Shown: piece by piece, positions 1 through 64,000 of the stretch
How positions within the stretch are numbered: position 1 is the stretch's first letter
Layout: each line of letters begins with the position of its first letter
Source of the DNA: Eggerthella sp.
GTDB taxonomy: Bacteria; Actinomycetota; Coriobacteriia; Coriobacteriales; Eggerthellaceae
Assembly (NCBI GenBank): GCA_030540085.1
Contig: JAUNWY010000003.1
Location: 1-64,000, forward strand
DNA length: 64,000 nucleotides
Direction of reading: 5' to 3'
Notes under the pieces: generated by a model
Databases searched by the model: none
What the model was told of the DNA's origin: nothing
The model's input: only the letters and a program-made list of their open reading frames with translations
Program-made: the position numbers and the translations under genes

Positions 1-207
1 TGCGGACGATGCGCCACGCTCCTGACCTGCTGGTTTGTTCTGCACGCGTTCGTGCATGAACGAAGCCGTTGGGTCGTGCTGGCTATATAACTCGCGTTCG
101 CGCTCAAGCTCGTCACGTGCGCTGGGCACGGAAGTGCGGGGCGTGGTGGAGCGGCGGGTTGGTTGGCGACGCGCCGGTCGGCGCGGTGGTTCGTTTGAAT
201 TGGTCAT
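1..207 (-). CDS. Partial hypothetical protein running off the left edge
   Basis: An open frame of 69 codons with no stop begins at an ATG at 207 and continues past base 1. The residues seen start MTNSNEPPRRPARRQPTRRS and are rich in Pro, Arg, Ser and Thr, followed by a charged stretch around DELERERELYSQHD. This looks like a disordered, basic N-terminus. A GGGAG lies about 12 bases before the start, and a TACAAT -10-like hexamer lies further upstream. I do not recognise the family; the informative part is outside the window. Codon use fits the neighbouring genes, so I take it as a real gene start. Confidence 0.55.
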   Translation of the reverse strand, partial: MTNSNEPPRRPARRQPTRRSTTPRTSVPSARDELERERELYSQHDPTASFMHERVQNKPAGQERGASSA

Positions 208-389
208 ATGTATTCTAAAACTCCCTAAAATCCAATCTCTTTATTGTACTCGGCTTGGTTGCGGGTGAGGGCTTTATACACAATTGTTAGATGCTGGTTA
301 TGCAAGTTCTTTATTACTTGCCGGCGGGGGTGCCAGTGAACGCGGCTGCTTGCCTATGGGCGGCAGAACAGGGCGCGGGCGCCTGGCGA

Positions 390-471
390 TGGCAAGATTT
401 CGCCGTAGTGCGTTCATGGGCGGCCGTCCGTGGCAATATTCTCGCGCGATGCGTTCCCGGGCGGCCATCCG
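390..471. repeat. Two 41-bp satellite units beside family B copy 1
   Basis: Units begin at 390 and 431 with TGGCAA and carry a CG-rich middle and an ATGCGTTCC-like end, followed by a spacer of about 15 bases containing GGGCGGCC. The next repeat of the same unit, at 472, is the first segment of the 241-bp element, so the satellite is in phase with the element. Confidence 0.75.
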
Positions 472-712
472 TGGCAATTTTCTCGCCTCATGCATTCCTG
501 AAGGGGCCTCGGACGGGAAAAGCGCCCCTCCCTGGCAACATATCGCCGCTATGCATCCAAAATGAGCTGGCTTTGGCAAGATTCGCGCGTCATGTATCCG
601 AAAAGCCCCGCAAACCGCCTTTCGGGGATGCATAGCGCGCAGATCTTGCCAGGGAGGGGCCCTTTTCGCTGCACGGACCCCTCGAATCATGCATACCGCG
701 CAGATCTTGCCA
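472..712 (+). repeat. Family B long-inverted-repeat element, copy 1 (241 bp)
   Basis: The element is built from a 26-bp unit of the form TGGCAA-N3-8-CGCGC-ATGCATCC. Three units lie in forward orientation (472, about 533 and about 573) and two in reverse (about 628 and 687), ending TTGCCA at 712. The spacer with AAAAGCGCCCCTCCC between the first two forward units recurs, reverse complemented, between the two reverse units, giving inverted arms of roughly 85 bases around a short centre. Homologous copies are at 5068, 16566 and 19813. The frames inside are not conserved as protein. Confidence 0.8.
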
Positions 713-1153
713 TCCGTTGCCGTCGAACAGCGCGAGCGATCGCGAGCACGGCGCTGCCCTTATGGCGCGGCAGCCTGCCTAGGGACGGCAGAACAGGGCG
801 CGGGCGGCTTCTTGTCGGGCGGGGTGGCGCTGCCGAAGGAGTGCGTGGCGTTGTGGGGTGTCGAGCGCTGATGGAAAAGCCGGCATCGGCGAAGCGCCGC
901 TTGTGGGTCTCTGACGCCGATAGACTCGCCGAATCTCGAAAACTGGCATTCGCGGGGAGGGCTCAGGGTGGGGCGGCGGCAAGGAGACGCCGATCAAGCG
1001 GCCCCGCCGAGCGAGGGCTGCTCGCTGCCCGTGCAAAAGGTTGTTTCGGCTCCGCACAGGCTATGCCGCCAACTTCTAAGACGCGCCGTTCGCGCGCTCG
1101 GAGCCTCCAGCTTTCCGCTCGATGAAAAAGTTAGCCCGTTGGTACTTTTTGCA
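713..1153. other. Non-coding GC-rich stretch
   Basis: Apart from the right-hand direct repeat at 776-806, I see no gene, RNA or clear signal here. The open frames present are GC-rich noise and read through the repeats. Confidence 0.5.
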
Positions 1154-1181
1154 TTGACAATACCCCCTAGGGGTATATAGT
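1154..1181 (+). promoter_or_regulatory. csoR promoter with an embedded CsoR-type operator
   Basis: TTGACA at 1154-1159 and TATAGT at 1176-1181 are separated by 16 bases, and the spacer is filled by ATACCCCCTAGGGGTAT (1160-1176), a near-perfect palindrome around CCCCTAGGGG. Known CsoR operators are G/C-tract pseudopalindromes of this type (TACCC...GGGTA). Repressor bound here would cover the promoter, so the gene downstream is very probably autoregulated by copper. Confidence 0.85.
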
Positions 1182-1244
1182 TGCAGCGTAAAACAAAGAA
1201 GGAGTAAACAAGATTTCCCAGTCTTACCAGCGAAAAGGGTCACT

Positions 1245-1595
1245 ATGAGCGAAGAATTGCCCAAAGCGTGCTGCTCGGGAAAAGCGGAAGCGCCAAAACG
1301 TACATGCGCGTGCCGTCATAAAGCGACGGAACGCAGCGCCGAATTCCAAAGCGAATTGCAAAAGCGTCTGAACCGCGCCATCGGTCAGCTGAATGGCGTG
1401 AAAAGCATGATCGAGGACAACCGCTATTGCGGTGATGTTCTCATTCAACTTTCCGCTGCGGAACGCGCCGTGCATACCGTGTCGGAAATGCTGCTGCGCG
1501 ACCACCTGGAAACGTGTGTAACCGAACGCGTACGCGAAGGCGACACCGAAGTAATCGACGAGGCAATGCAGCTCATCAAGCGCTTCGCCCGCTAA
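1245..1595 (+). CDS. csoR: CsoR-family copper-sensing repressor
   Basis: A 116-residue DUF156-family protein. These all-helical dimers or tetramers bind Cu(I) and then release DNA. The Cys-His-Cys metal set of CsoR is present: Cys62 (NRYCGD), His87 and Cys91 (RDHLETC). The N-terminus (residues 1-25) is longer than in most CsoR proteins and holds four extra cysteines (CC at 9-10, C21, C23), which could bind additional metal. The start has a modest GGG-type RBS. The operator-bearing promoter lies about 65 bases upstream, and the copper ATPase copA follows after 438 bases, which supports copper rather than nickel or formaldehyde sensing. Confidence 0.93.
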   Translation: MSEELPKACCSGKAEAPKRTCACRHKATERSAEFQSELQKRLNRAIGQLNGVKSMIEDNRYCGDVLIQLSAAERAVHTVSEMLLRDHLETCVTERVREGDTEVIDEAMQLIKRFAR

Positions 1596-2033
1596 AGGTG
1601 GGTTTGCTCGGCTGTTTCCTGCCGCAGCCTGCCAAGCCGGGGTTCGCGTGGTCCGACTGTCGCCAGTTTGGCTGGTGCCCGACTGGATGCCGGCCGCCCT
1701 TCGTTCGATCGCTCAAGCAATGTCTGCCCGCTAGCCCAGTTGGCATTCCGCCTGCGGTTTCCCGCACCCTGTCCAATTGGCGTCCGTGGGGTTCCCGGCT
1801 GCAGCCAGTGTGGTTGGCAGCTTGCCACTCGACGGGGCGTTTGTCGGTCGTTCGACGGCTTGCTTGCCTGGCGTCCCCCCCCTGTGGGTTCGTCGTTCCA
1901 CCCCGACGCTCGTCGCAGCCTGCCCGCCAAAAGCTCGGTTAAGCGCTGACCGCCTTTCGTCCAATCGATGTCCGACCGCCCGCTGGGCGCCCCCCGACCC
2001 CCCCAATCACGAAACTCCAAGAGGAGATACATC
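1596..2033. other. csoR-copA intergenic region
   Basis: These 438 bases are GC-rich, with several loosely repeated words (CAGCCTGCC, TTGGCAGCTTGCC) but no conserved frame. I find no clear promoter or terminator, so it is open whether copA is co-transcribed with csoR. A strong AGGAG RBS for copA lies at about 2021-2025. Confidence 0.5.
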
Positions 2034-4940
2034 ATGAAGATATCTTTCAACATCCAAGGAATGACATGCGCTGCCTGCTCGGCGCGCGTCGAGAAAGCCA
2101 CCAGCGCGGTTCCTGGCGTGGCGAGTGTTGCCGTGAATCTGTTGAAGAATTCAATGGAAGTGCAGCTTGCCGCCGACGCCAATGCCGCCGAAGTTACAGC
2201 CGCCATTGAGGCAGCCGTGAAGAAGGCGGGCTACGGTGCCAGCCCCAAAGGTCAGGCAGGCGCATCTGCTGGGTCAGGCGTGGCTGCCGCTGTGGGCTCA
2301 GGCGCCGCTGCGGATGATCCGAATGCCACCGCCGAAGCCGAGCAGAAGAGCATGCTGTATCGCCTGATTGCCTCGCTCGTGTTTACGGTGCCACTGTTCT
2401 ATATCTCTATGGGCGACATGTTCGGCTGGCCGTTGCCTGGCGTGCTCACTGGCATGGAAAACATGATGGTGTATGGACTTACTCTGTTTGTGTTGCTCGT
2501 GCCCGTCATTTTCATCAACTTCAAGTTCTTCCGCGTGGGTTTTCGCTCCTTAGTGAACCGCGCCCCTAACATGGATTCGCTCATTGCCTTGGGTTCGGGC
2601 GCCGCTACGGTCTACGGCGTATATGCGCTGTTCAACATGGCATTTTTCATGGGTCATTCCGACATGGAGGCCGCTCATCATTTCGCTATGAACCTCTACT
2701 TCGAATCGGCTGCCATGATCCTGACGCTCATCACGCTGGGCAAGTATCTAGAAGCGCGCGCGAAGGGCAAAACCACTAGCTCGCTTTCGAAACTCATGGA
2801 CCTTTCGCCCAAAATGGCAACGCGTGTGGAAGACGGTGTTGAGGTGCAGGTTCCTGCCGCAAGCGTGCGCGTTGAGGATGTGCTCATGGTGCGTACGGGC
2901 GAATCGGTGCCGGTCGACGGCGTGGTGCTGGAGGGCGAAGGATCGGTCGACGAATCCGTTATTACGGGCGAGCCTCTGCCGAAGAGCGTGCACGCTGGCA
3001 GCGCGGTGACGGGCGCCACCGTGAACACGGCGGGCTGGTTCACGATGCGTGCCGAACGCGTGGGCGAGGAAACCGTGCTCGCGGGTATCATTCGCCTGGT
3101 CGACGAAGCTACCAGTTCCAAAGCGCCCATCGAAAAGATGGCCGACAAAATCAGTGGCGTGTTCGTGCCCGTGGTTATCGCTATCGCGGTGGTGGTGTTC
3201 GCGGTGTGGCTCGCCGTGGGGGCGGAGCTTTCCGTGGCCCTTACCTACGCGATTTCTGTGCTGGTAATTTCGTGTCCCTGTGCGCTGGGGCTGGCAACGC
3301 CTACTGCCATCATGGTGGGCACGGGCCGCGGTGCCGCGAACGGCATTCTGGTGAAATCGGCCGAGGCGCTGGAAACGGCGCGCGGCGTGAAGACGGTGGT
3401 GCTGGATAAAACGGGCACCATCACCAAGGGCGCCCCGCAGGTGACTGACGTTTTGCCGGCAGAGGGCGTGCGGGCCGAAGAGCTGCTGCGGCTTGCCTAT
3501 GCGCTCGAAAAACCTTCCGAGCATCCGTTGGCTCGCGCGATGGTGCTGTATGCGGCTGGTGGCATCGGAGCTGATGCGGTAAAAGAGTCTGCTGAGCTGG
3601 TTTCCGGGTTCAAACAGGTTCCTGGCCAGGGCGTTTCTGCCTGCGTTTCGGGTGCGGCGTGCCATGCGGGCAATGCGCGCATGATGGCCGAGTGCGGCAT
3701 TGCGGTGGACGCTTCGCAAGCTGAAGGGCTTGCCGACGGGGGCAAAACCGTTACCTATTTTGCCCGCGAAGGGAAGTTGGTAGGCGTTATCGCGGTGGCA
3801 GATGTGCCGAAGGCAACCAGCGCTGCCGCCATTGCGCAGTTGCGGGCGATGGGCATTCGCACGGTAATGCTTACGGGCGATGCCGAGCGAACCGCTCTTG
3901 CGGTGCAGCGTCAGGTGGGCACCGACGAAGTTATTGCCGGCGTGCTGCCCGCCGAAAAAGAGCGCATTGTGCGTCAGCTTTCGGCGAAGGCTCCCGTTGC
4001 TATGGTGGGCGACGGCATCAACGATGCCCCGGCGTTGGCCCGCGCGGATGTGGGCATTGCCATTGGCGCGGGTACCGATATTGCGCTTTCGAGTGCCGAT
4101 ATCGTGCTGATGCATAGCGACTTGGCCGACGTGCCAGCGGCCCTTGATCTTTCGCGCGCCACCATGCGCAACATCAAGCAGAACCTGTTCTGGGCTCTGT
4201 TCTACAACGCCATCTGCATCCCCGTGGCGGCGGGCGCGTTTGCGTGGGCGGGCTTCAGCCTGAATCCGATGATCGCGGCGGCGGCCATGAGCGTAAGTTC
4301 GGTGTGTGTGGTGACCAACGCCTTGCGCTTGCGCGGCTGGAAGCCGCAGCGCCCGTTGGCGCAAACGGGTGCTGGTGCCGCGGCCGTTGCGGCTGCGGAC
4401 GACGGAGCCGCAAGCGGAGCGGCGGCAAGCGCTGATGCCGCTGGCGAGGCAGCGAGCGGCCCAGCCTCGGACGGTGGAGCTGCAGCTAGCAAGATGGCCG
4501 CCGGAGCAGCAACCGACGCAGCTCCTGCCAGTGGGATGCTTGCTGCCGGCGCTGTGGCCACCGCGACCCCCGCCGACAAAGCACATGCCCTTGGCGCTGC
4601 GGAGGGCAAGGCAGCGAACAGCCCAACCTCAGCCAACGAAGTTGCCGGTGGCGTTTCTCCAAGCGGTGGGGTGCCGTCGAACCTGAGCGCGAACGCATTC
4701 GCTGCAAATTCGCGTCCCTTCGCATCCAGCGAAAGACACTTGCGCGTCGAAGGCATGAAATGCCATAAATGCGCAGGTCGTGTGCGTGGAGCGTTGGAGG
4801 CGGTACCTGGCGTGCAAAGCGCCGAAGTCGACCTCGAAGGCAAGCAGGCCACGGTGCATCTTAGCGATTCCGTGCCCAACGAAATGCTCGTCGGAGCCGT
4901 GATCGAAAAGGGTTTCGAAGCAGAAATGCTGCTGCGCTAG
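2034..4940 (+). CDS. copA: Copper-exporting P1B-type ATPase with N- and C-terminal HMA domains
   Basis: A 968-residue inner-membrane Cu(I) pump. Landmarks: N-terminal HMA domain with MTCAAC (Cys12, Cys15); actuator TGE at 311-313; transmembrane CPC at 414-416, which marks a Cu(I) transporter; phosphorylated Asp458 in DKTGT; SEHPLA for the nucleotide-binding domain; GDGIND around Asp660. ATG 2034 is chosen because AGGAG precedes it; the frame is open further upstream. Unusually, after the last membrane helices there is a linker of about 130 residues rich in Ala, Gly and Ser (from about 770), and then a second HMA domain with GMKCHKC (Cys910, Cys913). Most CopA proteins carry their HMA domains only at the N-terminus. 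Codon use in the linker matches the rest, and no stop interrupts the frame. Confidence 0.95.
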   Translation: MKISFNIQGMTCAACSARVEKATSAVPGVASVAVNLLKNSMEVQLAADANAAEVTAAIEAAVKKAGYGASPKGQAGASAGSGVAAAVGSGAAADDPNATAEAEQKSMLYRLIASLVFTVPLFYISMGDMFGWPLPGVLTGMENMMVYGLTLFVLLVPVIFINFKFFRVGFRSLVNRAPNMDSLIALGSGAATVYGVYALFNMAFFMGHSDMEAAHHFAMNLYFESAAMILTLITLGKYLEARAKGKTTSSLSKLMDLSPKMATRVEDGVEVQVPAASVRVEDVLMVRTGESVPVDGVVLEGEGSVDESVITGEPLPKSVHAGSAVTGATVNTAGWFTMRAERVGEETVLAGIIRLVDEATSSKAPIEKMADKISGVFVPVVIAIAVVVFAVWLAVGAELSVALTYAISVLVISCPCALGLATPTAIMVGTGRGAANGILVKSAEALETARGVKTVVLDKTGTITKGAPQVTDVLPAEGVRAEELLRLAYALEKPSEHPLARAMVLYAAGGIGADAVKESAELVSGFKQVPGQGVSACVSGAACHAGNARMMAECGIAVDASQAEGLADGGKTVTYFAREGKLVGVIAVADVPKATSAAAIAQLRAMGIRTVMLTGDAERTALAVQRQVGTDEVIAGVLPAEKERIVRQLSAKAPVAMVGDGINDAPALARADVGIAIGAGTDIALSSADIVLMHSDLADVPAALDLSRATMRNIKQNLFWALFYNAICIPVAAGAFAWAGFSLNPMIAAAAMSVSSVCVVTNALRLRGWKPQRPLAQTGAGAAAVAAADDGAASGAAASADAAGEAASGPASDGGAAASKMAAGAATDAAPASGMLAAGAVATATPADKAHALGAAEGKAANSPTSANEVAGGVSPSGGVPSNLSANAFAANSRPFASSERHLRVEGMKCHKCAGRVRGALEAVPGVQSAEVDLEGKQATVHLSDSVPNEMLVGAVIEKGFEAEMLLR

Positions 4941-5003
4941 CCGAGCCGAGGGTGCCCGCCAATTGGGAGACATTTCAGTTCAGGAAGGGCAGGGGGTATC
5001 CTT

Positions 5004-5035
5004 TTCAGAGAATGCTGCGAATGGCGTTCTCTGAA
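5004..5035 (+). terminator. Hairpin downstream of copA
   Basis: TTCAGAGAA at 5004-5012 pairs with TTCTCTGAA at 5027-5035 across a 14-base loop. There is no T-run, so it is at best a weak or factor-assisted terminator of copA. Confidence 0.4.
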
Positions 5036-5067
5036 TTCCTCACGTGAAAGAGCCGGACATCAAGTTG

Positions 5068-5319
5068 TGGCAAGAAACGGCTCTTGTGCATTCCCAAAGG
5101 GGGCTCGGACAGCAAAAGGGCCTCTCCATGGCAAGATATCGCTGAAATGTATGCTCAAACGGCTTGTTTTTGGCAAGATAGGCGGCTTATGTATGTTTTA
5201 AGCCGTGAAAAGCAGTGAAAAACAGTGTTGGGGAATACATCTCGCGAATTTCTTGCCCGGAAGAGGCCCTTTTGCCGTCCGAGCCCCCTTTGAGAATACA
5301 TTTGAGCGATATCTTGCCA
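5068..5319 (+). repeat. Family B element, copy 2 (diverged, 252 bp)
   Basis: The same order of segments as copy 1, but more diverged: TGGCAA at 5068, then a spacer with GCAAAAGGGCCTCTCC, TGGCAAGATATCG, a short spacer, TGGCAAGATAGGCGG, a central spacer, and two reverse units ending CTTGCC and TTGCCA (5319). No 41-bp satellite is recognisable on its left, unlike the other three copies. The flanking 4941-5067 is otherwise empty apart from the hairpin at 5004. Confidence 0.7.
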
Positions 5320-5487
5320 TGATCTCTGGCTGTCCATGCGTGCGTGCGAAAAACGCCCGTTTCGCTCCATGTTCCACCTGGCGTCTTGCTTGGGACTCCT
5401 GTCGAGAGCCTCCGTTCGGCGTCCTGTCTGGAACCCTCCCAAACACGGAAGCGCCCCGTGTCGAACATAGCGTTTCTTGCCAGAAAA

Positions 5488-5525
5488 CAGCGCCCCATTT
5501 CCTGTGTTCAGGAAATGGGGCGCTG
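5488..5525. repeat. Perfect 17-bp stem hairpin in non-coding DNA
   Basis: CAGCGCCCCATTTCCTG (5488-5504) is the exact reverse complement of 5509-5525, with a TGTT loop. No T-run follows on the plus strand, and the nearest gene ends are more than 400 bases away, so a terminator role is uncertain. Confidence 0.7.
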
Positions 5526-5945
5526 TTCGCAACGGCATGGAGCCCTTATCTGTTGCAGACCCCTTGCGTTCTGGGCTGCTTTGTCGGCTTAAGCACGCCC
5601 GGGACTCTGGCGTGCAGGTTCCGGGCGTGCCCTTGGTTGCTTGCCAGGCAATGTCAGTGATGCGCGTTGGCTCCGGGTGCGTCGGGGGGGTCGCGTGGCC
5701 ATCGGCAAGGCTCAACTACCGCGCAGTCAGTCCCTGGCGCGTTGGGGACGGTTCAACCATGGCGAATCAAGTAGGCGCAGCCGCCCCCTGGCGTGCCGGG
5801 GGCGTTCCCGGCAACAATGCCAGCACCAAGCCGACCCCAGGCGCATCGGTGCGGTTGGGTGCACCGCCACCGTGCCCCCTACCTCAACCGCGCCAGACAG
5901 GCTTCGCGCCCCTCTCGCCAGAGCAAGAGCGTCGGCGCGTGAGAG
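5526..5945. other. GC-rich stretch without a recognised feature
   Basis: These 420 bases contain loosely repeated CCCTGGCGYGY-GGGG words (about 5730-5810) and no conserved frame. I see nothing else in it. Confidence 0.45.
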
Positions 5946-6602
5946 CTATTCGCCCTTTTCCGCCCTGGCCTTGCGGGCCTTTTCCATGATTTGCGTTGGC
6001 GAATCGAAGTCGTCGGTGCTGGCGCTGCCGGGCGCTACCCATTCGTCGAGATGCTTAACCACCATGCCGATGTTCTCTACGTAGGCGTAGATCTCGAACT
6101 CGCGCTTGCAGCGGAAGGTGCACTGCACGCAGGGGTTCTTGTCGCAGTAGGCGAATGCGTCTTCATCTGCCAGAGCAAACACCACAGGAGGCCACTTCTT
6201 GGGAGTGACGTACTTGTACTGCATGCCCGTGAACGTCTTGAGTCCAAACCAGCGGGGTTTGCACGTGGAATCGATGGAACGCCAGTTCACGTTGATGCAG
6301 TTGTTGTTCATGCCGCCAAGAATTTGATAGGTTAGCTTGAAACGGTCTTCGACGTCGGCTGCATCTACGAGTTCGATGCGATCCATAGGCTTGCCGCAGC
6401 AGTTCGGCTTGAAATCGACATGGGCGTATGGCGGTTCGAACAGAAGCGAACGCTCGCCATCGTTGGTGAAGGTGATTTCGACGTTGCCGTCGATGCCGGC
6501 AAGAATGGCGCCGCATTCGCTGCAGCGATAGTAGGGAAGGTGCGCTGAGCTGACGCGCGGCTTCCAGGTTGCGTGGGTTCGGGTCGGGCTAAATTCTGCC
6601 AT
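5946..6602 (-). CDS. Desulforedoxin-like metal-site protein of unknown function
   Basis: 218 residues, ATG at 6602 chosen because AAGGGGG precedes it by about 5 bases. Residues 30-75 contain RCSECG and NCCGKPM, the spacing of the rubredoxin-like iron or zinc knuckle seen at the N-terminus of desulfoferrodoxin. A second Cys cluster (CDKNPCVQCTFRC) lies in the C-terminal third. The superoxide-reductase His/Cys centre is not apparent, so I do not call it a desulfoferrodoxin. No signal peptide or membrane segment is seen. It is divergent from the enoyl-CoA hydratase at 6740, sharing the 137-base gap. A redox or metal-sensing role in that pathway is only a guess. Confidence 0.75.
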   Translation of the reverse strand: MAEFSPTRTHATWKPRVSSAHLPYYRCSECGAILAGIDGNVEITFTNDGERSLLFEPPYAHVDFKPNCCGKPMDRIELVDAADVEDRFKLTYQILGGMNNNCINVNWRSIDSTCKPRWFGLKTFTGMQYKYVTPKKWPPVVFALADEDAFAYCDKNPCVQCTFRCKREFEIYAYVENIGMVVKHLDEWVAPGSASTDDFDSPTQIMEKARKARAEKGE

Positions 6603-6664
6603 TGTTCCCCCTTCTTTCGGCAGTATGAGCCAGTAAATACGAAGTTGAAAGCCCCTTGCTGTCC

Positions 6665-6694
6665 TTGACAAGGGACGCTTTGAAAAACTACGAT
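6665..6694 (+). promoter_or_regulatory. Promoter of the enoyl-CoA hydratase gene
   Basis: TTGACA (6665-6670) and TACGAT (6689-6694) are separated by 18 bases, about 45 bases before the start codon. Confidence 0.65.
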
Positions 6695-6739
6695 TTATCT
6701 ATCTTATACGAGATTTCCAATATGGAAGGGGAAGTGCGC

Positions 6740-7615
6740 ATGAGCGTATATCAGGAGGCATACAAGTTGCCCGAATTCAAGTATGAGTATGAGCGCCTCA
6801 AGGTTGACGTCCGTGGCCCGATCCACGTTGTTTCCTTCGACGATGCTGCTAACTTGAATGCAATGTCTTACCAGCAGATGGCCGACTTCAACGACTATCT
6901 GAAGAAGGTCCGTATGGACCCCGAGTGCCGCGTAATCGTTCTCACCGGCGAGGGCAAGTCCTTCTGCGCAGGCTTCAACCTGAACGAGCTCAACTTCGAG
7001 CCCCCTGCAGACATGGGCCGCGCTCAGCGCGATCACTGCATCATGCAGACCATCTGCTCCGACCAGGCTGTTAACATGCGCAACGCTATGCAGCCCATCA
7101 TCGGTGCTCTCAAGGGCCATGCAGTAGGCGGCGGCCTCTCCCTGGCTTGCGCTTGCGACCTGCGCGTTTGCGGCGAGTCCTTCAAGATGCAGGCAGGCTA
7201 CCTGAACATTGGCCTTACCGGTACCGACATGTCCGGTTCTTACTACCTCCCCCGCATCGTGGGCTATGCTCGCGCTGCTGAGGCTCTGATGACTGCTCGC
7301 CGCATCGGCGCAGAAGAGCTGAAGGAATGGGGCTTCGCCAACAAGGTTGTTGCTGACGAGGATGTTGTAGAAGAGGCCGTAAAGATGGCAGAGGCCATGG
7401 TTAAGAACTCTGCTCCTCTGGGTCTTCGCCTTACCAAGGAATCCCTGCAGGTTTCCCTCGACAACTCCTTCGAGTCTCAGATCAAGATGGAGAACCGTAA
7501 CCAGGTTCTGGCTTCTCAGACTGAGGACAACCGTCGTGGCGTTCGCAAGATGAATCCGAAACTGCGCGACGAGGTTAAGGCTCATCCCGAGAACTTCGCC
7601 TTCTCCAACATGTAA
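6740..7615 (+). CDS. Enoyl-CoA hydratase/isomerase (crotonase) family protein
   Basis: 291 residues. The start at 6740 has GGAAGGGG about 8 bases upstream; an in-frame ATG at 6722 has no RBS. Crotonase-fold features are clear: the first oxyanion-hole strand GKSFCAGFNL and the second GHAVGGGLSLACACDLR. A Gly sits where many hydratases have a catalytic Glu, so the exact reaction (hydration, isomerisation or another CoA-ester reaction) cannot be assigned. Codon use is strongly biased to a small set, like the ribosomal and glycolytic genes here, which suggests high expression. A strong terminator follows. The AMP-forming ligase at 17.5 kb could supply CoA esters, but it is not linked to this gene. 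Confidence 0.9.
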   Translation: MSVYQEAYKLPEFKYEYERLKVDVRGPIHVVSFDDAANLNAMSYQQMADFNDYLKKVRMDPECRVIVLTGEGKSFCAGFNLNELNFEPPADMGRAQRDHCIMQTICSDQAVNMRNAMQPIIGALKGHAVGGGLSLACACDLRVCGESFKMQAGYLNIGLTGTDMSGSYYLPRIVGYARAAEALMTARRIGAEELKEWGFANKVVADEDVVEEAVKMAEAMVKNSAPLGLRLTKESLQVSLDNSFESQIKMENRNQVLASQTEDNRRGVRKMNPKLRDEVKAHPENFAFSNM

Positions 7616-7671
7616 GTTTTCTTCCGAAGGTGCTGCTATAGAAGCGGTGCTGAACGAAAGATTGCTAACAG

Positions 7672-7702
7672 AGCGGCACCCAATCGGGTGCCGCTCTTTT
7701 GT
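7672..7702 (+). terminator. Rho-independent terminator
   Basis: AGCGGCACCC and GGGTGCCGCT form a 10-bp perfect stem with an AATC loop followed by CTTTTGTTT. It ends the enoyl-CoA hydratase transcript. Confidence 0.9.
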
Positions 7703-7735
7703 TTGGGGAGGCGTGGCGGCGCCCACGGGAGCCGC

Positions 7736-7840
7736 CACGCTGTACAGTACGCGCCGCCCGCCCATGGCACCACGCTGTACGGTGCGCGCCGCCCGTCCAC
7801 GACATCACGCTGCGCAGTATAAGGTTGCCGCTCACGGGAG
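7736..7840. repeat. Three 35-bp tandem repeats
   Basis: Units begin at 7736, 7771 and 7806 with CACGCTGYRC; the first two are very similar (GCGCGCCGCCCG core) and the third is degraded. No gene is visible. Confidence 0.65.
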
Positions 7841-7918
7841 CCGCCGCGAAACTGATCACGATGCTACGCTGGGTCCGCCCTGGCCAAATCGTCATCCCAA
7901 AGCTGCTCCGAGACTCCA

Positions 7919-8103
7919 GAAACAAAAATCTCGACATTTTTGCAACATTTTTGCGATTGCGGATTGTTGCGAGCTTCCCAATTGCGGATTGAGGCGCAAA
8001 AGCGCAGGTAATCGGTTGCATGACGGCCTGTTTTCGCTTTGTGGGGACGGAAGAGAGTCCGCAATCGCAAAAAAGTTGCAAAAACGTCTCAATTTTTGTT
8101 TTC
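7919..8103 (+). repeat. Family A terminal-inverted-repeat element, copy 1 (185 bp)
   Basis: The left end begins GAAACAAAAATC and contains TTTTTGCAAC-TTTTTGCGATTGCGGA. The right end is its reverse complement over about 45 bases with few mismatches, ending GTTTTC at 8103. The interior carries GGCGCAAAAGCGCAGG (a small GCGC-AAAA-GCGC hairpin) followed by TAATCGG. Copies at 39736 (inverted) and 55416 match ends and interior, and a right half is at 24727. It encodes no conserved protein. Confidence 0.85.
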
Positions 8104-8205
8104 ACGATGGGTGGATTGCCCCAACGGGTAGATTTCGCAATGGGCGGATCGCCTCAACGGGTAGATATCGTAATGGGCGGATCGCCGCAACAAGGCAAAT
8201 CATGC
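8104..8205 (+). repeat. 16-17-bp tandem satellite beside family A copy 1
   Basis: Units begin at 8106, 8124, 8140, 8157, 8173 and 8190 (steps 18, 16, 17, 16, 17) with consensus A-Y-GGGYRGAT-N3-CN-CA, e.g. ATGGGCGGATCGCCTCA. They directly abut the right end of the element. Confidence 0.75.
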
Positions 8206-8695
8206 AGATGTGCGGATTCTCGTTGGCAGGATTGCTGCCGAGGTTGGGATTACCGATCAGACGGAGCGGCAGCTTGGGTCATGCGGCATGGGGGCTGGCT
8301 AAGTAGAGCGGCAGCGCGAGCAGAGTGGCCTTGCGGCTGGCCGAGTAGAGCGGCAGCGCAGGCAGTAACGCCTAGGGCTATCGATCGGATGGAGCGGCCC
8401 CTGGCCTGGGCCTTGCTGCATCGGGTTAGGCGGCGGTAACGCAGGCAGAGGGTCTCGCGTTGGCCTTACGCGGCGGGGAGTGAGGATTTTCAAGCTTTGG
8501 ACAGAGGCTCCCATACGGCAAAAAAATAAATCCGTTGAGACATGATTGAAGAAGACAATAACCCCTGTTGGCCAGCTAATTTTTGCAAACTGTGCATATT
8601 TTTAATGACTATTTGACGAAAGCGCTTGCTGATGTTGAAATAGACGCACTTAGTCGTTATTGAAGTGATTTTTGAGGCAGAGAAGAGGACACCCT
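8206..8695. other. Upstream region of the TetR gene
   Basis: About 490 bases. The first half has short repeated words (GAGCGGCAGC, GGCTGGC-AGTAGAGCGGCAGCGC). The last 120 bases are AT-richer and should hold the promoter; a TTGACG at about 8614 is a candidate -35, but no convincing -10 follows. Confidence 0.4.
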
Positions 8696-9421
8696 ATGGC
8701 TCGTAGGTACGATAGCGAAGCGGTACGGAATCGCGTGCTTTCGGCGAGTGTTCGCCTGTTCTTGGAGCGTGGATACCACGGCACTACCATGGCGGCCATC
8801 CTGAAAGAAGCCGATGTGTCCTCGAGCTCGTTCCAAAACGTCTTCGGAAACAAAGACGGAGTCATGTATGAGCTGATGAAGCTTATGTTCTCGGGGCAGT
8901 TTTCGGCGGCTGATTCGGCTGCTGCCTTGCTGGGCCCCAATGCTAGCCCGGCTTTTGCCTATGCGCTCGAGACGTCTATCCAGCTCACCATTGCCGAATT
9001 AAGCGAAATCATTCGCGATCTGTATTTGCAGGCATATATCAGCGAGCGTTCCCTGGAGTACATTCGCCGCAATACCGCGAAGCATCTTCAGAAAATGTTC
9101 CAGCAGTACAACCCTTCATTCGATGAAGAAGATTTCTACCAGATGGACATCGGAACATCGGGCTTGATGCTTGGCTTCATGCTGCGCCCGTGCAGCGACG
9201 ATTTTCCGCTAGACGAGAAAATCGAACGCTATCTGCAGATGAGCTTTTCCGTGCTGAATGTGCCGGCGGAAGAGCGCGCTGCCATCATTGAGGGCATAAA
9301 ACAGCAAGATTTGCGCTCCATTGCAAAGGCTGCTGTGAAGCAACTTTTCGATGTGCTGTCCGATACCTTTGACCTTGAGGTCCAGGCGCAAATATTCGGT
9401 GAGGAAGAGTCCGCCGGGTAA
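8696..9421 (+). CDS. TetR/AcrR-family transcriptional regulator
   Basis: 241 residues. ATG 8696 is chosen because AGAGGA lies 6-7 bases upstream; a TTG at 8672 is less likely. Residues 8-55 form the TetR helix-turn-helix (RLFLERGYHGTTMAAILKEA, then SSSSFQNVFGNKDGVMYEL). The remainder is the helical ligand-binding and dimerisation domain, unlike any specific subgroup I recognise. It is followed after 363 bases by the amidase gene at 9785 on the same strand, which is a possible but unproven target. The ligand is unknown. Confidence 0.9.
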   Translation: MARRYDSEAVRNRVLSASVRLFLERGYHGTTMAAILKEADVSSSSFQNVFGNKDGVMYELMKLMFSGQFSAADSAAALLGPNASPAFAYALETSIQLTIAELSEIIRDLYLQAYISERSLEYIRRNTAKHLQKMFQQYNPSFDEEDFYQMDIGTSGLMLGFMLRPCSDDFPLDEKIERYLQMSFSVLNVPAEERAAIIEGIKQQDLRSIAKAAVKQLFDVLSDTFDLEVQAQIFGEEESAG

Positions 9422-9456
9422 AGAGCGCTCCGAATAACAGCCCGAAAGGCGTAGGC

Positions 9457-9600
9457 TTGCTGCTCTCTTGCGGGGTGGCAGTATCGCTGCACGGCGGCTT
9501 GCGAGCGTAATTGCTGCCCTCCTGCGGGGCGACAGTGTCGCTGCGCGGCTGCTTGCGAGCGTTGGGTGCCAATTGCTGCTCTCTGGTGGGGTGACAGAAC
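9457..9600. repeat. Imperfect 54-62-bp tandem repeats
   Basis: Units begin at 9457, 9511 and 9573 with TTGCTGCYCTC and share GCGGGGYGRCAG and GCTTGCGAGCGT. They fill most of the 363-base gap before the amidase gene, in which I see no other feature. Confidence 0.65.
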
Positions 9601-9784
9601 CAGACAGGCCTCCGCATCCCCTAATGGCGTAGTTGTTGCCCCTCATGCGGAGTGGCGGGGTGGATGCTTTGCTGGTTGCCCTAGAATGAAGAAGAGGAAT
9701 CTGCCGAACCCTGGTCCGGTTTGCGCAACCGCTGGCGTGGTGGCGGCAAAAGGATTCTGTCATTCTTGGGGGATAGGAGCTCGC

Positions 9785-10882
9785 ATGAGTGTTTTCGCAG
9801 GTAATTCCAAAGCGGTGAAGGCGGGTTTGCTGTGTGCGGCGTCTGCCGGTGCGGTAGCTGCGGTTGCAGTTGGGGCGTTAGCCGCTTCACGCATCAAGAC
9901 GCTTTGTTCGCTGAAGAAGTTGTCCAGTTTCGCCGGGCCGTACAATCTGTATGAGAGCACGGTTTCGTATCGCTACGACCTTGATGCCATTATCAAGGTG
10001 GGAGTTGAAGACGACCAAGCTTATATCGACGCGGTGTGCAAGCAGGTATTCCCCGGTATTCCCGTAAAGGTTGAGGCGCCGAAGTTCGCCTGCAGTGCAT
10101 TTTGTGCCGAAGCTCCAGGGAGCGTTTTGATGGGTCGCAACTACGACTTCAAAGACGACACCTCTGCGCTTTTGGTCCGCACGCATCCGAAGGGCGGGTA
10201 TGCGTCCATTGCTTTTTCGGCGCTGAACAACTTGGGCGCTAATATGCCCGAGGAAAGCTTGAAAGGCAAAATAGCGGCGATGCTAGGGCCCTTCGCGAGT
10301 CTTGATGGCATCAACGAAAAGGGCGTTTCCGTAGCGGTGCTTACGCTTGACAGCTCTCCCACCAGGCAAAACAATGGCAAGCCGAAAATCAACACCTCGC
10401 TGGCCATTCGTTTGGTGCTCGATAGGGCGGCAAGCACGCAGGAAGCGGTAGACTTGCTTGGCTCGTACGATATGGTCGCCATGGCTGGCCGCGACTACCA
10501 CTTTTTCATCAACGATGCTTTTGGCGACAGCCGCGTTGTTGAATACGACCCGCAAAATCCCGCGCGTCCCATGGTTGTAACGCATGCGCGCGAAATCACC
10601 AACTATTATGCGTGCTACGCCAACGAGGTTATGCCGAATCAGAAGAACGGCGCTTTGGGGCATGGCAAGGAACGTGCGCTTGCCATTGCCGAGGTGCTTG
10701 ATAACGCGCAGCTGCAAACGAAGGAAGTTGCCTGGAAGGCGCTGCGCGATTCTTCGCAGGAGCCGAACCCAGAAGACATCACCAGCAATACGCAATGGTC
10801 CATCGTGTATGACAACATCAACTGCACTGCCGATTTCGTCTTGCGGCGAAACTGGGGCGAAGTGTTCAGTTTTGTCGTGTAG
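9785..10882 (+). CDS. Choloylglycine/penicillin-V hydrolase-like Ntn amidase with an N-terminal membrane segment
   Basis: 365 residues. The start has GGAG about 6 bases upstream. Residues 12-37 form one hydrophobic, Ala/Val-rich segment that could be a signal peptide or anchor. The Ntn-hydrolase core begins at about Cys103 in ACSAFCAEAPG, followed by GRNYDFKDD, the pattern of the choloylglycine hydrolase/linear C-N amidase superfamily, whose mature N-terminal Cys is the nucleophile. Later features include LDGINEKGVSVAVLTL and the Asn/Arg-rich C-terminal part. In this family the nucleophile is normally near residue 2; here roughly 100 residues would have to be removed or the enzyme be inactive. 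Substrate (bile salt, N-acyl amino acid or peptide) cannot be read from the sequence. Confidence 0.82.
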   Translation: MSVFAGNSKAVKAGLLCAASAGAVAAVAVGALAASRIKTLCSLKKLSSFAGPYNLYESTVSYRYDLDAIIKVGVEDDQAYIDAVCKQVFPGIPVKVEAPKFACSAFCAEAPGSVLMGRNYDFKDDTSALLVRTHPKGGYASIAFSALNNLGANMPEESLKGKIAAMLGPFASLDGINEKGVSVAVLTLDSSPTRQNNGKPKINTSLAIRLVLDRAASTQEAVDLLGSYDMVAMAGRDYHFFINDAFGDSRVVEYDPQNPARPMVVTHAREITNYYACYANEVMPNQKNGALGHGKERALAIAEVLDNAQLQTKEVAWKALRDSSQEPNPEDITSNTQWSIVYDNINCTADFVLRRNWGEVFSFVV

Positions 10883-10967
10883 CTGCGTAGCTGTGCAGCT
10901 GCGGGGCGTGGTGTGTTCTGCGAGCGGGCTCAGGTGAGCAGGTGTGCTTGACTCGGTTGGCGCGCCT

Positions 10968-11052
10968 CAATCTGGCGAACCAGTCGCCCAGCTCATTTGG
11001 CAGTGCCCCAATTTGGCGAACCGATTGTCCGGCTCGCTAAACGGCGCCCAAT
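10968..11052. repeat. Two 41-bp tandem repeats
   Basis: Units at 10968 and 11009 begin CAATYTGGCGAACC; a third is truncated. The rest of the 368-base gap (10883-11250) shows nothing else except the strong AAGGAGGG RBS of the next gene. Confidence 0.6.
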
Positions 11053-11250
11053 AAAGCGCAGGCTGCCTTGTTTTGCTTGCTGACAGCTCTTGCCTGACGG
11101 AGAGGGTTGTCTGCTTCCTCGTTTGCTGTTTCGCGCGAGGTTTGTTGATATGGGCCCCTTGCATCCTCAATCTGGCGCAAGGCAAGCGCGCACCGTATCA
11201 TAGAAAGCGAACGACGCGCCGTAACGGGAAGCGGCGAAAAGGAGGGCGCT

Positions 11251-12165
11251 ATGCGAGTGGATTTGCAGGGTGGTTCGGTGGAGTTCAAGGCGAGGGAAAG
11301 CGCGCTTTCGAAGATCGAGGCTTCGCTTCAGCCGGGGTTTGAGCCGGTGCAACCCAAATATGCGGCAACGGTAATGCTGGTGCGTGATTCGGCACCGTTC
11401 CAGACGGAATATCGTATCGAAAGCGATCATTTTCCGCCCGATTTCCCAACCGGCCAGGAACTGGAAGTGTTTATGCTTCGTCGCGTAAAAACGATGGAGT
11501 TCGTTCCCGATGCCGTTGTTTTCCCTGGTGGCAGAGTTGACGATCGCGATTCGAACCCTAATCTCCCGTGGTGTGGGCCCGCCCCTGCCGAATGGGCTGA
11601 GCTCATGGGTTGCACCGAGGATGTGGCGCGACGCGTGGTTGTTGCTGCCGCGCGCGAAGTGTTCGAAGAGTGCGGCGTTTTACTGGCAGGCCCCGACGAG
11701 CATTCGGTGGTGCAGGATTTGAGCGACCCTTCTTGGCAGGAAGATCGCACTGCTCTGGAAAACCACGAGATTGCCTTCGCCGACATGCTTATTCTGCGCG
11801 GGTTGGTTTTGCGCACCGATTTGCTGGGCCTTATCTCGAACTTCTGCACACCTGAATTTGAAACGAAGCGATACGATACGTTCTTCTTTTCTGCCCTTAT
11901 GCCAGAAGGCCAGGTGGCCGATGGCGAAACAAGCGAAGCGCAGATTGCCGACTGGGTAACTCCCGCGTACGCTATGCGTGCGGGTGACGCAGGCAATTGG
12001 CTGGTGCTGGCGCCAACCGTCTATAACCTCACCTGCATCGCTTCGGCTCAAAACGCGAAAGAATTTGTCGAAACGCGTCGCCGACTTACGCGCTTCATGT
12101 CGTATCCCATCAAGAAGGAAGACGGCACGTTTATGCTGCATTGCGACTTCCCGAAGCGCAAATAG
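11251..12165 (+). CDS. Nudix hydrolase, NUDT19-like with an interrupted Nudix box
   Basis: 304 residues, strong AAGGAGGG RBS. The Nudix signature is split: VVFPGGRVD (about residues 90-98) is separated by some 35 residues from AAAREVFEECGVLL, which supplies the REXXEEXG metal-binding part. An insertion at this place is characteristic of NUDT19-type CoA/acyl-CoA diphosphatases, so hydrolysis of CoA esters is plausible but not shown. It is cytoplasmic with no signal peptide. It lies 54 bases before the MBL-fold hydrolase at 12220 on the same strand, probably in one operon. Confidence 0.85.
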   Translation: MRVDLQGGSVEFKARESALSKIEASLQPGFEPVQPKYAATVMLVRDSAPFQTEYRIESDHFPPDFPTGQELEVFMLRRVKTMEFVPDAVVFPGGRVDDRDSNPNLPWCGPAPAEWAELMGCTEDVARRVVVAAAREVFEECGVLLAGPDEHSVVQDLSDPSWQEDRTALENHEIAFADMLILRGLVLRTDLLGLISNFCTPEFETKRYDTFFFSALMPEGQVADGETSEAQIADWVTPAYAMRAGDAGNWLVLAPTVYNLTCIASAQNAKEFVETRRRLTRFMSYPIKKEDGTFMLHCDFPKRK

Positions 12166-12219
12166 GTAACGGGCAAGGCGGGCGCTTTCTCGCCGGCTTG
12201 CGAGAAAAGGAGTTGAGCG

Positions 12220-13185
12220 GTGGGCTTCGTAGAGGATGAAACACCCTGGTGCGGTGGGCGTGTAAGCGCGCGTGTTCGGTGCGTGCGCGCGAACAACCCC
12301 AGCCCCATGACGTACGTGGGAACCAATTCGTGGATCGTGGCAGAGCCAGGTGCCAAGGAATGTGTGGTGATAGACCCCGCCCCTGCCGGCGAGCAGGTTC
12401 AGCGCATCCTGGCGACATGCGTTGAGGCGGGGCTGCGAATTGGGGCTATTGTTGCCACGCACGACCACCCCGATCACATCGAGGGAATTCCCGAACTTGT
12501 TGCGGCAACGGGCGCCCCGGTGTACGCGCCGCGCACGAGCCGTATCGAGCAGTTGCTGCAGAAGTATGCGTCTGCGAAGCGTGTTGGTGCGAAGTGCGCG
12601 CGCTCGGAAGGTGCCGAGGACGCAGGTGCGGTCGGAGTTGCGGCAACGGCCGAATCTGATTCGGGGAGTTCGCCTCATTCTTGCGAGGAAAAAGCTGGCT
12701 GGGGCGCTGGCGTCCAAATACTTCACGAGGGTTCATTCCGTCCCTTTGAAGGGGCGCCGGAGTTTGAGGCAATCGCCCTTCCTGGCCATTCGGAAGATTC
12801 GGTGGGCTTGCTTCTTCCTGCAGAGCAATCTCTGTTTACGGGAGATGTACTGTTTCGCCATGGCCCCACGGTGGTGTTTCATCCCGATGGGGTGCTGGCC
12901 AGTTATTTCGCCAGCCTTGACACACTAGAGCAGTTGGTTCGCGAAGGTCGGGTGCAGTGCTTCTATCCCGGGCATGGGTATCCCATCGACGACCCGCTGC
13001 CCATCATCGAAGCCACGCGAAAGCATCGCGTTGATCGCTTGGACCAGGTGAAGGAAGCGCTGAATGCAGGCACGCCCGCCGAACCCGATGCGTTGTTCGA
13101 CGTGGTGTATCGGGGCGTGAACCCTGCTTTGCGCATGCCTTCCATTCGAAGCATCCGCGCGCAGTTGAAGTTTCTGGGAATATAG
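12220..13185 (+). CDS. Metallo-beta-lactamase-fold hydrolase (LACTB2/glyoxalase II-like)
   Basis: 321 residues from a GTG with AAGGAG upstream. The zinc motif THDHPDH is at about residues 83-89, with further ligands in LPGHSEDS, FTGDVLF and PGHG, as in single-domain MBL thioesterases and nucleases such as LACTB2. A low-complexity insert of about 50 residues (about 125-175, rich in Ala, Gly and Ser) interrupts the domain. The C-terminal helix-rich part resembles the LACTB2 tail. The last codons (Gly-Ile-stop) lie inside a family C palindrome, so that repeat has probably supplied the present C-terminus. Likely co-transcribed with the Nudix gene. Substrate unknown. Confidence 0.87.
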   Translation: MGFVEDETPWCGGRVSARVRCVRANNPSPMTYVGTNSWIVAEPGAKECVVIDPAPAGEQVQRILATCVEAGLRIGAIVATHDHPDHIEGIPELVAATGAPVYAPRTSRIEQLLQKYASAKRVGAKCARSEGAEDAGAVGVAATAESDSGSSPHSCEEKAGWGAGVQILHEGSFRPFEGAPEFEAIALPGHSEDSVGLLLPAEQSLFTGDVLFRHGPTVVFHPDGVLASYFASLDTLEQLVREGRVQCFYPGHGYPIDDPLPIIEATRKHRVDRLDQVKEALNAGTPAEPDALFDVVYRGVNPALRMPSIRSIRAQLKFLGI

Positions 13186-13209
13186 GGGCAGGTCCCATTT
13201 TCCCGCTTA
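13175..13209 (+). repeat. Family C REP-like palindrome, copy 1
   Basis: TGGGAATATAGGGGCAGGTC... ends TTTTCCCGCTTA, matching the units at 33830, 33930 and 34028. It overlaps the stop codon of the preceding gene. It is followed by a hairpin that resembles the one following copy 2 at 33.9 kb, so palindrome plus hairpin seem to travel together. Confidence 0.75.
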
Positions 13210-13228
13210 GCCATAGCGCATAAAGAAA

Positions 13229-13275
13229 GGGCCTTGCTTGCGAATCAAATCACAAGCAAGGCCCTGTTTGTTAGG
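13229..13275 (-). terminator. Convergent terminator between the MBL gene and cstA
   Basis: GGGCCTTGCTTG (13229-13240) pairs perfectly with CAAGCAAGGCCC (13253-13264). T-rich tracts flank both sides (CTTTCTTTA on the minus strand, TGTTTGTT on the plus strand), so it may serve both convergent transcripts. Confidence 0.8.
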
Positions 13276-13313
13276 TAGGAAAGGGTATTTCCCTATTATC
13301 CCAGTTTGCAGCG

Positions 13314-15104
13314 TTATTCTGCAGCGGCCTTCTTCTTGCCGAAGATGGTCTTTGCGCCCTTAACCGCCAAGATGACAGCCAGTATGAAGAGCACGGCAGC
13401 AAGTACTGCCTGAACGCCAGCGGCAAACGGATCGCCGGTGCCAGCCATAAGTGCGGTGCACTTGGCCTGCAGCGTCATGACCAGCGAAGTGAGCGTAACA
13501 ACCAGCATGAATACCATGGGGATGTAGAACATCTTGTTGTTGCGCCCTGCGTTGCCCAGCCATGCGCATACTGCCAGAAGGGCAAGAGCGGCAAGCAGCT
13601 GGTTGGCGGCGCCGAACAGAGGCCAGATGATGGTGTAGCCGGTCATACCAAGGCCAACGCCCAGAACTACGGTAACGAGGGTTGCAACGTAGGCGTTGGT
13701 CAGAACCTTGCGAGCGCCGGTGGCTTCGTCCATAGACTTGCCAGCGGGAACCCACAGCTCCTGGAACATGTAGCGGCCCAAGCGGGTTGCCGTGTCGAGC
13801 GAAGTGAGGCAGAAGGCGGAAACAGCCAAGATCAGCAGGGTGTAGGCAATGCCCTCAATGTTCTCGAGGCCAGGGATGCAAGCCAGCATCTGGGAAAGGC
13901 CACCTGCAAAAACGGCGGTCGGGGATGCGTAGCCGCCTGCGCAGTACTTCGTCCAAACGAAACCAACGGCGCAGAGGGAGATGATTGCCAGCAGGCATTC
14001 GATCAGCATGCCGCCATAAGCGATGGGGCGAGCGTTCTTCTCGTTATCCAGCTGCTTGGAAGTGGTGCCGGAGGCAACCAGGCTGTGGAAGCCGGAGATT
14101 GCACCGCATGCGATGGTGATGAACAGGGCGGGGAACAGGAAGCCGGATGCGGCAGCCTTATTCATCACGGCCTTGCCGGTGGCGGGGTCGATGATGGCGC
14201 TGCCGTTTGCGTCAACCGCAGCATTCGTTGCGTAGAAGTCGGTGAATGCGGGGATCTGCAGGTTGGAGGCATCGCCGGTGATGGAAGCGCCCACAATGCC
14301 GACGAGCGAAAGGGCGATCATGCCGTACAGCAAGAACGAGCTCAGGAAGTCGCGGGGCTGCAGCAAAATCCATACAGGAGCAACGGCGGCAACCATGATG
14401 TATACGCCCAGCAGGATCATCCATGTGGTGTAGTCGAGCGAGATCAGGGGGAAGTTGTAGCCGACGGCAACCAGGACAACGATGATCGCGATGGCGATGA
14501 TGATGTTGGCAGCGGTGGGGATCTCACGGCCGCGGGTAGCCAGGCCGTATACGATTGCCACAACGATGAACAGCACAGAAATCATTGCTGTGCGCTGGTT
14601 TGCCAGGTTAGAAGCCTCGGTTGCGTTTGCCAAGTTAACGGCGAAGGTATTGGCAACGATGGAAGCGAACGCGGCAACAACCAGGACCAGGGTCAGGTAA
14701 GCAAAGATGCAGAAGAGCTTCTTCGCGGTATCGTCGATGTTTTCGGCGATAACCGTTGCGATGGTCTGGCCCTTGTGGCGCAAAGATGCGAACAGAGCGC
14801 CAAAGTCATGCACAGCGCCGAAGAAGATGCCGCCAATCAATACCCACAGCAGAACGGGAACCCAGCCAAATACAGCAGCCTGAATGGGGCCGTTGATGGG
14901 GCCAGCACCAGCAATCGAGGAAAAGTGGTGGCCAAGCAAGATGTAGGGCTTGGTGGGCACGTAGTCTACGCCGTCGTGCATTTCTTGCGCGGGGGTAGGG
15001 CGACTGGGGTCAACACCCCACTGCTTTGCCAGCCATCCGCCGTACAGCACGTAGCCGATTACGAGGATGACAAGGCCGCCCAGAAGGACGATCATTGCGT
15101 TCAT
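13314..15104 (-). CDS. cstA: Carbon starvation protein A family transporter
   Basis: 596 residues with about 16 hydrophobic segments. CstA/BtsT proteins are proton-coupled importers of pyruvate or peptides in the cytoplasmic membrane. Recognisable family features are HHFSSIAGAGPINGP near residue 60, GAVHDFGALFASLRHKGQTIATV, CGAISGFHSLVASGTTSKQ, and TSLDTATRLGRYM. The length is between the short (about 500) and long (about 700) forms. GAAAGG precedes the ATG. The upstream gene of unknown function (15131-15661) ends 26 bases before it, so the two form an operon. A terminator follows at 13229-13275. Confidence 0.95.
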   Translation of the reverse strand: MNAMIVLLGGLVILVIGYVLYGGWLAKQWGVDPSRPTPAQEMHDGVDYVPTKPYILLGHHFSSIAGAGPINGPIQAAVFGWVPVLLWVLIGGIFFGAVHDFGALFASLRHKGQTIATVIAENIDDTAKKLFCIFAYLTLVLVVAAFASIVANTFAVNLANATEASNLANQRTAMISVLFIVVAIVYGLATRGREIPTAANIIIAIAIIVVLVAVGYNFPLISLDYTTWMILLGVYIMVAAVAPVWILLQPRDFLSSFLLYGMIALSLVGIVGASITGDASNLQIPAFTDFYATNAAVDANGSAIIDPATGKAVMNKAAASGFLFPALFITIACGAISGFHSLVASGTTSKQLDNEKNARPIAYGGMLIECLLAIISLCAVGFVWTKYCAGGYASPTAVFAGGLSQMLACIPGLENIEGIAYTLLILAVSAFCLTSLDTATRLGRYMFQELWVPAGKSMDEATGARKVLTNAYVATLVTVVLGVGLGMTGYTIIWPLFGAANQLLAALALLAVCAWLGNAGRNNKMFYIPMVFMLVVTLTSLVMTLQAKCTALMAGTGDPFAAGVQAVLAAVLFILAVILAVKGAKTIFGKKKAAAE

Positions 15105-15130
15105 CTCTGAACCTTTCTTGTTTTGGGACC

Positions 15131-15661
15131 TTACTTGATCAATGCCAAGTTGCTGGAAAGTACTTCTTTAAGCTGCTTTCCAGCGTTGTTGACAACCACG
15201 CTTTTGCCTGTGGGCAGGGAAAGGTCTACCACGGCTAGGCGGAGGTCGGTCCAACCGCGAAAACCGAAGCGGTATTCCTTGTGGAAGCGCGTTTTCTTTG
15301 CGAGTTTGCGCGCTGCTTCGGTTGTGTGGTTGGCGATGATCACGAGCGAAAGGGCAGAGGACATATGGTTCGGTCCGGCATCAACTTTACGAAGGGCTTT
15401 TTCCTGCATGAAGGAAATCTCTTCAGCAAGCTGTGCTTCATCGAGCTCGTCAACGCATTCGAAGAACATGAAGTCGTGCGTGTTCACTTCCCAGAGTTTT
15501 GCGCGTTTTACCAGCACATATTTTTCGCCGTAGGTGTGGTATTCCGCGAAGGCGGGGAAGGTGCGACCTTCAAAAAGATAGTCTCTCCTGATGTCGTAAA
15601 AAGACTTATGAGCTGCAAGGATGCGTTCCAACAGGTCTGTGCGCATGTCTTCCGCTGTCAC
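15131..15661 (-). CDS. Conserved-looking protein of unknown function upstream of cstA
   Basis: 176 residues from a GTG with AAGGAGA 6 bases upstream. No signal peptide, membrane segment or known motif is evident; the protein is soluble, mixed alpha/beta in appearance, with aromatic and basic residues (FHKEYRFGFRGWTDLR near residue 130). I do not recognise the family. Its tight coupling to cstA (26 bases) suggests a role in the transport or use of the CstA substrate, or in its regulation. Confidence 0.75.
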   Translation of the reverse strand: MTAEDMRTDLLERILAAHKSFYDIRRDYLFEGRTFPAFAEYHTYGEKYVLVKRAKLWEVNTHDFMFFECVDELDEAQLAEEISFMQEKALRKVDAGPNHMSSALSLVIIANHTTEAARKLAKKTRFHKEYRFGFRGWTDLRLAVVDLSLPTGKSVVVNNAGKQLKEVLSSNLALIK

Positions 15662-15756
15662 AGCAAGTCTCCTTTCGCATCACGAGGGGCCATCAATTCT
15701 CCGAGAGAATCGATCTCCTCTGCTTTTTCACAAGTGGGTTGATTCTAAAGCTAAAT

Positions 15757-15774
15757 ATTTGTTACGTAACAAAT
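15757..15774. promoter_or_regulatory. Perfect palindromic operator candidate for the cstA operon
   Basis: ATTTGTTACGTAACAAAT is an 18-bp perfect palindrome about 96 bases before the GTG at 15661. TAGAAT and other AT-rich hexamers lie just downstream on the minus strand, so the site would overlap or precede the promoter. The cognate regulator is unknown. Confidence 0.6.
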
Positions 15775-15827
15775 AAAACCGATAACTGTACCGTAACGGG
15801 GAAATGTCGGAGTGAACGGGTTCATTA

Positions 15828-16260
15828 GTGTCCTCGCGGCGCAGTTGGCCCCGCAGCCGGTGTTGCCCGCGGCCGACTGCCCCATCCCGTAGTCGGCAGG
15901 CAGCGTACCAACGCCGTCCCGCGCCCCGTGACAGAGCCCCGCAACCGACAGACCGCGCACGCCCGCTGCCGACTGCCTCCGTGTTCCAAAGGACGGCGCA
16001 CTCGAAGTGGGCGGCTCCGCTCCGACGCAGCGCATACCTGCACCAGCCCCGCGTCTGGCTAGCGGACAGTGCGGCGGTGCGTATGTGTGCCCGAGCCGTG
16101 ACTGTGCGCACCAATGCCGCCCTGCACCCGGCATGCCGTACGCGTCCACCGCCGACGGCCCCGCGCCCCGTGACAGAGCCCCGCAACTGGCGGGCCGATC
16201 GCCGATACCGCCCTGCGCCCGGCGGGCCGTGCGCGCCCGCCGCAGCCCCCGCGTCTGGCT
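15828..16260. repeat. GC-rich interspersed repeats
   Basis: The same words recur at irregular distances: CGCGCCCCGTGACAGAGCCC (about 15930 and 16165), GACCGCGCACGCCCGCTGC, ACCAACGCCGTCC and CCCGCGTCTGGCTAGCG (16043 and 16250). Related words occur again at 16860-17340, i.e. on the other side of the family B copy. Long open frames here follow from the absence of AT-rich stops and are not genes. Confidence 0.6.
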
Positions 16261-16317
16261 AGCGCCATGGCAAAAACGAGCATCCTGCACTCTTGCGCAG
16301 CTGAAGGGTGGCTTTGT

Positions 16318-16565
16318 TGGCAAGGTGCGGCTGCGATTCGTCCTCAGGCGGCCAGGTATGGCGATTCGTATCCGCGATGCGTTCCACGGAGGCCGGTGCC
16401 ATGGCAACGCGTGTTCGCGATGCGCTCTCGGCTGTTCGGCAACGGCAAGATGCTCGCGAAATGCGCTCCTCAGCGTCTGGCAGTGGCAATATGTCGACGC
16501 TATGCATCCCCTAGCGCCTAGCGATGGCGATATACCGACGCTATGCGTTCCTGGGCGGCCATCCG
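16318..16565 (+). repeat. Array of six 41-bp satellite units leading into family B copy 3
   Basis: Units start at 16318, 16359, 16402, 16443, 16484 and 16525 (steps 41, 43, 41, 41, 41), and the 241-bp element begins exactly 41 bases later at 16566. Each unit opens with TGGCAA or TGGCGA and ends ATGCGTTCC or ATGCATCC before a spacer of about 15 bases. The spacers vary more than the units but are not unrelated. Confidence 0.8.
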
Positions 16566-16806
16566 TGGCAATTTTCTCGCTTCATGCATCCCAAAAGTGG
16601 TCCCGGACGGGAAAAGCGCCCCTTCCTGGCAACATATCGCCGCCGTGTATCCAAAACGAGCTGGCTTTGGCAAGATCTGCGCGCCATGTATCCGAAAAGC
16701 GCCGCAAACCGCCTTTCGGGAATGCATAGCGCGCAGACCTTGCCAGGAAGGGGCCCTTTTCGCCGCACTGACCCCTCGAATCATGCATGGGGCGTGAATC
16801 TTGCCG
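16566..16806 (+). repeat. Family B element, copy 3 (241 bp)
   Basis: The closest relative of copy 1: the order of units and spacers is the same, including GACGGGAAAAGCGCCCC, AAAACGAGCTGGCTTT, CGCAAACCGCCTTTCGG and the reverse-complement spacer GGCCCTTTTCGC. It opens TGGCAATTTTCTCGC and closes with AATCTTGCCG. Confidence 0.8.
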
Positions 16807-16859
16807 CGATTCAGCGCTCGTAAGGTCTTACGCGCGGAAGGCTGGAGGAGATGGGTCGT

Positions 16860-17340
16860 TGCAAGCGCGCTTTGCATTGAGGCCGACGGCCCCGCGCCGC
16901 GACCGGCAGGCAGCGCACCAACGCCGTCCTGCGCCCAGCGGGCCGCGCACGCCCGCGGCCGACGGCCCCGCTTTCGTGACGAAGCCCCGCACCAGTAGAC
17001 CGCGCACGCCCGCTGCAGCCACCGCGTTTGGCGAGCGTACGGTACGGCACTGCGGCACACGTGTGCTTGCCCGAGCAGCGCCCAAGCTGCGGCTGCCTGC
17101 AGCGGCCTCCGCGGTCGGCGCTTCTTGGCAGCCGCCCGCCCTATGGCGCGTCTCGTTTCACAACTGTCCGCGCTCCCGCGGCACGCCTGGTCCCATAACC
17201 GCTCGCCCCGCAGCTGACGTTGCGGCGAATGGACGGTGCGGGCGTGCCCATCCCACTGCAACCGCCCGCTCTACGGCAACCGCCCGACCCATGGCGCGTC
17301 CCGTTTCGCAACCGCCCGCCCCACGCACGTCCTGCCCCCC
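16860..17340. repeat. GC-rich interspersed repeats
   Basis: Variants of the block at 15828-16260: CACCAACGCCGTCCTGCGCC, GGGCCGCGCACGCCCGC, GACGAAGCCCCGCACC, and CGCACGCCCGCTGCAGCCA. From about 17150 a different set of words recurs (CGTTTCRCAACYGYCCGC, CCGCCC-TATGGCGCGTC). No gene is supported. Confidence 0.55.
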
Positions 17341-17395
17341 ACAGTTGTCTATCCGCGCTCCTTTGGTCGGCAGCGGTTTTCCTCGACGCAGCGCA

Positions 17396-17428
17396 CAAAA
17401 AAGCGACCAGCTGAACGCTGGTCGCTTT
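17396..17428 (-). terminator. Terminator of the acyl-CoA ligase gene
   Basis: On the minus strand AAGCGACCAGC and GCTGGTCGCTT form an 11-bp stem with a 5-base loop followed by six Ts. Confidence 0.85.
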
Positions 17429-17468
17429 GGCGGTTTGTCGCTTTGGCAGTTCGCGGATTATGCGCAGA

Positions 17469-19106
17469 TTATTCAGCGCGTTCCTTCAGGCGACGATCGA
17501 GCTCGTCGGCCAGCTGGTGGCGCTTGACCTTGCCGGATTCCGTCATGGGGATGGCATCGATGAACTCGATGTGCTCAGGACGCAAGCGCTTGGCTACGCC
17601 GATGGAGTCAAGATATTCCGCGATGGAATCGAGCGTGGGCGTAACATCGCCGGTTTTCACGATGAAGGTGCAGATGCGCTCGCCCAAACGATCGTCGGGC
17701 AAGCCGATGGTGGCATGGGCGCCAACGCCAGGGCAGCCGTCCAGGTTGTTGTCCACTTCGTTTGCGGAGATGTTGATGCCGCCGCGAATGAGGATTTCCT
17801 TCTTGCGGCCGTTGATCTTTACGCGGCCTTCTTCGTCCTGAATGCACAGGTCGCCCGAGAAGAACCAGCCGTCGTCGTTCAGGTCTTTTGCGGTTGCTTC
17901 AGGGTTCTTCAAATAGCCGCTGAACATATGGGGTCCGCGGGAGATTTCTTCGCCCTGGGTGCCATGGGGCACTTCGTTGCCGTGCTCGTCGACAACTTTG
18001 ACCTCGATGCCCTCAAAGGCAACGCCCGACCAGCTGCCGTTCCATTCCAGGCAATGCTCGGGGGGAACGGCCAGGTGGGGGCAGCTTTCGGTGGAGCCGT
18101 AGCATTCGCACAGTTTCAGGCCGTGCTCGTGCGCGCGCTGGACCATGGTGCCCGGTACGGGAGCGCCGCCGCAGATGTAGAGCTTCAGCGTTTCGAACTT
18201 CAGGTCGTTTTCCTCGGCGCAGTTAAGTAGGTCGAAGATGAACGGAGTGGCGCCCATCGACCAGGTTACGCCTTCGTTGTTCATAATTTCGATTGCCTCG
18301 CGAGCGCGGAATTCTTGCTGCAGGACAACGCGGCCGCCTAGAAGCAACGGCGTGATAAGGCCATGGTTGAAGCCGGTGGCGTGGTTCAGCGGTGCAGGCA
18401 TGAACATGACGTCGTCCTGCGTAAGGTGCAGGCCGCGGCCAAACGTGGTTTCAGAGAAAATGAGTGCGTTGTGGGAGATCAGAACCGCCTTCGGACGACC
18501 GGTAGTACCGGAAGTGGAAAGGATCAAGACCACATCGTCTGATTTGCTGCCAGGGTTTTCGCGATAGGGCTCATGCGTTTCGCAGATCTGCTTCAACGTG
18601 ATGGTGCCGTGCGATTCAACCGTTTTATCGTGAACGCAAATAGCGTCTTTGGAAAGCGTGGGAATGCGATCGACTGCGGAAAGAATCTGGTCTTCGAAGT
18701 TGGTCTTGTGATGGAAGGTGGGGCACATGAACGCCTTGCTTTCCACCAGATTCATGGAGTAGATCAAGTCTTCATCGTTGAAGGTGACGGGAAGCGGATG
18801 GCTTACCGCTCCAACCTTCAAGCAAGCAACGTAAAGGATGCAGAATTCTGACCAAGGTGGCATCTGGTAAGAAACTACATCACCGTTTTTCACGCCAACT
18901 TCGTGGAGCCAAGCTGCCAGGCGCGATGCTTTGTCGTTGATTTCGGCGTAGGTGTAGCGCACGCCTAGATTGTCGCTTACGTATTCGCGATCAGGGAAAG
19001 CGGCAACCTGGGTATTCCAGATGTCGTTTAAGGTACGTTCGGTCCAGTACCCCTTCTCGTAATACTCTTTCTTGTTCTTTTCGTTGACCTTCAAGTCCGT
19101 AATCAT
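17469..19106 (-). CDS. AMP-forming acyl-CoA synthetase (CaiC/long-chain ligase type)
   Basis: 545 residues in the ANL superfamily, which activates a carboxylic acid as acyl-AMP and transfers it to CoA. Motifs: P-loop-like STSGTTGRPKAVLIS (about residues 180-194), YGSTESCP, the hinge region FFSGDL and NGRKKEILIRGG, and the C-terminal catalytic Lys in ESGKVKRHQL. ATG 19106 is preceded by GAGGA at short distance; an ATG at 19121 is the alternative. The much longer open frame upstream has no start signals. The substrate is not predictable; carnitine-like, aromatic or fatty acids are all possible. It stands alone with a terminator behind it. Confidence 0.9.
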   Translation of the reverse strand: MITDLKVNEKNKKEYYEKGYWTERTLNDIWNTQVAAFPDREYVSDNLGVRYTYAEINDKASRLAAWLHEVGVKNGDVVSYQMPPWSEFCILYVACLKVGAVSHPLPVTFNDEDLIYSMNLVESKAFMCPTFHHKTNFEDQILSAVDRIPTLSKDAICVHDKTVESHGTITLKQICETHEPYRENPGSKSDDVVLILSTSGTTGRPKAVLISHNALIFSETTFGRGLHLTQDDVMFMPAPLNHATGFNHGLITPLLLGGRVVLQQEFRAREAIEIMNNEGVTWSMGATPFIFDLLNCAEENDLKFETLKLYICGGAPVPGTMVQRAHEHGLKLCECYGSTESCPHLAVPPEHCLEWNGSWSGVAFEGIEVKVVDEHGNEVPHGTQGEEISRGPHMFSGYLKNPEATAKDLNDDGWFFSGDLCIQDEEGRVKINGRKKEILIRGGINISANEVDNNLDGCPGVGAHATIGLPDDRLGERICTFIVKTGDVTPTLDSIAEYLDSIGVAKRLRPEHIEFIDAIPMTESGKVKRHQLADELDRRLKERAE

Positions 19107-19626
19107 GATTCCTCGCTTCATGAGGCAGACCCACGGATTTGTGGCTGCCTGGTTCCTCGGAACGAACCTCCCCCTACAAGCGCACGTGTAACCCAGCGTA
19201 AATTCCTGCTTACGTGAGCAGGCGCGCTCAACCCAAAGTATAGCGCTAATCTTCAGGGGGTTGGGTGCTGTGCCTGGGTACCTGAAATGGGCTTTAAGGT
19301 CTGTTTTGTCGCATATTCCACTGCGGGGAACACGAAACTGATGTTTTGTGGAACAAACCACCGATAAAGTATGATCGGCGGTTTCCAGATCATTCTTTTC
19401 AGATACTTTTATTGGACAAAAATGGGTTTTTAGCCACCAGATTTCCAAGCAATTAAAAACTAGTGAGTGCTTTAGGGCTCAGCTTTTTCCTTTTGGGTTC
19501 GTTTTTGCCAAAACGTCGGCATTTTGGCTCTGGCCGACACCTTCTCGCACTCGCGATTCTCGCAAAACCGTCCAACATAGTGCAGCCAATCCATGCCGTT
19601 GGCTCTCGAGTTGTGCTTCGGCGTAG
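19107..19626. other. 5' region of the acyl-CoA ligase gene
   Basis: About 500 bases, AT-richer than the surroundings up to about 19500, and presumably holding the ligase promoter on the minus strand. A hairpin GGTTC/GAACC lies about 40 bases before the start. I see no riboswitch or gene. Confidence 0.4.
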
Positions 19627-19812
19627 CGGTTGCGGGCGGTTTGGCGCCGTTCGGCGGCGCCGAGGTTGCGAGCGCTCGGGCGGTTTGGCGCTGTGTCGGG
19701 TGGCGCGTTCCGAAGGCTGCCGCGCCATGAGGGCGGCGCCGTGGTTGCGGGCGGCTCGCGCTGTTCAGCGGCATAGGGGTTGCGAGCGCCAGGGCGGTTC
19801 GTCGACGCCGGA
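19627..19812. repeat. Degenerate GC-rich tandem repeats beside family B copy 4
   Basis: GGTTGCGRGCG recurs at about 19627, 19664, 19742 and 19776, each followed by a GGCGGTTYGGCG-like word. Read in inverse orientation this block resembles the right flank of family B copy 1 (about 713-775), indicating that the islands share flanks. Confidence 0.6.
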
Positions 19813-20053
19813 TGGCAAGATTCGCGCGCCGTGCATGATTTGAGGGGCCTGTGCAGCGAAAGGGGTCCCTCCCTGGCAAGATCTTCGCACGGTGCATTCC
19901 CGAAAGGCGATTTGCGGGGCTTTTCGGATGCATGGCGCGCATATCTTGCCAAAGCCAGCTCGTTTTGGATGCATGGCGCGTGAATCTTGCCAGGAAGGAG
20001 CTCTTTTACCGTCCGAGGCCCCTTTTGGGATGCACGGAGTGAAAAAATTGCCA
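19813..20053 (-). repeat. Family B element, copy 4 (241 bp, inverted)
   Basis: Reverse complement order of copies 1 and 3: TGGCAAGATTCGCGC at 19813, spacer with GGGGCCTGTGCAGCG, TGGCAAGATCTTCG, a centre with GGATGCATGGCGCGCATATC, TTGCCAAAGCCAGCTCGTTT, and the end ATTGCCA at 20053. Confidence 0.8.
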
Positions 20054-20174
20054 CGGATTGCCTCCCGGGAACGCATTGCGGCAAAATCCTGCCATTGCCA
20101 GGCACCTGAGAGCGCATAGCGTCGATCTTGTCATGGTCAGGTGCTTGAGAACGCATAGCGTCGCCATATTGCCG
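20054..20174 (-). repeat. Three 41-bp satellite units beside family B copy 4
   Basis: In the orientation of the element, units end at plus-strand positions 20094, 20133 and 20174 (steps of 41, 39 and 41 from the element end at 20053). As with copies 1 and 3, the satellite is on the canonical left side only. The remaining 200 bases to 20375 hold the promoter of the next gene (TTGACC with TATAAA nearby) and nothing else seen. Confidence 0.7.
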
Positions 20175-20375
20175 CGGCCCGCCGGGGCGCGGGGTGGGAT
20201 CGGGCATTTCGCCTTTTCGGGGTTCAATTGCCAGGAACGGCTTCGAGTCTGCGCTGTTTCGGTGGGCAACCATGAGCCCACTTCGCGTTCTGGTGAGCTG
20301 TGCCGTATCATGAGCTGAAGCAAAAAGCGCTTTGACCTTTATATAAAGCGTGGCAAATGTTGTGGAAGGGATGTC

Positions 20376-22562
20376 ATGGGCGTTCGCAAGGCAATGGGAA
20401 ATATGGCAAGCTCGCTGAGCACGTGGGGTTTGCGTCACCTGGCGCACAGGCCTGCCGCTAATATGCCTGGCAAAATTGCCCTGAAAATCGATCCACGTAT
20501 TATCGCCGAGTCCATGGACAAGATTACCGAAGGCTCCATTGTTGTGGTGGGCACCAACGGCAAAACCACCATTACTAATATGATTGCCGATGCGCTGGAG
20601 CGCCAAGGCAAGAGCATCGCGTGCAATCGCACGGGAGCCAACCTTGCCTACGGTGTGGCTACCACGTTGCTGCAGACCAAGGGTACCGTGGAATGGGGCG
20701 TGTTCGAATCGGACGAGTTGTGGCTGGCCCACACCTTGCCGCAGGTGCAAGCAGATTATGTTCTGCTGTTGAACCTCTTCCGCGATCAGCTTGATCGTTG
20801 CGGCGAAATCGATCGCGTGCAAGATGCCATCGCTACTGCCCTGGAGCAGTCGCCCAACACCACCCTGCTTTACAACGCCGATGATCCGCTGTGCGCCATC
20901 ATCGCGCAGCGCGTGCCCAACAAATCTGTTGCGTTTGGCGTGGGCGAAGACATGCACCAGCGTCAAAACGTCGTGGCAGACGCCCAGATGTGCCAGCGCT
21001 GTTCGGCTATGTTCACCTACGGCTATCGACAGTACGGTCAGCTTGGTACGTATTCGTGCCCGAACTGCGGATTCAGCCGTCCTGATTTGGATTTCGCCGC
21101 CAAGAGCGTAGTGTTCGGAGACGAAATCACGTTTTCGGTTGAAGAAACGGCAACGGGCAAAAGCGTCGATCTTCACGCGCAGCGCGCGGGGTCGTACATG
21201 GTGTACAACGTTATGGCCGCTTGGCTGGCCTCCCATTGCGCTGGCGTTTCCGACGCGGTGTTCCAGAGGGCGGTTGATCTGTTCGACCCCCAGAACGGAC
21301 GCTTGCAGTCGCTTACCATCGAAGGACGCCCTGTCCTTTTGAACCTGGCGAAGAACCCAACGGGCTTCAACCAGAACATGAAGCTCATCACCCAGGCGCC
21401 GGGAAAGAAGGTTGCGGCGTTCTTTATTAACGACAATGAAGCCGATGGCCGCGACATTTCCTGGATTTGGGACTGCGACTTCGAGGAGCTTGCCAGCCAG
21501 GAAGACGTTATGGTGTTCGCTGGTGGAATCCGCAAAAACGATCTGCAGCTGCGTCTGAAGTATGCGGGCATCGACGCTAAGACCGTCGATAGCGTCAACG
21601 AAGTGGTGAATGCTGCGCTGAAGCTGCCCTCCGAATGGAATATCTACGCTATCGCCAATTACACCTCGCTCCCATCAGTGCGTTCTGCCCTGATGGCGCG
21701 CGCCGATAAGGCAGTACCCGCCAACCCGACATCGGGCGATGCCGAGCCGAAGTGCAGTAAGAAGTGGGTTTCGGGTGCTTATGTGCATCAAGCTGAAGCT
21801 GCCAAGTTCGACGAGCAGCCGCTGCGCATTGTGCATCTGTTCCCCGACCTTCTTAATTTGTACGGCGATGGCGGCAACGTGCGCGTGCTTGCCCAGCGTT
21901 GCGTATGGCGTGGCATCCCCGCACAGGTGGAAGCAGTCCACTACGGGGAATCGGTTGATCTCTCTACGGCAGACATCGTGTTCTTGGGCGGCGGCCCCGA
22001 CCGCGAGCAGAAGCTGGCATCCGAGGTATTGCTGGGCATGTGCGATGAACTGCGCACCTACGTAGAAGCCAATGGGGCGCTTCTGGCTATTTGCGGCGGC
22101 TACCAGATTCTGGGTAGTAATTGGCTTATGGGCGATGAGTCGGTGGAAGGCCTTTCCATCCTCGACTTGAAGACGGTTCGTGCTGGCGCCGGCTTCGATC
22201 GCCTTATCGAAAACATTGCTTTGGAGTCCGAGCTTTCCCCGCAGCCCGTGGTGGGATACGAAAACCATGCCGGTCGTACGAAGCTCGGCGCTTCCTTGAA
22301 GCCATTTGGCAAAGTGGTTTCCCACGTGGGCCACGGCAACGACGACGATTCGGGTTGCGACGGTGCCCTGTGTCGCAATTGCATTGGCACCTATCTGCAT
22401 GGTCCGCTTCTGGGCAAGAACCCGGCTATTGCCGATCACCTTATTACTGCGGCGATGGAGCGCCGTTTGGGCAACAAGGTGGAGCTTGTTGCTCTTGAAG
22501 ACGAAGTTGAGCTCGCCGCGAATGCGTATATGGCAAAGCGCCTTGATGTGCCTGGGGCATAA
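20376..22562 (+). CDS. murT-gatD: MurT-GatD fusion: lipid II isoglutaminyl synthase in one polypeptide
   Basis: 728 residues, AGGG RBS. MurT and GatD together amidate the alpha-carboxyl of D-Glu in lipid II, giving D-isoglutamine. Residues 1-450 are MurT: ATP site GTNGKTT at 59-65, a four-Cys zinc ribbon (Cys206, Cys209, Cys228, Cys231) and DNPTG-like NLAKNPTGFNQN. Residues 475-728 are GatD, a class I glutaminase: nucleophile Cys573 in AICGGYQ and His675 in YLHGP. In Staphylococcus and Streptococcus these are two adjacent genes with separate products; here no stop or restart separates them, and a linker of about 25 residues joins them. It is cytoplasmic, at the membrane face. Confidence 0.93.
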   Translation: MGVRKAMGNMASSLSTWGLRHLAHRPAANMPGKIALKIDPRIIAESMDKITEGSIVVVGTNGKTTITNMIADALERQGKSIACNRTGANLAYGVATTLLQTKGTVEWGVFESDELWLAHTLPQVQADYVLLLNLFRDQLDRCGEIDRVQDAIATALEQSPNTTLLYNADDPLCAIIAQRVPNKSVAFGVGEDMHQRQNVVADAQMCQRCSAMFTYGYRQYGQLGTYSCPNCGFSRPDLDFAAKSVVFGDEITFSVEETATGKSVDLHAQRAGSYMVYNVMAAWLASHCAGVSDAVFQRAVDLFDPQNGRLQSLTIEGRPVLLNLAKNPTGFNQNMKLITQAPGKKVAAFFINDNEADGRDISWIWDCDFEELASQEDVMVFAGGIRKNDLQLRLKYAGIDAKTVDSVNEVVNAALKLPSEWNIYAIANYTSLPSVRSALMARADKAVPANPTSGDAEPKCSKKWVSGAYVHQAEAAKFDEQPLRIVHLFPDLLNLYGDGGNVRVLAQRCVWRGIPAQVEAVHYGESVDLSTADIVFLGGGPDREQKLASEVLLGMCDELRTYVEANGALLAICGGYQILGSNWLMGDESVEGLSILDLKTVRAGAGFDRLIENIALESELSPQPVVGYENHAGRTKLGASLKPFGKVVSHVGHGNDDDSGCDGALCRNCIGTYLHGPLLGKNPAIADHLITAAMERRLGNKVELVALEDEVELAANAYMAKRLDVPGA

Positions 22563-22839
22563 ACGGGAGGCTGAGGGTTTCGCGACAGGCACTGGGACAT
22601 AGAGGTTGCTAATTCGCGCTGCTTTTGTCGATGCCTTTGACCTTTAGGTTGCCTGGGGCGCCGTTCCTTTTCCGTGCCGCATCCGAGCTGAGGCGCTTCA
22701 CGTTTTGCGCACAAAAAACCCAACAAACAGTATAAGTCTGTACTAAAAATGAGCGACTTGCCTCATTTTCATTCGCGCATACTGTGGTTTTCGCCGAATT
22801 AATTTGCATGGCATTAACGTTTCTTTCATCATTTATTGC

Positions 22840-24510
22840 ATGTTTGCTTCGAATAACAAGCCATCAAAACGATCGGCTCGTGCTGAAAGGAAGGCGGCGC
22901 ACGCTTCCTCCTCGCGCACGCCGCATCGCTCAGCGGGAAGTGCTTCTGACCCGTATGCTCGTACGTCTCGCGCGTCGCATGCTTCGCGTCGCCCTAGCGG
23001 CTCGAGCACGAATGCGTATGGAGCCAGCAATTACGGTTCCTCCACGCATGTTTCCCCTGTTCACACGCAGCAAAAGAGCAATTACCGCTCGGTTGGCGCT
23101 TACGGTTCGCCCACCAAGCGCGGCCCGTATACTCCCCGCAACGCACATGATCGCGAGATCCTTCGCGCTAAGCGCGAGCGCACGAAGAAGCGTCGCAAGC
23201 GCATCGCGCTTGGCGTAGTTGCCGTCTGCTTGGCTTTGATACTTGGTGGCGTAGGCGCTGCCTGGGCTTATCTCAATAACCTTGACAAGGCGCTGAACAA
23301 AGACGTTGACGCCGATCTTCTTAACTCGCTTACGGTTACCGATTCGGCATCCGATCCGTTCTACATGCTGCTTATCGGCATCGACAAATCGGAGCAGCGA
23401 GAATCCACTAACGAATACGGCGGTTCGTATCGAACCGACTCGATGATTTTGGCACGTATCGACCCAAGGGAAAAGGAAGTTACGCTTATTTCCATTCCTC
23501 GCGATACGCAGGTAACTATTGGTAACCATGGCACGCAGAAAATCAATGCTGCCTATGCATTCGGCGGCCCTTCCGGTGCCATTGACGCGGTTTCCAAGCT
23601 GGCAGGCGTCCCCATCAACCACTATGCGGAAATCGATTTTGATGGCTTCAAGGCCGTAGTCGACGCCTTGGGTGGCATTACGGTAAATGTGCCGATGGAA
23701 ATCAACGACGACATGGCAGGCGGCCACGTTGATGCGGGTGAGCAGACCCTCAACGGCGAACAGGCTCTTATCCTGTGCCGCAGCCGCCATAACTATGACA
23801 ATGTGGGCGACGGCGACGGCGACTCCATTCGCGCCGCTAATCAGCGCATGGTTATTTCCACCATTATGAAGCAGCTGATGAGTTCGGATGTAGCCACGCT
23901 TACTAACACGGTAAACACGCTTGCTCAGTACATCACTACCGACTATTCTGCGGCGGGTATTCTTGGTTTAGCGCAGGCCATGATAGGCATTGACGTTGAC
24001 AACAACGTATATTCGGCTCAACTTCCTACCACTTCAGTGTATGAAAACGATATTTGGTACGAAAAGGTGAATACCGAAGAGTGGCAAAAGATGATGAGCC
24101 GTGTGAAGCAGGGTCTTTCTCCTACGGAAGAAACCGTTGTCGACTCCGCAACGGGCACGGTAATGTCTTCGGCGGGAACAGGCGGCAGCGGTTCTGGCGA
24201 TAGCAGCTCCAAGAACTCGAGCTCTTCCTCTTCGCTTTCTGGCGTGAAGATTGCCGTAAAGAACGGCAGCGGCATTCAGGGTTGCGCAAATGAAGCAGCT
24301 TCGAAGCTCACCCCGCAGGGTGCTGTTTGCGAAACGGGCAACGCCGACGATTACAACTACAAGAAGACGATCGTTGTATATAACGGCACCGATTCCACCC
24401 AAGCGCAGAAGATCGCCGATTTGCTGGGCGTTGGTACCGTTAAGAAGAATGACGGCACCTATTCCTTCACGGGCGACTATTTAGTAGTGGTTGGTCAGGA
24501 CTGGAAATAG
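22840..24510 (+). CDS. LytR-CpsA-Psr (LCP) family cell-wall glycopolymer ligase
   Basis: 556 residues. LCP enzymes transfer undecaprenyl-linked polymers onto peptidoglycan outside the membrane. The N-terminal 120 residues are basic, Ser-rich and cytoplasmic; one membrane helix is at 122-145; the LCP domain covers about 170-330, with FYMLLIGIDKSEQ, GSYRTDSMILARID, ISIPRDTQVTI and CRSRHNYDN, containing the conserved Arg and Asp residues. A Ser/Gly linker leads to a C-terminal LytR_C-type domain (VKIAVKNGSG onwards). ATG 22840 has no Shine-Dalgarno; CATCAT lies 7 bases upstream, which fits a leaderless transcript. A TTG at 22804 is an alternative. A strong terminator follows. Confidence 0.92.
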   Translation: MFASNNKPSKRSARAERKAAHASSSRTPHRSAGSASDPYARTSRASHASRRPSGSSTNAYGASNYGSSTHVSPVHTQQKSNYRSVGAYGSPTKRGPYTPRNAHDREILRAKRERTKKRRKRIALGVVAVCLALILGGVGAAWAYLNNLDKALNKDVDADLLNSLTVTDSASDPFYMLLIGIDKSEQRESTNEYGGSYRTDSMILARIDPREKEVTLISIPRDTQVTIGNHGTQKINAAYAFGGPSGAIDAVSKLAGVPINHYAEIDFDGFKAVVDALGGITVNVPMEINDDMAGGHVDAGEQTLNGEQALILCRSRHNYDNVGDGDGDSIRAANQRMVISTIMKQLMSSDVATLTNTVNTLAQYITTDYSAAGILGLAQAMIGIDVDNNVYSAQLPTTSVYENDIWYEKVNTEEWQKMMSRVKQGLSPTEETVVDSATGTVMSSAGTGGSGSGDSSSKNSSSSSSLSGVKIAVKNGSGIQGCANEAASKLTPQGAVCETGNADDYNYKKTIVVYNGTDSTQAQKIADLLGVGTVKKNDGTYSFTGDYLVVVGQDWK

Positions 24511-24648
24511 GATCCTTCCAGTTCCTTGGGCATAAATTCACCTGGTTGTTTTGTGGGTTTGGGGTTCAGGAAAGAGCGTCCCGGTGCTCTGAGCGCAAGC
24601 TTGCGGAAGCCGGAAGCCTGCAGCTTCTCGATGATATGAAGTATTCCG

Positions 24649-24697
24649 AGCGCGCAATGTGAGATCAATTCGCATTGCGCGCTTTTTCTTTTTTTGG
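24649..24697 (+). terminator. Terminator of the LCP gene
   Basis: AGCGCGCAATG and CATTGCGCGCT form an 11-bp perfect stem followed by TTTTCTTTTTTT. Confidence 0.9.
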
Positions 24698-24726
24698 ACA
24701 TCAGGGCCTTTCGGGCTGAGGCGAAC

Positions 24727-24823
24727 TAGGCGAAAAGCGTGCCTGGTTTAAGCCTGGATCTGCAAGCATGCTACGGATGCAAGTCGTTAAAAAAGTTGCA
24801 GCCAGGACTGATTTTTGTTTTTG
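24727..24823 (+). repeat. Family A element, right half only
   Basis: GAGGCGAACTAGGCGAAAAGCG corresponds to the interior core of copy 1, and AAAAAAGTTGCAG...GATTTTTGTTTTT matches its right end. The left arm is absent. The following 236 bases to 25059 contain degraded ATGG-rich repeats and no gene. Confidence 0.65.
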
Positions 24824-25059
24824 GGCTCCTGGGATGGCTTCCGGATGGCTTTGTGGGGGGGTGAACCTTGATGTGGCGCTATGGGTGGGACGGCACGAGC
24901 GCGGTGCTGGGCGGAATGAGTTCAGGTGTAGCGCTGAATGGACTTTGGGGATAGACCCATGAGACAGAAGCATGGAGCGGCGCGGTGCTGCAAGTCGACG
25001 CTGGAATAGTGCTATGGCCGAATAGTGCCTAAGCCGTATTCCTGCCATATCCCATACTT

Positions 25060-26208
25060 TTAAAGGGGTATACGGCTTTCAGCGCGCCCTGCGATGTAGA
25101 CCATTGCTTCATGCATTCCGCTTGTTGCCTCGATTCGCCCATCACGGGTGATAAGCACGGCTTCGAGGTTGGGGTGACCTTCTGCGTAGTTTTTCGCCCA
25201 ATAGCTACCCATAAGCAAAAGGGCCGTCGAAAAGCCATCGCCGTCTATCGACTGCTTCGCTATCACCGTTGCGCTTGCGAGGTCGCTGTCCGAGGGGTAC
25301 CCGGTGCGTGGGTCGACAATATGATGATGGACGTTTCCGTATTCATCGGTAAAGCAGCGCTCATAGATGCTACTGGTAACTATGGAGCAGTCGTTCAGCT
25401 CAAGAATGCAGGCGGGCTCTTCGCTGGGCAGCGTGTAGTTTCTGAGCGCTCGAAGGTCGGTCCCGTGGGGGCTGTGCGCTAGGACGGCGGCGCGCTCTTC
25501 TGCGGCTTTTCTTTGCGAAGCATGTTTCGGAGATCGGATGCCAACGCGCCAGTGCCGCTGCGGCGTCTCGGCCAAGAAGGGGCGCCCTTTTACCACGATA
25601 TTTCCTCCAAGGTTGATAAGGGCATCGTGGACGTTGCGGTCTTCCAGGAACTTGCTAACCTGATCGGCGATGTATCCTTTTGCGATGCCTCCCAGGGAAA
25701 CCTTGCTTTCTGGGGTAGGGAGCTGGGCGTGGTCCTCCATTATGCGGGGGTGCCCGATTTTTGCAATTTCAAGGGCGTGTGCTATTTCTGCTGGCTTGGG
25801 AACTTGGGCTTTGCGGAAGTTCCAGAGTTCTGCGGCGGGAGCCATGGAAACATCGAACAGTCCTGCGGTTTCCTCGCGGTAGTGCCTGGAAAGCTGCAGA
25901 ATCTTTGCGGTTTCGGAATCGATGGGCACGGATTCCCCCTGTGCGTGGTTCAAGCGCCAGATATCACTTCCTTCTCGGGTATGACTCCAAAGCTTTTCGT
26001 AGCGGTAGCAGAGACCCACCGCATCATTGAGAGCCTTTTCCAGCAATTGCCCTGATGAGGGCTGCGTTCCATCGGTTTCGACCACTGCCTTTATGCAGCA
26101 GTTTGTGTTGAAGGCGAAGAAGCTTCTGCTCCTTATTTCAAGCTCGGCATTTTCGTTCGCGTCTGTTTTGAGGAGGCTTGTTTCCAGCTGAGCGTTTCTT
26201 GCGTTCAC
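25060..26208 (-). CDS. apbE: FAD:protein FMN transferase (ApbE family)
   Basis: 382 residues from the GTG at 26208 (AAGAAGGA just upstream); a TTG at 26289 would add 27 residues. ApbE transfers FMN from FAD to a Ser/Thr of target proteins such as Rnf/Nqr subunits or flavin-based extracellular reductases. Motifs: SLGGIAKGYIAD, NLGGNIVVKG, HHHIVDPRTGYPSD and DGFSTALLLMG, the last two forming the Mg/FAD site. Most ApbE proteins are exported lipoproteins; no lipobox or signal peptide is seen with either start, so this one appears cytoplasmic. It is divergent from the surface protein gene at 26377. A short inverted repeat TTACC-TAT-GGTAA lies at about 26298-26310 between them. Confidence 0.88.
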   Translation of the reverse strand: MNARNAQLETSLLKTDANENAELEIRSRSFFAFNTNCCIKAVVETDGTQPSSGQLLEKALNDAVGLCYRYEKLWSHTREGSDIWRLNHAQGESVPIDSETAKILQLSRHYREETAGLFDVSMAPAAELWNFRKAQVPKPAEIAHALEIAKIGHPRIMEDHAQLPTPESKVSLGGIAKGYIADQVSKFLEDRNVHDALINLGGNIVVKGRPFLAETPQRHWRVGIRSPKHASQRKAAEERAAVLAHSPHGTDLRALRNYTLPSEEPACILELNDCSIVTSSIYERCFTDEYGNVHHHIVDPRTGYPSDSDLASATVIAKQSIDGDGFSTALLLMGSYWAKNYAEGHPNLEAVLITRDGRIEATSGMHEAMVYIAGRAESRIPL

Positions 26209-26376
26209 AGGTCCTTCTTTGCGATAGGGCGGGGAGACGCTGCGGCCTGCAGATGGCCGAAAGACGTATCCCCGAGAATTTGTCTGCAACTAAATTGTTA
26301 CCTATGGTAAACTCCCGCATGTAAATTAGCCACGTTTAACTCTAAATGTGCAGAAATAACTTCGGAAAGGGAGAAC

Positions 26377-29088
26377 ATGAAAGATTCTCAGTCACTTCGT
26401 ACACCCGCGGCCTCTGCGGCGAAGGTTGGCATGGCGGCTGCCTTGGCTGCTGGCATGGCCATAGCTACTCCGACTACCGCATTTGCGACAGGGGAAAACC
26501 AGGACGTGAGTGCCGTCTCTGAAGACGCGAGCGATAGCTACTACTACATTGGCGATAGTTCCTATGGGCTGAGCACCTATCTTTCTGAAGCCGTTGCCCA
26601 AGGGTGCACGAAAATTCATGTGGGAACCAGCTTTACCGACAAGGGCACGGTAACCATTCCGTCGTCTATCACTGAGCTTTCGGGATATTCCGAAGGTTGG
26701 TTTAGCTCCGGTCCGAAAACGGTCGATTTCGGCTATTCCTACAAGATGACGGTTGTGTTCCCTTCCGGTTCGGATATCGCGGTCGATCGCATCAATTTCT
26801 ACAAGCGCAATAGCTCAGATGCCGAAGGCGCCTATGTTGAAGTGCAGAAAGGCGCTGTGGTTCATTTCTCGAATTGCTCGTTTTCCAATACGCCCGTTGT
26901 GAACGGCACGGCGGTGTTCGAGAACTGCACCTTTGCGACGGGGCAGATTGAAAACAATGGTTCTGTAACGTACACCGGCAGCACGAAAGAACCCGAAAAT
27001 ATTGGCAAGCCTGCTGAAGCCTACCAAGGTCTTGCATTCAGCTTCACGTCGGGCAAGGAATTCTCTTCTGCCGTTCAGGGCAGCCAGGTCAGCCAAACGC
27101 TGCCCTTTGAGTTGAAAGGAACGAAAGCTGTCGACGCCAAGGTTGCCGCCAAGGTTCTTAGTCAGGATGGCGCAGAGGTTGAGGGCTTGAACGCTTCTGT
27201 TTCGGACGGGAAAGTCTCTCTGACCGGAACGGCGCCTGCCGCTGGTTCGTATTCCGTTTCGGTTTCCGCCTCTGCAGCCAAGGAGGACGGATCGGCAGAT
27301 TCGGCAAGTGAAACGTTGAGCTTTGTGGTGCAGGAGCAGATTCAGGTTAGGCTTTCGGGCGATCTGCAGTGCTTCGTTGTGAACGGAACATCTGCCCAGA
27401 GTAGTGAATACGAGGTGATGGCGACCTCGACAGGTGGCGGCGGATCGTCGAGCGCGAGCCAGTCGAATTGCCTGAAGCCCGAGGTCAAAGAGGGAACCGG
27501 CGAATGGGAGGACTGGAACACCTTTGCAACCAGGAATTCTGATGCTGAAATCAGCTTTTCCATCAGCCCTGAAGGAAGCGGCATGGAGGTAAGCCCTGTT
27601 GCCTACGATACCGTCTACGTTACGGGAACGCCGCAGACTCCAGGCACCTACCATATAACGGCAACGGTAACCTCTGGTGCGCGCAGCCAGCAAAGCAGTC
27701 CGGTGGAAATGCGCATCTACGCGGACGACCAAACCCTCCAGCAACGGATGGATGCCCTTTCTGAAGGAACCAGCTCGTGGGATATGGAGCCCTATGAGAT
27801 TTCCGAGACGGGAAATGCGGTTGTGCCCGCTGGCCTGCACGACATTTACGGCTCGCACGAATCGGGCGTGTACGGCATTATCGGCAAGGGTGAAAACGGC
27901 AATTTCGGCACTGAAACACTCACTATTCCCGCAGGGGCGGATGTCACCCTTCACAACATGAAGATCTATTCGAGCGTGAAGATCGTTGTGGAAAAGGGTG
28001 GCAAGCTGACCCTCGATGATTCGGTTGCCTATGGCGCCGTGGAGGTAAACGGAGGTACTTTGAGTGCCCGAAACAGCTCTTCGTTCGTTAATCAGATCAC
28101 GCTGAATGACGGGTCTGCCCTCGAAAATGCCGAAATCAGATCCCACGCTAACTACCTTACCGACGGAAATTACAAAGTCGAAGCGCCGATGGCTCCCGTG
28201 CAGACAAATGGCACGGTGACGGTCAAGGGCACGTGCTCCATTGAAGGTGAAGGCATCGTGTCTAGCAAAGACGCCCAAACTGGCCTGATCGTTAATGGGG
28301 GCAAGTTGGTTATCGACCAAGGTGCCACGTTGAAAGCGACTGGCGGCAGCGTTGACCTTGACAATGGAAACGGCGGTGCGGGCATCGTGCTTAACGGCGG
28401 CTCTATTATTGGCGATGGTCAGCTTGAGGCTCAGGGCGGCTCTGTTGGCATGGGCGGAGGAAACGGCGGCGCAGGTATCGCCGGCGAAGGCGTAGTTGCG
28501 GTTTCCGTGCTGAAGGCAACGGGTGGAAATACGGTTGGCGAAAACGATGCGGCTATGGGCGCCCCGGGCAATGCGGGTAACGGCATCGACTCGAAGGTTT
28601 TGGTTTCGAAGGCTACTCAGGTTGAATCGAAGGGCGGAACGGGCGTGAACCCGGGAAGCAGCGAATACAGCGTTTACGAAGAGAATGCTGGCGGCGGATC
28701 GGGTTCCGATGGCGATAAGGGGTCTGGTTCCGATAACGGTTCTGGCAATGGATCGGGTAGCGGGTCTGACTCCGGTTCTGGCAACGGAACGGGTTCAAAT
28801 GGCGGCTCTAACAACGGTTCCGATTCTGGTTCTGGTTCCAGCGGCGGTTCGAATGGTGGCTCCGATTCCGACAACGGTTCTGGTGAAAACGGCAGCGATA
28901 CTGCTAGCGGTTCCGGCAACGGCTCCAATGCAAGCAGTGAAGGCGAAAAGGCCAGCGGCAATGAAAACCCTTCGCAAACCGCCAATCTCCCCGCAACGGG
29001 CGACACGGCTCCCCTTGGGGCGGCTGCTGCACTTGCGGTAGTGGCGGCAAGTGGTGTGGCAGTTGCGCGCAGGAAGCTCGATAGGTAG
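26377..29088 (+). CDS. LPxTG-type wall-anchored surface protein with a beta-helix-like body
   Basis: 903 residues, AGGGAG RBS. The signal peptide covers about residues 1-38 (hydrophobic, ending AFA). The middle contains many short repeats typical of parallel beta-helix or pectate-lyase-like folds (VNGGTL, VNGGKLVIDQGATL, LNGGSIIGDGQL, GGNGGAGI). Two Ig-like or Big-type segments seem to lie around 230-330 and 330-450. From about 770 to 865 it is almost entirely Gly, Ser, Asn and Asp, a wall-spanning region. The C-terminus has LPATGD at 871-876, a hydrophobic helix and RRKLDR, a sortase sorting signal. A cell-surface role such as adhesion is inferred; no enzymatic motif is seen. No sortase gene is in the window. 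Confidence 0.9.
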   Translation: MKDSQSLRTPAASAAKVGMAAALAAGMAIATPTTAFATGENQDVSAVSEDASDSYYYIGDSSYGLSTYLSEAVAQGCTKIHVGTSFTDKGTVTIPSSITELSGYSEGWFSSGPKTVDFGYSYKMTVVFPSGSDIAVDRINFYKRNSSDAEGAYVEVQKGAVVHFSNCSFSNTPVVNGTAVFENCTFATGQIENNGSVTYTGSTKEPENIGKPAEAYQGLAFSFTSGKEFSSAVQGSQVSQTLPFELKGTKAVDAKVAAKVLSQDGAEVEGLNASVSDGKVSLTGTAPAAGSYSVSVSASAAKEDGSADSASETLSFVVQEQIQVRLSGDLQCFVVNGTSAQSSEYEVMATSTGGGGSSSASQSNCLKPEVKEGTGEWEDWNTFATRNSDAEISFSISPEGSGMEVSPVAYDTVYVTGTPQTPGTYHITATVTSGARSQQSSPVEMRIYADDQTLQQRMDALSEGTSSWDMEPYEISETGNAVVPAGLHDIYGSHESGVYGIIGKGENGNFGTETLTIPAGADVTLHNMKIYSSVKIVVEKGGKLTLDDSVAYGAVEVNGGTLSARNSSSFVNQITLNDGSALENAEIRSHANYLTDGNYKVEAPMAPVQTNGTVTVKGTCSIEGEGIVSSKDAQTGLIVNGGKLVIDQGATLKATGGSVDLDNGNGGAGIVLNGGSIIGDGQLEAQGGSVGMGGGNGGAGIAGEGVVAVSVLKATGGNTVGENDAAMGAPGNAGNGIDSKVLVSKATQVESKGGTGVNPGSSEYSVYEENAGGGSGSDGDKGSGSDNGSGNGSGSGSDSGSGNGTGSNGGSNNGSDSGSGSSGGSNGGSDSDNGSGENGSDTASGSGNGSNASSEGEKASGNENPSQTANLPATGDTAPLGAAAALAVVAASGVAVARRKLDR

Positions 29089-29124
29089 GCGCAGGAATCA
29101 TCTCCTCGCTCAATATGGCTGACA

Positions 29125-29150
29125 GGGAAGGCGCCAAAGTGCGCCTTCCC
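29125..29150 (+). terminator. Hairpin after the surface protein gene
   Basis: GGGAAGGCGC pairs perfectly with GCGCCTTCCC across a CAAAGT loop; no T-run follows, so termination strength is uncertain. Confidence 0.5.
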
Positions 29151-29272
29151 TCAGGTGCGCCCTGCCGCGTTTCCCCCGTCGAAAGTAGCCGCTTCGTTTC
29201 GGGTAGCACGTCGTCCAGCGGAGCGTGCTATCCTTTCCTGCGATAAAAAAGTTTCCGTGAAAGGTGGTTTTC

Positions 29273-30685
29273 TTGGAACGCAAGAACGCATGGGAGGGCT
29301 ACAGCGCCGACCAGCTCGAAGAGCTCGACGGTCTGGCTTCCCGCTATATCGACTACATCTCTAACAACAAAACTGAGCGCCGTTGCTTTGCGGCCGCTGT
29401 TAAGCAGGCAGAAGCTGCGGGCTATGAATCGCTTGAGAATGTGGTTCGCGAGGGCCGCACGCTCGAAGCGGGCAGCAAGGTATGGGCTGGCGTGCATGGA
29501 AAGTCGCTCATTTTGGCTCATATCGGCACCGAGCCGCTTGAAGCGGGCCTGAACATCCTGGGCGCTCACATCGACAGCCCCCGTCTGGACTTGAAGCAGA
29601 ATCCGGTATACGAAAACAACGGGTTCGCCTTCCTCGACACTCACTACTATGGTGGCATCAAGCACTACCAGTGGGTAACGCTGCCCTTGGCGCTGCATGG
29701 CGTGGTGGCCAAGACCGACGGCACCGTGGTTGACGTGAATGTGGGCGACGACGCCGGCGATCCCGTATTTTGCGTAACCGATCTTCTGCCCCATTTGGGC
29801 AACCAGCAGATGGCCAAGAAGGGCAGCGAAGTAGTCGAAGGCGAAAACCTCGATGTGCTTATCGGCAATCGTCCCCTGGTGGTCGAGCCTGCCGACGACG
29901 CCTCCGACGAGGAGAAAGCCGCCGCGAAGGAGCCGGTAAAGGCTTTCGCCCTTAAACTGTTGGAAGAAAAGTACGGCATTACGGAAGAAGACTTCCTTTC
30001 CGCTGAAATCGAGGTAGTGCCTGCAGGTCGCGCCCGCGAATTGGGCTTCGACCGCAGCATGGTTATCGGCTACGGCCAGGACGACCGTGTGTGCGCCTAC
30101 ACTTCGCTCGAGGCTCAGCTGGCAATCGAAACGCCGAAGAAGACCGCCGTTACGGTGTTGGTTGACAAGGAAGAAATCGGCAGCGTCGGCGCGACGGGCA
30201 TGGGCTCTCTTTTCTTCGAGAACACCATCGCAGAAATTGCCGCACTTACCGGCTTGGAAAGCCCCTTGGCGCTGCGCCGCATTTTGGCCGCATCGCGCAT
30301 GCTTTCCTCCGACGTGTCCGCTGGCTTTGATCCTGCGTATGCTTCGGTATTCGAAACGAAGAACGCTGCATATCTTGGCAAGGGCCTGGTGTTCAACAAG
30401 TACACGGGAGCGCGCGGAAAAAGCGGCTCCAACGATGCACGTGCCGAATACGTGGCGTATGTACGCCGCGTGATGGACGACGCCGAGGTTTCCTTCCAAA
30501 CTGCCGAGCTTGGTAAGGTCGATGCGGGCGGCGGCGGCACTATTGCCTACATTCCCGCAAAGTACGGCATGGACGTCATCGATTCCGGCGTTGCCGTGCT
30601 TTCGATGCATGCTCCGTGGGAAGTTACCTCCAAGGCCGACATCTTCGAGGCGTATCGCGGATACCGAGCCTTCCTCGAGGCATAG
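29273..30685 (+). CDS. M18-family aminopeptidase
   Basis: 470 residues. The TTG at 29273 is preferred because AAAGGTGG lies just upstream; a GTG at 29264 is the alternative. M18 enzymes are cytosolic dizinc aminopeptidases that trim acidic or hydrophobic N-terminal residues. Motifs: GAHIDSPRLDLK (first zinc ligand and neighbouring Asp), DKEEIGS with the catalytic Glu pair, GFDPAYA and the final SMHAPWEVTS with the last zinc His. The length fits the family (430-480). A 17-bp hairpin terminator at 30845 follows, though not immediately. Confidence 0.93.
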   Translation: MERKNAWEGYSADQLEELDGLASRYIDYISNNKTERRCFAAAVKQAEAAGYESLENVVREGRTLEAGSKVWAGVHGKSLILAHIGTEPLEAGLNILGAHIDSPRLDLKQNPVYENNGFAFLDTHYYGGIKHYQWVTLPLALHGVVAKTDGTVVDVNVGDDAGDPVFCVTDLLPHLGNQQMAKKGSEVVEGENLDVLIGNRPLVVEPADDASDEEKAAAKEPVKAFALKLLEEKYGITEEDFLSAEIEVVPAGRARELGFDRSMVIGYGQDDRVCAYTSLEAQLAIETPKKTAVTVLVDKEEIGSVGATGMGSLFFENTIAEIAALTGLESPLALRRILAASRMLSSDVSAGFDPAYASVFETKNAAYLGKGLVFNKYTGARGKSGSNDARAEYVAYVRRVMDDAEVSFQTAELGKVDAGGGGTIAYIPAKYGMDVIDSGVAVLSMHAPWEVTSKADIFEAYRGYRAFLEA

Positions 30686-30844
30686 AGCGGAAATGGAAAC
30701 ATTCTCTTGCAAGGCGCTCTGGCACTGAATTACGGGTGTTTCCGACACTGAAGCGCGAGATTCCAAGGGGCTGAGTTTTCAACCATCTGAAGCGCTTGAA
30801 AGCGAGCCGTAAAACCTTAGATTTTCAGCATTTACGTGTGCACC

Positions 30845-30890
30845 AAGTGACAAAAAGGAGCCTCGCTCCTTTTTGTCACTTTTTTGTCGC
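30845..30890 (+). terminator. Strong 17-bp terminator hairpin
   Basis: AAGTGACAAAAAGGAGC and its exact complement flank a CTC loop and are followed by a T-run. A TATAAT at 30900-30905 just downstream is the likely -10 of guaB, so the terminator insulates guaB. The 310-base gap holds nothing else recognised. Confidence 0.85.
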
Positions 30891-30995
30891 GCACGTGTCT
30901 ATAATGAATTAACCTCGCGGAAACCCTCCGGGTACGAAAGGGAACCGGCAAGGAGCGGGGGATCGGAAAATGAGACTCAATTCAAGGAGCGCTAC

Positions 30996-32513
30996 ATGGC
31001 ACATTATTTCGACGAACCCTCTCGTACTTTTAATGAGTACCTGCTTGTACCGGGTTACTCTTCTTCGGAGTGCATCCCCGAAAAGGTTGACCTTTCCACT
31101 CCGCTTGTACGATACAAGAAGGGTGAAGAGCCTGCTCTGAAGCTTTCTATCCCCATGGTTTCCGCAATCATGCAGGCTGTTTCCGACGACGGTATGGCTG
31201 TAGCTTTGGCTCAGCAGGGCGGCGTTTCTTTCATCTACGGTTCCCAGTCCATCGAAGACCAGGCTGCAATGGTTCGCCGCGTAAAGGACCATAAGGCCGG
31301 TTTCGTGCGTAGCGATTCCAACCTTACTCCCAACGCAACGCTTCGCGATGTTGTTGCGCTGAAGGAAAAGAGCGGCCATACCACCATGCCCGTTACCGAA
31401 AACGGTCAGGGTCAGGGCAAGCTGCTGGGCATTGTTACCGGCCGCGACTATCGTCTTTCCCGCATGGATCTCGATACGCCCGTATCCGAGTTCATGACCC
31501 CGCGCGAAAAGCTCATCGTGGGTACCGCAAGCACCACGCTGAAGGAAGCCAACGACATTATTTGGGACAACAAGCTGAACTCGCTGCCCATCGTTGACGA
31601 CAACGACAACCTTATGTACATGGTATTCCGTAAGGACTATGAACAGCACAAGTCCAATCCGCACGAGCTGCTTGACGCCCACAAGCGCTACATCGTGGGT
31701 GCCGGCATCAACACGCGCGATTACGCAGAGCGCGTACCTGCTCTGATCGAGGCTGGCGCAGACGTTCTGTGCATCGACTCCTCCGAAGGCTTCTCCGAGT
31801 GGCAGTCCCGCACCATCGCATGGATTCGCGCTCATTACGGCGACTCCGTAAAGGTTGGTGCCGGTAACGTGGTAGACACCGAAGGCTTCCGCTTCCTGGC
31901 TGAGGCTGGCGCTGACTTCATCAAGGTTGGCATCGGCGGCGGTTCCATCTGCATTACGCGTGAAACCAAGGGCATCGGCCGTGGCCAGGCAACCGCACTT
32001 ATCGAGGTTGCAAAGGCTCGTGACGAATACTTCCGCGAAACGGGCGTATACGTTCCCGTTTGCTCCGATGGCGGTACGGTATACGACCATCACATCACCT
32101 TGGCACTTGCCATGGGCGCTGACTTCATCATGTTGGGTCGCTACTTCGCTCGTTTCGACGAGGCTCCCAACAACAAGGTTGTGGTAAACGGCCAGCACAT
32201 GAAGGAATACTGGGGCGAAGGTTCCAGCCGTGCACGCAACTGGCAGCGCTACGACCTGGGCGGCAACAAGAAGGGCATGACCTTCGAAGAGGGCGTAGAT
32301 TCCTACGTTCCCTACGCTGGCCCCTTGAAGGACAACGTGGATCTTACGCTTTCCAAGGTTCGTTCCACCATGTGCAACTGCGGCGCGCTCACCATTCCCG
32401 AGCTGCAGGACAAGGCAAAGCTTACGGTTATCAGCTCCACTTCCATCGTTGAGGGCGGCGCACACGACGTTCTGCTGAAGGACAAGACTCCTTTCGTTAG
32501 CAACACGCGCTAG
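30996..32513 (+). CDS. guaB: Inosine-5'-monophosphate dehydrogenase
   Basis: 505 residues; CAAGGAG lies 6 bases before ATG 30996. It catalyses the NAD-dependent oxidation of IMP to XMP, the committed step to guanine nucleotides. The catalytic loop [10 protein letters not shown] holds Cys319; [11 protein letters not shown] and CSDGGTV form the phosphate- and IMP-binding parts; the CBS pair is at about 115-235 ([10 protein letters not shown] ... [13 protein letters not shown]). The loop reads [10 protein letters not shown] rather than the usual GPGSICTTR, a variant seen in a separate IMPDH subgroup. Codon use indicates high expression. No purine riboswitch is recognised in the leader. Confidence 0.95.
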
Positions 32514-32572
32514 AGTTTATACGGCGCCAACGAAAACGTTTCGTCTGGCTTACCATTTACGGCTCTTCATAA

Positions 32573-32613
32573 AATCTCCCCGTTTCGCCCTGTGCGAATC
32601 GGGGAGATTTTTT
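32573..32613 (+). terminator. Terminator of guaB
   Basis: ATCTCCCCG and CGGGGAGAT pair across a loop and are followed by TTTTTTAT. Confidence 0.9.
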
Positions 32614-32700
32614 ATATTTGAACTGGTATAACGGCGTTCACAGGTAAAACGTGTTCCAATCCGAGAAAGTGAACGATTAGGTCAAAACTGACGGGTACGT

Positions 32701-32706
32701 TAAACT
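32701..32706 (+). promoter_or_regulatory. -10 element giving a probable leaderless mRNA
   Basis: TAAACT lies 7 bases before ATG 32714, and no Shine-Dalgarno is present. Confidence 0.5.
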
Positions 32707-32713
32707 TCTTGCT

Positions 32714-33832
32714 ATGGCTACACGAGTACATAAAGCGCTTACCGCAGTCCCTGTTAGCTTGGCATTGGCTCTTTCTATGGCCCTGCCGGCAACTGGTGCT
32801 GTGCGTGAAGCACACGCAGACGAGCTTTCCGACGCCCAGGCAATGCTGTCCCAGGCTTCGGCTGAGCTTGATTCCCTTAATAAAGAATACGATGCCCTGC
32901 AGGCGCAGCTGAGTGGTCTTGATTCGCAAATCAGCGAAACCACCCAGAAGGTGCAGGATGCTCAGCAGAAGATGCTTGAGGGCCGCGAAACGCTTTCCGA
33001 CAGCATTCTTTCCCAGTACAAGGGGGATGGCTCCCTTTCGCTGGTGAATATCGTCCTTTCTTCGGAAGATATTTCAGAGTTCACGAAGAACCTGACGTAC
33101 TACTCTTCCATTCAGGAAGACCAGGCGGAGAAGGTTGCCGAACAGGAACAGCTGCGTGATACCTTTTCATCGGCTCTCAACGAGCTCGACACCCAGCGTG
33201 ACGAGCAGCAGAAGCTGATCGAAGAGGCTGAGCAAAAGAAGAGCCAGGCTGAAAAGGTGGTGTCTGACGCTTCCGCTAAGGTTTCTTCCATCAAGGAAGA
33301 GCAGGCTCAGGCCCAGCTGGCAGCCTTGCAAGCACAGGCAGCGGAAATGCAGAAGAAGGAAGAGGCCAAGCAGCAAGCTACCTCGAATGCATCGCAGCCC
33401 AATTCCAATTGGAACACCAACACCGACCGCAACCAGTCGGCCAATACCAATTCCAATTCTTCCAGCAACAATTCCTCGAATTCCAATTCTGGCAGTGTAA
33501 GCGCTGGCTGGAGGACGGGTGCTGCTTCCGCTTATGGTGGCAGCAGCGACGCAAGCACGCCCAACCCTGGCACCACGGCAACGGGCGCGGTATGCAATGA
33601 TTCTTCCATGGGCGTTGCTGTTCCCATGTCCTGGCCGAATTACCGCTCGTACCTTGGGCGCGCTGTCGAAATCAAATATGGTGGCAAGACAGTAATCGCT
33701 ACCGTCAACGACTGCGGTAACATGGGTGGCGGTTCGCGCGCGCTCGACCTGCAGCCGGGTGTCTTCAAGGCATTCGGATTCAGTACCTGCCAAGCCTGGG
33801 GCGTCCGCACCGTAAGCTACCGCTTCCTATAA
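32714..33832 (+). CDS. Secreted coiled-coil protein with a C-terminal double-psi beta-barrel (3D/RlpA-like) domain
   Basis: 372 residues. Signal peptide about 1-37 (ending AHA-DEL). Residues 40-225 are a long coiled coil rich in Gln, Glu and Lys, of the CwlO/PcsB N-terminal type that links hydrolases to the division or elongation machinery. A Ser/Asn linker leads to residues about 270-372, with GATGAVCNDSSMGVAVP-like and ATVNDCGNMGGGSRALDLQPGVF, the catalytic-Asp region of 3D/RlpA barrel domains, which are lytic transglycosylase-like. A wall-remodelling role is inferred. Translation is probably leaderless. Its stop codon abuts a family C palindrome. Confidence 0.85.
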   Translation: MATRVHKALTAVPVSLALALSMALPATGAVREAHADELSDAQAMLSQASAELDSLNKEYDALQAQLSGLDSQISETTQKVQDAQQKMLEGRETLSDSILSQYKGDGSLSLVNIVLSSEDISEFTKNLTYYSSIQEDQAEKVAEQEQLRDTFSSALNELDTQRDEQQKLIEEAEQKKSQAEKVVSDASAKVSSIKEEQAQAQLAALQAQAAEMQKKEEAKQQATSNASQPNSNWNTNTDRNQSANTNSNSSSNNSSNSNSGSVSAGWRTGAASAYGGSSDASTPNPGTTATGAVCNDSSMGVAVPMSWPNYRSYLGRAVEIKYGGKTVIATVNDCGNMGGGSRALDLQPGVFKAFGFSTCQAWGVRTVSYRFL

Positions 33833-33868
33833 GTGGGAATATAGGGACAGGTCCCATTTTCCCGCTTA
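33830..33868 (+). repeat. Family C REP-like palindrome, copy 2
   Basis: TAAGTGGGAA...TTCCCGCTTA encloses ATAGGGACAGGTCCCATT. It overlaps the stop codon of the preceding gene, as copy 1 does at 13175. Confidence 0.8.
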
Positions 33869-33886
33869 CGCCATAAAGCAAAAACA

Positions 33887-33926
33887 GGGCCTCGTTTGCG
33901 AATTCCGTCGCAGACGAGGCCCTTTT
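33887..33926 (+). terminator. Terminator downstream of the barrel-domain gene
   Basis: GGGCCTCGTTTGCG pairs with CGCAGACGAGGCCC and is followed by TTTTC. The hairpin closely resembles that at 13229, including GCCTYGYTTGCGAAT, and both follow a family C unit. Confidence 0.85.
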
Positions 33927-33929
33927 CGT

Positions 33930-33960
33930 TGGGAATATAGGGACAGGTACCAGATTCCCA
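33930..33960 (+). repeat. Family C REP-like palindrome, copy 3
   Basis: TGGGAAT...ATTCCCA with the interior ATAGGGACAGGTACCAG. Confidence 0.8.
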
Positions 33961-34027
33961 CTTGCGTCACGGCGGTTGATGTCGAGCCTTACGCGCATTT
34001 TTCATTGCAAAGGGGATTTGATCTGCA

Positions 34028-34063
34028 TAGCGGGAAACTGGTACCTGTCCCTATATTCCCGCA
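34028..34063 (-). repeat. Family C REP-like palindrome, copy 4 (inverted)
   Basis: TAGCGGGAAACTGGTACCTG...TTCCCGCA is the reverse complement of copy 3. Copies 3 and 4 face each other across 67 bases, as in BIME-type pairs of REP units. Confidence 0.8.
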
Positions 34064-34113
34064 ACCGCTTAGGGGAAATTGTGCGTGGAAACACAGGCGC
34101 AACGCCAACACGA

Positions 34114-34119
34114 TATAAT
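34114..34119 (+). promoter_or_regulatory. -10 box of leuS
   Basis: A consensus TATAAT lies 93 bases before the leuS start; no good -35 is seen. The leader lacks a T-box specifier and the GGTGGNACCGCG motif. Confidence 0.5.
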
Positions 34120-34211
34120 GCTAAACCGTATGTATATTCAGCGCTCGAAGGTTCGTCTGTTTGGGCCAACGGGCCCTGCGCGCATGAAGTATCGGAAAAG
34201 GATTTTGCCTC

Positions 34212-36770
34212 ATGAAAGAATACAATCCTCACGAGATTGAACCTCGTTGGCAAAAGGTGTGGGCCGAAACGGGCGCACATAAGGCAACGGAGGATACCAG
34301 CAAGCCGAAGCGCTATGTGCTCGAGATGTTCCCATACCCTTCGGGCGACATTCACATGGGCCACGTTCGCAATTACACCATCGGCGACGTAACGGCTCGC
34401 TATTACGCTATGCGCGGTTATGACGTGCTGCATCCAATGGGCTGGGACGCGTTTGGCCTGCCCGCAGAAAACGCCGCCATCAAGCACAACTCCCATCCCG
34501 CCAAATGGACGTATGCCAACATCGAAACGCAGAAGGCCAGCTTCAAGCGCATGGGCTTTTCCTATGACTGGGACCGCACCGTTGTTGCCTGCGATCCTGA
34601 GTATTATCGCTGGGGTCAGTGGATCTTCCTGCAAATGTACAAGCGTGGTTTGGTGGAACGCCGCAACAGCCCTGTAAACTGGTGCCCTAACTGCAAAACG
34701 GTTTTGGCGAACGAGCAGGTAACCGAAGGCGAATGCTGGCGTTGCCACGGCGCCGTCGAAAAGCGCGATCTTACCCAGTGGTACTACAAGATCACCGATT
34801 ACGCCCAGGAACTGCTGGACGATCTTGATCAGCTGAAAGGCTGGCCCGATCCCGTTAAGCAGATGCAAGCCAACTGGATCGGTCGTTCCGAAGGCGCCGA
34901 AGTTGATTTCGAGCTGATCCCCGCCGAGGGCAAAGACGACGGCCAGACCATTACGGTATTCACCACGCGCCCCGACACCCTGTTCGGCTGCAGCTTCTTC
35001 CTGCTTGCCCCTGAAAGCCCGCTGGTACACGACCTGGTGTGCGGCACCGAATACGAAGCCGAGGTTATGGCTTTGGTCGAGGGCGCTGCCAAGGTAAGCG
35101 CCGTAGAGCGAGCCCAGGGTGACCGCGAAAAGCATGGCGCCTTCACCGGCCGCTATGTTATCAACCCCGTTAACGGCGAAAAGGTTCCCGTTTGGGTTGC
35201 CGACTACATCGTTGCCGACTACGGCACCGGTGCTGTAATGGCTGTTCCCTGCGGCGACCAGCGCGACTTCGAGTTTGCCCGCAAGTACGATTTGCCCATC
35301 ATCCCCATTATCTTGGGCGAAGATGATCCGCTGTATCCCGAGCTCAACGGTGTGCAGGAGCGCAAGGTTACCACCGTCGATTGGGAAAAGTCTTACGAGG
35401 CTGAAGGTGTGTTGGTTCAGTCTGGCAAGTACACCGGCATGGTGGGCGGCAAGCATTCTCCTGCTGTCGACGCCATCATCGGCGACCTGGAGGCGCAGGG
35501 CAAGGGCAAGAAGTCGGTTCAGTTCCGCTTGCGCGATTGGCTCATTTCCCGTCAACGCTATTGGGGCAACCCTATTCCGATCATTTACTGCGACGACTGC
35601 GGTACCGTGCCCGTTCCTGAAGATCAGCTGCCTGTTACGCTGCCCAAGGACATCGATTTGGCTGCCGGCGAAACGCTTGCAACGCATGAGCAGTTCGCTC
35701 AGTGCACCTGCCCGAAGTGCGGCAAGCCTGCGCGTCGCGAAACCGACACCATGGATACCTTTACGTGTTCCAGCTGGTATTACATGCGCTATACCGATCC
35801 GCACAACACAGAGCTTCCTTTTTCGCCTGATCGCGTAAACCGCTGGATGCCGGTCGATCAGTATATCGGCGGTATCGAGCACGCCATCCTGCATCTGCTG
35901 TACAGCCGCTTCTTCACGAAGGTGCTGCGCGATATGGGTATGCTCGACTTCGACGAGCCCTTCACGAACTTGCTGTGCCAGGGTATGGTTCTCGACGAAA
36001 ACGGCGAGGTAATGTCGAAGTCGAAGGGCAACGTTATCAGCCCCGAAGACATGATCGCCGGATACGGTGCCGACGCAGTACGTGCCTACATTCTGTTCAT
36101 GGCTCCGCCTGATAAGGAACTGCAGTGGAATGAAGACGGCCTGGCTGGCATGTACAAGTTCTTGAACCGTACGTGGCGTATGGTGAACGATCTTGCAGGA
36201 AAGGCTGGCGAGGAAACCTCCTTCCAGGCTGGCGCAAAGGCGGAAGAGGCAAAGAAGGCTCATGACGAGCTTCTGCGCGAGCGCCATCGTGTGGTTGGCA
36301 AGGTTATCGACGACTTTGGCCGCAACAATTTCAATACGGCTATTGCTGCCATCATGGAATTGGTGAACGCTACAGGTGATTACCTGCGCAAGAACTCTGC
36401 TGAGGATCGTGCTGCCAATGCCGAGCTTGCTGCCTTCGACAAGGAAATTGCCGAGGTTATTGTGAAGCTGCTGGCTCCGATGGCCCCCCATTGGGCTGAA
36501 GAGCTGTGGCAGGATGTTTTGGGCAACGAAACTTCCGTACATAAGGAAGCTTGGCCCGAGTTCGACCCGAACGCTGCTAAGGCTTCCGAGGTTGAGCTGG
36601 CGGTGCAGGTTAACGGCAAGGTGAAGGCAAAGATCACCGTTGCCGCCGATGCGGCGGAAGACGCTATTCGCGAAACGGCCTTGAAGGCCATCGCCGACGC
36701 AACCGCTGGCAAGGACATCAAGAAGGTTATCGTTATCCCGGGCCGTTTGGTCAATGTGGTAGCAAAATAG
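34212..36770 (+). CDS. leuS: Leucyl-tRNA synthetase
   Basis: 852 residues, AAAAGGA about 9 bases upstream. A class Ia synthetase that charges tRNA-Leu in the cytosol. The HIGH motif is HMGH at 48-51, KMSKS is VMSKS with Met601-Ser604, and the zinc-type [13 protein letters not shown] is at about 160. The CP1 editing domain is present at about 220-410 ([27 protein letters not shown]), so the enzyme should proofread. The C-terminal domain ends in the bacterial pattern [11 protein letters not shown] ... VVAK. Normal length for bacteria. Followed by a strong terminator. Confidence 0.98.
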
Positions 36771-36809
36771 CCAGAATGTGCTTTTAGGGGCCAGATCCGC
36801 TTGTGAACT

Positions 36810-36850
36810 GCCTCCCATTTCTTGGAAGCGAGAAATGGGAGGCTTTCTTA
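36810..36850 (+). terminator. Terminator of leuS
   Basis: GCCTCCCATTTCT and AGAAATGGGAGGC form a 13-bp perfect stem followed by TTTCTTA. Confidence 0.85.
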
Positions 36851-36932
36851 TGCATGCGGATTTCAGAGCAGGCCGCGTACGAACAAAACACGCGGACAAC
36901 GTGGAGGTTCCGAAACTCTTACGTGCGTTTGC

Positions 36933-36938
36933 TATGAT
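36933..36938 (+). promoter_or_regulatory. -10 element giving a probable leaderless mRNA
   Basis: TATGAT lies 8 bases before ATG 36947 (2 before an alternative ATG at 36941), without a Shine-Dalgarno. Confidence 0.5.
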
Positions 36939-36946
36939 CGATGCCT

Positions 36947-37657
36947 ATGGGAACTAAACGTAAAAAAGGATGCCTCCGCCGCTTAATCGAAGCCGTTATC
37001 GGCTTCGTGCTGTTTGTTGCGCTTGTGGTGGTGGGTGTCCCTCTAGGGATTAATGCTTGGGTTTGTGCAAGCACGCGCCCTGCCTTTGAATCTCAAGCTC
37101 AGGCAGCCGCTACTGCGGATGCCTTCGAAGCCGATGCCATTGTGGTATTGGGCGCTGGCATCAACTGGGACGGCAGCCCCTCGGCCGTTCTGAAAGATCG
37201 CCTTGATGTGGCTGACAACCTATACAACGCCGGGGTTGCTCCGAAGATCATCATGAGCGGCGACAACAGCGATTCTTCGTACAACGAGGTCATGGCTATG
37301 GCGAAGTACGCAAAGGCCAACGGCATTCCTGCCGAAGATATCTTCTGCGATCATGCGGGCCTTTCCACATACGACAGCATGTACCGCTTGAAGAATGTGT
37401 TCAACGTGCAGCGCTGCGTCATCGTCACGCAGGAGTACCATCTGTATCGTGCTGTGTACGATGCGCGCGGTTTCGGTATCGATGCACGTGGTGTTGCAAG
37501 CGATCTGAGCGATTACTCCAATAAGGATTCCTACGAGCAACGGGAATTCTTTGCGCGCATCAAAGACTTCTTCGGCATCATCACCAAGATGGAGCCGCAA
37601 ACGAAAAGCGAGCCGGTTTCCCTCAATCAATCGGGGACCGTTACCCAATGGTGGTAG
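36947..37657 (+). CDS. SanA/YdcF-family (DUF218) membrane protein
   Basis: 236 residues. One N-terminal membrane helix at about 15-40 follows a very basic start (TKRKKGCLRR); the rest would lie outside. The DUF218 core has AIVVLGAGIN (about 63-72), KIIMSGDNSDSSYNEVMAM and VTQEYHLYRAVY. SanA-like proteins are linked to envelope integrity and vancomycin tolerance in enterobacteria; the reaction is unknown. It is the first of three genes with short gaps (12 and 80 bases) on this strand. ATG 36947 is chosen because the -10 distance fits a leaderless start. Confidence 0.87.
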   Translation: MGTKRKKGCLRRLIEAVIGFVLFVALVVVGVPLGINAWVCASTRPAFESQAQAAATADAFEADAIVVLGAGINWDGSPSAVLKDRLDVADNLYNAGVAPKIIMSGDNSDSSYNEVMAMAKYAKANGIPAEDIFCDHAGLSTYDSMYRLKNVFNVQRCVIVTQEYHLYRAVYDARGFGIDARGVASDLSDYSNKDSYEQREFFARIKDFFGIITKMEPQTKSEPVSLNQSGTVTQWW

Positions 37658-37669
37658 AAAGGGGCAGCA

Positions 37670-38632
37670 ATGCCGAAAATCGTTATTGTTGACACCGACT
37701 TCGAAAACAATGATTTCGAAGTGCGTATGGCGAAGGACGCAGGCGTTGACATTGCCCTGTTCAACGAGCGCGAACCCGAAGCCATTATTCGCAATGCCTC
37801 CGATGCCGACGGCGTGGTTACTTCCTATGGCGAGTTCCCTCCCGAGGTGTTTGAGGCGCTTCCGAATTTGCGCGTGGTAAGCCGAACGGGCATTGGGTAT
37901 GACAGCATCGACGTGCCTGCGGCAACGAAGAACGGTACTGCTGTCTGCGTAGTGCCTGGTTACGGTACTGAAGTGGTGTCCGACCACGCTATTACGCTGG
38001 CGCTTTGCGTGCTGCGTCGCTTGAACGAAACCGATGCGGATATGCGCGCCGGTATTTGGGACTATACGCGCCATCGTCCTTATGGCCAGGTGTTCGGCCG
38101 CGTGTTCGGCGTGGTGGGTATGGGCGAAATCGGTCGCGCTACCGCCCGTAAGGCTTCTGGACTGGGCTTTAAGGTGGTGTGCTGTTCGCGTTCCCTTACG
38201 CCGGGTCGCCGCACGCCCGAAGGCTACGACATCCTGGAGTACGAAGAGCTGCTGAAGTGTGCTGATGTGGTCAGCTTCCATACGGCTCTCACCCCTGACA
38301 CCCATCATCTGCTTGATGCACGCCGCATATCGCTTATGAAGGATAGCGCGGTGGTGGTGAACACTTCGCGCGGTGCGGTTGTCGATACCCTTGCCTTGGC
38401 TGAAGCGCTTGAGGAGGGCAAGCTGTGGGGTGCTGGCATTGATGTGTTCGAAGGCGAGCCAGTCGATCCGGGCCATCCGCTGATGAGGGCCCCTCATACG
38501 GTGCTCAGCCCGCATGTGGCGTATTGGTCTGAGGAATCGGGCATTGAACTGCGCACGCGCGCCATGCAGGCTGCTATCGATGTGGTTACGGGTGTGCGCC
38601 CGAAGGACTGCCTGAATCCTGAGGTCTTGTAA
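37670..38632 (+). CDS. D-isomer 2-hydroxyacid dehydrogenase
   Basis: 320 residues, GGGG-type RBS, 12 bases after the SanA-like gene. NAD-binding GVVGMGEIGR is at about 145-154; catalytic Arg in NTSRGAVVD, Glu in DVFEGEPVD and His in LSPHVAYWSEES are all present. It belongs to the phosphoglycerate/hydroxypyruvate dehydrogenase group, but lacks the regulatory ACT domain of SerA. The substrate could be 3-phosphoglycerate, glyoxylate-type or another 2-keto acid; the sequence does not decide. Confidence 0.92.
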   Translation: MPKIVIVDTDFENNDFEVRMAKDAGVDIALFNEREPEAIIRNASDADGVVTSYGEFPPEVFEALPNLRVVSRTGIGYDSIDVPAATKNGTAVCVVPGYGTEVVSDHAITLALCVLRRLNETDADMRAGIWDYTRHRPYGQVFGRVFGVVGMGEIGRATARKASGLGFKVVCCSRSLTPGRRTPEGYDILEYEELLKCADVVSFHTALTPDTHHLLDARRISLMKDSAVVVNTSRGAVVDTLALAEALEEGKLWGAGIDVFEGEPVDPGHPLMRAPHTVLSPHVAYWSEESGIELRTRAMQAAIDVVTGVRPKDCLNPEVL

Positions 38633-38712
38633 AGGGCGGAGCTTCGCCCTGTCTTCTTCTCATCCCGCCGAGGGAGGGTGCTTCCATTCCCGTCAAAACG
38701 AAGGAGCTGAAC

Positions 38713-39165
38713 ATGCTTGTTGGCGTGATCTCCGATATCCATGGTCATTTGAGTGAGCAGGCCTACGATGCCTTGCAGCCGTGTGACATGATTCTGTGCG
38801 CTGGTGACGTTGAGCGCCCGACCATCCTTATGGAGCTTGATGCCATCGCCCCAACGGTTGCGGTGCTGGGCAATTGCGATTCCAGTCTGCGGGGGATGGA
38901 TATTCCCTTCACGGCGTCTCCTCGTATTGGCGGGGTGCGCTTTTTCATGACGCATCGCCCCGAAGACATTGGCATCGTTGCCGAAGATGTGCGTGTGGTG
39001 GTGCATGGCCACACTCATATTCCCCGCGAAGAGTGCATAGAGGGAGTTCTGTACTTGAACCCGGGAAGTGCTAGCAAGCCGCGTGGCGGCAGCAAGCGGG
39101 GCATTGCTCGTCTTGCCATCGATGTTGGCAAGGTTGCAGACGTCGAATTCGTAACATGGGAATAG
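38713..39165 (+). CDS. YfcE/MJ0936-type phosphodiesterase
   Basis: 150 residues, AAGGAG RBS. A calcineurin-like metallophosphoesterase: SDIHGH (metal ligands Asp8, His10), CAGDVE, GNCD, MTHR and HGHTHIP with NPGS follow in the family order. Enzymes of this type hydrolyse phosphodiesters such as cyclic nucleotides or bis-pNPP; the physiological substrate is usually unknown. It lies 80 bases after the dehydrogenase and precedes tRNA-Lys. Confidence 0.9.
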   Translation: MLVGVISDIHGHLSEQAYDALQPCDMILCAGDVERPTILMELDAIAPTVAVLGNCDSSLRGMDIPFTASPRIGGVRFFMTHRPEDIGIVAEDVRVVVHGHTHIPREECIEGVLYLNPGSASKPRGGSKRGIARLAIDVGKVADVEFVTWE

Positions 39166-39250
39166 ACGAGGCGGCGCTCCCGTCTGTGCGGTTAGGGAAT
39201 GGCAATAATAGGCGAAATGGCTAAAAGAGGCAGGCTCAAAAAATGGCAAG

Positions 39251-39279
39251 TTGACCCAAAGGGACTTGCCCGTTAGAAT
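39251..39279 (+). promoter_or_regulatory. Promoter of tRNA-Lys
   Basis: TTGACC (39251-39256) and TAGAAT (39274-39279) with 17-base spacing, 24 bases before the mature tRNA. Confidence 0.8.
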
Positions 39280-39302
39280 ACATACTTGCATTTTATGCAT
39301 GT

Positions 39303-39378
39303 GCGCCGTTAGCTCAGCTGGTAGAGCAGGGGACTTTTAATCCCAAGGCCGCGGGTTCGATTCCCTCACGGCGCACCA
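39303..39378 (+). tRNA. tRNA-Lys (UUU)
   Basis: A 76-base cloverleaf with an encoded CCA. Acceptor GCGCCGT/ACGGCGC, D-arm GCTC/GAGC, anticodon loop CTTTTAA with anticodon TTT, TTCGATT in the T-loop. Two stem positions do not pair (27-43 G·A and 50-64 C·T), which weakens but does not break the arms. A terminator follows directly. Confidence 0.96.
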
Positions 39379-39390
39379 CTTCGCAACTAA

Positions 39391-39416
39391 GGCCCGCCGC
39401 AAGGCGGGCCTTTTTT
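39391..39416 (+). terminator. Terminator of tRNA-Lys
   Basis: GGCCCGCCGCAAGGCGGGCC hairpin followed by six Ts. Confidence 0.92.
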
Positions 39417-39529
39417 GCATGCAATGGGCGCAGCTTCGTTTTGGGTAATAAGCCCATGTCCCTCTGGCCCATGTCCCCCCCCTCTCTCTCGGGTTTTGCC
39501 CCGTTGCTGCTGCTGGGGCTGCGTGTCTT

Positions 39530-39735
39530 TTGACGGAATTTGTCCTAGTGCCGCCGCTGAGGTCTTGCACGCTTTTCGTGGGATCCGTTCCGTTGGGGGC
39601 TGTCGGGTCTTGCCTGCCTTTCGCGGGGTTCGCCCTGCCGGGGTCGCCGAGAGCTCACATGTCTTTCAGGGGATCCGCCCTGTTGGGGCGATTCGCCCTT
39701 TGTTGGATCTGCCCTATTGCGACAATCGGTCCATC
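39530..39735 (-). repeat. Degenerate satellite beside family A copy 2
   Basis: In the orientation of the inverted element, this block consists of degenerate units such as AGGGCGAATCGCCCCA and ACAGGGCGGATCCCCTGAA, resembling the 16-17-bp units beside copy 1. It lies on the same (canonical right) side of the element. Confidence 0.55.
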
Positions 39736-39922
39736 AAAAACAAAAATCCCGCCATTTTTGCAACTTTTTTGCGATTGCGGACTCTTTTCCGCTCCCTCTA
39801 AGCGGAAATATGCTGCTGTACGCCCGATCACCTGCGCTTTTGCGCCGTGATCCGCGATCAGAGGAGTCCATGACAATCCGCAATCGCAAAAAAGTTGCAA
39901 TCTGAGCCGATTTTTTGTTTTC
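39736..39922 (-). repeat. Family A element, copy 2 (187 bp, inverted)
   Basis: It begins AAAAACAAAAATCCC and ends GTTTTC, with arms containing GCAACTTTTTTGCGATTGCGG. The interior, reverse complemented, has GGCGCAAAAGCGCAGGTGAT, matching copy 1. On its other side (about 39957-40085) GATGG-led units of 28-36 bp recur; the rest of the gap to 40286 is empty apart from the -10 of the next gene. Confidence 0.85.
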
Positions 39923-40272
39923 AGACTCCCCGCAAAGGGTTCGGGGCGGCATCGGGGATGGTACGGAGCAAGTCTGGCGCTGCGAGATGGTACGGGAATG
40001 GCGCAAGTCCGGCGTTGCGGGATGGTCTGGGTGCAGCCCGGGTCCACGCTGCGGAATGAATTCGGGGCGGCCTGGGTGTAGCACCGTGGAGCCCGCGTAT
40101 TCTCTTCGCCATAGCGGTGTTGTCTGTATGGCGACACTTCGGGCGAATGTCGAATGCCGTATCGAACAACCGAAAATCCTCATCGAGCGCGCGTTCGGGA
40201 TTGATCTTCGCCTTCCTATGTGTATCCCTTGTGCAACTCGTGAACGTTTGCGGGGCGCATTTGGCCCTGTGT

Positions 40273-40278
40273 TAAAGT
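40273..40278 (+). promoter_or_regulatory. -10 element giving a probable leaderless mRNA
   Basis: TAAAGT lies 8 bases before ATG 40287; there is no Shine-Dalgarno. Confidence 0.45.
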
Positions 40279-40286
40279 CACCAAAC

Positions 40287-42188
40287 ATGACTTTTTCACC
40301 TGCAACAACAGCCAAAGCCTACTGCTCATCGCATCGCGAGGGCGTTCTTGCTGCGCTCAATTGGGCCTGTATTTTGTTGGTGGGCCCCTTGCTGTGTGCT
40401 GCTGTGGCTGAAACCCTTAGCCTTTCTGGCGTTTCGGGCCTTGAACAAGGTTTTTTCCTGCTCAACGCTTCTATCTATCTGTTTATCCATCTCGTTGCCT
40501 ATTTGATTATTCGCAACACACGCATCACCTGCTTGGTGGTGTTCCTGGCGGTGCTGGGCTTCAGTGTTGCTAATCACTACGTTATTGCGTTTACGGGTAT
40601 CCCCATCACGTTCGGTGATCTTATGTCTGCGGGAGTGGGCATGTCGGTGGCGGGCGGCTATACGTATGCGCTCGATGCTCAAGTGGTCCAGAGCCTGACC
40701 GCTGCATTTGTCTATGTGATTGCGCTGTTTGTAATTCCGCGTTCGAAGCTGCGTGTGAATTTCGGAAGCAACCAGATGGCGCTTGCCGTTGTTGCCGTGG
40801 CCACCGTTGGCCTGGGCGCCTATTTGTATGGCGACGAAGAGGCGTGGAGTCATATCGACACGCACGAATGGAATCCCGCGTACCCCTATTCCCATTACGG
40901 TTTTGCGGCAAGTTTCGCATCGGATGCCGCCTCGTCTTCGACGGTGAATGCGGAAGGCTACGACATTGATGCCCTCTGGCAAACCGACGAAGCGTCGGGC
41001 GTAACCCAGGTCAATGTCGGGCATGGGTATCTGACTGAGGCTGATGGCGTGCCTGCGTATACCCAGGCAACCGAAGAATCTCCCAATATCGTAGTGGTGA
41101 TGAACGAATCGTTCTCTGACCTAACTACCTACTTGGATGGTTACGAAACGAGTACCGACCCAATGCCCTACGTGCGCTCGCTTATGAAGCGCGGCGATGT
41201 GGTTTCGGGCACCTGTGCCGTTTCTTCAGATATGGGCACGGGCACTGCCAATTCCGAATTCGAATTCCTGACGGGCAATTCCATGTCCTATTTCAAGGGA
41301 AATACCCCGTATGTTCAGTTCATCGACGCGGAAACGCCCAGCCTGGCCTCGTTGCTTGCCGGTCGTGGCTACTGCACTATGGCCATGCACGCCTATGAGC
41401 GCGCTGGATACAACCGCGTGAAGGTGTATGACCGCCTTGGCTTCGAAACGTACAAGGGCATAGAAGATTTCGATGTTGATCTGGATTACGCCCGTGGCTA
41501 TCCGACCGACGAGGCGAACTATCGTCAGCTCATCAAGGATTTCGAGGAAAACCGCGGTGGTGCCCCGCAGTTCCTGTTCAACATCACGATGCAGAACCAC
41601 GGCGGCTACTATGCGTCCGATTACGAATGGCCCGTTCTTGTTCGTGAGGTGTCGCCAGTAGATTCATACGACGAATCGGTTATCGCCTACGAATCCAGTG
41701 TTCATATGGCGGACGAATCGGTGCGCCAGCTCATCTCGTACTTCGAGACAGTGGATGAACCCACGGTCGTGCTTTTCTTTGGCGACCATGAGCCACGCCT
41801 TTCTAACGAATTCTACTCAAGCTGGTTTACCGATGAGAACGATCTCGATCTAGAAACCACCGCGCAGCTCCATAAAACTCCTTTCTTTATTTGGGGCAAC
41901 TACGATTTGAATACCGAATCGATCCAGAAGGGTTCGGCGGTTTCGTTGAACTACCTGTCCACCGTGCTGTTTCAAACGGCAGGGATGCAGCTTTCGCCAT
42001 ACCAGGAATACTTGGCGGATCTTCGCATGGAGCACCCCGTAATTTCGGCTCGGTACTTCACCACCGCATTCGGCGATAAGGTTGGCACGACGCCTTCGGC
42101 GTTCACCGATTCGATTCGCGAGTATCAGTGGCTTCAGTACAACTGCGTATTCGACCGCGCTCACCGCATCCCCGGTTTCTATTCGTAG
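40287..42188 (+). CDS. LtaS-like membrane phosphoglycerol transferase (sulfatase fold)
   Basis: 633 residues. Five hydrophobic segments within the first 185 residues are followed by a large extracytoplasmic alkaline-phosphatase/sulfatase domain. LtaS motifs: IVVVMNESFSD (metal-binding Glu and region), SDMGTGTANSEFEFLTG with the catalytic Thr, FNITMQNHGGYY and LFFGDHEPRL. Such enzymes transfer glycerol phosphate or related groups to polyglycerol phosphate chains or glycans. The product polymer here is unknown. ATG 40287 is favoured because the membrane domain starts soon after it and a -10 fits; the longer frame upstream runs through the repeat region. Confidence 0.9.
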   Translation: MTFSPATTAKAYCSSHREGVLAALNWACILLVGPLLCAAVAETLSLSGVSGLEQGFFLLNASIYLFIHLVAYLIIRNTRITCLVVFLAVLGFSVANHYVIAFTGIPITFGDLMSAGVGMSVAGGYTYALDAQVVQSLTAAFVYVIALFVIPRSKLRVNFGSNQMALAVVAVATVGLGAYLYGDEEAWSHIDTHEWNPAYPYSHYGFAASFASDAASSSTVNAEGYDIDALWQTDEASGVTQVNVGHGYLTEADGVPAYTQATEESPNIVVVMNESFSDLTTYLDGYETSTDPMPYVRSLMKRGDVVSGTCAVSSDMGTGTANSEFEFLTGNSMSYFKGNTPYVQFIDAETPSLASLLAGRGYCTMAMHAYERAGYNRVKVYDRLGFETYKGIEDFDVDLDYARGYPTDEANYRQLIKDFEENRGGAPQFLFNITMQNHGGYYASDYEWPVLVREVSPVDSYDESVIAYESSVHMADESVRQLISYFETVDEPTVVLFFGDHEPRLSNEFYSSWFTDENDLDLETTAQLHKTPFFIWGNYDLNTESIQKGSAVSLNYLSTVLFQTAGMQLSPYQEYLADLRMEHPVISARYFTTAFGDKVGTTPSAFTDSIREYQWLQYNCVFDRAHRIPGFYS

Positions 42189-42301
42189 GGAAGCGAGTGA
42201 TCAGTATATGGTGGCCTTGTGATGGTGCCTTGCAAAGAGAATAGGTGTTTTGCTAAAATCTCCATTTGCGTTTGACTACCTATTTGCTTGAAGGAGCTAC
42301 C

Positions 42302-42520
42302 TTGGCTAAAGAAGATGCAATTGAACTGGAGGGCACCGTACTCGAGGCTCTTCCAAACGCTATGTTTAAGGTAGAGCTTGAAAACGGTCACACCATTCTT
42401 GCCCACATTTCCGGCAAGATGCGTATGCACTACATCAAGATCCTCCCTGGCGACAAGGTTCAGGTTGAACTCTCTGTATACGACCTCGATCGTGGTCGTA
42501 TCACCTATCGCTACAAGTAA
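42302..42520 (+). CDS. infA: Translation initiation factor IF-1
   Basis: 72 residues from TTG 42302 with AAGGAG at about 42291. The whole S1/OB-fold is present ([49 protein letters not shown]). It binds the ribosomal A site during initiation. First gene of the infA-rpmJ-rpsM-rpsK-rpsD-rpoA-rplQ cluster. Confidence 0.98.
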
Positions 42521-42705
42521 GTAGCAAACTAGCGCACCTCACAGGGTGAAGTGCGCTTTTGTCGTTTGCGAGCCCGCGGCGCAAGCGCATTCACGTGGGG
42601 AAGGGGAAACCCAAAGCCGCCCCATGAAGCGGAAACAAAACAAACTATCGCCTGCGGCTGGGCGTGGTAGATAAAAGAGAAACACATTACCGAAAGGAAA
42701 TTGAA

Positions 42706-42819
42706 ATGAAGGTACGTCCTTCGGTCAAGAAAATGTGCGACAAGTGCAAGATCATTCGACGCCACGGCAAGGTACTCGTAATCTGCGAGAACCCTCGTCA
42801 CAAGCAGCGTCAGGGTTAA
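42706..42819 (+). CDS. rpmJ: 50S ribosomal protein L36
   Basis: A 37-residue protein, [19 protein letters not shown] to KQRQG, with GAAAGGAAA upstream. It has the zinc-binding set Cys11, Cys14, Cys27 and His32 (the C+ form). It sits between infA and rpsM, the standard place. Confidence 0.98.
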
Positions 42820-42838
42820 AGAGAAAGGGAACGTATTC

Positions 42839-43207
42839 ATGGCACGTCTCGTTGGTGTCGACCTTCCTCGCGACAAGCGCATTGAAGTCGGCTTGACCTA
42901 TATCTACGGCATTGGCCTCACCACCTCCAAGAAGATCCTCGCAGAAACCGGTGTTAACCCCGATACCCGCGTAAACGATCTTACGGAAGATGAACTTTCC
43001 AAGCTTCGTGACTACATCCAGGCTAACCTCACCACTGAGGGCGACCTGCACCGCGAAGTATCTCAGAATATTAAGCGCCTCATGGAAATCGGTTGCTACC
43101 GTGGCCTGCGTCATCGTCGTGGCCTGCCCGTTCGCGGTCAGCGCACTCACACGAACGCTCGTACGCGTAAAGGTCCCAAGCGTCAAATCGGTGGCAAGAA
43201 GAAGTAG
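42839..43207 (+). CDS. rpsM: 30S ribosomal protein S13
   Basis: 122 residues, AAAGGGA upstream, 19 bases after rpmJ. Family features: [20 protein letters not shown] at the start, [12 protein letters not shown], and the basic C-terminal tail [15 protein letters not shown] that contacts tRNA. It lies in the 30S head. Confidence 0.98.
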
Positions 43208-43218
43208 AGGTGTAACTA

Positions 43219-43617
43219 GTGGCAGCTAAGAAAAACGTTCGCACGCGCATCAAGCGTTCTGACCGCAAGAACATCGCTGTTGGCGCTGCACACATCAAAT
43301 CCACTTTCAATAACACGATCGTTTCCATCACGGATCCTCAGGGCAATGTAATTTCCTGGCAGTCCGCTGGTACCGTCGGCTTCAAGGGCTCTCGTAAGTC
43401 CACGCCGTTCGCAGCTCAGATGGCAGCTGAGGCAGCAGCAAAGACCGCTATGGAGCATGGCTTGAAGAAGGTTGCTGTATTCGTGAAGGGTCCCGGTTCC
43501 GGTCGCGAAACCGCTATCCGTTCCCTTCAGGCAGCTGGCCTCGAAGTAGCTAGCATCCAGGATTGCACCCCTATCCCGCACAACGGTTGCCGTCAGCGCA
43601 AGCGTCGTCGCGTCTAA
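43219..43617 (+). CDS. rpsK: 30S ribosomal protein S11
   Basis: 132 residues from a GTG with AGGTG upstream, 11 bases after rpsM. Typical segments: [47 protein letters not shown] and the tail [13 protein letters not shown]. It forms part of the 30S platform. Confidence 0.98.
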
Positions 43618-43636
43618 CTGAAAGGATCGATACACT

Positions 43637-44233
43637 ATGGCAATTAACAGGACTCCGGTTCTCAAGCGTTGTCGCCAGCTCGGTCTGGATCCTTCTGTTC
43701 TCGGTTACAGCAGCAAGAAGGAATCCATCCGTCAGCCCAAGCGTCGTCGCAAGGAATCCGAATACGGTATGCAGCTGCGCGAAAAGCAGAAGGCCAAGTT
43801 CATCTATGGCGTTCTCGAGAAGCAGTTCCTCGGCTACTTCAAGCGCGCTAAGGCAATGCCCGGCATCACCGGTGACAACCTGATGCGTATCCTCGAGTCT
43901 CGTCTCGACAACGTAGTATTCCGTCTCGGCTTTGCCAAGACCCGCAAGGAAGCTCGCCAGATCGTTACCCACGGTCACATCCAGGTAAACGGCCGTCGCG
44001 TAGACATCCCGTCTTTCCGCGTTCGCCCCGGCGACCTTGTTGCTGTTACCCCCAAGGCCAAGGAACTCCTGGTTATCAAGAGCGCTCTCGTTTCCAACGA
44101 AGGCGTACAGGTTCCTGCATGGCTTGAGGTGGACATCGAAAAGCTGCAGGGCAGCGTTCTTGCTCTTCCTGAGCGTGAGCAGATTGATCTCGACATCAAC
44201 GAGCAGCTTATCGTCGAACTTTACTCGAAGTAA
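43637..44233 (+). CDS. rpsD: 30S ribosomal protein S4
   Basis: 198 residues, AAAGGA RBS, 19 bases after rpsK. The S4 RNA-binding domain is at about 87-150 (RLDNVVFRLGFAKTRKEARQ, HGHIQVNGRRVDIPS). The N-terminus lacks the four-Cys zinc knuckle, as in C- forms. A primary assembly protein of 30S that often represses its own operon. Confidence 0.98.
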   Translation: MAINRTPVLKRCRQLGLDPSVLGYSSKKESIRQPKRRRKESEYGMQLREKQKAKFIYGVLEKQFLGYFKRAKAMPGITGDNLMRILESRLDNVVFRLGFAKTRKEARQIVTHGHIQVNGRRVDIPSFRVRPGDLVAVTPKAKELLVIKSALVSNEGVQVPAWLEVDIEKLQGSVLALPEREQIDLDINEQLIVELYSK

Positions 44234-44270
44234 CGTACGCACTGCGGTTTATTAAGGAGGCTTATTCAAT

Positions 44271-45221
44271 ATGACAGAGTTCATGAGGCCGACAGTAACG
44301 ATCGAAGAGGTTAACGACACCGTTGCCCGCTTCATCGTGGAGCCGCTAGAGCGTGGCTACGGTTACACTCTTGGCAACTGCATGCGTCGTGTTCTGCTTT
44401 CGTCTCTCGACGGAGCAAAGGCGACTGCTATCCAGATCGATGGTGTACAGCATGAGTTCACCACCGCTGAGGGCGTAATCGAGGACATCACCGATATCGT
44501 CTTGAACGTTAAGGGCCTGGTTTTCAGCGCCCTTAACGGTGACATCAGCGAGGCCACTGCGCATGTACATGCTGAGGGTCCTTGCACCGTTACTGGTGCC
44601 GATCTCGAGGTTCCTACCGAATTCTCTCTGATCAACCCCGAGCACGTTATCGCAACTGTTGCTGACGGCGGCACGCTTGAGATGACCGTCCGTATTGGCG
44701 TGGGTCGCGGATATGTATCTGCTGAGCGCAACAAGCGCACGGAAGATCCTATCGGCATCATCCACGTTGACTCGCTGTTCTCGCCGGTTCGACGCTGCAC
44801 CATGGGTGTTACTGACACCCGCGTTGGCCAGCGCACCGACTATGACAAGCTTGTTCTTGAAGTTGAGACTGATGGCTCCATCAACCCCACTGAGGCTGTG
44901 TGCCGTGCTGCGAATATCATCAACCAGTACATGGGTGCATTCCTCATGCTCGACGAGGTAGAGGAAGACGAAGAGGGCGAAGTAGTTTCCATCTTCGCTC
45001 CCGAAAACCAGGAGACCAACGCTGAGCTCGACAAGCAGATCGAGGATCTGGACCTTTCCGTTCGTTCCTACAACTGCTTGAAGCGCGCTGGTATCCACTC
45101 TGTTCGTCAGCTGGTTGAGTATTCTGAGAACGACCTGCTCAACATCAGGAACTTTGGCGCGAAGTCCATCGAGGAAGTGAAGGACAAGCTCATTTCCATG
45201 GACCTCAATTTGAAGCAATAG
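44271..45221 (+). CDS. rpoA: RNA polymerase alpha subunit
   Basis: 316 residues, AAGGAGG RBS. The N-terminal dimerisation domain (PLERGYGYTLGNCMRRVLLS) and the C-terminal DNA- and activator-binding domain (LSVRSYNCLKRAGIHSV, NLRNFG-like NIRNFGAKSIEEVKDKL) are complete, with an acidic linker DEVEEDEEGE. The position after rpsD is normal for actinobacteria. Confidence 0.98.
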   Translation: MTEFMRPTVTIEEVNDTVARFIVEPLERGYGYTLGNCMRRVLLSSLDGAKATAIQIDGVQHEFTTAEGVIEDITDIVLNVKGLVFSALNGDISEATAHVHAEGPCTVTGADLEVPTEFSLINPEHVIATVADGGTLEMTVRIGVGRGYVSAERNKRTEDPIGIIHVDSLFSPVRRCTMGVTDTRVGQRTDYDKLVLEVETDGSINPTEAVCRAANIINQYMGAFLMLDEVEEDEEGEVVSIFAPENQETNAELDKQIEDLDLSVRSYNCLKRAGIHSVRQLVEYSENDLLNIRNFGAKSIEEVKDKLISMDLNLKQ

Positions 45222-45232
45222 GAGATTTAAAG

Positions 45233-45709
45233 ATGAGGCACAACTATAAGGGCCGCAAGCTTGGCACTGACTTCAGCCATACCAAGGCCATGAAAAAGAG
45301 CCTTGTTGCTGCGCTGTTCACCAACGACCGCATCAAGACGGTTGAGGCGCGCGCCAAGGAGATCCGCCCCGATGTAGACAAGATCATCACGTGGGCAAAG
45401 AAGGGCGACCTGCATTCCCGCCGTCTTGCTATCGCAGCACTTGGCGACAAGGAACTGGTACGCGAGGTATTCGAGAAGGTTGCTCAGGGTCAGTTCGCTG
45501 ATCGCCAGGGCGGCTACACTCGCATCATGAAGCTTGGCAACCGTAAGGGCGACAACGCTTCCATGGTAATCATGGAGCTCTGCACCGAGCCGGTACAGCC
45601 CAAGGAAAAGGCTGAGAAGCCTGCAGCTAAGAAGGAAGCTCCCAAGAAGGAAGAAAAGCCTGCAGAGGAGCCTAAGGCTGAAGAGGCAACCGAAGAGGCT
45701 GCTGAATAG
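45233..45709 (+). CDS. rplQ: 50S ribosomal protein L17
   Basis: 158 residues, AGGAGA upstream, 11 bases after rpoA. The core (residues 1-118: MRHNYKGRKLGTDFSHTKAM, GGYTRIMKLGNRKGDNA) is standard. About 40 further residues of Lys, Glu, Ala and Pro (EKPAAKKEAPKKEEKPAEE...) form a disordered tail, common in actinobacterial L17. It ends the cluster, with a terminator behind. Confidence 0.98.
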   Translation: MRHNYKGRKLGTDFSHTKAMKKSLVAALFTNDRIKTVEARAKEIRPDVDKIITWAKKGDLHSRRLAIAALGDKELVREVFEKVAQGQFADRQGGYTRIMKLGNRKGDNASMVIMELCTEPVQPKEKAEKPAAKKEAPKKEEKPAEEPKAEEATEEAAE

Positions 45710-45728
45710 TTTTAGCTTTATAGCTTTC

Positions 45729-45763
45729 AAAGGACCCGTTCGTAGGAACGGGTCCTTTTTTTG
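45729..45763 (+). terminator. Terminator of the ribosomal/rpoA cluster
   Basis: AGGACCCGTTC and GAACGGGTCCT form an 11-bp stem with a GTAG loop and a T-run. Between here and 46065 I see no other feature. Confidence 0.93.
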
Positions 45764-46065
45764 TTTTCATATAGCCTATAGGCTCAACATACAGTTTTCG
45801 ATTCTCATGCCCTATGCGGTGATGTGCAGGAACCCCTCCTAGGCGCGTTACGCTGCCGTTTCAGCTTCTTGGCGAGTACCTGACCTTCAAAGCAAAAATA
45901 CCAAGCTTTACGACCCGAACAAGGCTCTGCGAAATTACGATGGGTCTATTTCAACAAGACCGTGGCGAAACCGTGATATTCCAATTCTGTCACGCTTGCC
46001 CGATTACTATGAGTAACGCACTCTATGCTCGAATCGCGAATAGGAAAGTTTGGCTGGTTGAACTT

Positions 46066-46488
46066 ATGGCACGTTTTAGCGGGAACAGCAATTTCAAATA
46101 TCGCATGGCTCAATGGATGATGGGACGTTATGGCATCGATGAGCTAACTCAGGCTCTGATGCTCTTGGGATGCGGGTTCGTTCTGGTTAATTTCTTCGCG
46201 CATTCAGGCATCTTGTCAACGTTAGCTCTGCTGCTCATGGCGCTGGGTATTTTCCGTTGCTATTCAAGGAACATTGCAGCAAGGGCTCGTGAGTTGGCCA
46301 AGTACCAAGAGCTGATGGTGAAGCCCAAGGCTTGGTGGCGCCTGCTTAACAAGAAGTGGGTCAACCGCAAAACCACTATCTACTTCAAATGCAAAGGATG
46401 CGGTGCGGTTTTGAATGTGCCTAAAGGCAAAGGAAAGATTCTCGTCACCTGTCCAAAATGCGGTGCAAAAGAAGAGAAGCGTTCGTAG
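46066..46488 (+). CDS. Small membrane protein with a C-terminal zinc ribbon
   Basis: 140 residues from ATG 46066; ATGs at 46009 and 45940 are in frame, and none has a clear RBS. The segment MMGRYGIDELTQAL followed by two hydrophobic helices (about residues 30-70) and a C-terminal CKGCGAVLNVPKGKGKILVTCPKCG zinc-ribbon pair matches a widespread uncharacterised family of Gram-positive membrane proteins. The family start near GRYG is the reason for the short version. Function unknown. It precedes the nrdD promoter region. Confidence 0.75.
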   Translation: MARFSGNSNFKYRMAQWMMGRYGIDELTQALMLLGCGFVLVNFFAHSGILSTLALLLMALGIFRCYSRNIAARARELAKYQELMVKPKAWWRLLNKKWVNRKTTIYFKCKGCGAVLNVPKGKGKILVTCPKCGAKEEKRS

Positions 46489-46523
46489 CTCAATACTTCC
46501 TATGGGCATGGTGGTTACCATGT

Positions 46524-46571
46524 AATCTACATAATGTGTTCGTATTTATTCTTATACACTACATATAGTAT
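46524..46571 (+). promoter_or_regulatory. Paired NrdR boxes upstream of nrdD
   Basis: AATCTACATAATGTGT (46524-46539) and ACACTACATATAGTAT (46556-46571) match the NrdR consensus ACACWATATATWGTGT at about 11 and 14 of 16 positions. They start exactly 32 bases apart, the three-turn spacing required by NrdR tetramers. NrdR represses ribonucleotide reductase genes when dATP is high. Confidence 0.8.
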
Positions 46572-46688
46572 GCGTGCTGCCCAAAAATAATGAGCCGCTT
46601 AGAAAATCAAGGGGTTATTTAAAAATTTCTTGGGCGTAATATAGCCTTCGCTAGCTCGACTACTGCTAGCTTAGCGATCGCTATGAAT

Positions 46689-46767
46689 AAGAAAAGCGAC
46701 TTGTAATAAGGGAAGCAACTTTCCAGCAAGGGAAGTCACCTTCTAATAAGGGAAGCGCCTTCAAATT
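46689..46767 (+). repeat. Four 20-bp tandem repeats before nrdD
   Basis: Units at 46689, 46708, 46728 and 46748 follow AAGGGAAGNNACYTTCNAAT, each with an inverted GAAG/CTTC core. They lie between the NrdR boxes and the nrdD start, i.e. in the leader or promoter. Confidence 0.75.
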
Positions 46768-46812
46768 GGAGAGGGCATCTTCCCGCTTGGATATATTTTG
46801 TTAGGGGAGCGT

Positions 46813-49035
46813 ATGAAGATCATCAAGCGCGACGGCTCCGAAGCTGTTTTCGATTTGAGTAAGATTGCCAACGCCATTAAAGGTGCAAGCGACGAATCGC
46901 CCGAGAACGAGCGTCTAACTGCTCGTCAGATCGACTATGCCGCACATAATGTTGCGGACTTATGCGAAACCGCCGGCCATACCGTTTCCGTTGAGGAAAT
47001 CCAGGACATGGTCGAAAACGAAATCATGGCGCTTCAGAAGTTTGAGGTTGCCCGTCGGTATATCATTTACCGCTACGTGCAGAACATCAAGCGCCATTCC
47101 AACACTACTGACGACAAGATTCTTGCCCTCATCGAATGCAATAACGAAGAGGTTAAGCAGGAAAATTCCAATAAGAATCCCACGGTAAACTCGGTTCAAC
47201 GTGACTACATGGCGGGCGAGGTGTCTAAGGACCTTGCCACCCGTATCCTTCTTCCCGAAGATGTGGTAAAGGCGCACGAAGAGGGTATTATCCACTTCCA
47301 CGACTCCGATTACTTCGCACAGCACATGCACAACTGCGACTTGGTGAACCTGGAAGATATGCTGCAGAACGGAACGGTTATTTCCGGTACGCTCATCGAA
47401 AAGCCGCATAGCTTCTCTACGGCATGCAATATCGCAACGCAGATCATTGCTCAGGTTGCTTCGAGCCAGTACGGCGGTCAGTCCATTTCTCTTACGCACC
47501 TCGCTCCATTTGTCGAGGTCAGCCGTAAGAAGATTCGCCGCGATGTAATTCGTGAGCTTAATGAGGTTGGCGTAGAGCCCTCTGCTGAGCAGCTTTCGCG
47601 TATTGTTGAAGGCCGCTTGCGCGATGAGGTTCGTCGTGGCGTTCAGACCATTCAGTACCAGGTGGTAACGCTTATGACCACCAACGGTCAGGCTCCATTC
47701 GTTACCGTATTTATGTACCTGAACGAGGCGCGCTCCGAGCAGGAGAAGCACGACCTTTCCATCATCATCGAAGAGGTGCTGCGTCAGCGCTATGAAGGCG
47801 TGAAGAATGAAGAAGGCGTGTGGATCACCCCGGCGTTCCCGAAGCTTATTTACGTGCTGGAGGAAGACAACATCACCGAGGATTCCCGGTACTTCTACCT
47901 TACCCAGCTTGCTGCTAAATGCACGGCAAAGCGCATGGTTCCCGACTATATCTCCGAGAAGAAGATGCGCGAACTGAAGCTTTCCAAGGGCGAAACCCCT
48001 GGTAACGGCGATTGTTACACCTGTATGGGTTGCCGCTCTTTCCTGACCCCCGATCGTTCGGGCAACGGATATGGCAATGTGGCAAACGCGGGCAACTACG
48101 AACCGGGCAAGCCCAAGTACTACGGTCGCTTCAACCAGGGCGTCGTTACCATCAATCTGGTAGACGTTGCCTGCTCTTCTTATCGCGACATGGACAAGTT
48201 CTGGAGCATCTTCGAAGAGCGCCTGGAGCTTTGCAAGAAGGCGCTGATGTGCCGTCACGACCGCTTGAAGGGAACCCTTTCCGATGCGGCTCCTATTCTG
48301 TGGCAGTATGGTGCTCTTGCTCGCTTGAAGAAGGGTGAGCCTATCGATAAGCTCCTGTATGGCGGCTATTCCACCATCAGCCTGGGATACGCTGGTCTGT
48401 ATGAGTGCGTAAAGTACATGACGGGCAAGAGCCACACCGATTCGGAAGCAACGCCGTTCGCTATGGCCGTTATGCAGAAGATGAACGATAAGTGTACGGA
48501 ATGGAAAGCTGAAACCGACATCGATTTCAGCCTGTATGGCACGCCGCTTGAATCCACCACGTACAAGTTCGCCAAATCGCTGCAGCGCCGCTTCGGCAAC
48601 ATCCCTGGTGTTACCGACAAGGGCTATATCACCAACAGTTATCACGTTCACGTTTCCGAAGAGATCGATGCGTTCAAGAAGCTCGAATTTGAGAGCCAGT
48701 TCCAGCAGCTTTCTCCGGGTGGAGCAATCTCGTACGTGGAAGTACCTGATATGCAGGACAACCTGAAGGCCGTTGTTCGCGTGATGCAGTACATCTACGA
48801 CAACATCATGTACGCGGAATTGAACACCAAGAGCGACTATTGCCAGGAATGCGGCTTCGACGGCGAGATCCAGATCGTCGAAGATGACGGCAAGCTGGTA
48901 TGGGAGTGCCCGCATTGCGGCAATCGCGACCAGGAGAAGCTCAACGTTGCTCGTCGTACCTGCGGTTATATCGGCACTCAGTTCTGGAACCAGGGTCGCA
49001 CCGAAGAAATCCGTGACCGTGTCTTGCATCTGTAA
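46813..49035 (+). CDS. nrdD: Anaerobic ribonucleoside-triphosphate reductase
   Basis: 740 residues, GGGGAG RBS. A class III enzyme that makes dNTPs with a glycyl radical and formate. An N-terminal ATP-cone (residues 1-95, KIIKRDGSEAVFDLSKI) gives allosteric control. The C-terminal zinc site is CQECGFDGE...CPHCGN, followed by the radical loop RRTCGYIGTQFW, with Gly718 next to Cys717. Active-site cysteines are in the central barrel (CMGCRSFLTPDRSGNG). The activase gene nrdG follows after 83 bases. NrdR boxes upstream predict dATP-responsive repression. Confidence 0.97.
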   Translation: MKIIKRDGSEAVFDLSKIANAIKGASDESPENERLTARQIDYAAHNVADLCETAGHTVSVEEIQDMVENEIMALQKFEVARRYIIYRYVQNIKRHSNTTDDKILALIECNNEEVKQENSNKNPTVNSVQRDYMAGEVSKDLATRILLPEDVVKAHEEGIIHFHDSDYFAQHMHNCDLVNLEDMLQNGTVISGTLIEKPHSFSTACNIATQIIAQVASSQYGGQSISLTHLAPFVEVSRKKIRRDVIRELNEVGVEPSAEQLSRIVEGRLRDEVRRGVQTIQYQVVTLMTTNGQAPFVTVFMYLNEARSEQEKHDLSIIIEEVLRQRYEGVKNEEGVWITPAFPKLIYVLEEDNITEDSRYFYLTQLAAKCTAKRMVPDYISEKKMRELKLSKGETPGNGDCYTCMGCRSFLTPDRSGNGYGNVANAGNYEPGKPKYYGRFNQGVVTINLVDVACSSYRDMDKFWSIFEERLELCKKALMCRHDRLKGTLSDAAPILWQYGALARLKKGEPIDKLLYGGYSTISLGYAGLYECVKYMTGKSHTDSEATPFAMAVMQKMNDKCTEWKAETDIDFSLYGTPLESTTYKFAKSLQRRFGNIPGVTDKGYITNSYHVHVSEEIDAFKKLEFESQFQQLSPGGAISYVEVPDMQDNLKAVVRVMQYIYDNIMYAELNTKSDYCQECGFDGEIQIVEDDGKLVWECPHCGNRDQEKLNVARRTCGYIGTQFWNQGRTEEIRDRVLHL

Positions 49036-49118
49036 ACACCGTTGCGCTGCCCGTAGCGGGTGGCGCAACATTTCCTTAAGCGATTTTCTAGAAAATGGAA
49101 TGTATGACGGGATGATTC

Positions 49119-49667
49119 ATGAACTACGCCAACATTAAATATCGCGATATCGCTGATGGAGAAGGGGTGCGCACCACCCTGTTCGTGTCGGGATGCTCTC
49201 ATCATTGCGAGAATTGCTTTCAGCCCGAAACCTGGAGCTTTTCTTATGGTCAGGAATTCACCGCCGAGGTCGCCGATGAGGTTCTGGCAACGCTTGACGA
49301 TTTCTTCATTGACGGTTTGACTTTTTTGGGCGGCGAACCCATGGAGCCAGAAAACCAGCGCGGGTTGCTTGACCTGGCAAAACGGGCAAAGGCGCTGCAC
49401 CCCGAGAAAAGTATCTGGTGCTATACCGGCGACATATATGAAGACTTGATCGATGCCGCTTCACCTCGCCATACCGCGGAAACCGATGAGCTTTTGAGTT
49501 TGATCGATGTGCTGGTGGATGGCCCCTATATCGACAGCCTTCATGACATCACGTTGCGTTTTTGCGGTTCGTCGAACCAGCGCGTTATCGACATGAACGA
49601 AACGCGCAAGGCTGGCGATGTGGTGCTGTGGAAAGACGAAGAAGTGTACAGCACCCATTCGATGTAA
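49119..49667 (+). CDS. nrdG: Anaerobic ribonucleotide reductase activating protein (radical SAM)
   Basis: 182 residues. The radical-SAM iron-sulfur motif CSHHCENC (Cys26, Cys30, Cys33) and GGEP (SAM binding) are present. It uses flavodoxin-type electrons to create the glycyl radical on NrdD. GGGAT before the ATG is a weak RBS, so translational coupling to nrdD is possible. A 16-bp hairpin follows. Confidence 0.96.
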   Translation: MNYANIKYRDIADGEGVRTTLFVSGCSHHCENCFQPETWSFSYGQEFTAEVADEVLATLDDFFIDGLTFLGGEPMEPENQRGLLDLAKRAKALHPEKSIWCYTGDIYEDLIDAASPRHTAETDELLSLIDVLVDGPYIDSLHDITLRFCGSSNQRVIDMNETRKAGDVVLWKDEEVYSTHSM

Positions 49668-49688
49668 CCATAAGCTTTTCAGAGCAAG

Positions 49689-49725
49689 AATAGTGCCCGT
49701 CGGGACCTACCCGACGGGCACTATT
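49689..49725 (+). terminator. 16-bp hairpin after nrdG
   Basis: AATAGTGCCCGTCGGG and its exact complement flank a 5-base loop. The outer pairs are AATA/TATT; no longer T-run follows. Confidence 0.7.
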
Positions 49726-50124
49726 GCGTTGCGAGGACGGTGTTATGATGCAGCGCGTCCGCGGCGGGCTACTGGATGTCGGCGGTGGGTTTATGGCATA
49801 CCCCGCAACCCGTAATGGGGTGCTTGCACCAAGCCCTGCCTGCTTTCAGAAAGAGCGGTGGCGGCTCATTGCGCGCGCATTAAGTTTGCGGGTGGTATAC
49901 GGCAGGTCTGTAGCGGGCAATTTGGGCATTCCGCCGCCCGCCGCGTCAAGGGTGGTATGCGGCGCACCCGCGGCGCGCAAGCTTTGCCACTTACCGGCAG
50001 TGAGGACCTTTGCATTCCATGCGCTACGGGGTTGAATCGCGGCTTACATGACGTGCAATAGTTTCTTTTCGGCGATAGCCTGTTGTGCGCGCTCGTGTTT
50101 GGCCCCTCATGGCATACTGACACC
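49726..50124. other. GC-rich gap before the ECF transporter gene
   Basis: About 400 bases in which GGGTGGTATRCGGC recurs (about 49890 and 49958), together with CGCCGCCCGCCGCG-like words. No gene is supported. CATACT (50113-50118) lies 6 bases before ATG 50125 and is the candidate -10 of a leaderless transcript. Confidence 0.45.
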
Positions 50125-50964
50125 ATGGCAGCTTCATTACGCATATATATTCAGGGAGATACCCTCATCCATCGCGCTGATGCGCGCATGAAACTCGTGC
50201 TGCTGTTGCTGTTTTCGGTAGGGGTGTTCTTCGTTGACACCTGGCGAGGCCTTGGCGTCTATTCGCTAGTGGTTGTGGCAGTGGTTGCCGCAGGTCGCAT
50301 TCCCCTGGCACGAATGGGTGCGCTTTCGCTTCCCTTGGCGGTATTGCTTGCGTTCATCTGGGTGTGCAATGCGTTCGCCTTCGATGTCGGCAGCCTTGCC
50401 GAATCGGGGCTTGGCGGCGTTTCCGCGGGTTTCGCTGAAGGGTGGCAGCCCGTTGCCTTGGCGGGAACTTTTGGGTTTGTGCCGCAGGGGTGTATGTTTG
50501 CCTTGTTCTATGCGGTTCGCATCTTTCTCATCTTGTGGGCGAGCTTTGCGGTTTCATTTACCACTTCCGCTGAAGCGCTAACGGTCGCTTTTGCGTCGCT
50601 GATGCGTCCCTTGCGCGCCATTCGCGTTCCTGTCGATGATGCTGCTACCATGCTTTCTCTCGCAGTTCGCTTTATTCCCCTTACCGCAGAAGAATTGGCA
50701 TTGGTTCGCAACGCCCAAACGGCGCGTGGCGCGCAGTTGGAAAGCGGTAGCGTCTGGCAGCGCCTGTTTGCCTATCGGACGGTATTCATCCCCTTAGTGG
50801 TGCGCTTGTTTCGTCGGGCCGACACGTTAAGCATTTCCATGGTGGCGCGCTGCTATGGCAGCGCCCGTCGAACAAGCCTTGAAGAGTCTCACGTAGGCCT
50901 GCGGCAAGCGGTTGTTTTTTTGACATGTTCGGCTCTATTGTTGGTGGTCGCGTGCATTCTGTAG
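50125..50964 (+). CDS. ECF transporter T component (EcfT)
   Basis: 279 residues with five or six hydrophobic segments. EcfT is the membrane coupling subunit of energy-coupling-factor vitamin or metal importers, joining two ATPases to a substrate-binding S protein. The two coupling-helix Ala-Arg motifs appear as RNAQTARGAQ and MVARCYGSARR. No A or S subunits are adjacent, so they must be encoded elsewhere, as in group II systems with a shared module; the substrate is unknown. There is no RBS; a leaderless start is likely. Confidence 0.85.
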   Translation: MAASLRIYIQGDTLIHRADARMKLVLLLLFSVGVFFVDTWRGLGVYSLVVVAVVAAGRIPLARMGALSLPLAVLLAFIWVCNAFAFDVGSLAESGLGGVSAGFAEGWQPVALAGTFGFVPQGCMFALFYAVRIFLILWASFAVSFTTSAEALTVAFASLMRPLRAIRVPVDDAATMLSLAVRFIPLTAEELALVRNAQTARGAQLESGSVWQRLFAYRTVFIPLVVRLFRRADTLSISMVARCYGSARRTSLEESHVGLRQAVVFLTCSALLLVVACIL

Positions 50965-51034
50965 GCGTAAATGTTGCGCTTGCCAGTGCGGGGCGAGCTG
51001 AATGCGGGGCACATGGTATCATTCGAGTGTTTGA

Positions 51035-52354
<1,320 letters not shown>

Positions 52355-52375
52355 AACACCAGATTGATTTTCCCG

Positions 52376-52418
52376 AAGGGCCCGCAGGCGCAAAGCTTGC
52401 GGGCCCTTCTTGTGTTTT
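52376..52418 (+). terminator. Terminator of eno
   Basis: AAGGGCCCGCA and TGCGGGCCCTT pair and are followed by CTTGTGTTTTT. Confidence 0.9.
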
Positions 52419-52438
52419 TATCCCGCATTGCGGTATTG

Positions 52439-52480
52439 CGGCTCTCGTCTCCCACGCTCGAGCGCGGGAGACGAGAGCCG
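52439..52480 (-). terminator. 15-bp hairpin facing the end of the DUF362 gene
   Basis: CGGCTCTCGTCTCCC and its exact complement lie 10 bases beyond the minus-strand stop at 52491. There is no T-run; it may act as a barrier between convergent transcripts. Confidence 0.6.
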
Positions 52481-52490
52481 CTGGAGTCGG

Positions 52491-53501
52491 TTACCCCTCG
52501 AAGGGCTTTACGTGCGCAACGGCTTCGGCTTGGGCGATTTCCGCTTCGCCATTGTCCAGGTCGAGCAGGCGATATTTCCAGTTGCCCATTCCCAGCTCGT
52601 GCATATATGAGAGCTGACGCAGACCATGGCGCGTTTCGATTCGCTCGACAAGGTCGTGGTTGTCGCAGAGCCCCGCTTCGGTCATGGCGTATACCAGGTC
52701 AACGCAGGCGGAGTCGATGGCGCAGATATCGGTCGATGCCAGAATGCCCACATTCGGTGTGACAACTGGCATGGCGCCCGTGCCTTCACAGTCGCAGGAG
52801 ACCGACATATTGCGCATAACGTTGACGTACACAATGCCGTCCCCAAAGAAGTCGATAGTCGCCTTGGTGGATTCGGTCATGCGCTCCATCAGCTCTTCTT
52901 CGGCGATTGACCACAGGTTGTCGGAGCCAGGCACGGTGTGGATTTCGCCTTTGCCGATGCGGCCGTCGGCGCAGCCAATGCCCAAGTTCTTGTTGGATCC
53001 GCCGAAGCCGCCCATGGTATGACCCTTGAAGTGGGTGAGCGTGAGCATCGAATCGTAGTTCAGCATATGGGTGCCCACGTGCATTTCGCTAAACCACTTG
53101 CCGCCGGCAACGGGCAGGGTGGCAACGTCTTCCTCGTCCAAAATGTCTACGGGGCAGAATGTCCAGCCGTTGTGGGCGATGGTTTCGCGATGCTGTTCGG
53201 TGGTGTAGCGGTCGCCTTCATAGTAGGTGTTGGTTTCCACAATGGTGGCATCGGGTAGGTCTTCGGAGACGAGATCCTTCACCCAGTTGAAGGGAATGAT
53301 GTTGGGGCCGTCCTTTTCGCCAGTGTGCAGCTTGATGGCAATTTTGCCCGTAAGCTGTGGGGCTACTTTGGCAACCGCGCGGCGCAGGCCTTCAGGTGAA
53401 AGATCGCGCGTGAAGAATACGTCGGAAGTGGCACCATCGCGCTGGTCGAACGGCACGCGAACGCTGCCGTTGGTTGCTGTTTGCAGGTTTGCTTCAGTCA
53501 T
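52491..53501 (-). CDS. DUF362 family protein
   Basis: 336 residues, AAGGAG RBS. DUF362 proteins (COG2768, often described as Fe-S center proteins) share the pattern KIAIKLHTGEK, MLTLTHFKGHTMGGFGGSNKNLGIGCA and IDFFGDGIVYVNVMRN, all seen here. No ferredoxin-type CxxCxxC cluster is present, unlike many relatives; scattered cysteines (CDCEG, CADG) remain. No signal peptide. Function unknown. It is flanked by enolase (convergent) and the XRE regulator (same strand). Confidence 0.85.
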   Translation of the reverse strand: MTEANLQTATNGSVRVPFDQRDGATSDVFFTRDLSPEGLRRAVAKVAPQLTGKIAIKLHTGEKDGPNIIPFNWVKDLVSEDLPDATIVETNTYYEGDRYTTEQHRETIAHNGWTFCPVDILDEEDVATLPVAGGKWFSEMHVGTHMLNYDSMLTLTHFKGHTMGGFGGSNKNLGIGCADGRIGKGEIHTVPGSDNLWSIAEEELMERMTESTKATIDFFGDGIVYVNVMRNMSVSCDCEGTGAMPVVTPNVGILASTDICAIDSACVDLVYAMTEAGLCDNHDLVERIETRHGLRQLSYMHELGMGNWKYRLLDLDNGEAEIAQAEAVAHVKPFEG

Positions 53502-53574
53502 AGCGGCTCCTTAGAACGGAGTTTTTCTTTTCACTATGGTACCGCAACGAGCCATTTAAGCGACGCAGCGTTTC

Positions 53575-54186
53575 TTAAAATATGAAGCGAAGAACAACGA
53601 CGAATGCGGCGCCACAGATTGCGCTGAGCATCACCAAAAGCATATCGTGCGCGGATTTATGCTTGCGTACGAAGGCATTGTATCGCGAGGTGCGGTTGGG
53701 CTCTTCGCCTGCGCAGAACGCCAGGATTTCCTGGTAGGTAAGGATGTTGTTTCGGACTTTTGTCTTCTTTACGGCGAAGCTAAGCCCAAGAGCGGTGGCG
53801 AAAGTTGCCGCAAAAACAAGCAGGCAGGCCAAGCCTGATGCGGTGTTTTTATCAAAAAAGCTGTCAAGCGCAAAGAACAAGGTGACTATCGCAATAACGG
53901 TTAGCAGCATTTCGGCGGCGTACATCCAAATAAGGCTGTGGTCTGCTTTGCGGACGGATTCTTCCATGGTTTCCATGTCTCCTTTTATCAGCTCGTCGAT
54001 AGAGATATCGAAGGCAACACTGAGCAAAAGCAGGCTTTGAACATCGGGGTACGTGCGTCCTGTTTCCCAATTCGAAATGGTCTGGCGCGAAACGTAGATT
54101 TTCTCCGCTAGCGCTTCTTGGGAAATGCCCAGTGCTTGGCGGTGCTTCTTTATCTGTCCGGCTAGTTCCATTTCCGTGGCATCCAC
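53575..54186 (-). CDS. XRE-family regulator with C-terminal membrane segments
   Basis: 203 residues from a GTG with AGGAG 7-8 bases upstream. Residues 7-65 are a Cro/C1-type helix-turn-helix (QIKKHRQALGISQEALAEKI, SRQTISNWETGRTYPDVQSL). Then come two membrane helices (about 88-110 and 118-140) and a third near the C-terminus (about 180-202). Such membrane-bound XRE proteins are common in Gram-positive anaerobes; the signal and targets are unknown. Confidence 0.88.
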   Translation of the reverse strand: MDATEMELAGQIKKHRQALGISQEALAEKIYVSRQTISNWETGRTYPDVQSLLLLSVAFDISIDELIKGDMETMEESVRKADHSLIWMYAAEMLLTVIAIVTLFFALDSFFDKNTASGLACLLVFAATFATALGLSFAVKKTKVRNNILTYQEILAFCAGEEPNRTSRYNAFVRKHKSAHDMLLVMLSAICGAAFVVVLRFIF

Positions 54187-54340
54187 TTATTGCTCCTTGC
54201 TCGCATATGCAAGCCTGAGCTTGCCTTCGTCTTCCAGGATGACGTGCTCCGAAAAACTCTACCACCCAACTATTTCGACATAACGCATCATTGCTGGATT
54301 GATCGGTGTCAAAATCCTTTATCAACTCAATGATCAGCAG

Positions 54341-55270
54341 TTATTTGAAGGCGGCATGGTAGATTTCGTCTTGCTTCTGGGAGAAGTTGAAGGGCGTTGG
54401 AGAAAGGCGCTTCCCCAGTCTTTTCGATACTATTGTTGCAAGGTTAAACAGTTGGCCCCTGTCAAAAACCTGGTTTTTCGTGACGGAGACAACATGGACT
54501 CCTGCCTTTTCCAGGGTTGACCTTCTGCTTGAATCAAGGTGAAGCTTGCTTGCGTCCGAATGGAAGGCGTCGCTGTCGTATTCGAGCGCGAACCGCTGGT
54601 CGGGCCAGCATAAATCGCATCGACGCATCACGACGCCTCCCTCGTTGGTCTCGATAGGGAAATTAAGCTCCGGGCGAGGCAGGCCGAATCCACCCAAGGA
54701 AGGAGGAAGGAAAAGAAGCATCGAAAGCAAGCTTTCCATCGGGGAGGCGGATCCTTTGGCGATGTAGCTCGATGCTCGCTTTGCTGCCTTTACCCCGTGA
54801 ATTCCATTGCATTTCTCGAGATAACGTTTGATGAGCTGGGGGTTGCTGCGCGGATCTCTTCGGAGGAATCCGCTGCTGGATTGAGCGCTAAGGCCATAGG
54901 AACCGCAAAGCTCATACCCAATAGTGATGAGCTGTATCAAACTGAGCTCTTTTCCCAGTTGAAGGAACGTTGCTTCTGGCGTGCTTATGTATAGGCTCCG
55001 CGCAATCTTGTAGAACGAGCGGGAGGGGTGTTTCCCCGACCAAATGTGAGGAGAGAGGTTTTGCGACTTTCTCATGTCCTCTTTGCGGGAAACCAAAATA
55101 GATATAGGTCTTTCGTCGATACCATGTTTCCAGAGGGTGCTGGTATCAATCTGAGAGTAATAAGGGGATTTGTTTCTCCTCGGAATCGCTTGCGAAATGG
55201 GCTGCGCCCAATTTCTATCATGGGTTCGCCAGTATGCCAGGGAGGTTTTATGTCCGATGAAAATATCCAT
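54341..55270 (-). CDS. Nuclease-like protein, DUF559/AbiEi-type architecture
   Basis: 309 residues. The N-terminal 150 residues resemble the winged-helix and linker parts of AbiEi/transcriptional-regulator-like proteins. The C-terminal part has CDLCWPDQRFALEYDSDAFH, with the acidic residues of a PD-(D/E)XK or Vsr-like endonuclease fold, then SVTKNQVFD. This assignment rests on pattern only. No antitoxin or toxin partner is adjacent. ATG 55270 has no RBS; GATATT lies 7 bases upstream. An innate-defence or toxin-antitoxin-derived role is possible, but there is no linked defence gene. Confidence 0.7.
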   Translation of the reverse strand: MDIFIGHKTSLAYWRTHDRNWAQPISQAIPRRNKSPYYSQIDTSTLWKHGIDERPISILVSRKEDMRKSQNLSPHIWSGKHPSRSFYKIARSLYISTPEATFLQLGKELSLIQLITIGYELCGSYGLSAQSSSGFLRRDPRSNPQLIKRYLEKCNGIHGVKAAKRASSYIAKGSASPMESLLSMLLFLPPSLGGFGLPRPELNFPIETNEGGVVMRRCDLCWPDQRFALEYDSDAFHSDASKLHLDSSRRSTLEKAGVHVVSVTKNQVFDRGQLFNLATIVSKRLGKRLSPTPFNFSQKQDEIYHAAFK

Positions 55271-55415
55271 GCTGGGAAATATCGCAGCAGTTTCTTAACT
55301 TGATGAGAAGAGCGTGCTAAGAATCCGAAAAAATATCGGCGGATTTGCCCTCGTGCGCCAACACGGCTCCGCCGCTCCATGACGTTAAGCCCAATAGCAC
55401 GGTTTCAGGAACGCA

Positions 55416-55601
55416 GAAACAAAATAGCAGGCAGTTTTGCAACTTTTTTGCGATTGGCAACTACTGCGGGGACTTCTGAGCGTTGGCAGCAGTGAAAAAG
55501 CGCAGCAAATTGACTGTTTGGAGGCTTATTTCCGTCTTTTGCGAGTAGGAGAGGATTGCTAATCGAAAAAAAGTTGCAGAAAGAGCAAGATTTTTGTTTT
55601 C
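55416..55601 (+). repeat. Family A element, copy 3 (186 bp)
   Basis: Same orientation as copy 1. Begins GAAACAAAATAGC, ends TTTTTGTTTTC, arms with TTTTGCAACTTTTTTGCGAT and its complement; interior AAAAAGCGCAGCAAAT matches the core of copy 1 less closely. The preceding 55271-55415 has no other feature. Confidence 0.8.
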
Positions 55602-55700
55602 AAAACGAGTGGATAGCTGCGACAAGGTGATTACCGCAACTGGCAGTGCCCCACGGGGTGATTTCTGTGGTCGATGGTGTTGCAGTGGGAGATTATGCCG
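55602..55700 (+). repeat. 16-17-bp satellite beside family A copy 3
   Basis: Degenerate units at 55605, 55622, 55639 and 55653 (steps 17, 17, 14), e.g. ACGAGTGGATAGCTGCG and ACAAGGTGATTACCGCA, on the same side as for copy 1. Confidence 0.6.
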
Positions 55701-55859
55701 CAGCAGGTAGGCGCTGCGGCAAGAGGGTTGCCGTAATGGGTCGTAGTTTGCGGGGGACGCGCGAAACTTCCTTGCGAAAGAGGGTCGGAATGAAGGGCGC
55801 TACTGATGTGCGGCTGAGCTGCTCCCCAGCCCGTCGTTCCGTGCATTGGCGGCGGCAAC

Positions 55860-56035
55860 AGCGGGAGCAGCCCTCCAGCCCGCCGCCAGCCCGCTTGCGC
55901 CCGCCGGTTGCGCCCCTCCAGCCCGCTAGCTGCCCCGCCGCCAGCCCGCCTGCGCCCGCCGCTTGCGCCCGCCGGCTGCCCCGAGCCCCCACGGCCCGCC
56001 GGCTGCGCCCCGGCCCATCGGCGTGGGCATGGTGC
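55860..56035. repeat. GC-rich tandem words before alr
   Basis: CCCTCCAGCCCGC and GCTTGCGCCCGCCGG recur two to three times within 170 bases. A TATACT at about 56086, followed by a second TATAC, is the likely alr promoter region. No gene is supported in 55702-56124. Confidence 0.55.
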
Positions 56036-56124
56036 CGACGGGCCTTTATAGCGCGATTACTGCAAGCCTCTTGCGTGGCGCGGTATACTCTTCTTTATCC
56101 TATACAACGAAAGAAGGGCTCTTC

Positions 56125-57423
56125 GTGCAAGACCTACCTAATGGCTTTACTGGCTTTGCGAACAAAGCCAAAGAGCAGAATACCAATCCGCTTGATGCTC
56201 TCCTTCGCGCCGAACATAAAGAGCCGAAGGAAGCCGACACTCCGACGCCTACGCTCTCCAAAGAAGAAGTGCAGGCAATCGCTGAATACGATAGGCGCTG
56301 GTCGTGGGTAGAGGTTGACCGAAGCGCTATCCAGTACAACGTGCTTCAGACCAAAAAGCAGCTGGGCAGCAGCTGCCGTCTTCTTGCCGTCGTTAAGGCC
56401 GATGCATATGGCCATGGTGCCGTTGAGGTTGCCAAGGCTGCAGCTGCCGCGGGCGCATCTTACCTGGGCGTTGCTACGGTCAATGAAGGAATCGAGTTGC
56501 GCAACGCTGGTTTGCGCGAGCCCATCCTGATGCTGGCAGAACCTCCTGCCCAGGCCATCCCGCTGCTCCTGTACTACAACATCATGCCCGCGGTATACAC
56601 GTCCGAATTCGCTATTGCCTATGCGGAAGCTGCTGATGCTCAGGGTTTGAAGGCTCCGTATCATCTGGCCATCAACTCTGGCATGAATCGCATTGGTGTC
56701 CATTACGACAGTGCGGTGGAATTCCTCCATCAGGTTAGCTTCCATCGCGCCCTGGAGCTTAAGGGCTGCTTCACTCATTTTGCTACGGCGGATAGCCTGG
56801 AAACGCTCGACTTCCAGATCCAGATCAAGCGCTTTGTCGAAGCCATGCGTTCCATCGAGGCGGCGGGCTTCGATCCTGGCATCGTCCATTGTGACAACTC
56901 TGCGGCAACGTATCGTTTCCCGAAGACGCATTTCGACATGTGCCGTTTGGGCATTTCCATGTACGGCTATCAGGCTGCGCCCGATACGCACAAGCTCATC
57001 GACTTGCGCCCCGCAATGAGTGTGCATGCGCGCATCACCAACGTTATGACGGTGCCCATGAGCGAAGGCGTGAGCTATGGCATGAACTACCGCAGCCCCG
57101 GCAGCGTGAAAATCTGCACAGTTCCCATTGGATACGCTGATGGCCTGATCCGTTTGTTTTCGGGCAAGATCGACTTTGCCTTCAACGATCGTGCGGTGCA
57201 TCAGGTGGGCAACATCTGCATGGATCAGTGCATGTTCGAAGTTGATCTCCGCTCGCGCGTTTCGGCCCCCACGCTCGATCCGCACATCGGCGACGAAGTA
57301 ATCATCGCTGGTCCTCATCCATCGGTCGACTGCTCCATCACCACCATGGCGAAGCGCGCGGCCACCATCGAGCACGAGGTAACCATCGGCTTCTCGCACC
57401 GTATGCCGCGTTATTACCGTTAG
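56125..57423 (+). CDS. alr: Alanine racemase with an N-terminal extension
   Basis: 432 residues from GTG 56125, which has AAGAAGGG 6 bases upstream; the longer frame runs into GC-rich repeats. Makes D-Ala for peptidoglycan with PLP bound to Lys91 in AVVKADAYGHG. Other family features: GMNRIGVH, HCDNSAATYRF, YGMNYRSPG and PIGYADGLIR, and the catalytic Tyr region MYGYQ. Typical racemases have about 370-390 residues; here about 55 extra polar residues precede the barrel (VQDLPNGFTGFANKAKEQ...). First of a run of genes with short gaps (8, 52 and 10 bases). Confidence 0.95.
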   Translation: MQDLPNGFTGFANKAKEQNTNPLDALLRAEHKEPKEADTPTPTLSKEEVQAIAEYDRRWSWVEVDRSAIQYNVLQTKKQLGSSCRLLAVVKADAYGHGAVEVAKAAAAAGASYLGVATVNEGIELRNAGLREPILMLAEPPAQAIPLLLYYNIMPAVYTSEFAIAYAEAADAQGLKAPYHLAINSGMNRIGVHYDSAVEFLHQVSFHRALELKGCFTHFATADSLETLDFQIQIKRFVEAMRSIEAAGFDPGIVHCDNSAATYRFPKTHFDMCRLGISMYGYQAAPDTHKLIDLRPAMSVHARITNVMTVPMSEGVSYGMNYRSPGSVKICTVPIGYADGLIRLFSGKIDFAFNDRAVHQVGNICMDQCMFEVDLRSRVSAPTLDPHIGDEVIIAGPHPSVDCSITTMAKRAATIEHEVTIGFSHRMPRYYR

Positions 57424-57431
57424 GCGGCACC

Positions 57432-58007
57432 ATGAAGATCGAAGCGGTTCCTCTCGACGAGCTTTCCCAGCAAGTGGCGGCGTGTCGTGCCTGCAGCTTG
57501 TGCGAAGGCCGAACCAATACGGTGTTCGGCGAAGGGGATCCGTGTGCGGGCATTATGCTTATCGGCGAAGCACCTGGAAGAAATGAGGATTTGCAGGGGC
57601 GTCCCTTTGTGGGCGCCGCTGGCAAATTGCTCGATGAGCTTTTGTGGCATGCTCATCTTCGTCGCGAAGAGGTGTTCATTGCCAACGTGTTGAAATGCCG
57701 GCCGCCGTCGAATCGCAATCCTTCAGCGTCGGAAATCGAGGCGTGTGCGCCTTTTTTGCGCACGCAAGTGCAGACAATCAGCCCGTGGCTGCTCATAACC
57801 ATGGGCAATTTTGCCACGCAGTTCATCCTGAAAACCGACATGGGGGTGAGTCATTTGCGCGGGACCGTGAGACAAACCGGGCGCTTTTTGGTGGCGCCGG
57901 TATATCATCCCGCCGCAGCTCTTCATGACCCCACACGCATGGAAACGCTCGTGGCCGATTTCGAGCGAATCGGCCGCTTTGTGCATGATAGAATGACCCA
58001 GGAATAA
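57432..58007 (+). CDS. Family 4 uracil-DNA glycosylase
   Basis: 191 residues, 8 bases after alr. Removes uracil from DNA. The Fe4S4 ligands are in the N-terminal CRACSLC (Cys18, Cys21 or Cys24) and further cysteines at CRPP and EACAPF. The active-site motif is GEAPGRNED (about 38-46) and the C-terminal motif is YHPAA. The overall length is typical of the thermophile and actinobacterial type-4 enzymes. Confidence 0.93.
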   Translation: MKIEAVPLDELSQQVAACRACSLCEGRTNTVFGEGDPCAGIMLIGEAPGRNEDLQGRPFVGAAGKLLDELLWHAHLRREEVFIANVLKCRPPSNRNPSASEIEACAPFLRTQVQTISPWLLITMGNFATQFILKTDMGVSHLRGTVRQTGRFLVAPVYHPAAALHDPTRMETLVADFERIGRFVHDRMTQE

Positions 58008-58059
58008 AGCAGAAACGGGGCTCGCAGCTGCGAGCCTCGGTAAATGTAAGGAGAAAAGT

Positions 58060-58290
58060 ATGGTAGAGAAGTCCGATGTAGCTGCAGTACTCGAGCTCAT
58101 TCGCCCCTCCCTCCAGGCAGACGGCGGCGACGTTCAGCTGGTAGACGTTGACGAAGAAGGCGTAGTTACCGTTGAGCTTCAGGGCGCTTGCAAGGGCTGC
58201 CCCATGTCCCAGATGACGCTCGCCCATGGCGTTGAGCGCGTTTTGAAGGATCGCGTTCCTGGCGTAACCCGCGTAGTGCCCGCATCCTAA
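58060..58290 (+). CDS. NifU C-terminal-domain (Nfu-type) iron-sulfur scaffold
   Basis: 76 residues, GGAGAAAA upstream. A stand-alone Nfu domain: LIRPSLQADGGDVQLVDV and GACKGCPMSQMTL, with the CxxC that holds a bridging 4Fe-4S cluster for delivery to apo-proteins. It could serve the many Fe-S proteins here (NrdG, glycosylase). Confidence 0.94.
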   Translation: MVEKSDVAAVLELIRPSLQADGGDVQLVDVDEEGVVTVELQGACKGCPMSQMTLAHGVERVLKDRVPGVTRVVPAS

Positions 58291-58300
58291 GGAGCGCGCT

Positions 58301-58546
58301 ATGCATTGCTGGGAACTTCGTGGTTGCGACGACGAAATGCAGTCGCGCTGCCCTCATAACGTACCCGGTGAGCCGTGTCCGGCGGACTGCCATTTTGCAG
58401 CCTGCGAACGTCCGACCCACAAGGTAACCTCGAACCTTGATTTGCTGTTCAGGTGCGACATCGACAGGGAGCAAAGCGTGAAGGACATCTGCCGTTTCTG
58501 CGAGTTCTTCCTAAGCAATGCGCCTTCGACGAATGCCGAAAAGTAA
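58301..58546 (+). CDS. Small Cys-rich protein (CW-type)
   Basis: 81 residues, AGGAG RBS, 10 bases after the Nfu gene. Cysteines: CWELRGCDD, CPHN, CPADCHFAAC, CDI, CRFC. The CWE-x3-C...CPH start resembles small CW-domain metal-binding proteins of anaerobes. Probably metal-binding; function unknown. Coupled to nfu, so a role in iron-sulfur handling is conceivable. A terminator follows. Confidence 0.8.
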   Translation: MHCWELRGCDDEMQSRCPHNVPGEPCPADCHFAACERPTHKVTSNLDLLFRCDIDREQSVKDICRFCEFFLSNAPSTNAEK

Positions 58547-58549
58547 ATG

Positions 58550-58578
58550 AAAGCCGCTCTCCGGAGCGGCTTTTTTGT
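58550..58578 (+). terminator. Terminator of the alr to Cys-rich protein run
   Basis: AAGCCGCTC and GAGCGGCTT pair across TCCG and are followed by a T-run. Confidence 0.92.
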
Positions 58579-58684
58579 TTTGATGCCCTTCTCGGAGTTG
58601 AGCGGTAAAGGTGTGCTAGGGTAATCGCCAGAAATCAGTGCGCACCTTCAGGCGCTTGTTGCCTAAAGACAGCGAAAGGGACAC

Positions 58685-59506
58685 ATGCTAAACAACCTTT
58701 ATCAGAGCCTCGACCCTGTGGCCTTTACCATCGGCCCTTTCTCGGCGCGTTGGTATGGCCTTGCCTATGTGGCGGGCTTCATCTGCGTCATTGCCATCAT
58801 GTATGTAGTTGGTAAGCGCTGGAAGATGCGCTTTGACTTCGACTTGCTTTGCATCATTATGCTATGCGCCATGATCGGTGTTATCGTGGGCGGTCGCCTG
58901 GGCTACGTGCTTTTCTACAACTGGGATATGTACGCCGCGAATCCGCTGGCAATTCTCGAGTTTTCGCGCGGGGGAATGAGCTTCCATGGCGGCTTTATCG
59001 GTGCGCTTGTGGCAGGTATTGTGGCGGCGTGTATGGTGCGCATGCCTTATCTTTCCCTTGTTGACCTGGCAATTATTGGCGTTCCCATTGGCCTTTTCTT
59101 CGGTCGTTGCGCAAATTTCGTTAACGGCGAATTGTGGGGCGCGCCAACCGATCTTCCCTGGGGCGTTGTGTTTGGCGGTTCTGCCGGCATGGAGCCACGC
59201 CATCCCAGCCAGCTGTACGAGGCTTTGTTGGAAGGCGCATTGCTGTTTGCGATTCTCTTCGTGATGTCGCGCAAGCGCCCGCCGTTTCCGCGCGGCACGT
59301 ATTTCGGTGTGTTCATGGTGGGGTATGGCATCTGCCGCTTCCTTATTGAGTTTGTGCGTCAACCCGACGCTCAGCTCGGTTACCTTTGGGGCGGTTGGCT
59401 CACCATGGGGCAGGTGCTTTCGGTGCCGCTTATTGTGGCGGGCATAGCGCTGTTGGTGTATGCGCTGAAAACCAAGCATCCTCAGGAAGGCCCCCAATTG
59501 CCGTAA
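58685..59506 (+). CDS. lgt: Prolipoprotein diacylglyceryl transferase
   Basis: 273 residues, seven hydrophobic segments. Transfers diacylglycerol from phosphatidylglycerol to the lipobox Cys of prolipoproteins. Signature: GGRLGYVLFYN, GGMSFHGGFIG, FFGRCANFVNGELWG with the essential Arg, and HPSQLYEA. Complete and of normal length; AAAGGG upstream. Confidence 0.96.
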   Translation: MLNNLYQSLDPVAFTIGPFSARWYGLAYVAGFICVIAIMYVVGKRWKMRFDFDLLCIIMLCAMIGVIVGGRLGYVLFYNWDMYAANPLAILEFSRGGMSFHGGFIGALVAGIVAACMVRMPYLSLVDLAIIGVPIGLFFGRCANFVNGELWGAPTDLPWGVVFGGSAGMEPRHPSQLYEALLEGALLFAILFVMSRKRPPFPRGTYFGVFMVGYGICRFLIEFVRQPDAQLGYLWGGWLTMGQVLSVPLIVAGIALLVYALKTKHPQEGPQLP

Positions 59507-59553
59507 AGAGATTGGGTGTAGCTTGATTGCCGTTCGCCGATTCTCATCTAGAA

Positions 59554-59574
59554 ATGCTACTGTAAAAGTAGCAT
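59554..59574. promoter_or_regulatory. Palindromic operator candidate before the superoxide reductase gene
   Basis: ATGCTACT and AGTAGCAT form perfect 8-bp arms around GTAAA. CATAAT overlaps the right arm as a possible -10. It does not match the usual PerR, Fur or Rex boxes. About 75 bases before the start codon. Confidence 0.55.
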
Positions 59575-59648
59575 AATGAAGATATCAAAGTTAACCCGCT
59601 GCCGAAGAGCCCATGTATCGGCAGTGTCCCGAATGAAGGGGGAATATC

Positions 59649-60029
59649 ATGAAACTCGAATTCTACAAATGCGCTCATTGCGGAAACGTTGCCGTTAAGC
59701 TGTTCGATCAGGGCGCACCGCTTTCTTGCTGTGGTGAAAAAATGACGCTGCTCCACGCAGGCGAAACCGACGGTGCTGCGGAAAAGCATGTTCCAGTAGT
59801 CACGGTGGGTGAAACCATTCATGTTGAGGTTGGTAGCGTTCTGCACCCCATGATGGAAGCTCATTTCATCACCATGATCGTGCTGGAAACCTCGAACGGC
59901 TTCCAGGTAAAGCATCTTCAGCCTGGCGAAGAGCCCAAGGCCGATTTTGCAGTTGCTCCTGGTGAAGAGCCCGTTGCTGTATACGAGTACTGCAATTTGC
60001 ATGGCCTGTGGAAGGCGGACGTCCAGTAA
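59649..60029 (+). CDS. dfx: Desulfoferrodoxin-type superoxide reductase
   Basis: 126 residues, GGGGA RBS. Reduces superoxide to peroxide without releasing oxygen, a standard defence of anaerobes. The N-terminal rubredoxin-like site (CAHCGN ... CCGEKM) is centre I. Centre II ligands are seen as EKHVPVV, HPMMEAHFI and C-N-L-H-G. Cytoplasmic, single gene with its own operator-like palindrome. Confidence 0.95.
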   Translation: MKLEFYKCAHCGNVAVKLFDQGAPLSCCGEKMTLLHAGETDGAAEKHVPVVTVGETIHVEVGSVLHPMMEAHFITMIVLETSNGFQVKHLQPGEEPKADFAVAPGEEPVAVYEYCNLHGLWKADVQ

Positions 60030-60233
60030 GCGCTGACAAGGTAAGCCTTCCTGTTAGCGAACGAACAGACTGAAGGCAAATTCTACAACGTTGCACCTGC
60101 TAGTTTGGGCGGGCAGAATCGTTGCCGAGCAATTTAAGCAAGCCCAAAAACGGGTGGCGCTTTGGCTAAAACGCTGGCGCAAAAACAGCTCAGAACTCGG
60201 ATGGGCTGCACGCAATTGAAGAAGTAGGCAAAA

Positions 60234-60267
60234 CCGACCCTGGGGTTTAATCCCGGGGTCGTTTTTT
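60234..60267 (+). terminator. Terminator downstream of the superoxide reductase gene
   Basis: CGACCCTGGG and CCCGGGGTCG pair (one G·T) and are followed by six Ts. The 200 bases before it show no convincing gene. Confidence 0.8.
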
Positions 60268-60295
60268 GCACAAGAGAAAATAAGGGGCAGGCGCA

Positions 60296-60430
60296 TTATT
60301 CAATATGCTTCGGATGCTGGCAACGCGGCTGCCGCCGCAGCGGAGGAGACGCCGGCAGTGCAACCGCCGCAGCAGAGGAAGCGCCGACAGCGCGGCTGCC
60401 GCAGCGGAGGCGTGAATCGCCCCAAGCTTC
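60296..60430. repeat. GC-rich short repeats
   Basis: CGCGGCTGCCGC, GCAGCGGAGG and AGACGCCGGCAG-like words recur at about 60330, 60360 and 60390. Not supported as coding. Confidence 0.45.
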
Positions 60431-60485
60431 TTTTGGACTTTCATGGCACCGCGCTCTTCAAGCGATTAATTGCCATGCGCTCACG

Positions 60486-60491
60486 TATTAT
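60486..60491 (+). promoter_or_regulatory. -10 element giving a probable leaderless mRNA
   Basis: TATTAT lies 7 bases before ATG 60499; no Shine-Dalgarno is present. Confidence 0.5.
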
Positions 60492-60498
60492 GTGATGC

Positions 60499-61860
60499 AT
60501 GAGCAAAAAGAAGAACACACAGCGCAAACGGCAGGCTGCCGAGCAGCGTAAGCCGTTTGCTTTCAAAGAATCGTACGATGTTGCTATCGTGGGCGGCGGA
60601 GCCTCTGGCCTCGCTTGCGCGGTTTCGTGCCTCTGGGAAGCCCGCACGGCGGGAGCGGCACTGCCGAGCATCCTTCTGGTTGAGCAGGGGAAACGAATCG
60701 GCGCTCCCGTTCTGCGCAGCGGTAACGGTCGCTGCAACTTCTCGAATTCGCAGCTAGATGTTAGCCGCTATTGGAATAGCGCATTCGTGTCCCAAGCCCT
60801 TGGCTTTCTTGGCGGTGACCCTGTCCATCCCATTACCGATTGGTTCGAAGAGTTGGGTCTTGTTTGGGAGGAAGCCCCCCAAACCGGTGGGCTGCTGTAT
60901 CCCTTTTCGAATAAAGCCTCATCGGTGCTGGAAGTTCTTATGGCGGAGCTGTCGGCGCATGTTGTCGATATCCACCCCTGCGTAAAGGCGCTCGAAATTC
61001 ACCGTGGGCATGATGGATTTGATGTCCTTCTCGAAGAGTCGCATCCCGTTGCAAGCAACGGACGTGCGGCTGTCAGCAAATCGAGCGGGACGCTGCAGCA
61101 GGCAACGGTTCACGCGGGTCGCGTGGTTGTTGCCGCAGGTGGTGGAGGCGCGGAATCCCTGCTTACCGGCGTTGTCCCAACACTTCCTGTTGTGCCGTGG
61201 CATCCAACGCTTGGTCCGCTTGCTACGGTATTTCCCGAAAACGTATCGGGCGAAGAGCTGGATGGTATACGCTCGCAGGTTCGTGTCTCGCTTCCAAGCA
61301 GCGGCTTTTCCGAAGAGGGGGAAGTGCTGTTCCGCAGCTATGGCATCTCGGGCATTGTGGTGTTCAACGCTTCTCGCTATGCGAATCCAGGCGAAACGCT
61401 TCTAGTCGATTTCCTGCCTACCATGGAACCCCGCGAAGCCGAAGCGGCTATCCGTGCGCGCGCCGAACGCTTTCAGGGGCAGCCGGCGCACACGTTATTC
61501 CGGGGGTTCGTTCTGCCCGAGTTGGGCGCTGCTCTGTTGGCGGCATCTGGCATACAGTCTGCCGAGCCGCTGCAGCAGGAGCTGCTCTGTCGCATAGCGC
61601 ATACTATGAAAGCATTCCCCCTAACGGTTCAAGGTATCGCCGATGAAGCGCAGTGTCAGGTTCACCGCGGCGGCATAGCCCCCGAATCCGTCCGCCCGGA
61701 ATCGATGGAGCTTAAAGCCCAGCCGGGCTTGTACGTATTGGGCGAAGCGCTTGACGTTGACGGTCCGTGTGGCGGATATAACCTGCATTGGGCTTGGGCA
61801 TGCGGCATCCTTTCAGGAAGGGATATCGCGCAAACGATAAAGAAGGAGCAGCCATGCTAG
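60499..61860 (+). CDS. HI0933/BaiN-type FAD-dependent oxidoreductase
   Basis: 453 residues. The FAD-binding Rossmann motif is VAIVGGGASGLACA (about 28-41). GNGRCNFSN, TLQQ-AGRVVVAAGG, and the C-terminal GEALDVDGPCGGYNLHWAWACG are the signature of the YhiN/HI0933 family. One member, BaiN, reduces bile acid intermediates in Clostridium scindens; most members have unknown substrates. A basic N-terminal extension of about 25 residues precedes the FAD domain. Start probably leaderless. Its stop overlaps the next gene's start by 4 bases. Confidence 0.9.
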   Translation: MSKKKNTQRKRQAAEQRKPFAFKESYDVAIVGGGASGLACAVSCLWEARTAGAALPSILLVEQGKRIGAPVLRSGNGRCNFSNSQLDVSRYWNSAFVSQALGFLGGDPVHPITDWFEELGLVWEEAPQTGGLLYPFSNKASSVLEVLMAELSAHVVDIHPCVKALEIHRGHDGFDVLLEESHPVASNGRAAVSKSSGTLQQATVHAGRVVVAAGGGGAESLLTGVVPTLPVVPWHPTLGPLATVFPENVSGEELDGIRSQVRVSLPSSGFSEEGEVLFRSYGISGIVVFNASRYANPGETLLVDFLPTMEPREAEAAIRARAERFQGQPAHTLFRGFVLPELGAALLAASGIQSAEPLQQELLCRIAHTMKAFPLTVQGIADEAQCQVHRGGIAPESVRPESMELKAQPGLYVLGEALDVDGPCGGYNLHWAWACGILSGRDIAQTIKKEQPC

Positions 61861-63533
61861 AGGTTTCGGGCATTCGTCTTTCGCTGGATGCGGCGCTGCC
61901 GGAAAATGCCGAGATGAGAACGAAGGAAGTGGCTCGCGCCTTGGGCGTTTCCGAGCGCGATATCTGCAGCGCTGTTCTGACGCGCAAAAGCGTGGATGCG
62001 CGCAAAAGGAACAATGTTCATTTCACTACTTCGTTTCGCGTCGAATTGCCGCAAGCTCAGGAACAACGCCTGCTTAATAGGGCGCCAAAGGGCCTAAACG
62101 TTCGCGTGGCAAAAGAATACGAACCCCTTTTGTGCCCTGACTGCTCCCACTCCAATCGCAATCAGGGCGGCAGAGTTGTGGTAGTGGGCTTGGGTCCCGC
62201 GGGGCTTTTCGCCGCGCTGTACCTGGCACGCTGTGGGCTCCGCCCCTTGGTGGTGGAACGCGGCTTCGACGTGGAACGGCGCGCTGAAGGCATCGCGGCA
62301 TTCCACGCAACGGGCGCTTTAAACCCCAACTCCAACATTCAATTCGGCGAAGGCGGAGCGGGTACGTTTTCAGACGGCAAGCTCACTACCAATATCAAGA
62401 ATCCTTTTGCAAAGCACGTGCTGCATTGGTTCGTTGACGCCGGTGCGCCCGAAAGCATCTTGATCGATGCCCATCCGCACCTGGGCAGCGATAACTTACC
62501 CGGTATCGTGAGCGCTATGCGCAACGAAGTAATCGAGCGTGGCGGTGAAGTGCGTTTCGGCACGCGTCTTTCTGGGTGGAGCTTTGCGGAAGGCGAGCTT
62601 GCCACCGTACAGCTGGAAAACGTGGAAACGGGCGCTTACGAAGAAATTGCTGCTGCTGAACTGGTGTTGGCGTGCGGTCATTCGGCGCGTGATGTGTTCG
62701 AGCTGTGCCGCAACCAGGGCTTCGCCATGGAACAGAAGCCCTTTTCGGTGGGCGTGCGCATAGAGCATTCGCAGCAGGCCATTAATCAGGCTCAATGGGG
62801 GAAAGCATCGAAGCATCCCGCCTTGGGCGCTGCCGAATACAAGCTAGCGGTGCATTTGCCTACGGGCCGCAGCGTATACACGTTCTGCATGTGCCCTGGT
62901 GGGGAAGTGGTGGCCGCCGCCAGCGAAGAGGGAGGCATTGTCACCAATGGCATGAGCCGTTATGCCCGTGCAGGAAAGAACGCCAATTCGGCAGTGCTGG
63001 TGAACGTCGATCCTACCGATTTCGGAAGCAGCGATGTGCTGGCGGGCGTTCAGCTCCAGCGTGAAATAGAGCAGGCGGCGTTTCGCGTTTCGGCAGAACA
63101 CGGCGGGAAGCCCTACGAAGCGCCAAGCCAGCGCGTGGGGAGTTTTTTGGGTGGCTCCGCTCCAGTGAAGGGCGCAAAGCCTGCGCCAACGTATGCTCGC
63201 GGCGTGATCGAAGCGCCCATTGCCGAGTGCTTCCCTTCTTTCGTGTCCGAAGCGCTCGCGCAGGCGTTGCCTCTGCTGGGACGAAAACTGAAGGGTTTTG
63301 ATGACCCGAATGCCCTGATGACGGCCCCGGAAACGCGGTCTTCTTCGCCGGTTCGCATTTGTCGTGGCCGTGATATGCAGGCGCGTTTTGTCAAGGAAGG
63401 CGCCGATCTTGAAGACCTTCCCGGCAACGGCGTGTACCCCTGCGGGGAGGGTCCTGGTTTTGCGGGCGGCATCATGTCTGCCGCCTGTGATGGCTTGAGG
63501 ATAGCCAGCAGGATTGCAGAGCGTTACGTTTAA
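61854..63533 (+). CDS. FAD-dependent dehydrogenase (COG2509 type)
   Basis: 559 residues from ATG 61854, with AAGGAG in the end of the upstream gene; the overlap implies translational coupling. The N-terminal 95 residues (LSLDAALPENAEMRTKEVARAL, RKSVDARKRNNVHFT) are the small accessory domain of this family; the FAD motif VVVVGLGPAGLFAALYLA follows at about 105-122; NSNIQFGEGGAGTFSDGKL, PFSVGVRIEH and CGEGPGFAGGIMSAA are conserved. Substrate unknown. Together with the gene before it, it forms a two-flavoprotein operon closed by a terminator. Confidence 0.92.
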   Translation: MLEVSGIRLSLDAALPENAEMRTKEVARALGVSERDICSAVLTRKSVDARKRNNVHFTTSFRVELPQAQEQRLLNRAPKGLNVRVAKEYEPLLCPDCSHSNRNQGGRVVVVGLGPAGLFAALYLARCGLRPLVVERGFDVERRAEGIAAFHATGALNPNSNIQFGEGGAGTFSDGKLTTNIKNPFAKHVLHWFVDAGAPESILIDAHPHLGSDNLPGIVSAMRNEVIERGGEVRFGTRLSGWSFAEGELATVQLENVETGAYEEIAAAELVLACGHSARDVFELCRNQGFAMEQKPFSVGVRIEHSQQAINQAQWGKASKHPALGAAEYKLAVHLPTGRSVYTFCMCPGGEVVAAASEEGGIVTNGMSRYARAGKNANSAVLVNVDPTDFGSSDVLAGVQLQREIEQAAFRVSAEHGGKPYEAPSQRVGSFLGGSAPVKGAKPAPTYARGVIEAPIAECFPSFVSEALAQALPLLGRKLKGFDDPNALMTAPETRSSSPVRICRGRDMQARFVKEGADLEDLPGNGVYPCGEGPGFAGGIMSAACDGLRIASRIAERYV

Positions 63534-63542
63534 TCCCAGTTC

Positions 63543-63582
63543 AATGCCACCGGGAGCATGTGCTCCTGGTGGCATTATTTTT
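63543..63582 (+). terminator. Terminator of the flavoprotein operon
   Basis: AATGCCACCGGGAGCA and TGCTCCTGGTGGCATT form a long stem with one mismatch, followed by ATTTTTC. Confidence 0.88.
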
Positions 63583-63914
63583 CATGTGCCGTTTAAGCCC
63601 AGGAGTTAGCGAGGGGCGTCGGGCTTGGGGTCGTGGTGGTTGCGAGTGGGTTTTCGGCTTGCGCGCCAATCGGATCCGCCTCATTTCCTGGTCGGAAAAT
63701 CTGCGAGCACTCTGCTTGCGGCTCAGGCTATTCCCCTTTGCCGGCGCAGGAATGCGGCGTCTGGGCCTGGGGCGCGAAGAGCGCAGCCTCTCTTCCCCTT
63801 TAACCGCCACCGAAAAACAAGGTAACAATTCGCTGAAAGCGAACCATTATCCGCGGGTAATGCTGTGCCCCGCGCTGTGGGCGCGGTATTATTGAAGTCC
63901 TGAAACAAGGCTTA
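63583..63914. other. Gap near the right edge
   Basis: About 330 bases, GC-rich, with no supported gene. TATTAT at about 63888 could be the -10 of a gene starting near 63915. Confidence 0.4.
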
Positions 63915-64000
63915 GTGCCACGCGCGAAACCGCATGGCGAAACGTCCCATAATCATGAAAGCTTTGATGAAAATGCCCCACGGAGCGCACACACACGAAG
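63915..64000 (+). CDS. Possible gene start running off the right edge
   Basis: A GTG at 63915 with AAGG just upstream opens a frame without stops to the end (MPRAKPHGETSHNHESFDEN...). An ATG at 63934 in another frame is an alternative but lacks an RBS. Only 28 codons are seen, so neither the start nor the product can be settled. Confidence 0.3.
   Translation, partial: MPRAKPHGETSHNHESFDENAPRSAHTR

Follow-up and report, generated by a model that had tools for sequence, protein, structure and literature searches.

The repeat at positions 7919 to 8103 of the stretch analysed here (64,000 nt, hereafter the window) belongs to an intergenic, non-coding, multicopy, inverted-repeat element, as a preliminary description of this DNA had held, and the 186-bp element is the core of a larger module, with degenerate tandem arrays on both sides and in fixed orientation. 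The flanking arrays, the relatives of the element in other genera and the phasing of its arm spacing with the DNA helix are absent from that description. As a best explanation, held tentatively, we propose that the element could be a paired protein-binding DNA site that loops ~120–190 bp and that selection maintains where it stands; protein, loop and function are what we infer from the sequence.

Three full-length copies in the window are real: copy 1 at 7919–8102 on the plus strand and copy 2 at 39737–39921 on the minus strand, both supported by inverted-repeat and model matches, and copy 3 at 55416–55600 on the plus strand, supported by blastn and model matches. The arms of copies 1 and 2 are 44–45 bp long and 82–89% complementary, and TTGCAACTTTTTT (one mismatch allowed) occurs seven times in the window against 0.21 expected, with at most two occurrences in 100 shuffles. 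The half element reported at 24727–24823 is also genuine but is the left half on the minus strand, not the right half, because the reverse complement of the left flank comes after its end; its sole remains are the left arm (24788–24822, minus strand; covariance model E=5.2, a weak match) and the left flank. The window also holds a second, larger inverted-repeat family of ~250–370 bp, with arms carrying TGGCAAGAT and copies 60–83% alike (379–743, 5068–5349, 16438–16810 and 19782–20179), and a third, partly palindromic repeat with GGGAATATAGGGACAGG (13175–13275 and 33834–34060).

The assembly to which the window belongs (G000; 16 contigs, 1.56 Mb, 80% complete) contains 18 full-length cores, one core split by an IS and at least five remnants (C9:211899, C3:24727, C3:107566, C9:219307 and C9:102398), as found by blastn with copy 1 and by a covariance model whose recovery of the 18 full copies is by construction, the model having been built from them. 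At C3:107566 the bulk of the core is gone between runs of A and both flanks are retained. The 19-base inner box of the arms (≤3 mismatches) occurs 38 times in G000, against none in a backward-read control. With 18 full-length places in the genome, the family is therefore not confined to the window, nor do its copies share A/T-rich ends only. The total length is conserved as had been claimed, 17 of the 18 cores measuring 181–186 bp and the other one 171 bp. The reading frames are not: ORFs spanning the core vary from copy to copy, again in line with the preliminary description, and since they are not alike between copies a coding function of the core was rejected. Thirteen of the 18 copies lie between tandem genes, one between 3' ends and one between 5' ends, with three unresolved. 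An association with tRNA genes (5 of the 18 full copies within 500 bp of one of 34 such genes) was not relied on, because its P value of 6e-5 under uniform placement becomes 0.06 if about one fifth of the genome is available. Strand skew was negative to the left of the core in 12 of 17 cases and positive to its right in 12 of 17, a flip judged too weak to build on.

Each arm in G000 carries two nearly invariant boxes, an outer AAACAAAA and an inner TTGCAACTTTTTTGCGATT. In copy 1, the 19-base box search places the inner box (TTGCAACATTTTTGCGATT) at 7940–7958 (plus strand) in the left arm and at 8063–8081 (minus strand) in the right arm, and core comparison places the outer box, ~21 bp outside the inner one on the left, at 7920–7927 (plus) and 8094–8101 (minus), respectively. 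The same search found the inner box of copy 2, a minus-strand element, at 39758–39776 (plus) in its right arm and 39882–39900 (minus) in its left arm, and that of copy 3 at 55437–55455 (plus) in the left arm and 55561–55579 (minus) in the right. Pairwise comparison of the 18 full cores gives a difference of 0.036 for the outer box, 0.060 for the inner box, 0.26 for the inner end of the arm, 0.50 for the spacer and 0.43 for the interior, so that the interior core, described earlier as conserved, is so only in part. Singletons per site per sequence amount to 0.007, 0.012 and 0.040 in the outer box, the inner box and the interior, respectively. Outside the boxes, the closest pair of cores is 95% similar and the next 78%, the others being 56–72% similar to their nearest neighbour. 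The geometry is regular: in 16 of the 18 cores the outer and inner boxes are offset by 21 bp in both arms, and the start-to-start span of the mirrored TGCA is 140–141 bp in 16, 139 bp in one and 128 bp in one, the last counting against the paired-site explanation. We take this pattern as suggesting that boxes and length are held by selection in place; a recent insertion of all copies from highly diverse sources is less likely. If the element were instead a MITE, the conservation of the arms could mean that only elements with good ends spread, a reading to which we return below.

In most copies the flanks are alike and side-specific, the left array being built of degenerate units of ~35 bp and the right array of units of ~44 bp. 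Within the window, the right-hand array occupies 8102–8254 (plus strand) beside copy 1 (best E 2.2e-9), 39474–39736 (minus) beside copy 2 (best E 4.3e-15) and, in a very degenerate form, 55602–55797 (plus) beside copy 3 (E 1.8 and 2.9, both weak). The left-hand array is clearest beside copy 2 (39923–40003, minus strand, ~35-bp units, E 1.3e-6), and is also seen next to the half copy (24822–24931, minus, E 0.013 and 2.6) and copy 1 (7847–7918, plus, E 0.42, weak; TRF reports a period of 35 at 7735–7819). Over the 64-kb window, flank profiles gave matches at E<0.05 adjoining cores only, and the right-array model gave 33 matches in G000, nearly all adjoining cores or core remains, as well as one weak match in a congener (E=0.17). 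An insertion of the core into pre-existing repeat arrays was considered and rejected, because core-less arrays would then be expected, yet nearly all array matches adjoin a core or its remains; two weak array matches (C7:105145 and C13:78429) are without a visible core. The copy C33 (contig C16) is without arrays and is located between a hairpin and a start codon. Searches by blastn with the arrays as query returned almost no matches. On contig C15 of G000, the locus L067 (~110–240) displays a diverged sequence resembling an arm and, after it, a stretch resembling a right flank, possibly an old subfamily.

Searches beyond G000 reveal a patchy distribution. No match was obtained by blastn in three congeners, nor with the 19-base box (one mismatch) in 137 other family genomes. 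With the covariance model at E≤0.01, 12 of 137 family genomes matched: G000 itself and 11 genomes from six other genera. None of the three congeners did, so that the element is not essential in the genus, which counts against the paired-site explanation. Inverted repeats of this size class, eight of which occur in the 64-kb window, were absent from stretches of G003 (145 kb; C9:40001–185522), G001 (40 kb) and G002 (27 kb). Phage, plasmid and viral-contig collections gave no match to the element. Of seven 19-mer matches in a wider contig collection, the one that was read (L038, beside sporulation-like genes) is due to chance.

The loci read in the relatives are inverted repeats with different arms of at least 22 bp, many of them perfect, and loops mostly of ~100 bp. 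Examples of arms are TGCAACTTTTTCGACTTTGTGGCA (G054 and G051), the CTTCG form (G052), TGGCAAGTTTTTTCGCGATTGCGG (G053) and TGCACCGTTTTTTCGATTGTGGCTC (G128), and the motif AAAACCCCTGGTCGG or its forms recurs in the interior. Some matches, those in G075 and G137 among them, have far longer arms, and their relationship may be looser. In the relatives the arms often pair past the common motif through copy-specific sequence; such pairing would be unnecessary for a plain binding site and counts against the explanation by paired protein binding. Exact parS-like 16-mers (TGTTTCACGTGAAACA) are scattered over the sampled chromosome stretches of G051, G052, G053 and G054: the 395 kb taken from G053 contain six, G052 and G054 have many, and some lie within ~100 bp of several elements (L144, L149, L157 and L158).

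In the relatives sampled, the spacing of the arms follows the helical repeat of DNA. Training stretches amounting to 395 kb in G053, 800 kb in G054 and 580 kb in G052 yielded 55 inverted repeats with an arm score ≥18, and Markov-1 controls yielded none on the subsets where they were run. Spans were measured under a strict anchor rule (the first TG[GC][CA] within 8 nt of the arm start, the same in both arms), the anchor motif having been picked after inspection of this first data set. The rule applied to 26 of the 55 repeats, the other 29 being without a strict anchor and uncounted, and the anchored spans were 120, 130–131, 140, 150–153 and 161–163 bp. Their concentration at a period of 10.5 bp is R(10.5)=0.913 (n=26, p=3.8e-10); among periods from 7 to 16 bp, 10.50 bp fits best. 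With one span per arm type and length class, phasing persists (n=17, p=9.5e-7), and when spans were jittered by up to 5 bp none of 5000 sets reached the observed value for either n=26 or n=17. A looser anchor gave 34 spans with R=0.627, six of them off phase, and no anchor at all gave R=0.19 for the raw span and 0.07 for the loop, TGG being the best among 3-mer anchors. In previously unseen stretches of G051 (260 kb) and of G057 (140 kb, another genus), the strict rule applied to 6 of 14 inverted repeats, the remaining 8 having no strict anchor and being uncounted; the six spans (141, 141, 150, 151, 152 and 172 bp) were all in phase, with a mean phase of 0.398 compared with 0.405 in training (V test p=6e-4). 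Among single matches in other genera, seven of nine values fell near phase, and 125 and 212 bp, both from G128, fell off it.

This spacing bears on the suggestion that the element is a structured RNA whose ends pair. The element would then be transcribed, its arms forming a long terminal stem, and would act as a processing site, a 3'-end stabiliser, a terminator or a small RNA. Single-strand folding is indeed far above that of shuffles (z of -7.6 and -8.3 for the two strands), and in the named structure 93.6% of the cells are paired, with none of 500 shuffles reaching four of the five pairing measures, although related sequences can yield the same without structure. Pairing of the boxes thus exceeds shuffles as the suggestion would have it, but the 12-nt spacer within each arm is unpaired (50% of cells, with 352 of 500 shuffles as good), the interior helices show weak covariation and both strands fold about equally well. 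Rfam 15 holds no family that reaches the gathering score for the element, the sole match in the window being a tRNA, and ten loci searched at E≤1 gave no plausible family. A 10.5-bp spacing is not expected of RNA. Because the arm spacer is unpaired and the spacing tracks the DNA helical repeat, we consider a structured RNA improbable.

One observation on the RNA side, which speaks for a paired DNA site as well, comes from orthologous sites, two of which carry elements in both G054 and G052. The first pair shows a single changed base among the 24 of each arm, and together these two changes replace one T-A pair by C-G; the interior is of equal length and identical at 76 of 103 positions. The preliminary description had proposed compensatory changes in the arms as a check, and this pair provides one, while the 12-nt spacers remain unpaired. 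In the second pair, 60 bp of the left flank are identical, one arm matches at 23 of 24 bases and the other at 24 of 24, and the interior, of equal length, matches at 45 of 46 positions in its left part and 38 of 68 in its right part. The diverged patch resembles the outcome of conversion from a different copy or of very rapid change, and an interior inversion (phase variation) was rejected as its cause because the difference is confined to the right half. At other sites one of the two genomes has the element and the other a different block, at times with another arm family; the orthologous gaps G054 1235745/G052 640730 and G054 142926/G052 3306692 hold seemingly different arm families.

Placement relative to genes was assessed with a self-trained codon-usage gene caller, for elements with two called neighbours and no overlap. 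Of 24 phased elements in G052, G053 and G054, 11 have 3' ends on both sides, 1 has 5' ends on both sides and 12 stand between tandem genes, compared with 79, 99 and 245, respectively, among 423 background gaps longer than 150 bp, which amounts to an excess of 3'-3' placement (p=0.002) and a deficit of 5'-5' placement (p=0.014). No preference for 3' ends was seen among the 18 copies of G000.

The resemblance to a MITE noted in the preliminary description is real as regards form, with 18 full copies and arms of 44–45 bp. The arms would be terminal inverted repeats for a transposase encoded elsewhere, and the phasing would arise from pairing the ends of a very short element; synapsis by a transposase on short DNA could likewise demand phasing. 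Such an origin agrees with a multicopy, intergenic, non-coding element whose ends are inverted and whose interior is homologous and keeps its polarity, with several arm families per genome bearing TG...CA ends, and with the patchy distribution (0 of 3 congeners). The hallmarks of mobility were not found, however. No target-site duplication was seen by eye in the flanks, where the core borders in G000 adjoin shared repeats that hide the true ends, and no clean empty site was found, the whole block of 100–500 bp being different wherever G052 lacks an element of G054. No longer element with the same ends was seen in G000 or in the sampled stretches of G052, G053 and G054: among the 38 inner-box matches in G000 (≤3 mismatches) a longer pair was not seen, two single-arm matches being unpaired, and arms in the other stretches (≤5 mismatches) pair only at 106, 126–128 and 137–138 bp, with one G052 arm standing alone. 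An autonomous copy could be missing from G000, because this assembly is 80% complete. The copies are nearly equidistant, with no recent burst, and recent transposition is unlike the data because, apart from the 95% pair, they are about equally distant. The IS with a 9-bp duplication was rejected as the partner of the core, since all it does is interrupt one core and, apparently, a single right-hand array: its ends are GGATCGCGTCCC and TAGTGTCCCG, the ends of contigs C14 and C4 carry a common 9-bp duplication (AAAGCTGAG) within a single core, and the array concerned spans C1 and C3. Copies of this IS break the assembly at the ends of contigs C1, C3, C4, C14 and C15. We regard the MITE reading, the main rival, as a possible but doubtful one. 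It is compatible with a paired binding site, since the sites of an ancient mobile element may be the reason for its retention.

Returning to the paired protein-binding site that we tentatively favour, the arms would be two inverted recognition sites facing the same side of the double helix. A candidate sequence-specific protein or complex would bind both together, holding the intervening DNA as a loop or wrap of ~120–190 bp. In G000 each arm would offer two contact boxes, the outer AAACAAAA and the inner TTGCAACTTTTTTGCGATT, separated by two helical turns (21 bp). The interior would serve mainly as a linker in which length outweighs sequence, save for the one recurring motif, and the species-specific arms could be accounted for if sites and protein change together, as we propose. 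Our best guess is an architectural or transcription-boundary role, because the elements lie between transcription units and, in three relatives, are found beyond gene 3' ends more often than near promoters. The same size, the phased A/T-rich boxes and the 3'-end placement in relatives would also fit strong wrapping by a topoisomerase, for instance DNA gyrase, with a BIME-2-like role in which phased A/T tracts over 140–160 bp aid wrapping; in the part of the source available, E. coli gyrase sites are described as having flanks with a 10.75-bp periodicity and as over-represented in BIME-2 (PMC6379681). The arms are nevertheless sequence-specific and vary between species and between families in one genome, variation for which a conserved enzyme has no need, and we hold a gyrase site to be very unlikely.

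Lac-type repression loops rely on operator pairs on the same helical face, with 10.5-bp spacing rules. The element resembles such pairs in its two sites, their common helical face and the 10.5-bp spacing, but differs in not being at promoters, in its dozens of copies and many arm families, and in being inverted over long arms. Bacterial MITEs such as the Correia elements of Neisseria are likewise short, non-coding, intergenic and present in tens of copies with inverted ends, and some Correia elements bind the DNA-bending protein IHF, according to the available part of the report (PMC10969869); here, in contrast, no target duplication or partner was found, the boxes are conserved while the interior is ~40% diverged, and the spacing is helix-quantised. 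BrickBuilt of Porphyromonas gingivalis, for which the accessible text gives 19 intergenic copies with inverted ends coupled to a tandem minisatellite (PMC4596501), shares the intergenic position, a similar copy number and the association of inverted ends with a tandem array, but its array lies inside the element, whereas here the core is flanked on each side by a degenerate array, the left and right arrays being different. REP and BIME sequences are also palindromic and intergenic, and BIME-2 are stated to attract gyrase in the portion consulted (PMC6379681). REPs, at 20–40 bp in the text at hand (PMC3733652), are much smaller palindromes than a core of 181–186 bp (17 of 18 copies) with arms of 24–45 bp placed ~100 bp apart. 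In E. lenta, possibly a related genus, 16-bp inverted repeats flank megabase inversions, as stated in the available part of the account (PMC13174815); these are inverted repeats too, but of different sequence and megabases apart rather than ~100 bp. Within the portions of the literature open to our search, no earlier description matching the element was found.

A wider version of this proposal, which we consider rather unlikely as a whole, is a family-wide paired-site system with many arm families per genome, TG-type ends and a spacing of 10.5n + ~4 bp. Each arm family would have its own paralogous DNA-bridging protein, dozens of small loops would mark transcription-unit boundaries, and the interior would diverge faster than the flanks, the length itself being selected. 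Short intergenic inverted repeats of bacteria are usually classed as dead MITEs or terminators, and short transposons follow a helical-spacing rule. Here the helical lock on spacing extends over several arm families and at least two genera, and unseen stretches obeyed it too. If true, this would point to a protein that bridges DNA, or to transposition machinery of strict geometry.

Follow-up and report, generated by a model that had tools for sequence, protein, structure and literature searches.

At positions 16566 to 16806 of the window, by which we mean the whole 64,000-bp stretch of DNA analyzed here (C3:1-64000, the start of contig C3), lies a 241-bp core on the forward strand in which a 26-bp unit, TGGCAA-N12-RTGYATYC, occurs five times. 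Three forward units, F1 (TGGCAATTTTCTCGCTTCATGCATCC, 16566 to 16591), F2 (16627 to 16652), and F3 (16668 to 16693), are followed by two on the reverse strand, R1 (16720 to 16745) and R2 (16781 to 16806), where F and R denote the unit in its two orientations. With start-to-start distances in base pairs, the layout is F1-61-F2-41-F3-52-R1-61-R2. Each unit is bipartite, with half-sites TGGCAA and RTGYAT whose starts are 18 bp apart, and a logo of 80 units shows positions 2 to 5, 20, 21, and 24 to be invariant or nearly so. The core starts with TG and ends with CA in most copies; here R2 carries the end variant CATGA and forms a sharp 3' boundary of the element.

Other copies occur in the same window. 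A second 241-bp core lies at 472 to 712 on the forward strand, with upstream array units at 390 to 415 and 431 to 456, and an inverted one at 19813 to 20053 on the reverse strand, whose F1 side has array units at 20069 to 20094 and 20149 to 20174. A diverged 252-bp copy on the forward strand (5068 to 5319) has unit spacings of 61, 42, 62, and 61 bp, its F3-R1 distance thus being 62 rather than 52 bp; an upstream array was looked for at this copy and none was found. An earlier note on this DNA had reported these four intervals and lengths and had described three forward and two reverse units in fixed order in each, all of which we confirmed.

The earlier note had placed the limits of the element at 241 bp, which holds for the conserved core; the full element is longer, because a variable array of further forward units with a 41-bp period lies upstream of F1 in most main-group copies. 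At the copy described above, this tandem array of diverged forward units spans 16318 to 16550 on the forward strand with a period of 41 to 43 bp (unit starts at 16318, 16359, 16402, 16443, 16484, and 16525). Between zero and seven array units were detected per copy, always on one side of the core only, and arrays of different copies align after a 41-bp shift. On the downstream side, homology does not continue past R2 in most copies; two copies carry one further reverse unit on that side. Two array-type units 41 bp apart are also present without a core at C3:123127-123193 (locus L011), about +612 and +653 from F1 and about 0.4 kb beyond the copy at C3:122515.

Several other repeats share the window. 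GC-rich degenerate repeats (around CGCGCACGCCCGC) flank the element at 15938 to 16251 and 16896 to 17024. A third short family, TGGGAATATAGGGRCAGGTCCCATTTTCCC, with a palindrome like GGGACAGGTCCC, occurs at 13175 to 13214, 33834 to 33873, and 33930 to 33969. The second family, an inverted repeat of about 188 bp (AAACAAAAATC...GATTTTTGTTT) with about 20 copies on nine contigs, is found at 7915 to 8104, 39735 to 39923, and 55414 to 55602, and it served as our control.

Copy number, genomic setting, and species restriction

A pattern search of the 1.56-Mb assembly, which is 80% complete, recovered 16 copies of the element (six on contig C3, nine on C9, and one on C14), 14 of which were aligned. 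The unit pattern TGGCAAN12RTGYRTYC is matched exactly at 61 places, every one of them in or beside an element; this lies far beyond chance, the same pattern read backwards as a control having no match in this genome. A weight matrix built from the 80 core units, when scanned over C3, C9, and C14, returned 113 sites close to elements, plus 10 elsewhere in 567 kb, the latter a rate similar to that in control sequence. The earlier note had proposed a genome-wide search and had reasoned that units occurring in random order elsewhere would speak against a real entity; no units occur above background beyond the element loci, and the entity stands. Its suggestion that the whole element was duplicated is likewise supported, in that two cores 166 kb apart are 97% identical and their downstream flanks are unrelated.

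By gene prediction, all 16 copies are intergenic, in convergent, divergent, and tandem settings, and the orientation of the copies showed no preference relative to genes. The flanking genes are ordinary and unrelated and have no common theme; they include those for a heavy-metal ATPase with a metal-sensing repressor, CstA, an AMP-binding enzyme, MurT/GATase, the DNA polymerase III alpha subunit, an ATP synthase subunit, BioY, Hsp70, and citrate synthase.

The element is restricted to one species among the genomes searched. To judge by gene content and the composition of the class, the host is likely an actinobacterium, and probably one of the Coriobacteriia. The unit pattern has no match in three congeners and zero to three matches in the remaining relatives, and a search of 397 further genomes of the class found no element. 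Contigs in GTDB gave 14 single unit matches, which look like chance, and none with multiple units. In congener G003 there is no element copy, and the approximately 380 kb compared there held no comparable dispersed repeat. Searches for a phage, plasmid, or viral origin of the element gave no match, and a search of the open literature on repeats in this bacterial class found nothing relevant. The element is a new species-restricted modular intergenic repeat, broadly of the BOX or BIME kind and with an anatomy of its own.

Position on the chromosome

The earlier note had remarked on the density of four copies in 20 kb, which is correct, and the wider pattern is a restriction to three origin-side contigs: all 16 copies lie on C3, C9, and C14, which make up 36% of the assembly, and the other 64% is without a copy. 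The naive probability of such confinement is about 1e-7, and the second inverted-repeat family, used for comparison, has 8 of 20 copies on these contigs (Fisher p = 0.0002 versus 16 of 16), both p values being too optimistic because the copies are not independent. C9 holds oriC: dnaA lies at 264.4 kb, the GC skew turns near 260 kb, and parS sites cluster at 253 to 286 kb. Its nine copies are all within 150 kb of dnaA, at 88 to 149 kb on one side and 34 to 44 kb on the other. Reversed C14 can be placed directly before C3, since the starts of the two contigs share a 55-bp inverted overlap. Both contigs of this joined stretch, with its seven copies, show right-replichore GC skew, and in G003 homologues of some C3 genes are near homologues of C9 genes. 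The placement of C3 and C14 on the origin side thus combines GC skew, the 55-bp overlap, and partial synteny in a genome that is not closed.

Identity between copies does not drop with distance, and the clustering is therefore not a matter of simple local duplication. Part of the clustered region is a single stretch in a congener, however, so that historical spread followed by rearrangement could yield the same map. Enrichment at rearrangement breakpoints was not borne out, since 3 of 15 gaps with an element are syntenic, compared with 26 of 113 long gaps without one. With the inferred placement of C14 and C3, 12 of 16 copies are co-directional with the replication fork, which is not significant (p = 0.08). 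In comparison with G003, C9:115-177 kb (L022 to L025) matches the other chromosome arm, and homologues of C3:15131-15661 and C9:118656-119987 adjoin there; both break ends carry an element in the present genome.

Conserved half-sites and spacing

The three most diverged copies, on C9 at 115, 117, and 165 kb, reveal which parts of the element are kept. Relative to the main-group consensus, their half-sites are 0.87 to 0.91 identical, their unit middles 0.47 to 0.57, and their spacers 0.48 to 0.53, the last being nearly random (0.42 to 0.44 when shuffled). Unit spacing is held to about 1 bp in 15 of the 16 copies, these three included; the exception is the 252-bp copy, in which F3-R1 is 10 bp longer. 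Distances between units of the same orientation are 41 bp (35 times) or 60 to 61 bp (30 times) and rarely 40, 42, 43, 51, or 54 bp, larger values reflecting a weak sub-threshold unit in between or extra units further off, and facing units are 52 or, once, 62 bp apart. These distances (for units of like orientation 41, 51, and 61 bp, for facing units 52 and 62 bp) step by about one helical turn, which suggests that proteins may sit on one face of the DNA.

We hypothesize, with a probability of roughly 0.45, that the element is a modular, species-restricted docking array on the origin side with multiple sites for a putative sequence-specific DNA-binding protein, which is the best supported mechanism among those considered here. 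The bipartite 26-bp unit would be the binding site of this protein; five such sites in fixed spacing and orientation would form the core, and weaker sites with a 41-bp period would extend it on one side, the bound proteins being lined up along one face of the helix. Copies may have spread between intergenic sites by copying or recombination while being kept to the origin side, and the resulting nucleoprotein complexes could plausibly act on chromosome organization or segregation. A search for the ParB family found one ParB only, an ordinary one common to the three congeners. That congeners lack the element speaks against its having an essential role in the chromosome. That protein-bound arrays mark or organize the origin side, as a lineage-specific system apart from ParB-parS, Noc, and SlmA that would have been acquired after the split from the congeners, is a more specific proposal that we consider unlikely.

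A mobile element as the main rival

The next best reading, and the main rival of the docking array, is a nonautonomous mobile element of a MITE- or BOX-like kind, in which a transposase would bind the units, as happens at transposon ends that carry multiple sites, the mover would now be lost or lie in the unassembled part, and selection for mobility would keep the half-sites and their spacing. We regard it as a serious possibility, although a somewhat less probable one than protein docking. Dispersal over intergenic sites, restriction to one species, and absence from the three congeners all agree with mobility, as does the 97% identity of cores 166 kb apart. Intergenic gaps with an element are also much longer than syntenic gaps in G003 without one (1766 versus 354, 1339 versus 917, and 1005 versus 564 bp), but the extra DNA exceeds the core and its edges are imprecise relative to the congener. 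The ends read TGGCAA/TTGCCA in most copies, with the TG...CA termini mentioned above, but the left end is variable and a target-site duplication was not seen by eye at any copy. A check for an autonomous relative, covering limited transposase families in the 80% complete genome, found a single truncated rve ORF 2.7 kb from the C14 copy and no Y1/RAYT transposase. This short ORF (L028:17794-18180, or C14:77794-78180) matches the C-terminal part of rve integrase domains. Finally, a transposon would not usually stay on three contigs, and the other inverted-repeat family is spread over nine. The two leading readings differ in what they predict for sister strains and for a pull-down.

Comparison with known repeat families

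Among described repeats, BOX of Streptococcus pneumoniae, in which boxA and boxC have boxB modules between them, is likewise intergenic and modular, includes a tandem module that varies, is predicted to fold strongly, and has spread within a single species group (PMC3049150). Judged by its architecture, our element is BOX-like, since it combines fixed and variable tandem modules and is intergenic and dispersed; it differs in its five-site core, its array on one side only, and its confinement to three contigs. REP sequences and BIMEs, associated with RAYTs, are likewise extragenic, with regularly spaced units in both orientations, and BIMEs bind several proteins (PMC2817692). Unlike them, however, the present unit lacks the palindromic form with a GTAG-type tag, there are 16 copies rather than hundreds, and the unit order is fixed. 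Assignment to REP/BIME was rejected on the unit logo, with its unlike half-sites TGGCAA and RTGYAT and no tag of GTAG or CGTC type, and a RAYT/REP system was rejected after a search of the 80% complete genome for PF01797 (Y1) gave no match.

The BrickBuilt MITE of Porphyromonas gingivalis, with 19 copies in one strain, is also species restricted and intergenic, with a short tandem repeat and inverted ends, but its 23-bp repeats have no spacers (PMC4596501), whereas the 26-bp units here are separated by spacers of 15 and 35 bp and have conserved half-sites and facing sites. In contrast to the sites of SlmA and of Noc, a ParB-related protein (PMC5540599), the sites here form ordered clusters and are absent from congeners. 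A site of the parS or Noc type was rejected, given that no ParB paralogue was found and given the separate location of canonical parS sites (C9:253-286 kb), and a CRISPR array was rejected because units occur in both orientations and fixed order and spacers are common to several copies.

Predicted folding

The earlier note had proposed that a single strand could fold into a large hairpin or cruciform. The predicted fold is indeed very stable (z of -9.7 and -9.5 for RNA of the plus and minus strands and -7.8 for DNA), but folding as the purpose of the element is disfavored. If pairing were selected, a better match would be expected between the arms of one copy than between arms of different copies, and this is not seen for the unit arms: identity within and between copies is 0.761 versus 0.762 for F3:R1 and 0.632 versus 0.621 for F1:R2. 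The pairing of spacers that the earlier note described is present but imperfect, with S1:S4 identity averaging 0.56 within copies (0.557 versus 0.514 between copies; p = 0.0008), an excess due largely to the 252-bp copy, which alone reaches 0.89. Counted on the alignment, 70.5% of pairs are formed compared with 68.9% in shuffles, and this small excess can be explained by the relatedness of the copies. Mismatches between the arms are fixed at several positions in 11 to 13 of the 14 copies.

A structured noncoding RNA or a functional DNA cruciform, in which the long stem would be the selected feature, therefore seems very unlikely to us: the stable fold, the weak pairing excess, and the slightly better S1:S4 pairing within copies count in its favor, but both strands fold equally well, the orientation of the element is independent of genes, no Rfam match was found at the elements, and the unit arms lack compensatory changes, on which ground we rejected it. 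The hairpin predicted here arises mostly as a side effect of the facing arrangement of conserved sites. Least probable of all is a neutral satellite-like repeat, homogenized by gene conversion and without function or mobility, which would fit array units whose number varies from copy to copy and whose register shifts by 41 bp, as well as the recombination suggested by distant cores of high identity, but neutral decay would not leave half-sites and spacing persisting amid nearly random spacers.

Implications

Whichever of the leading readings applies, the element shows that even a striking long inverted repeat can exist without having been selected for its fold. If the element is mobile, it would be an unusual one, in which a five-site arrangement is kept and one part of the chromosome only is occupied. 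If a host protein binds it, the copies would represent clustered docking arrays that a small bacterial chromosome has recently acquired on its origin side, and the origin of new chromosome-organizing sites would become directly testable.
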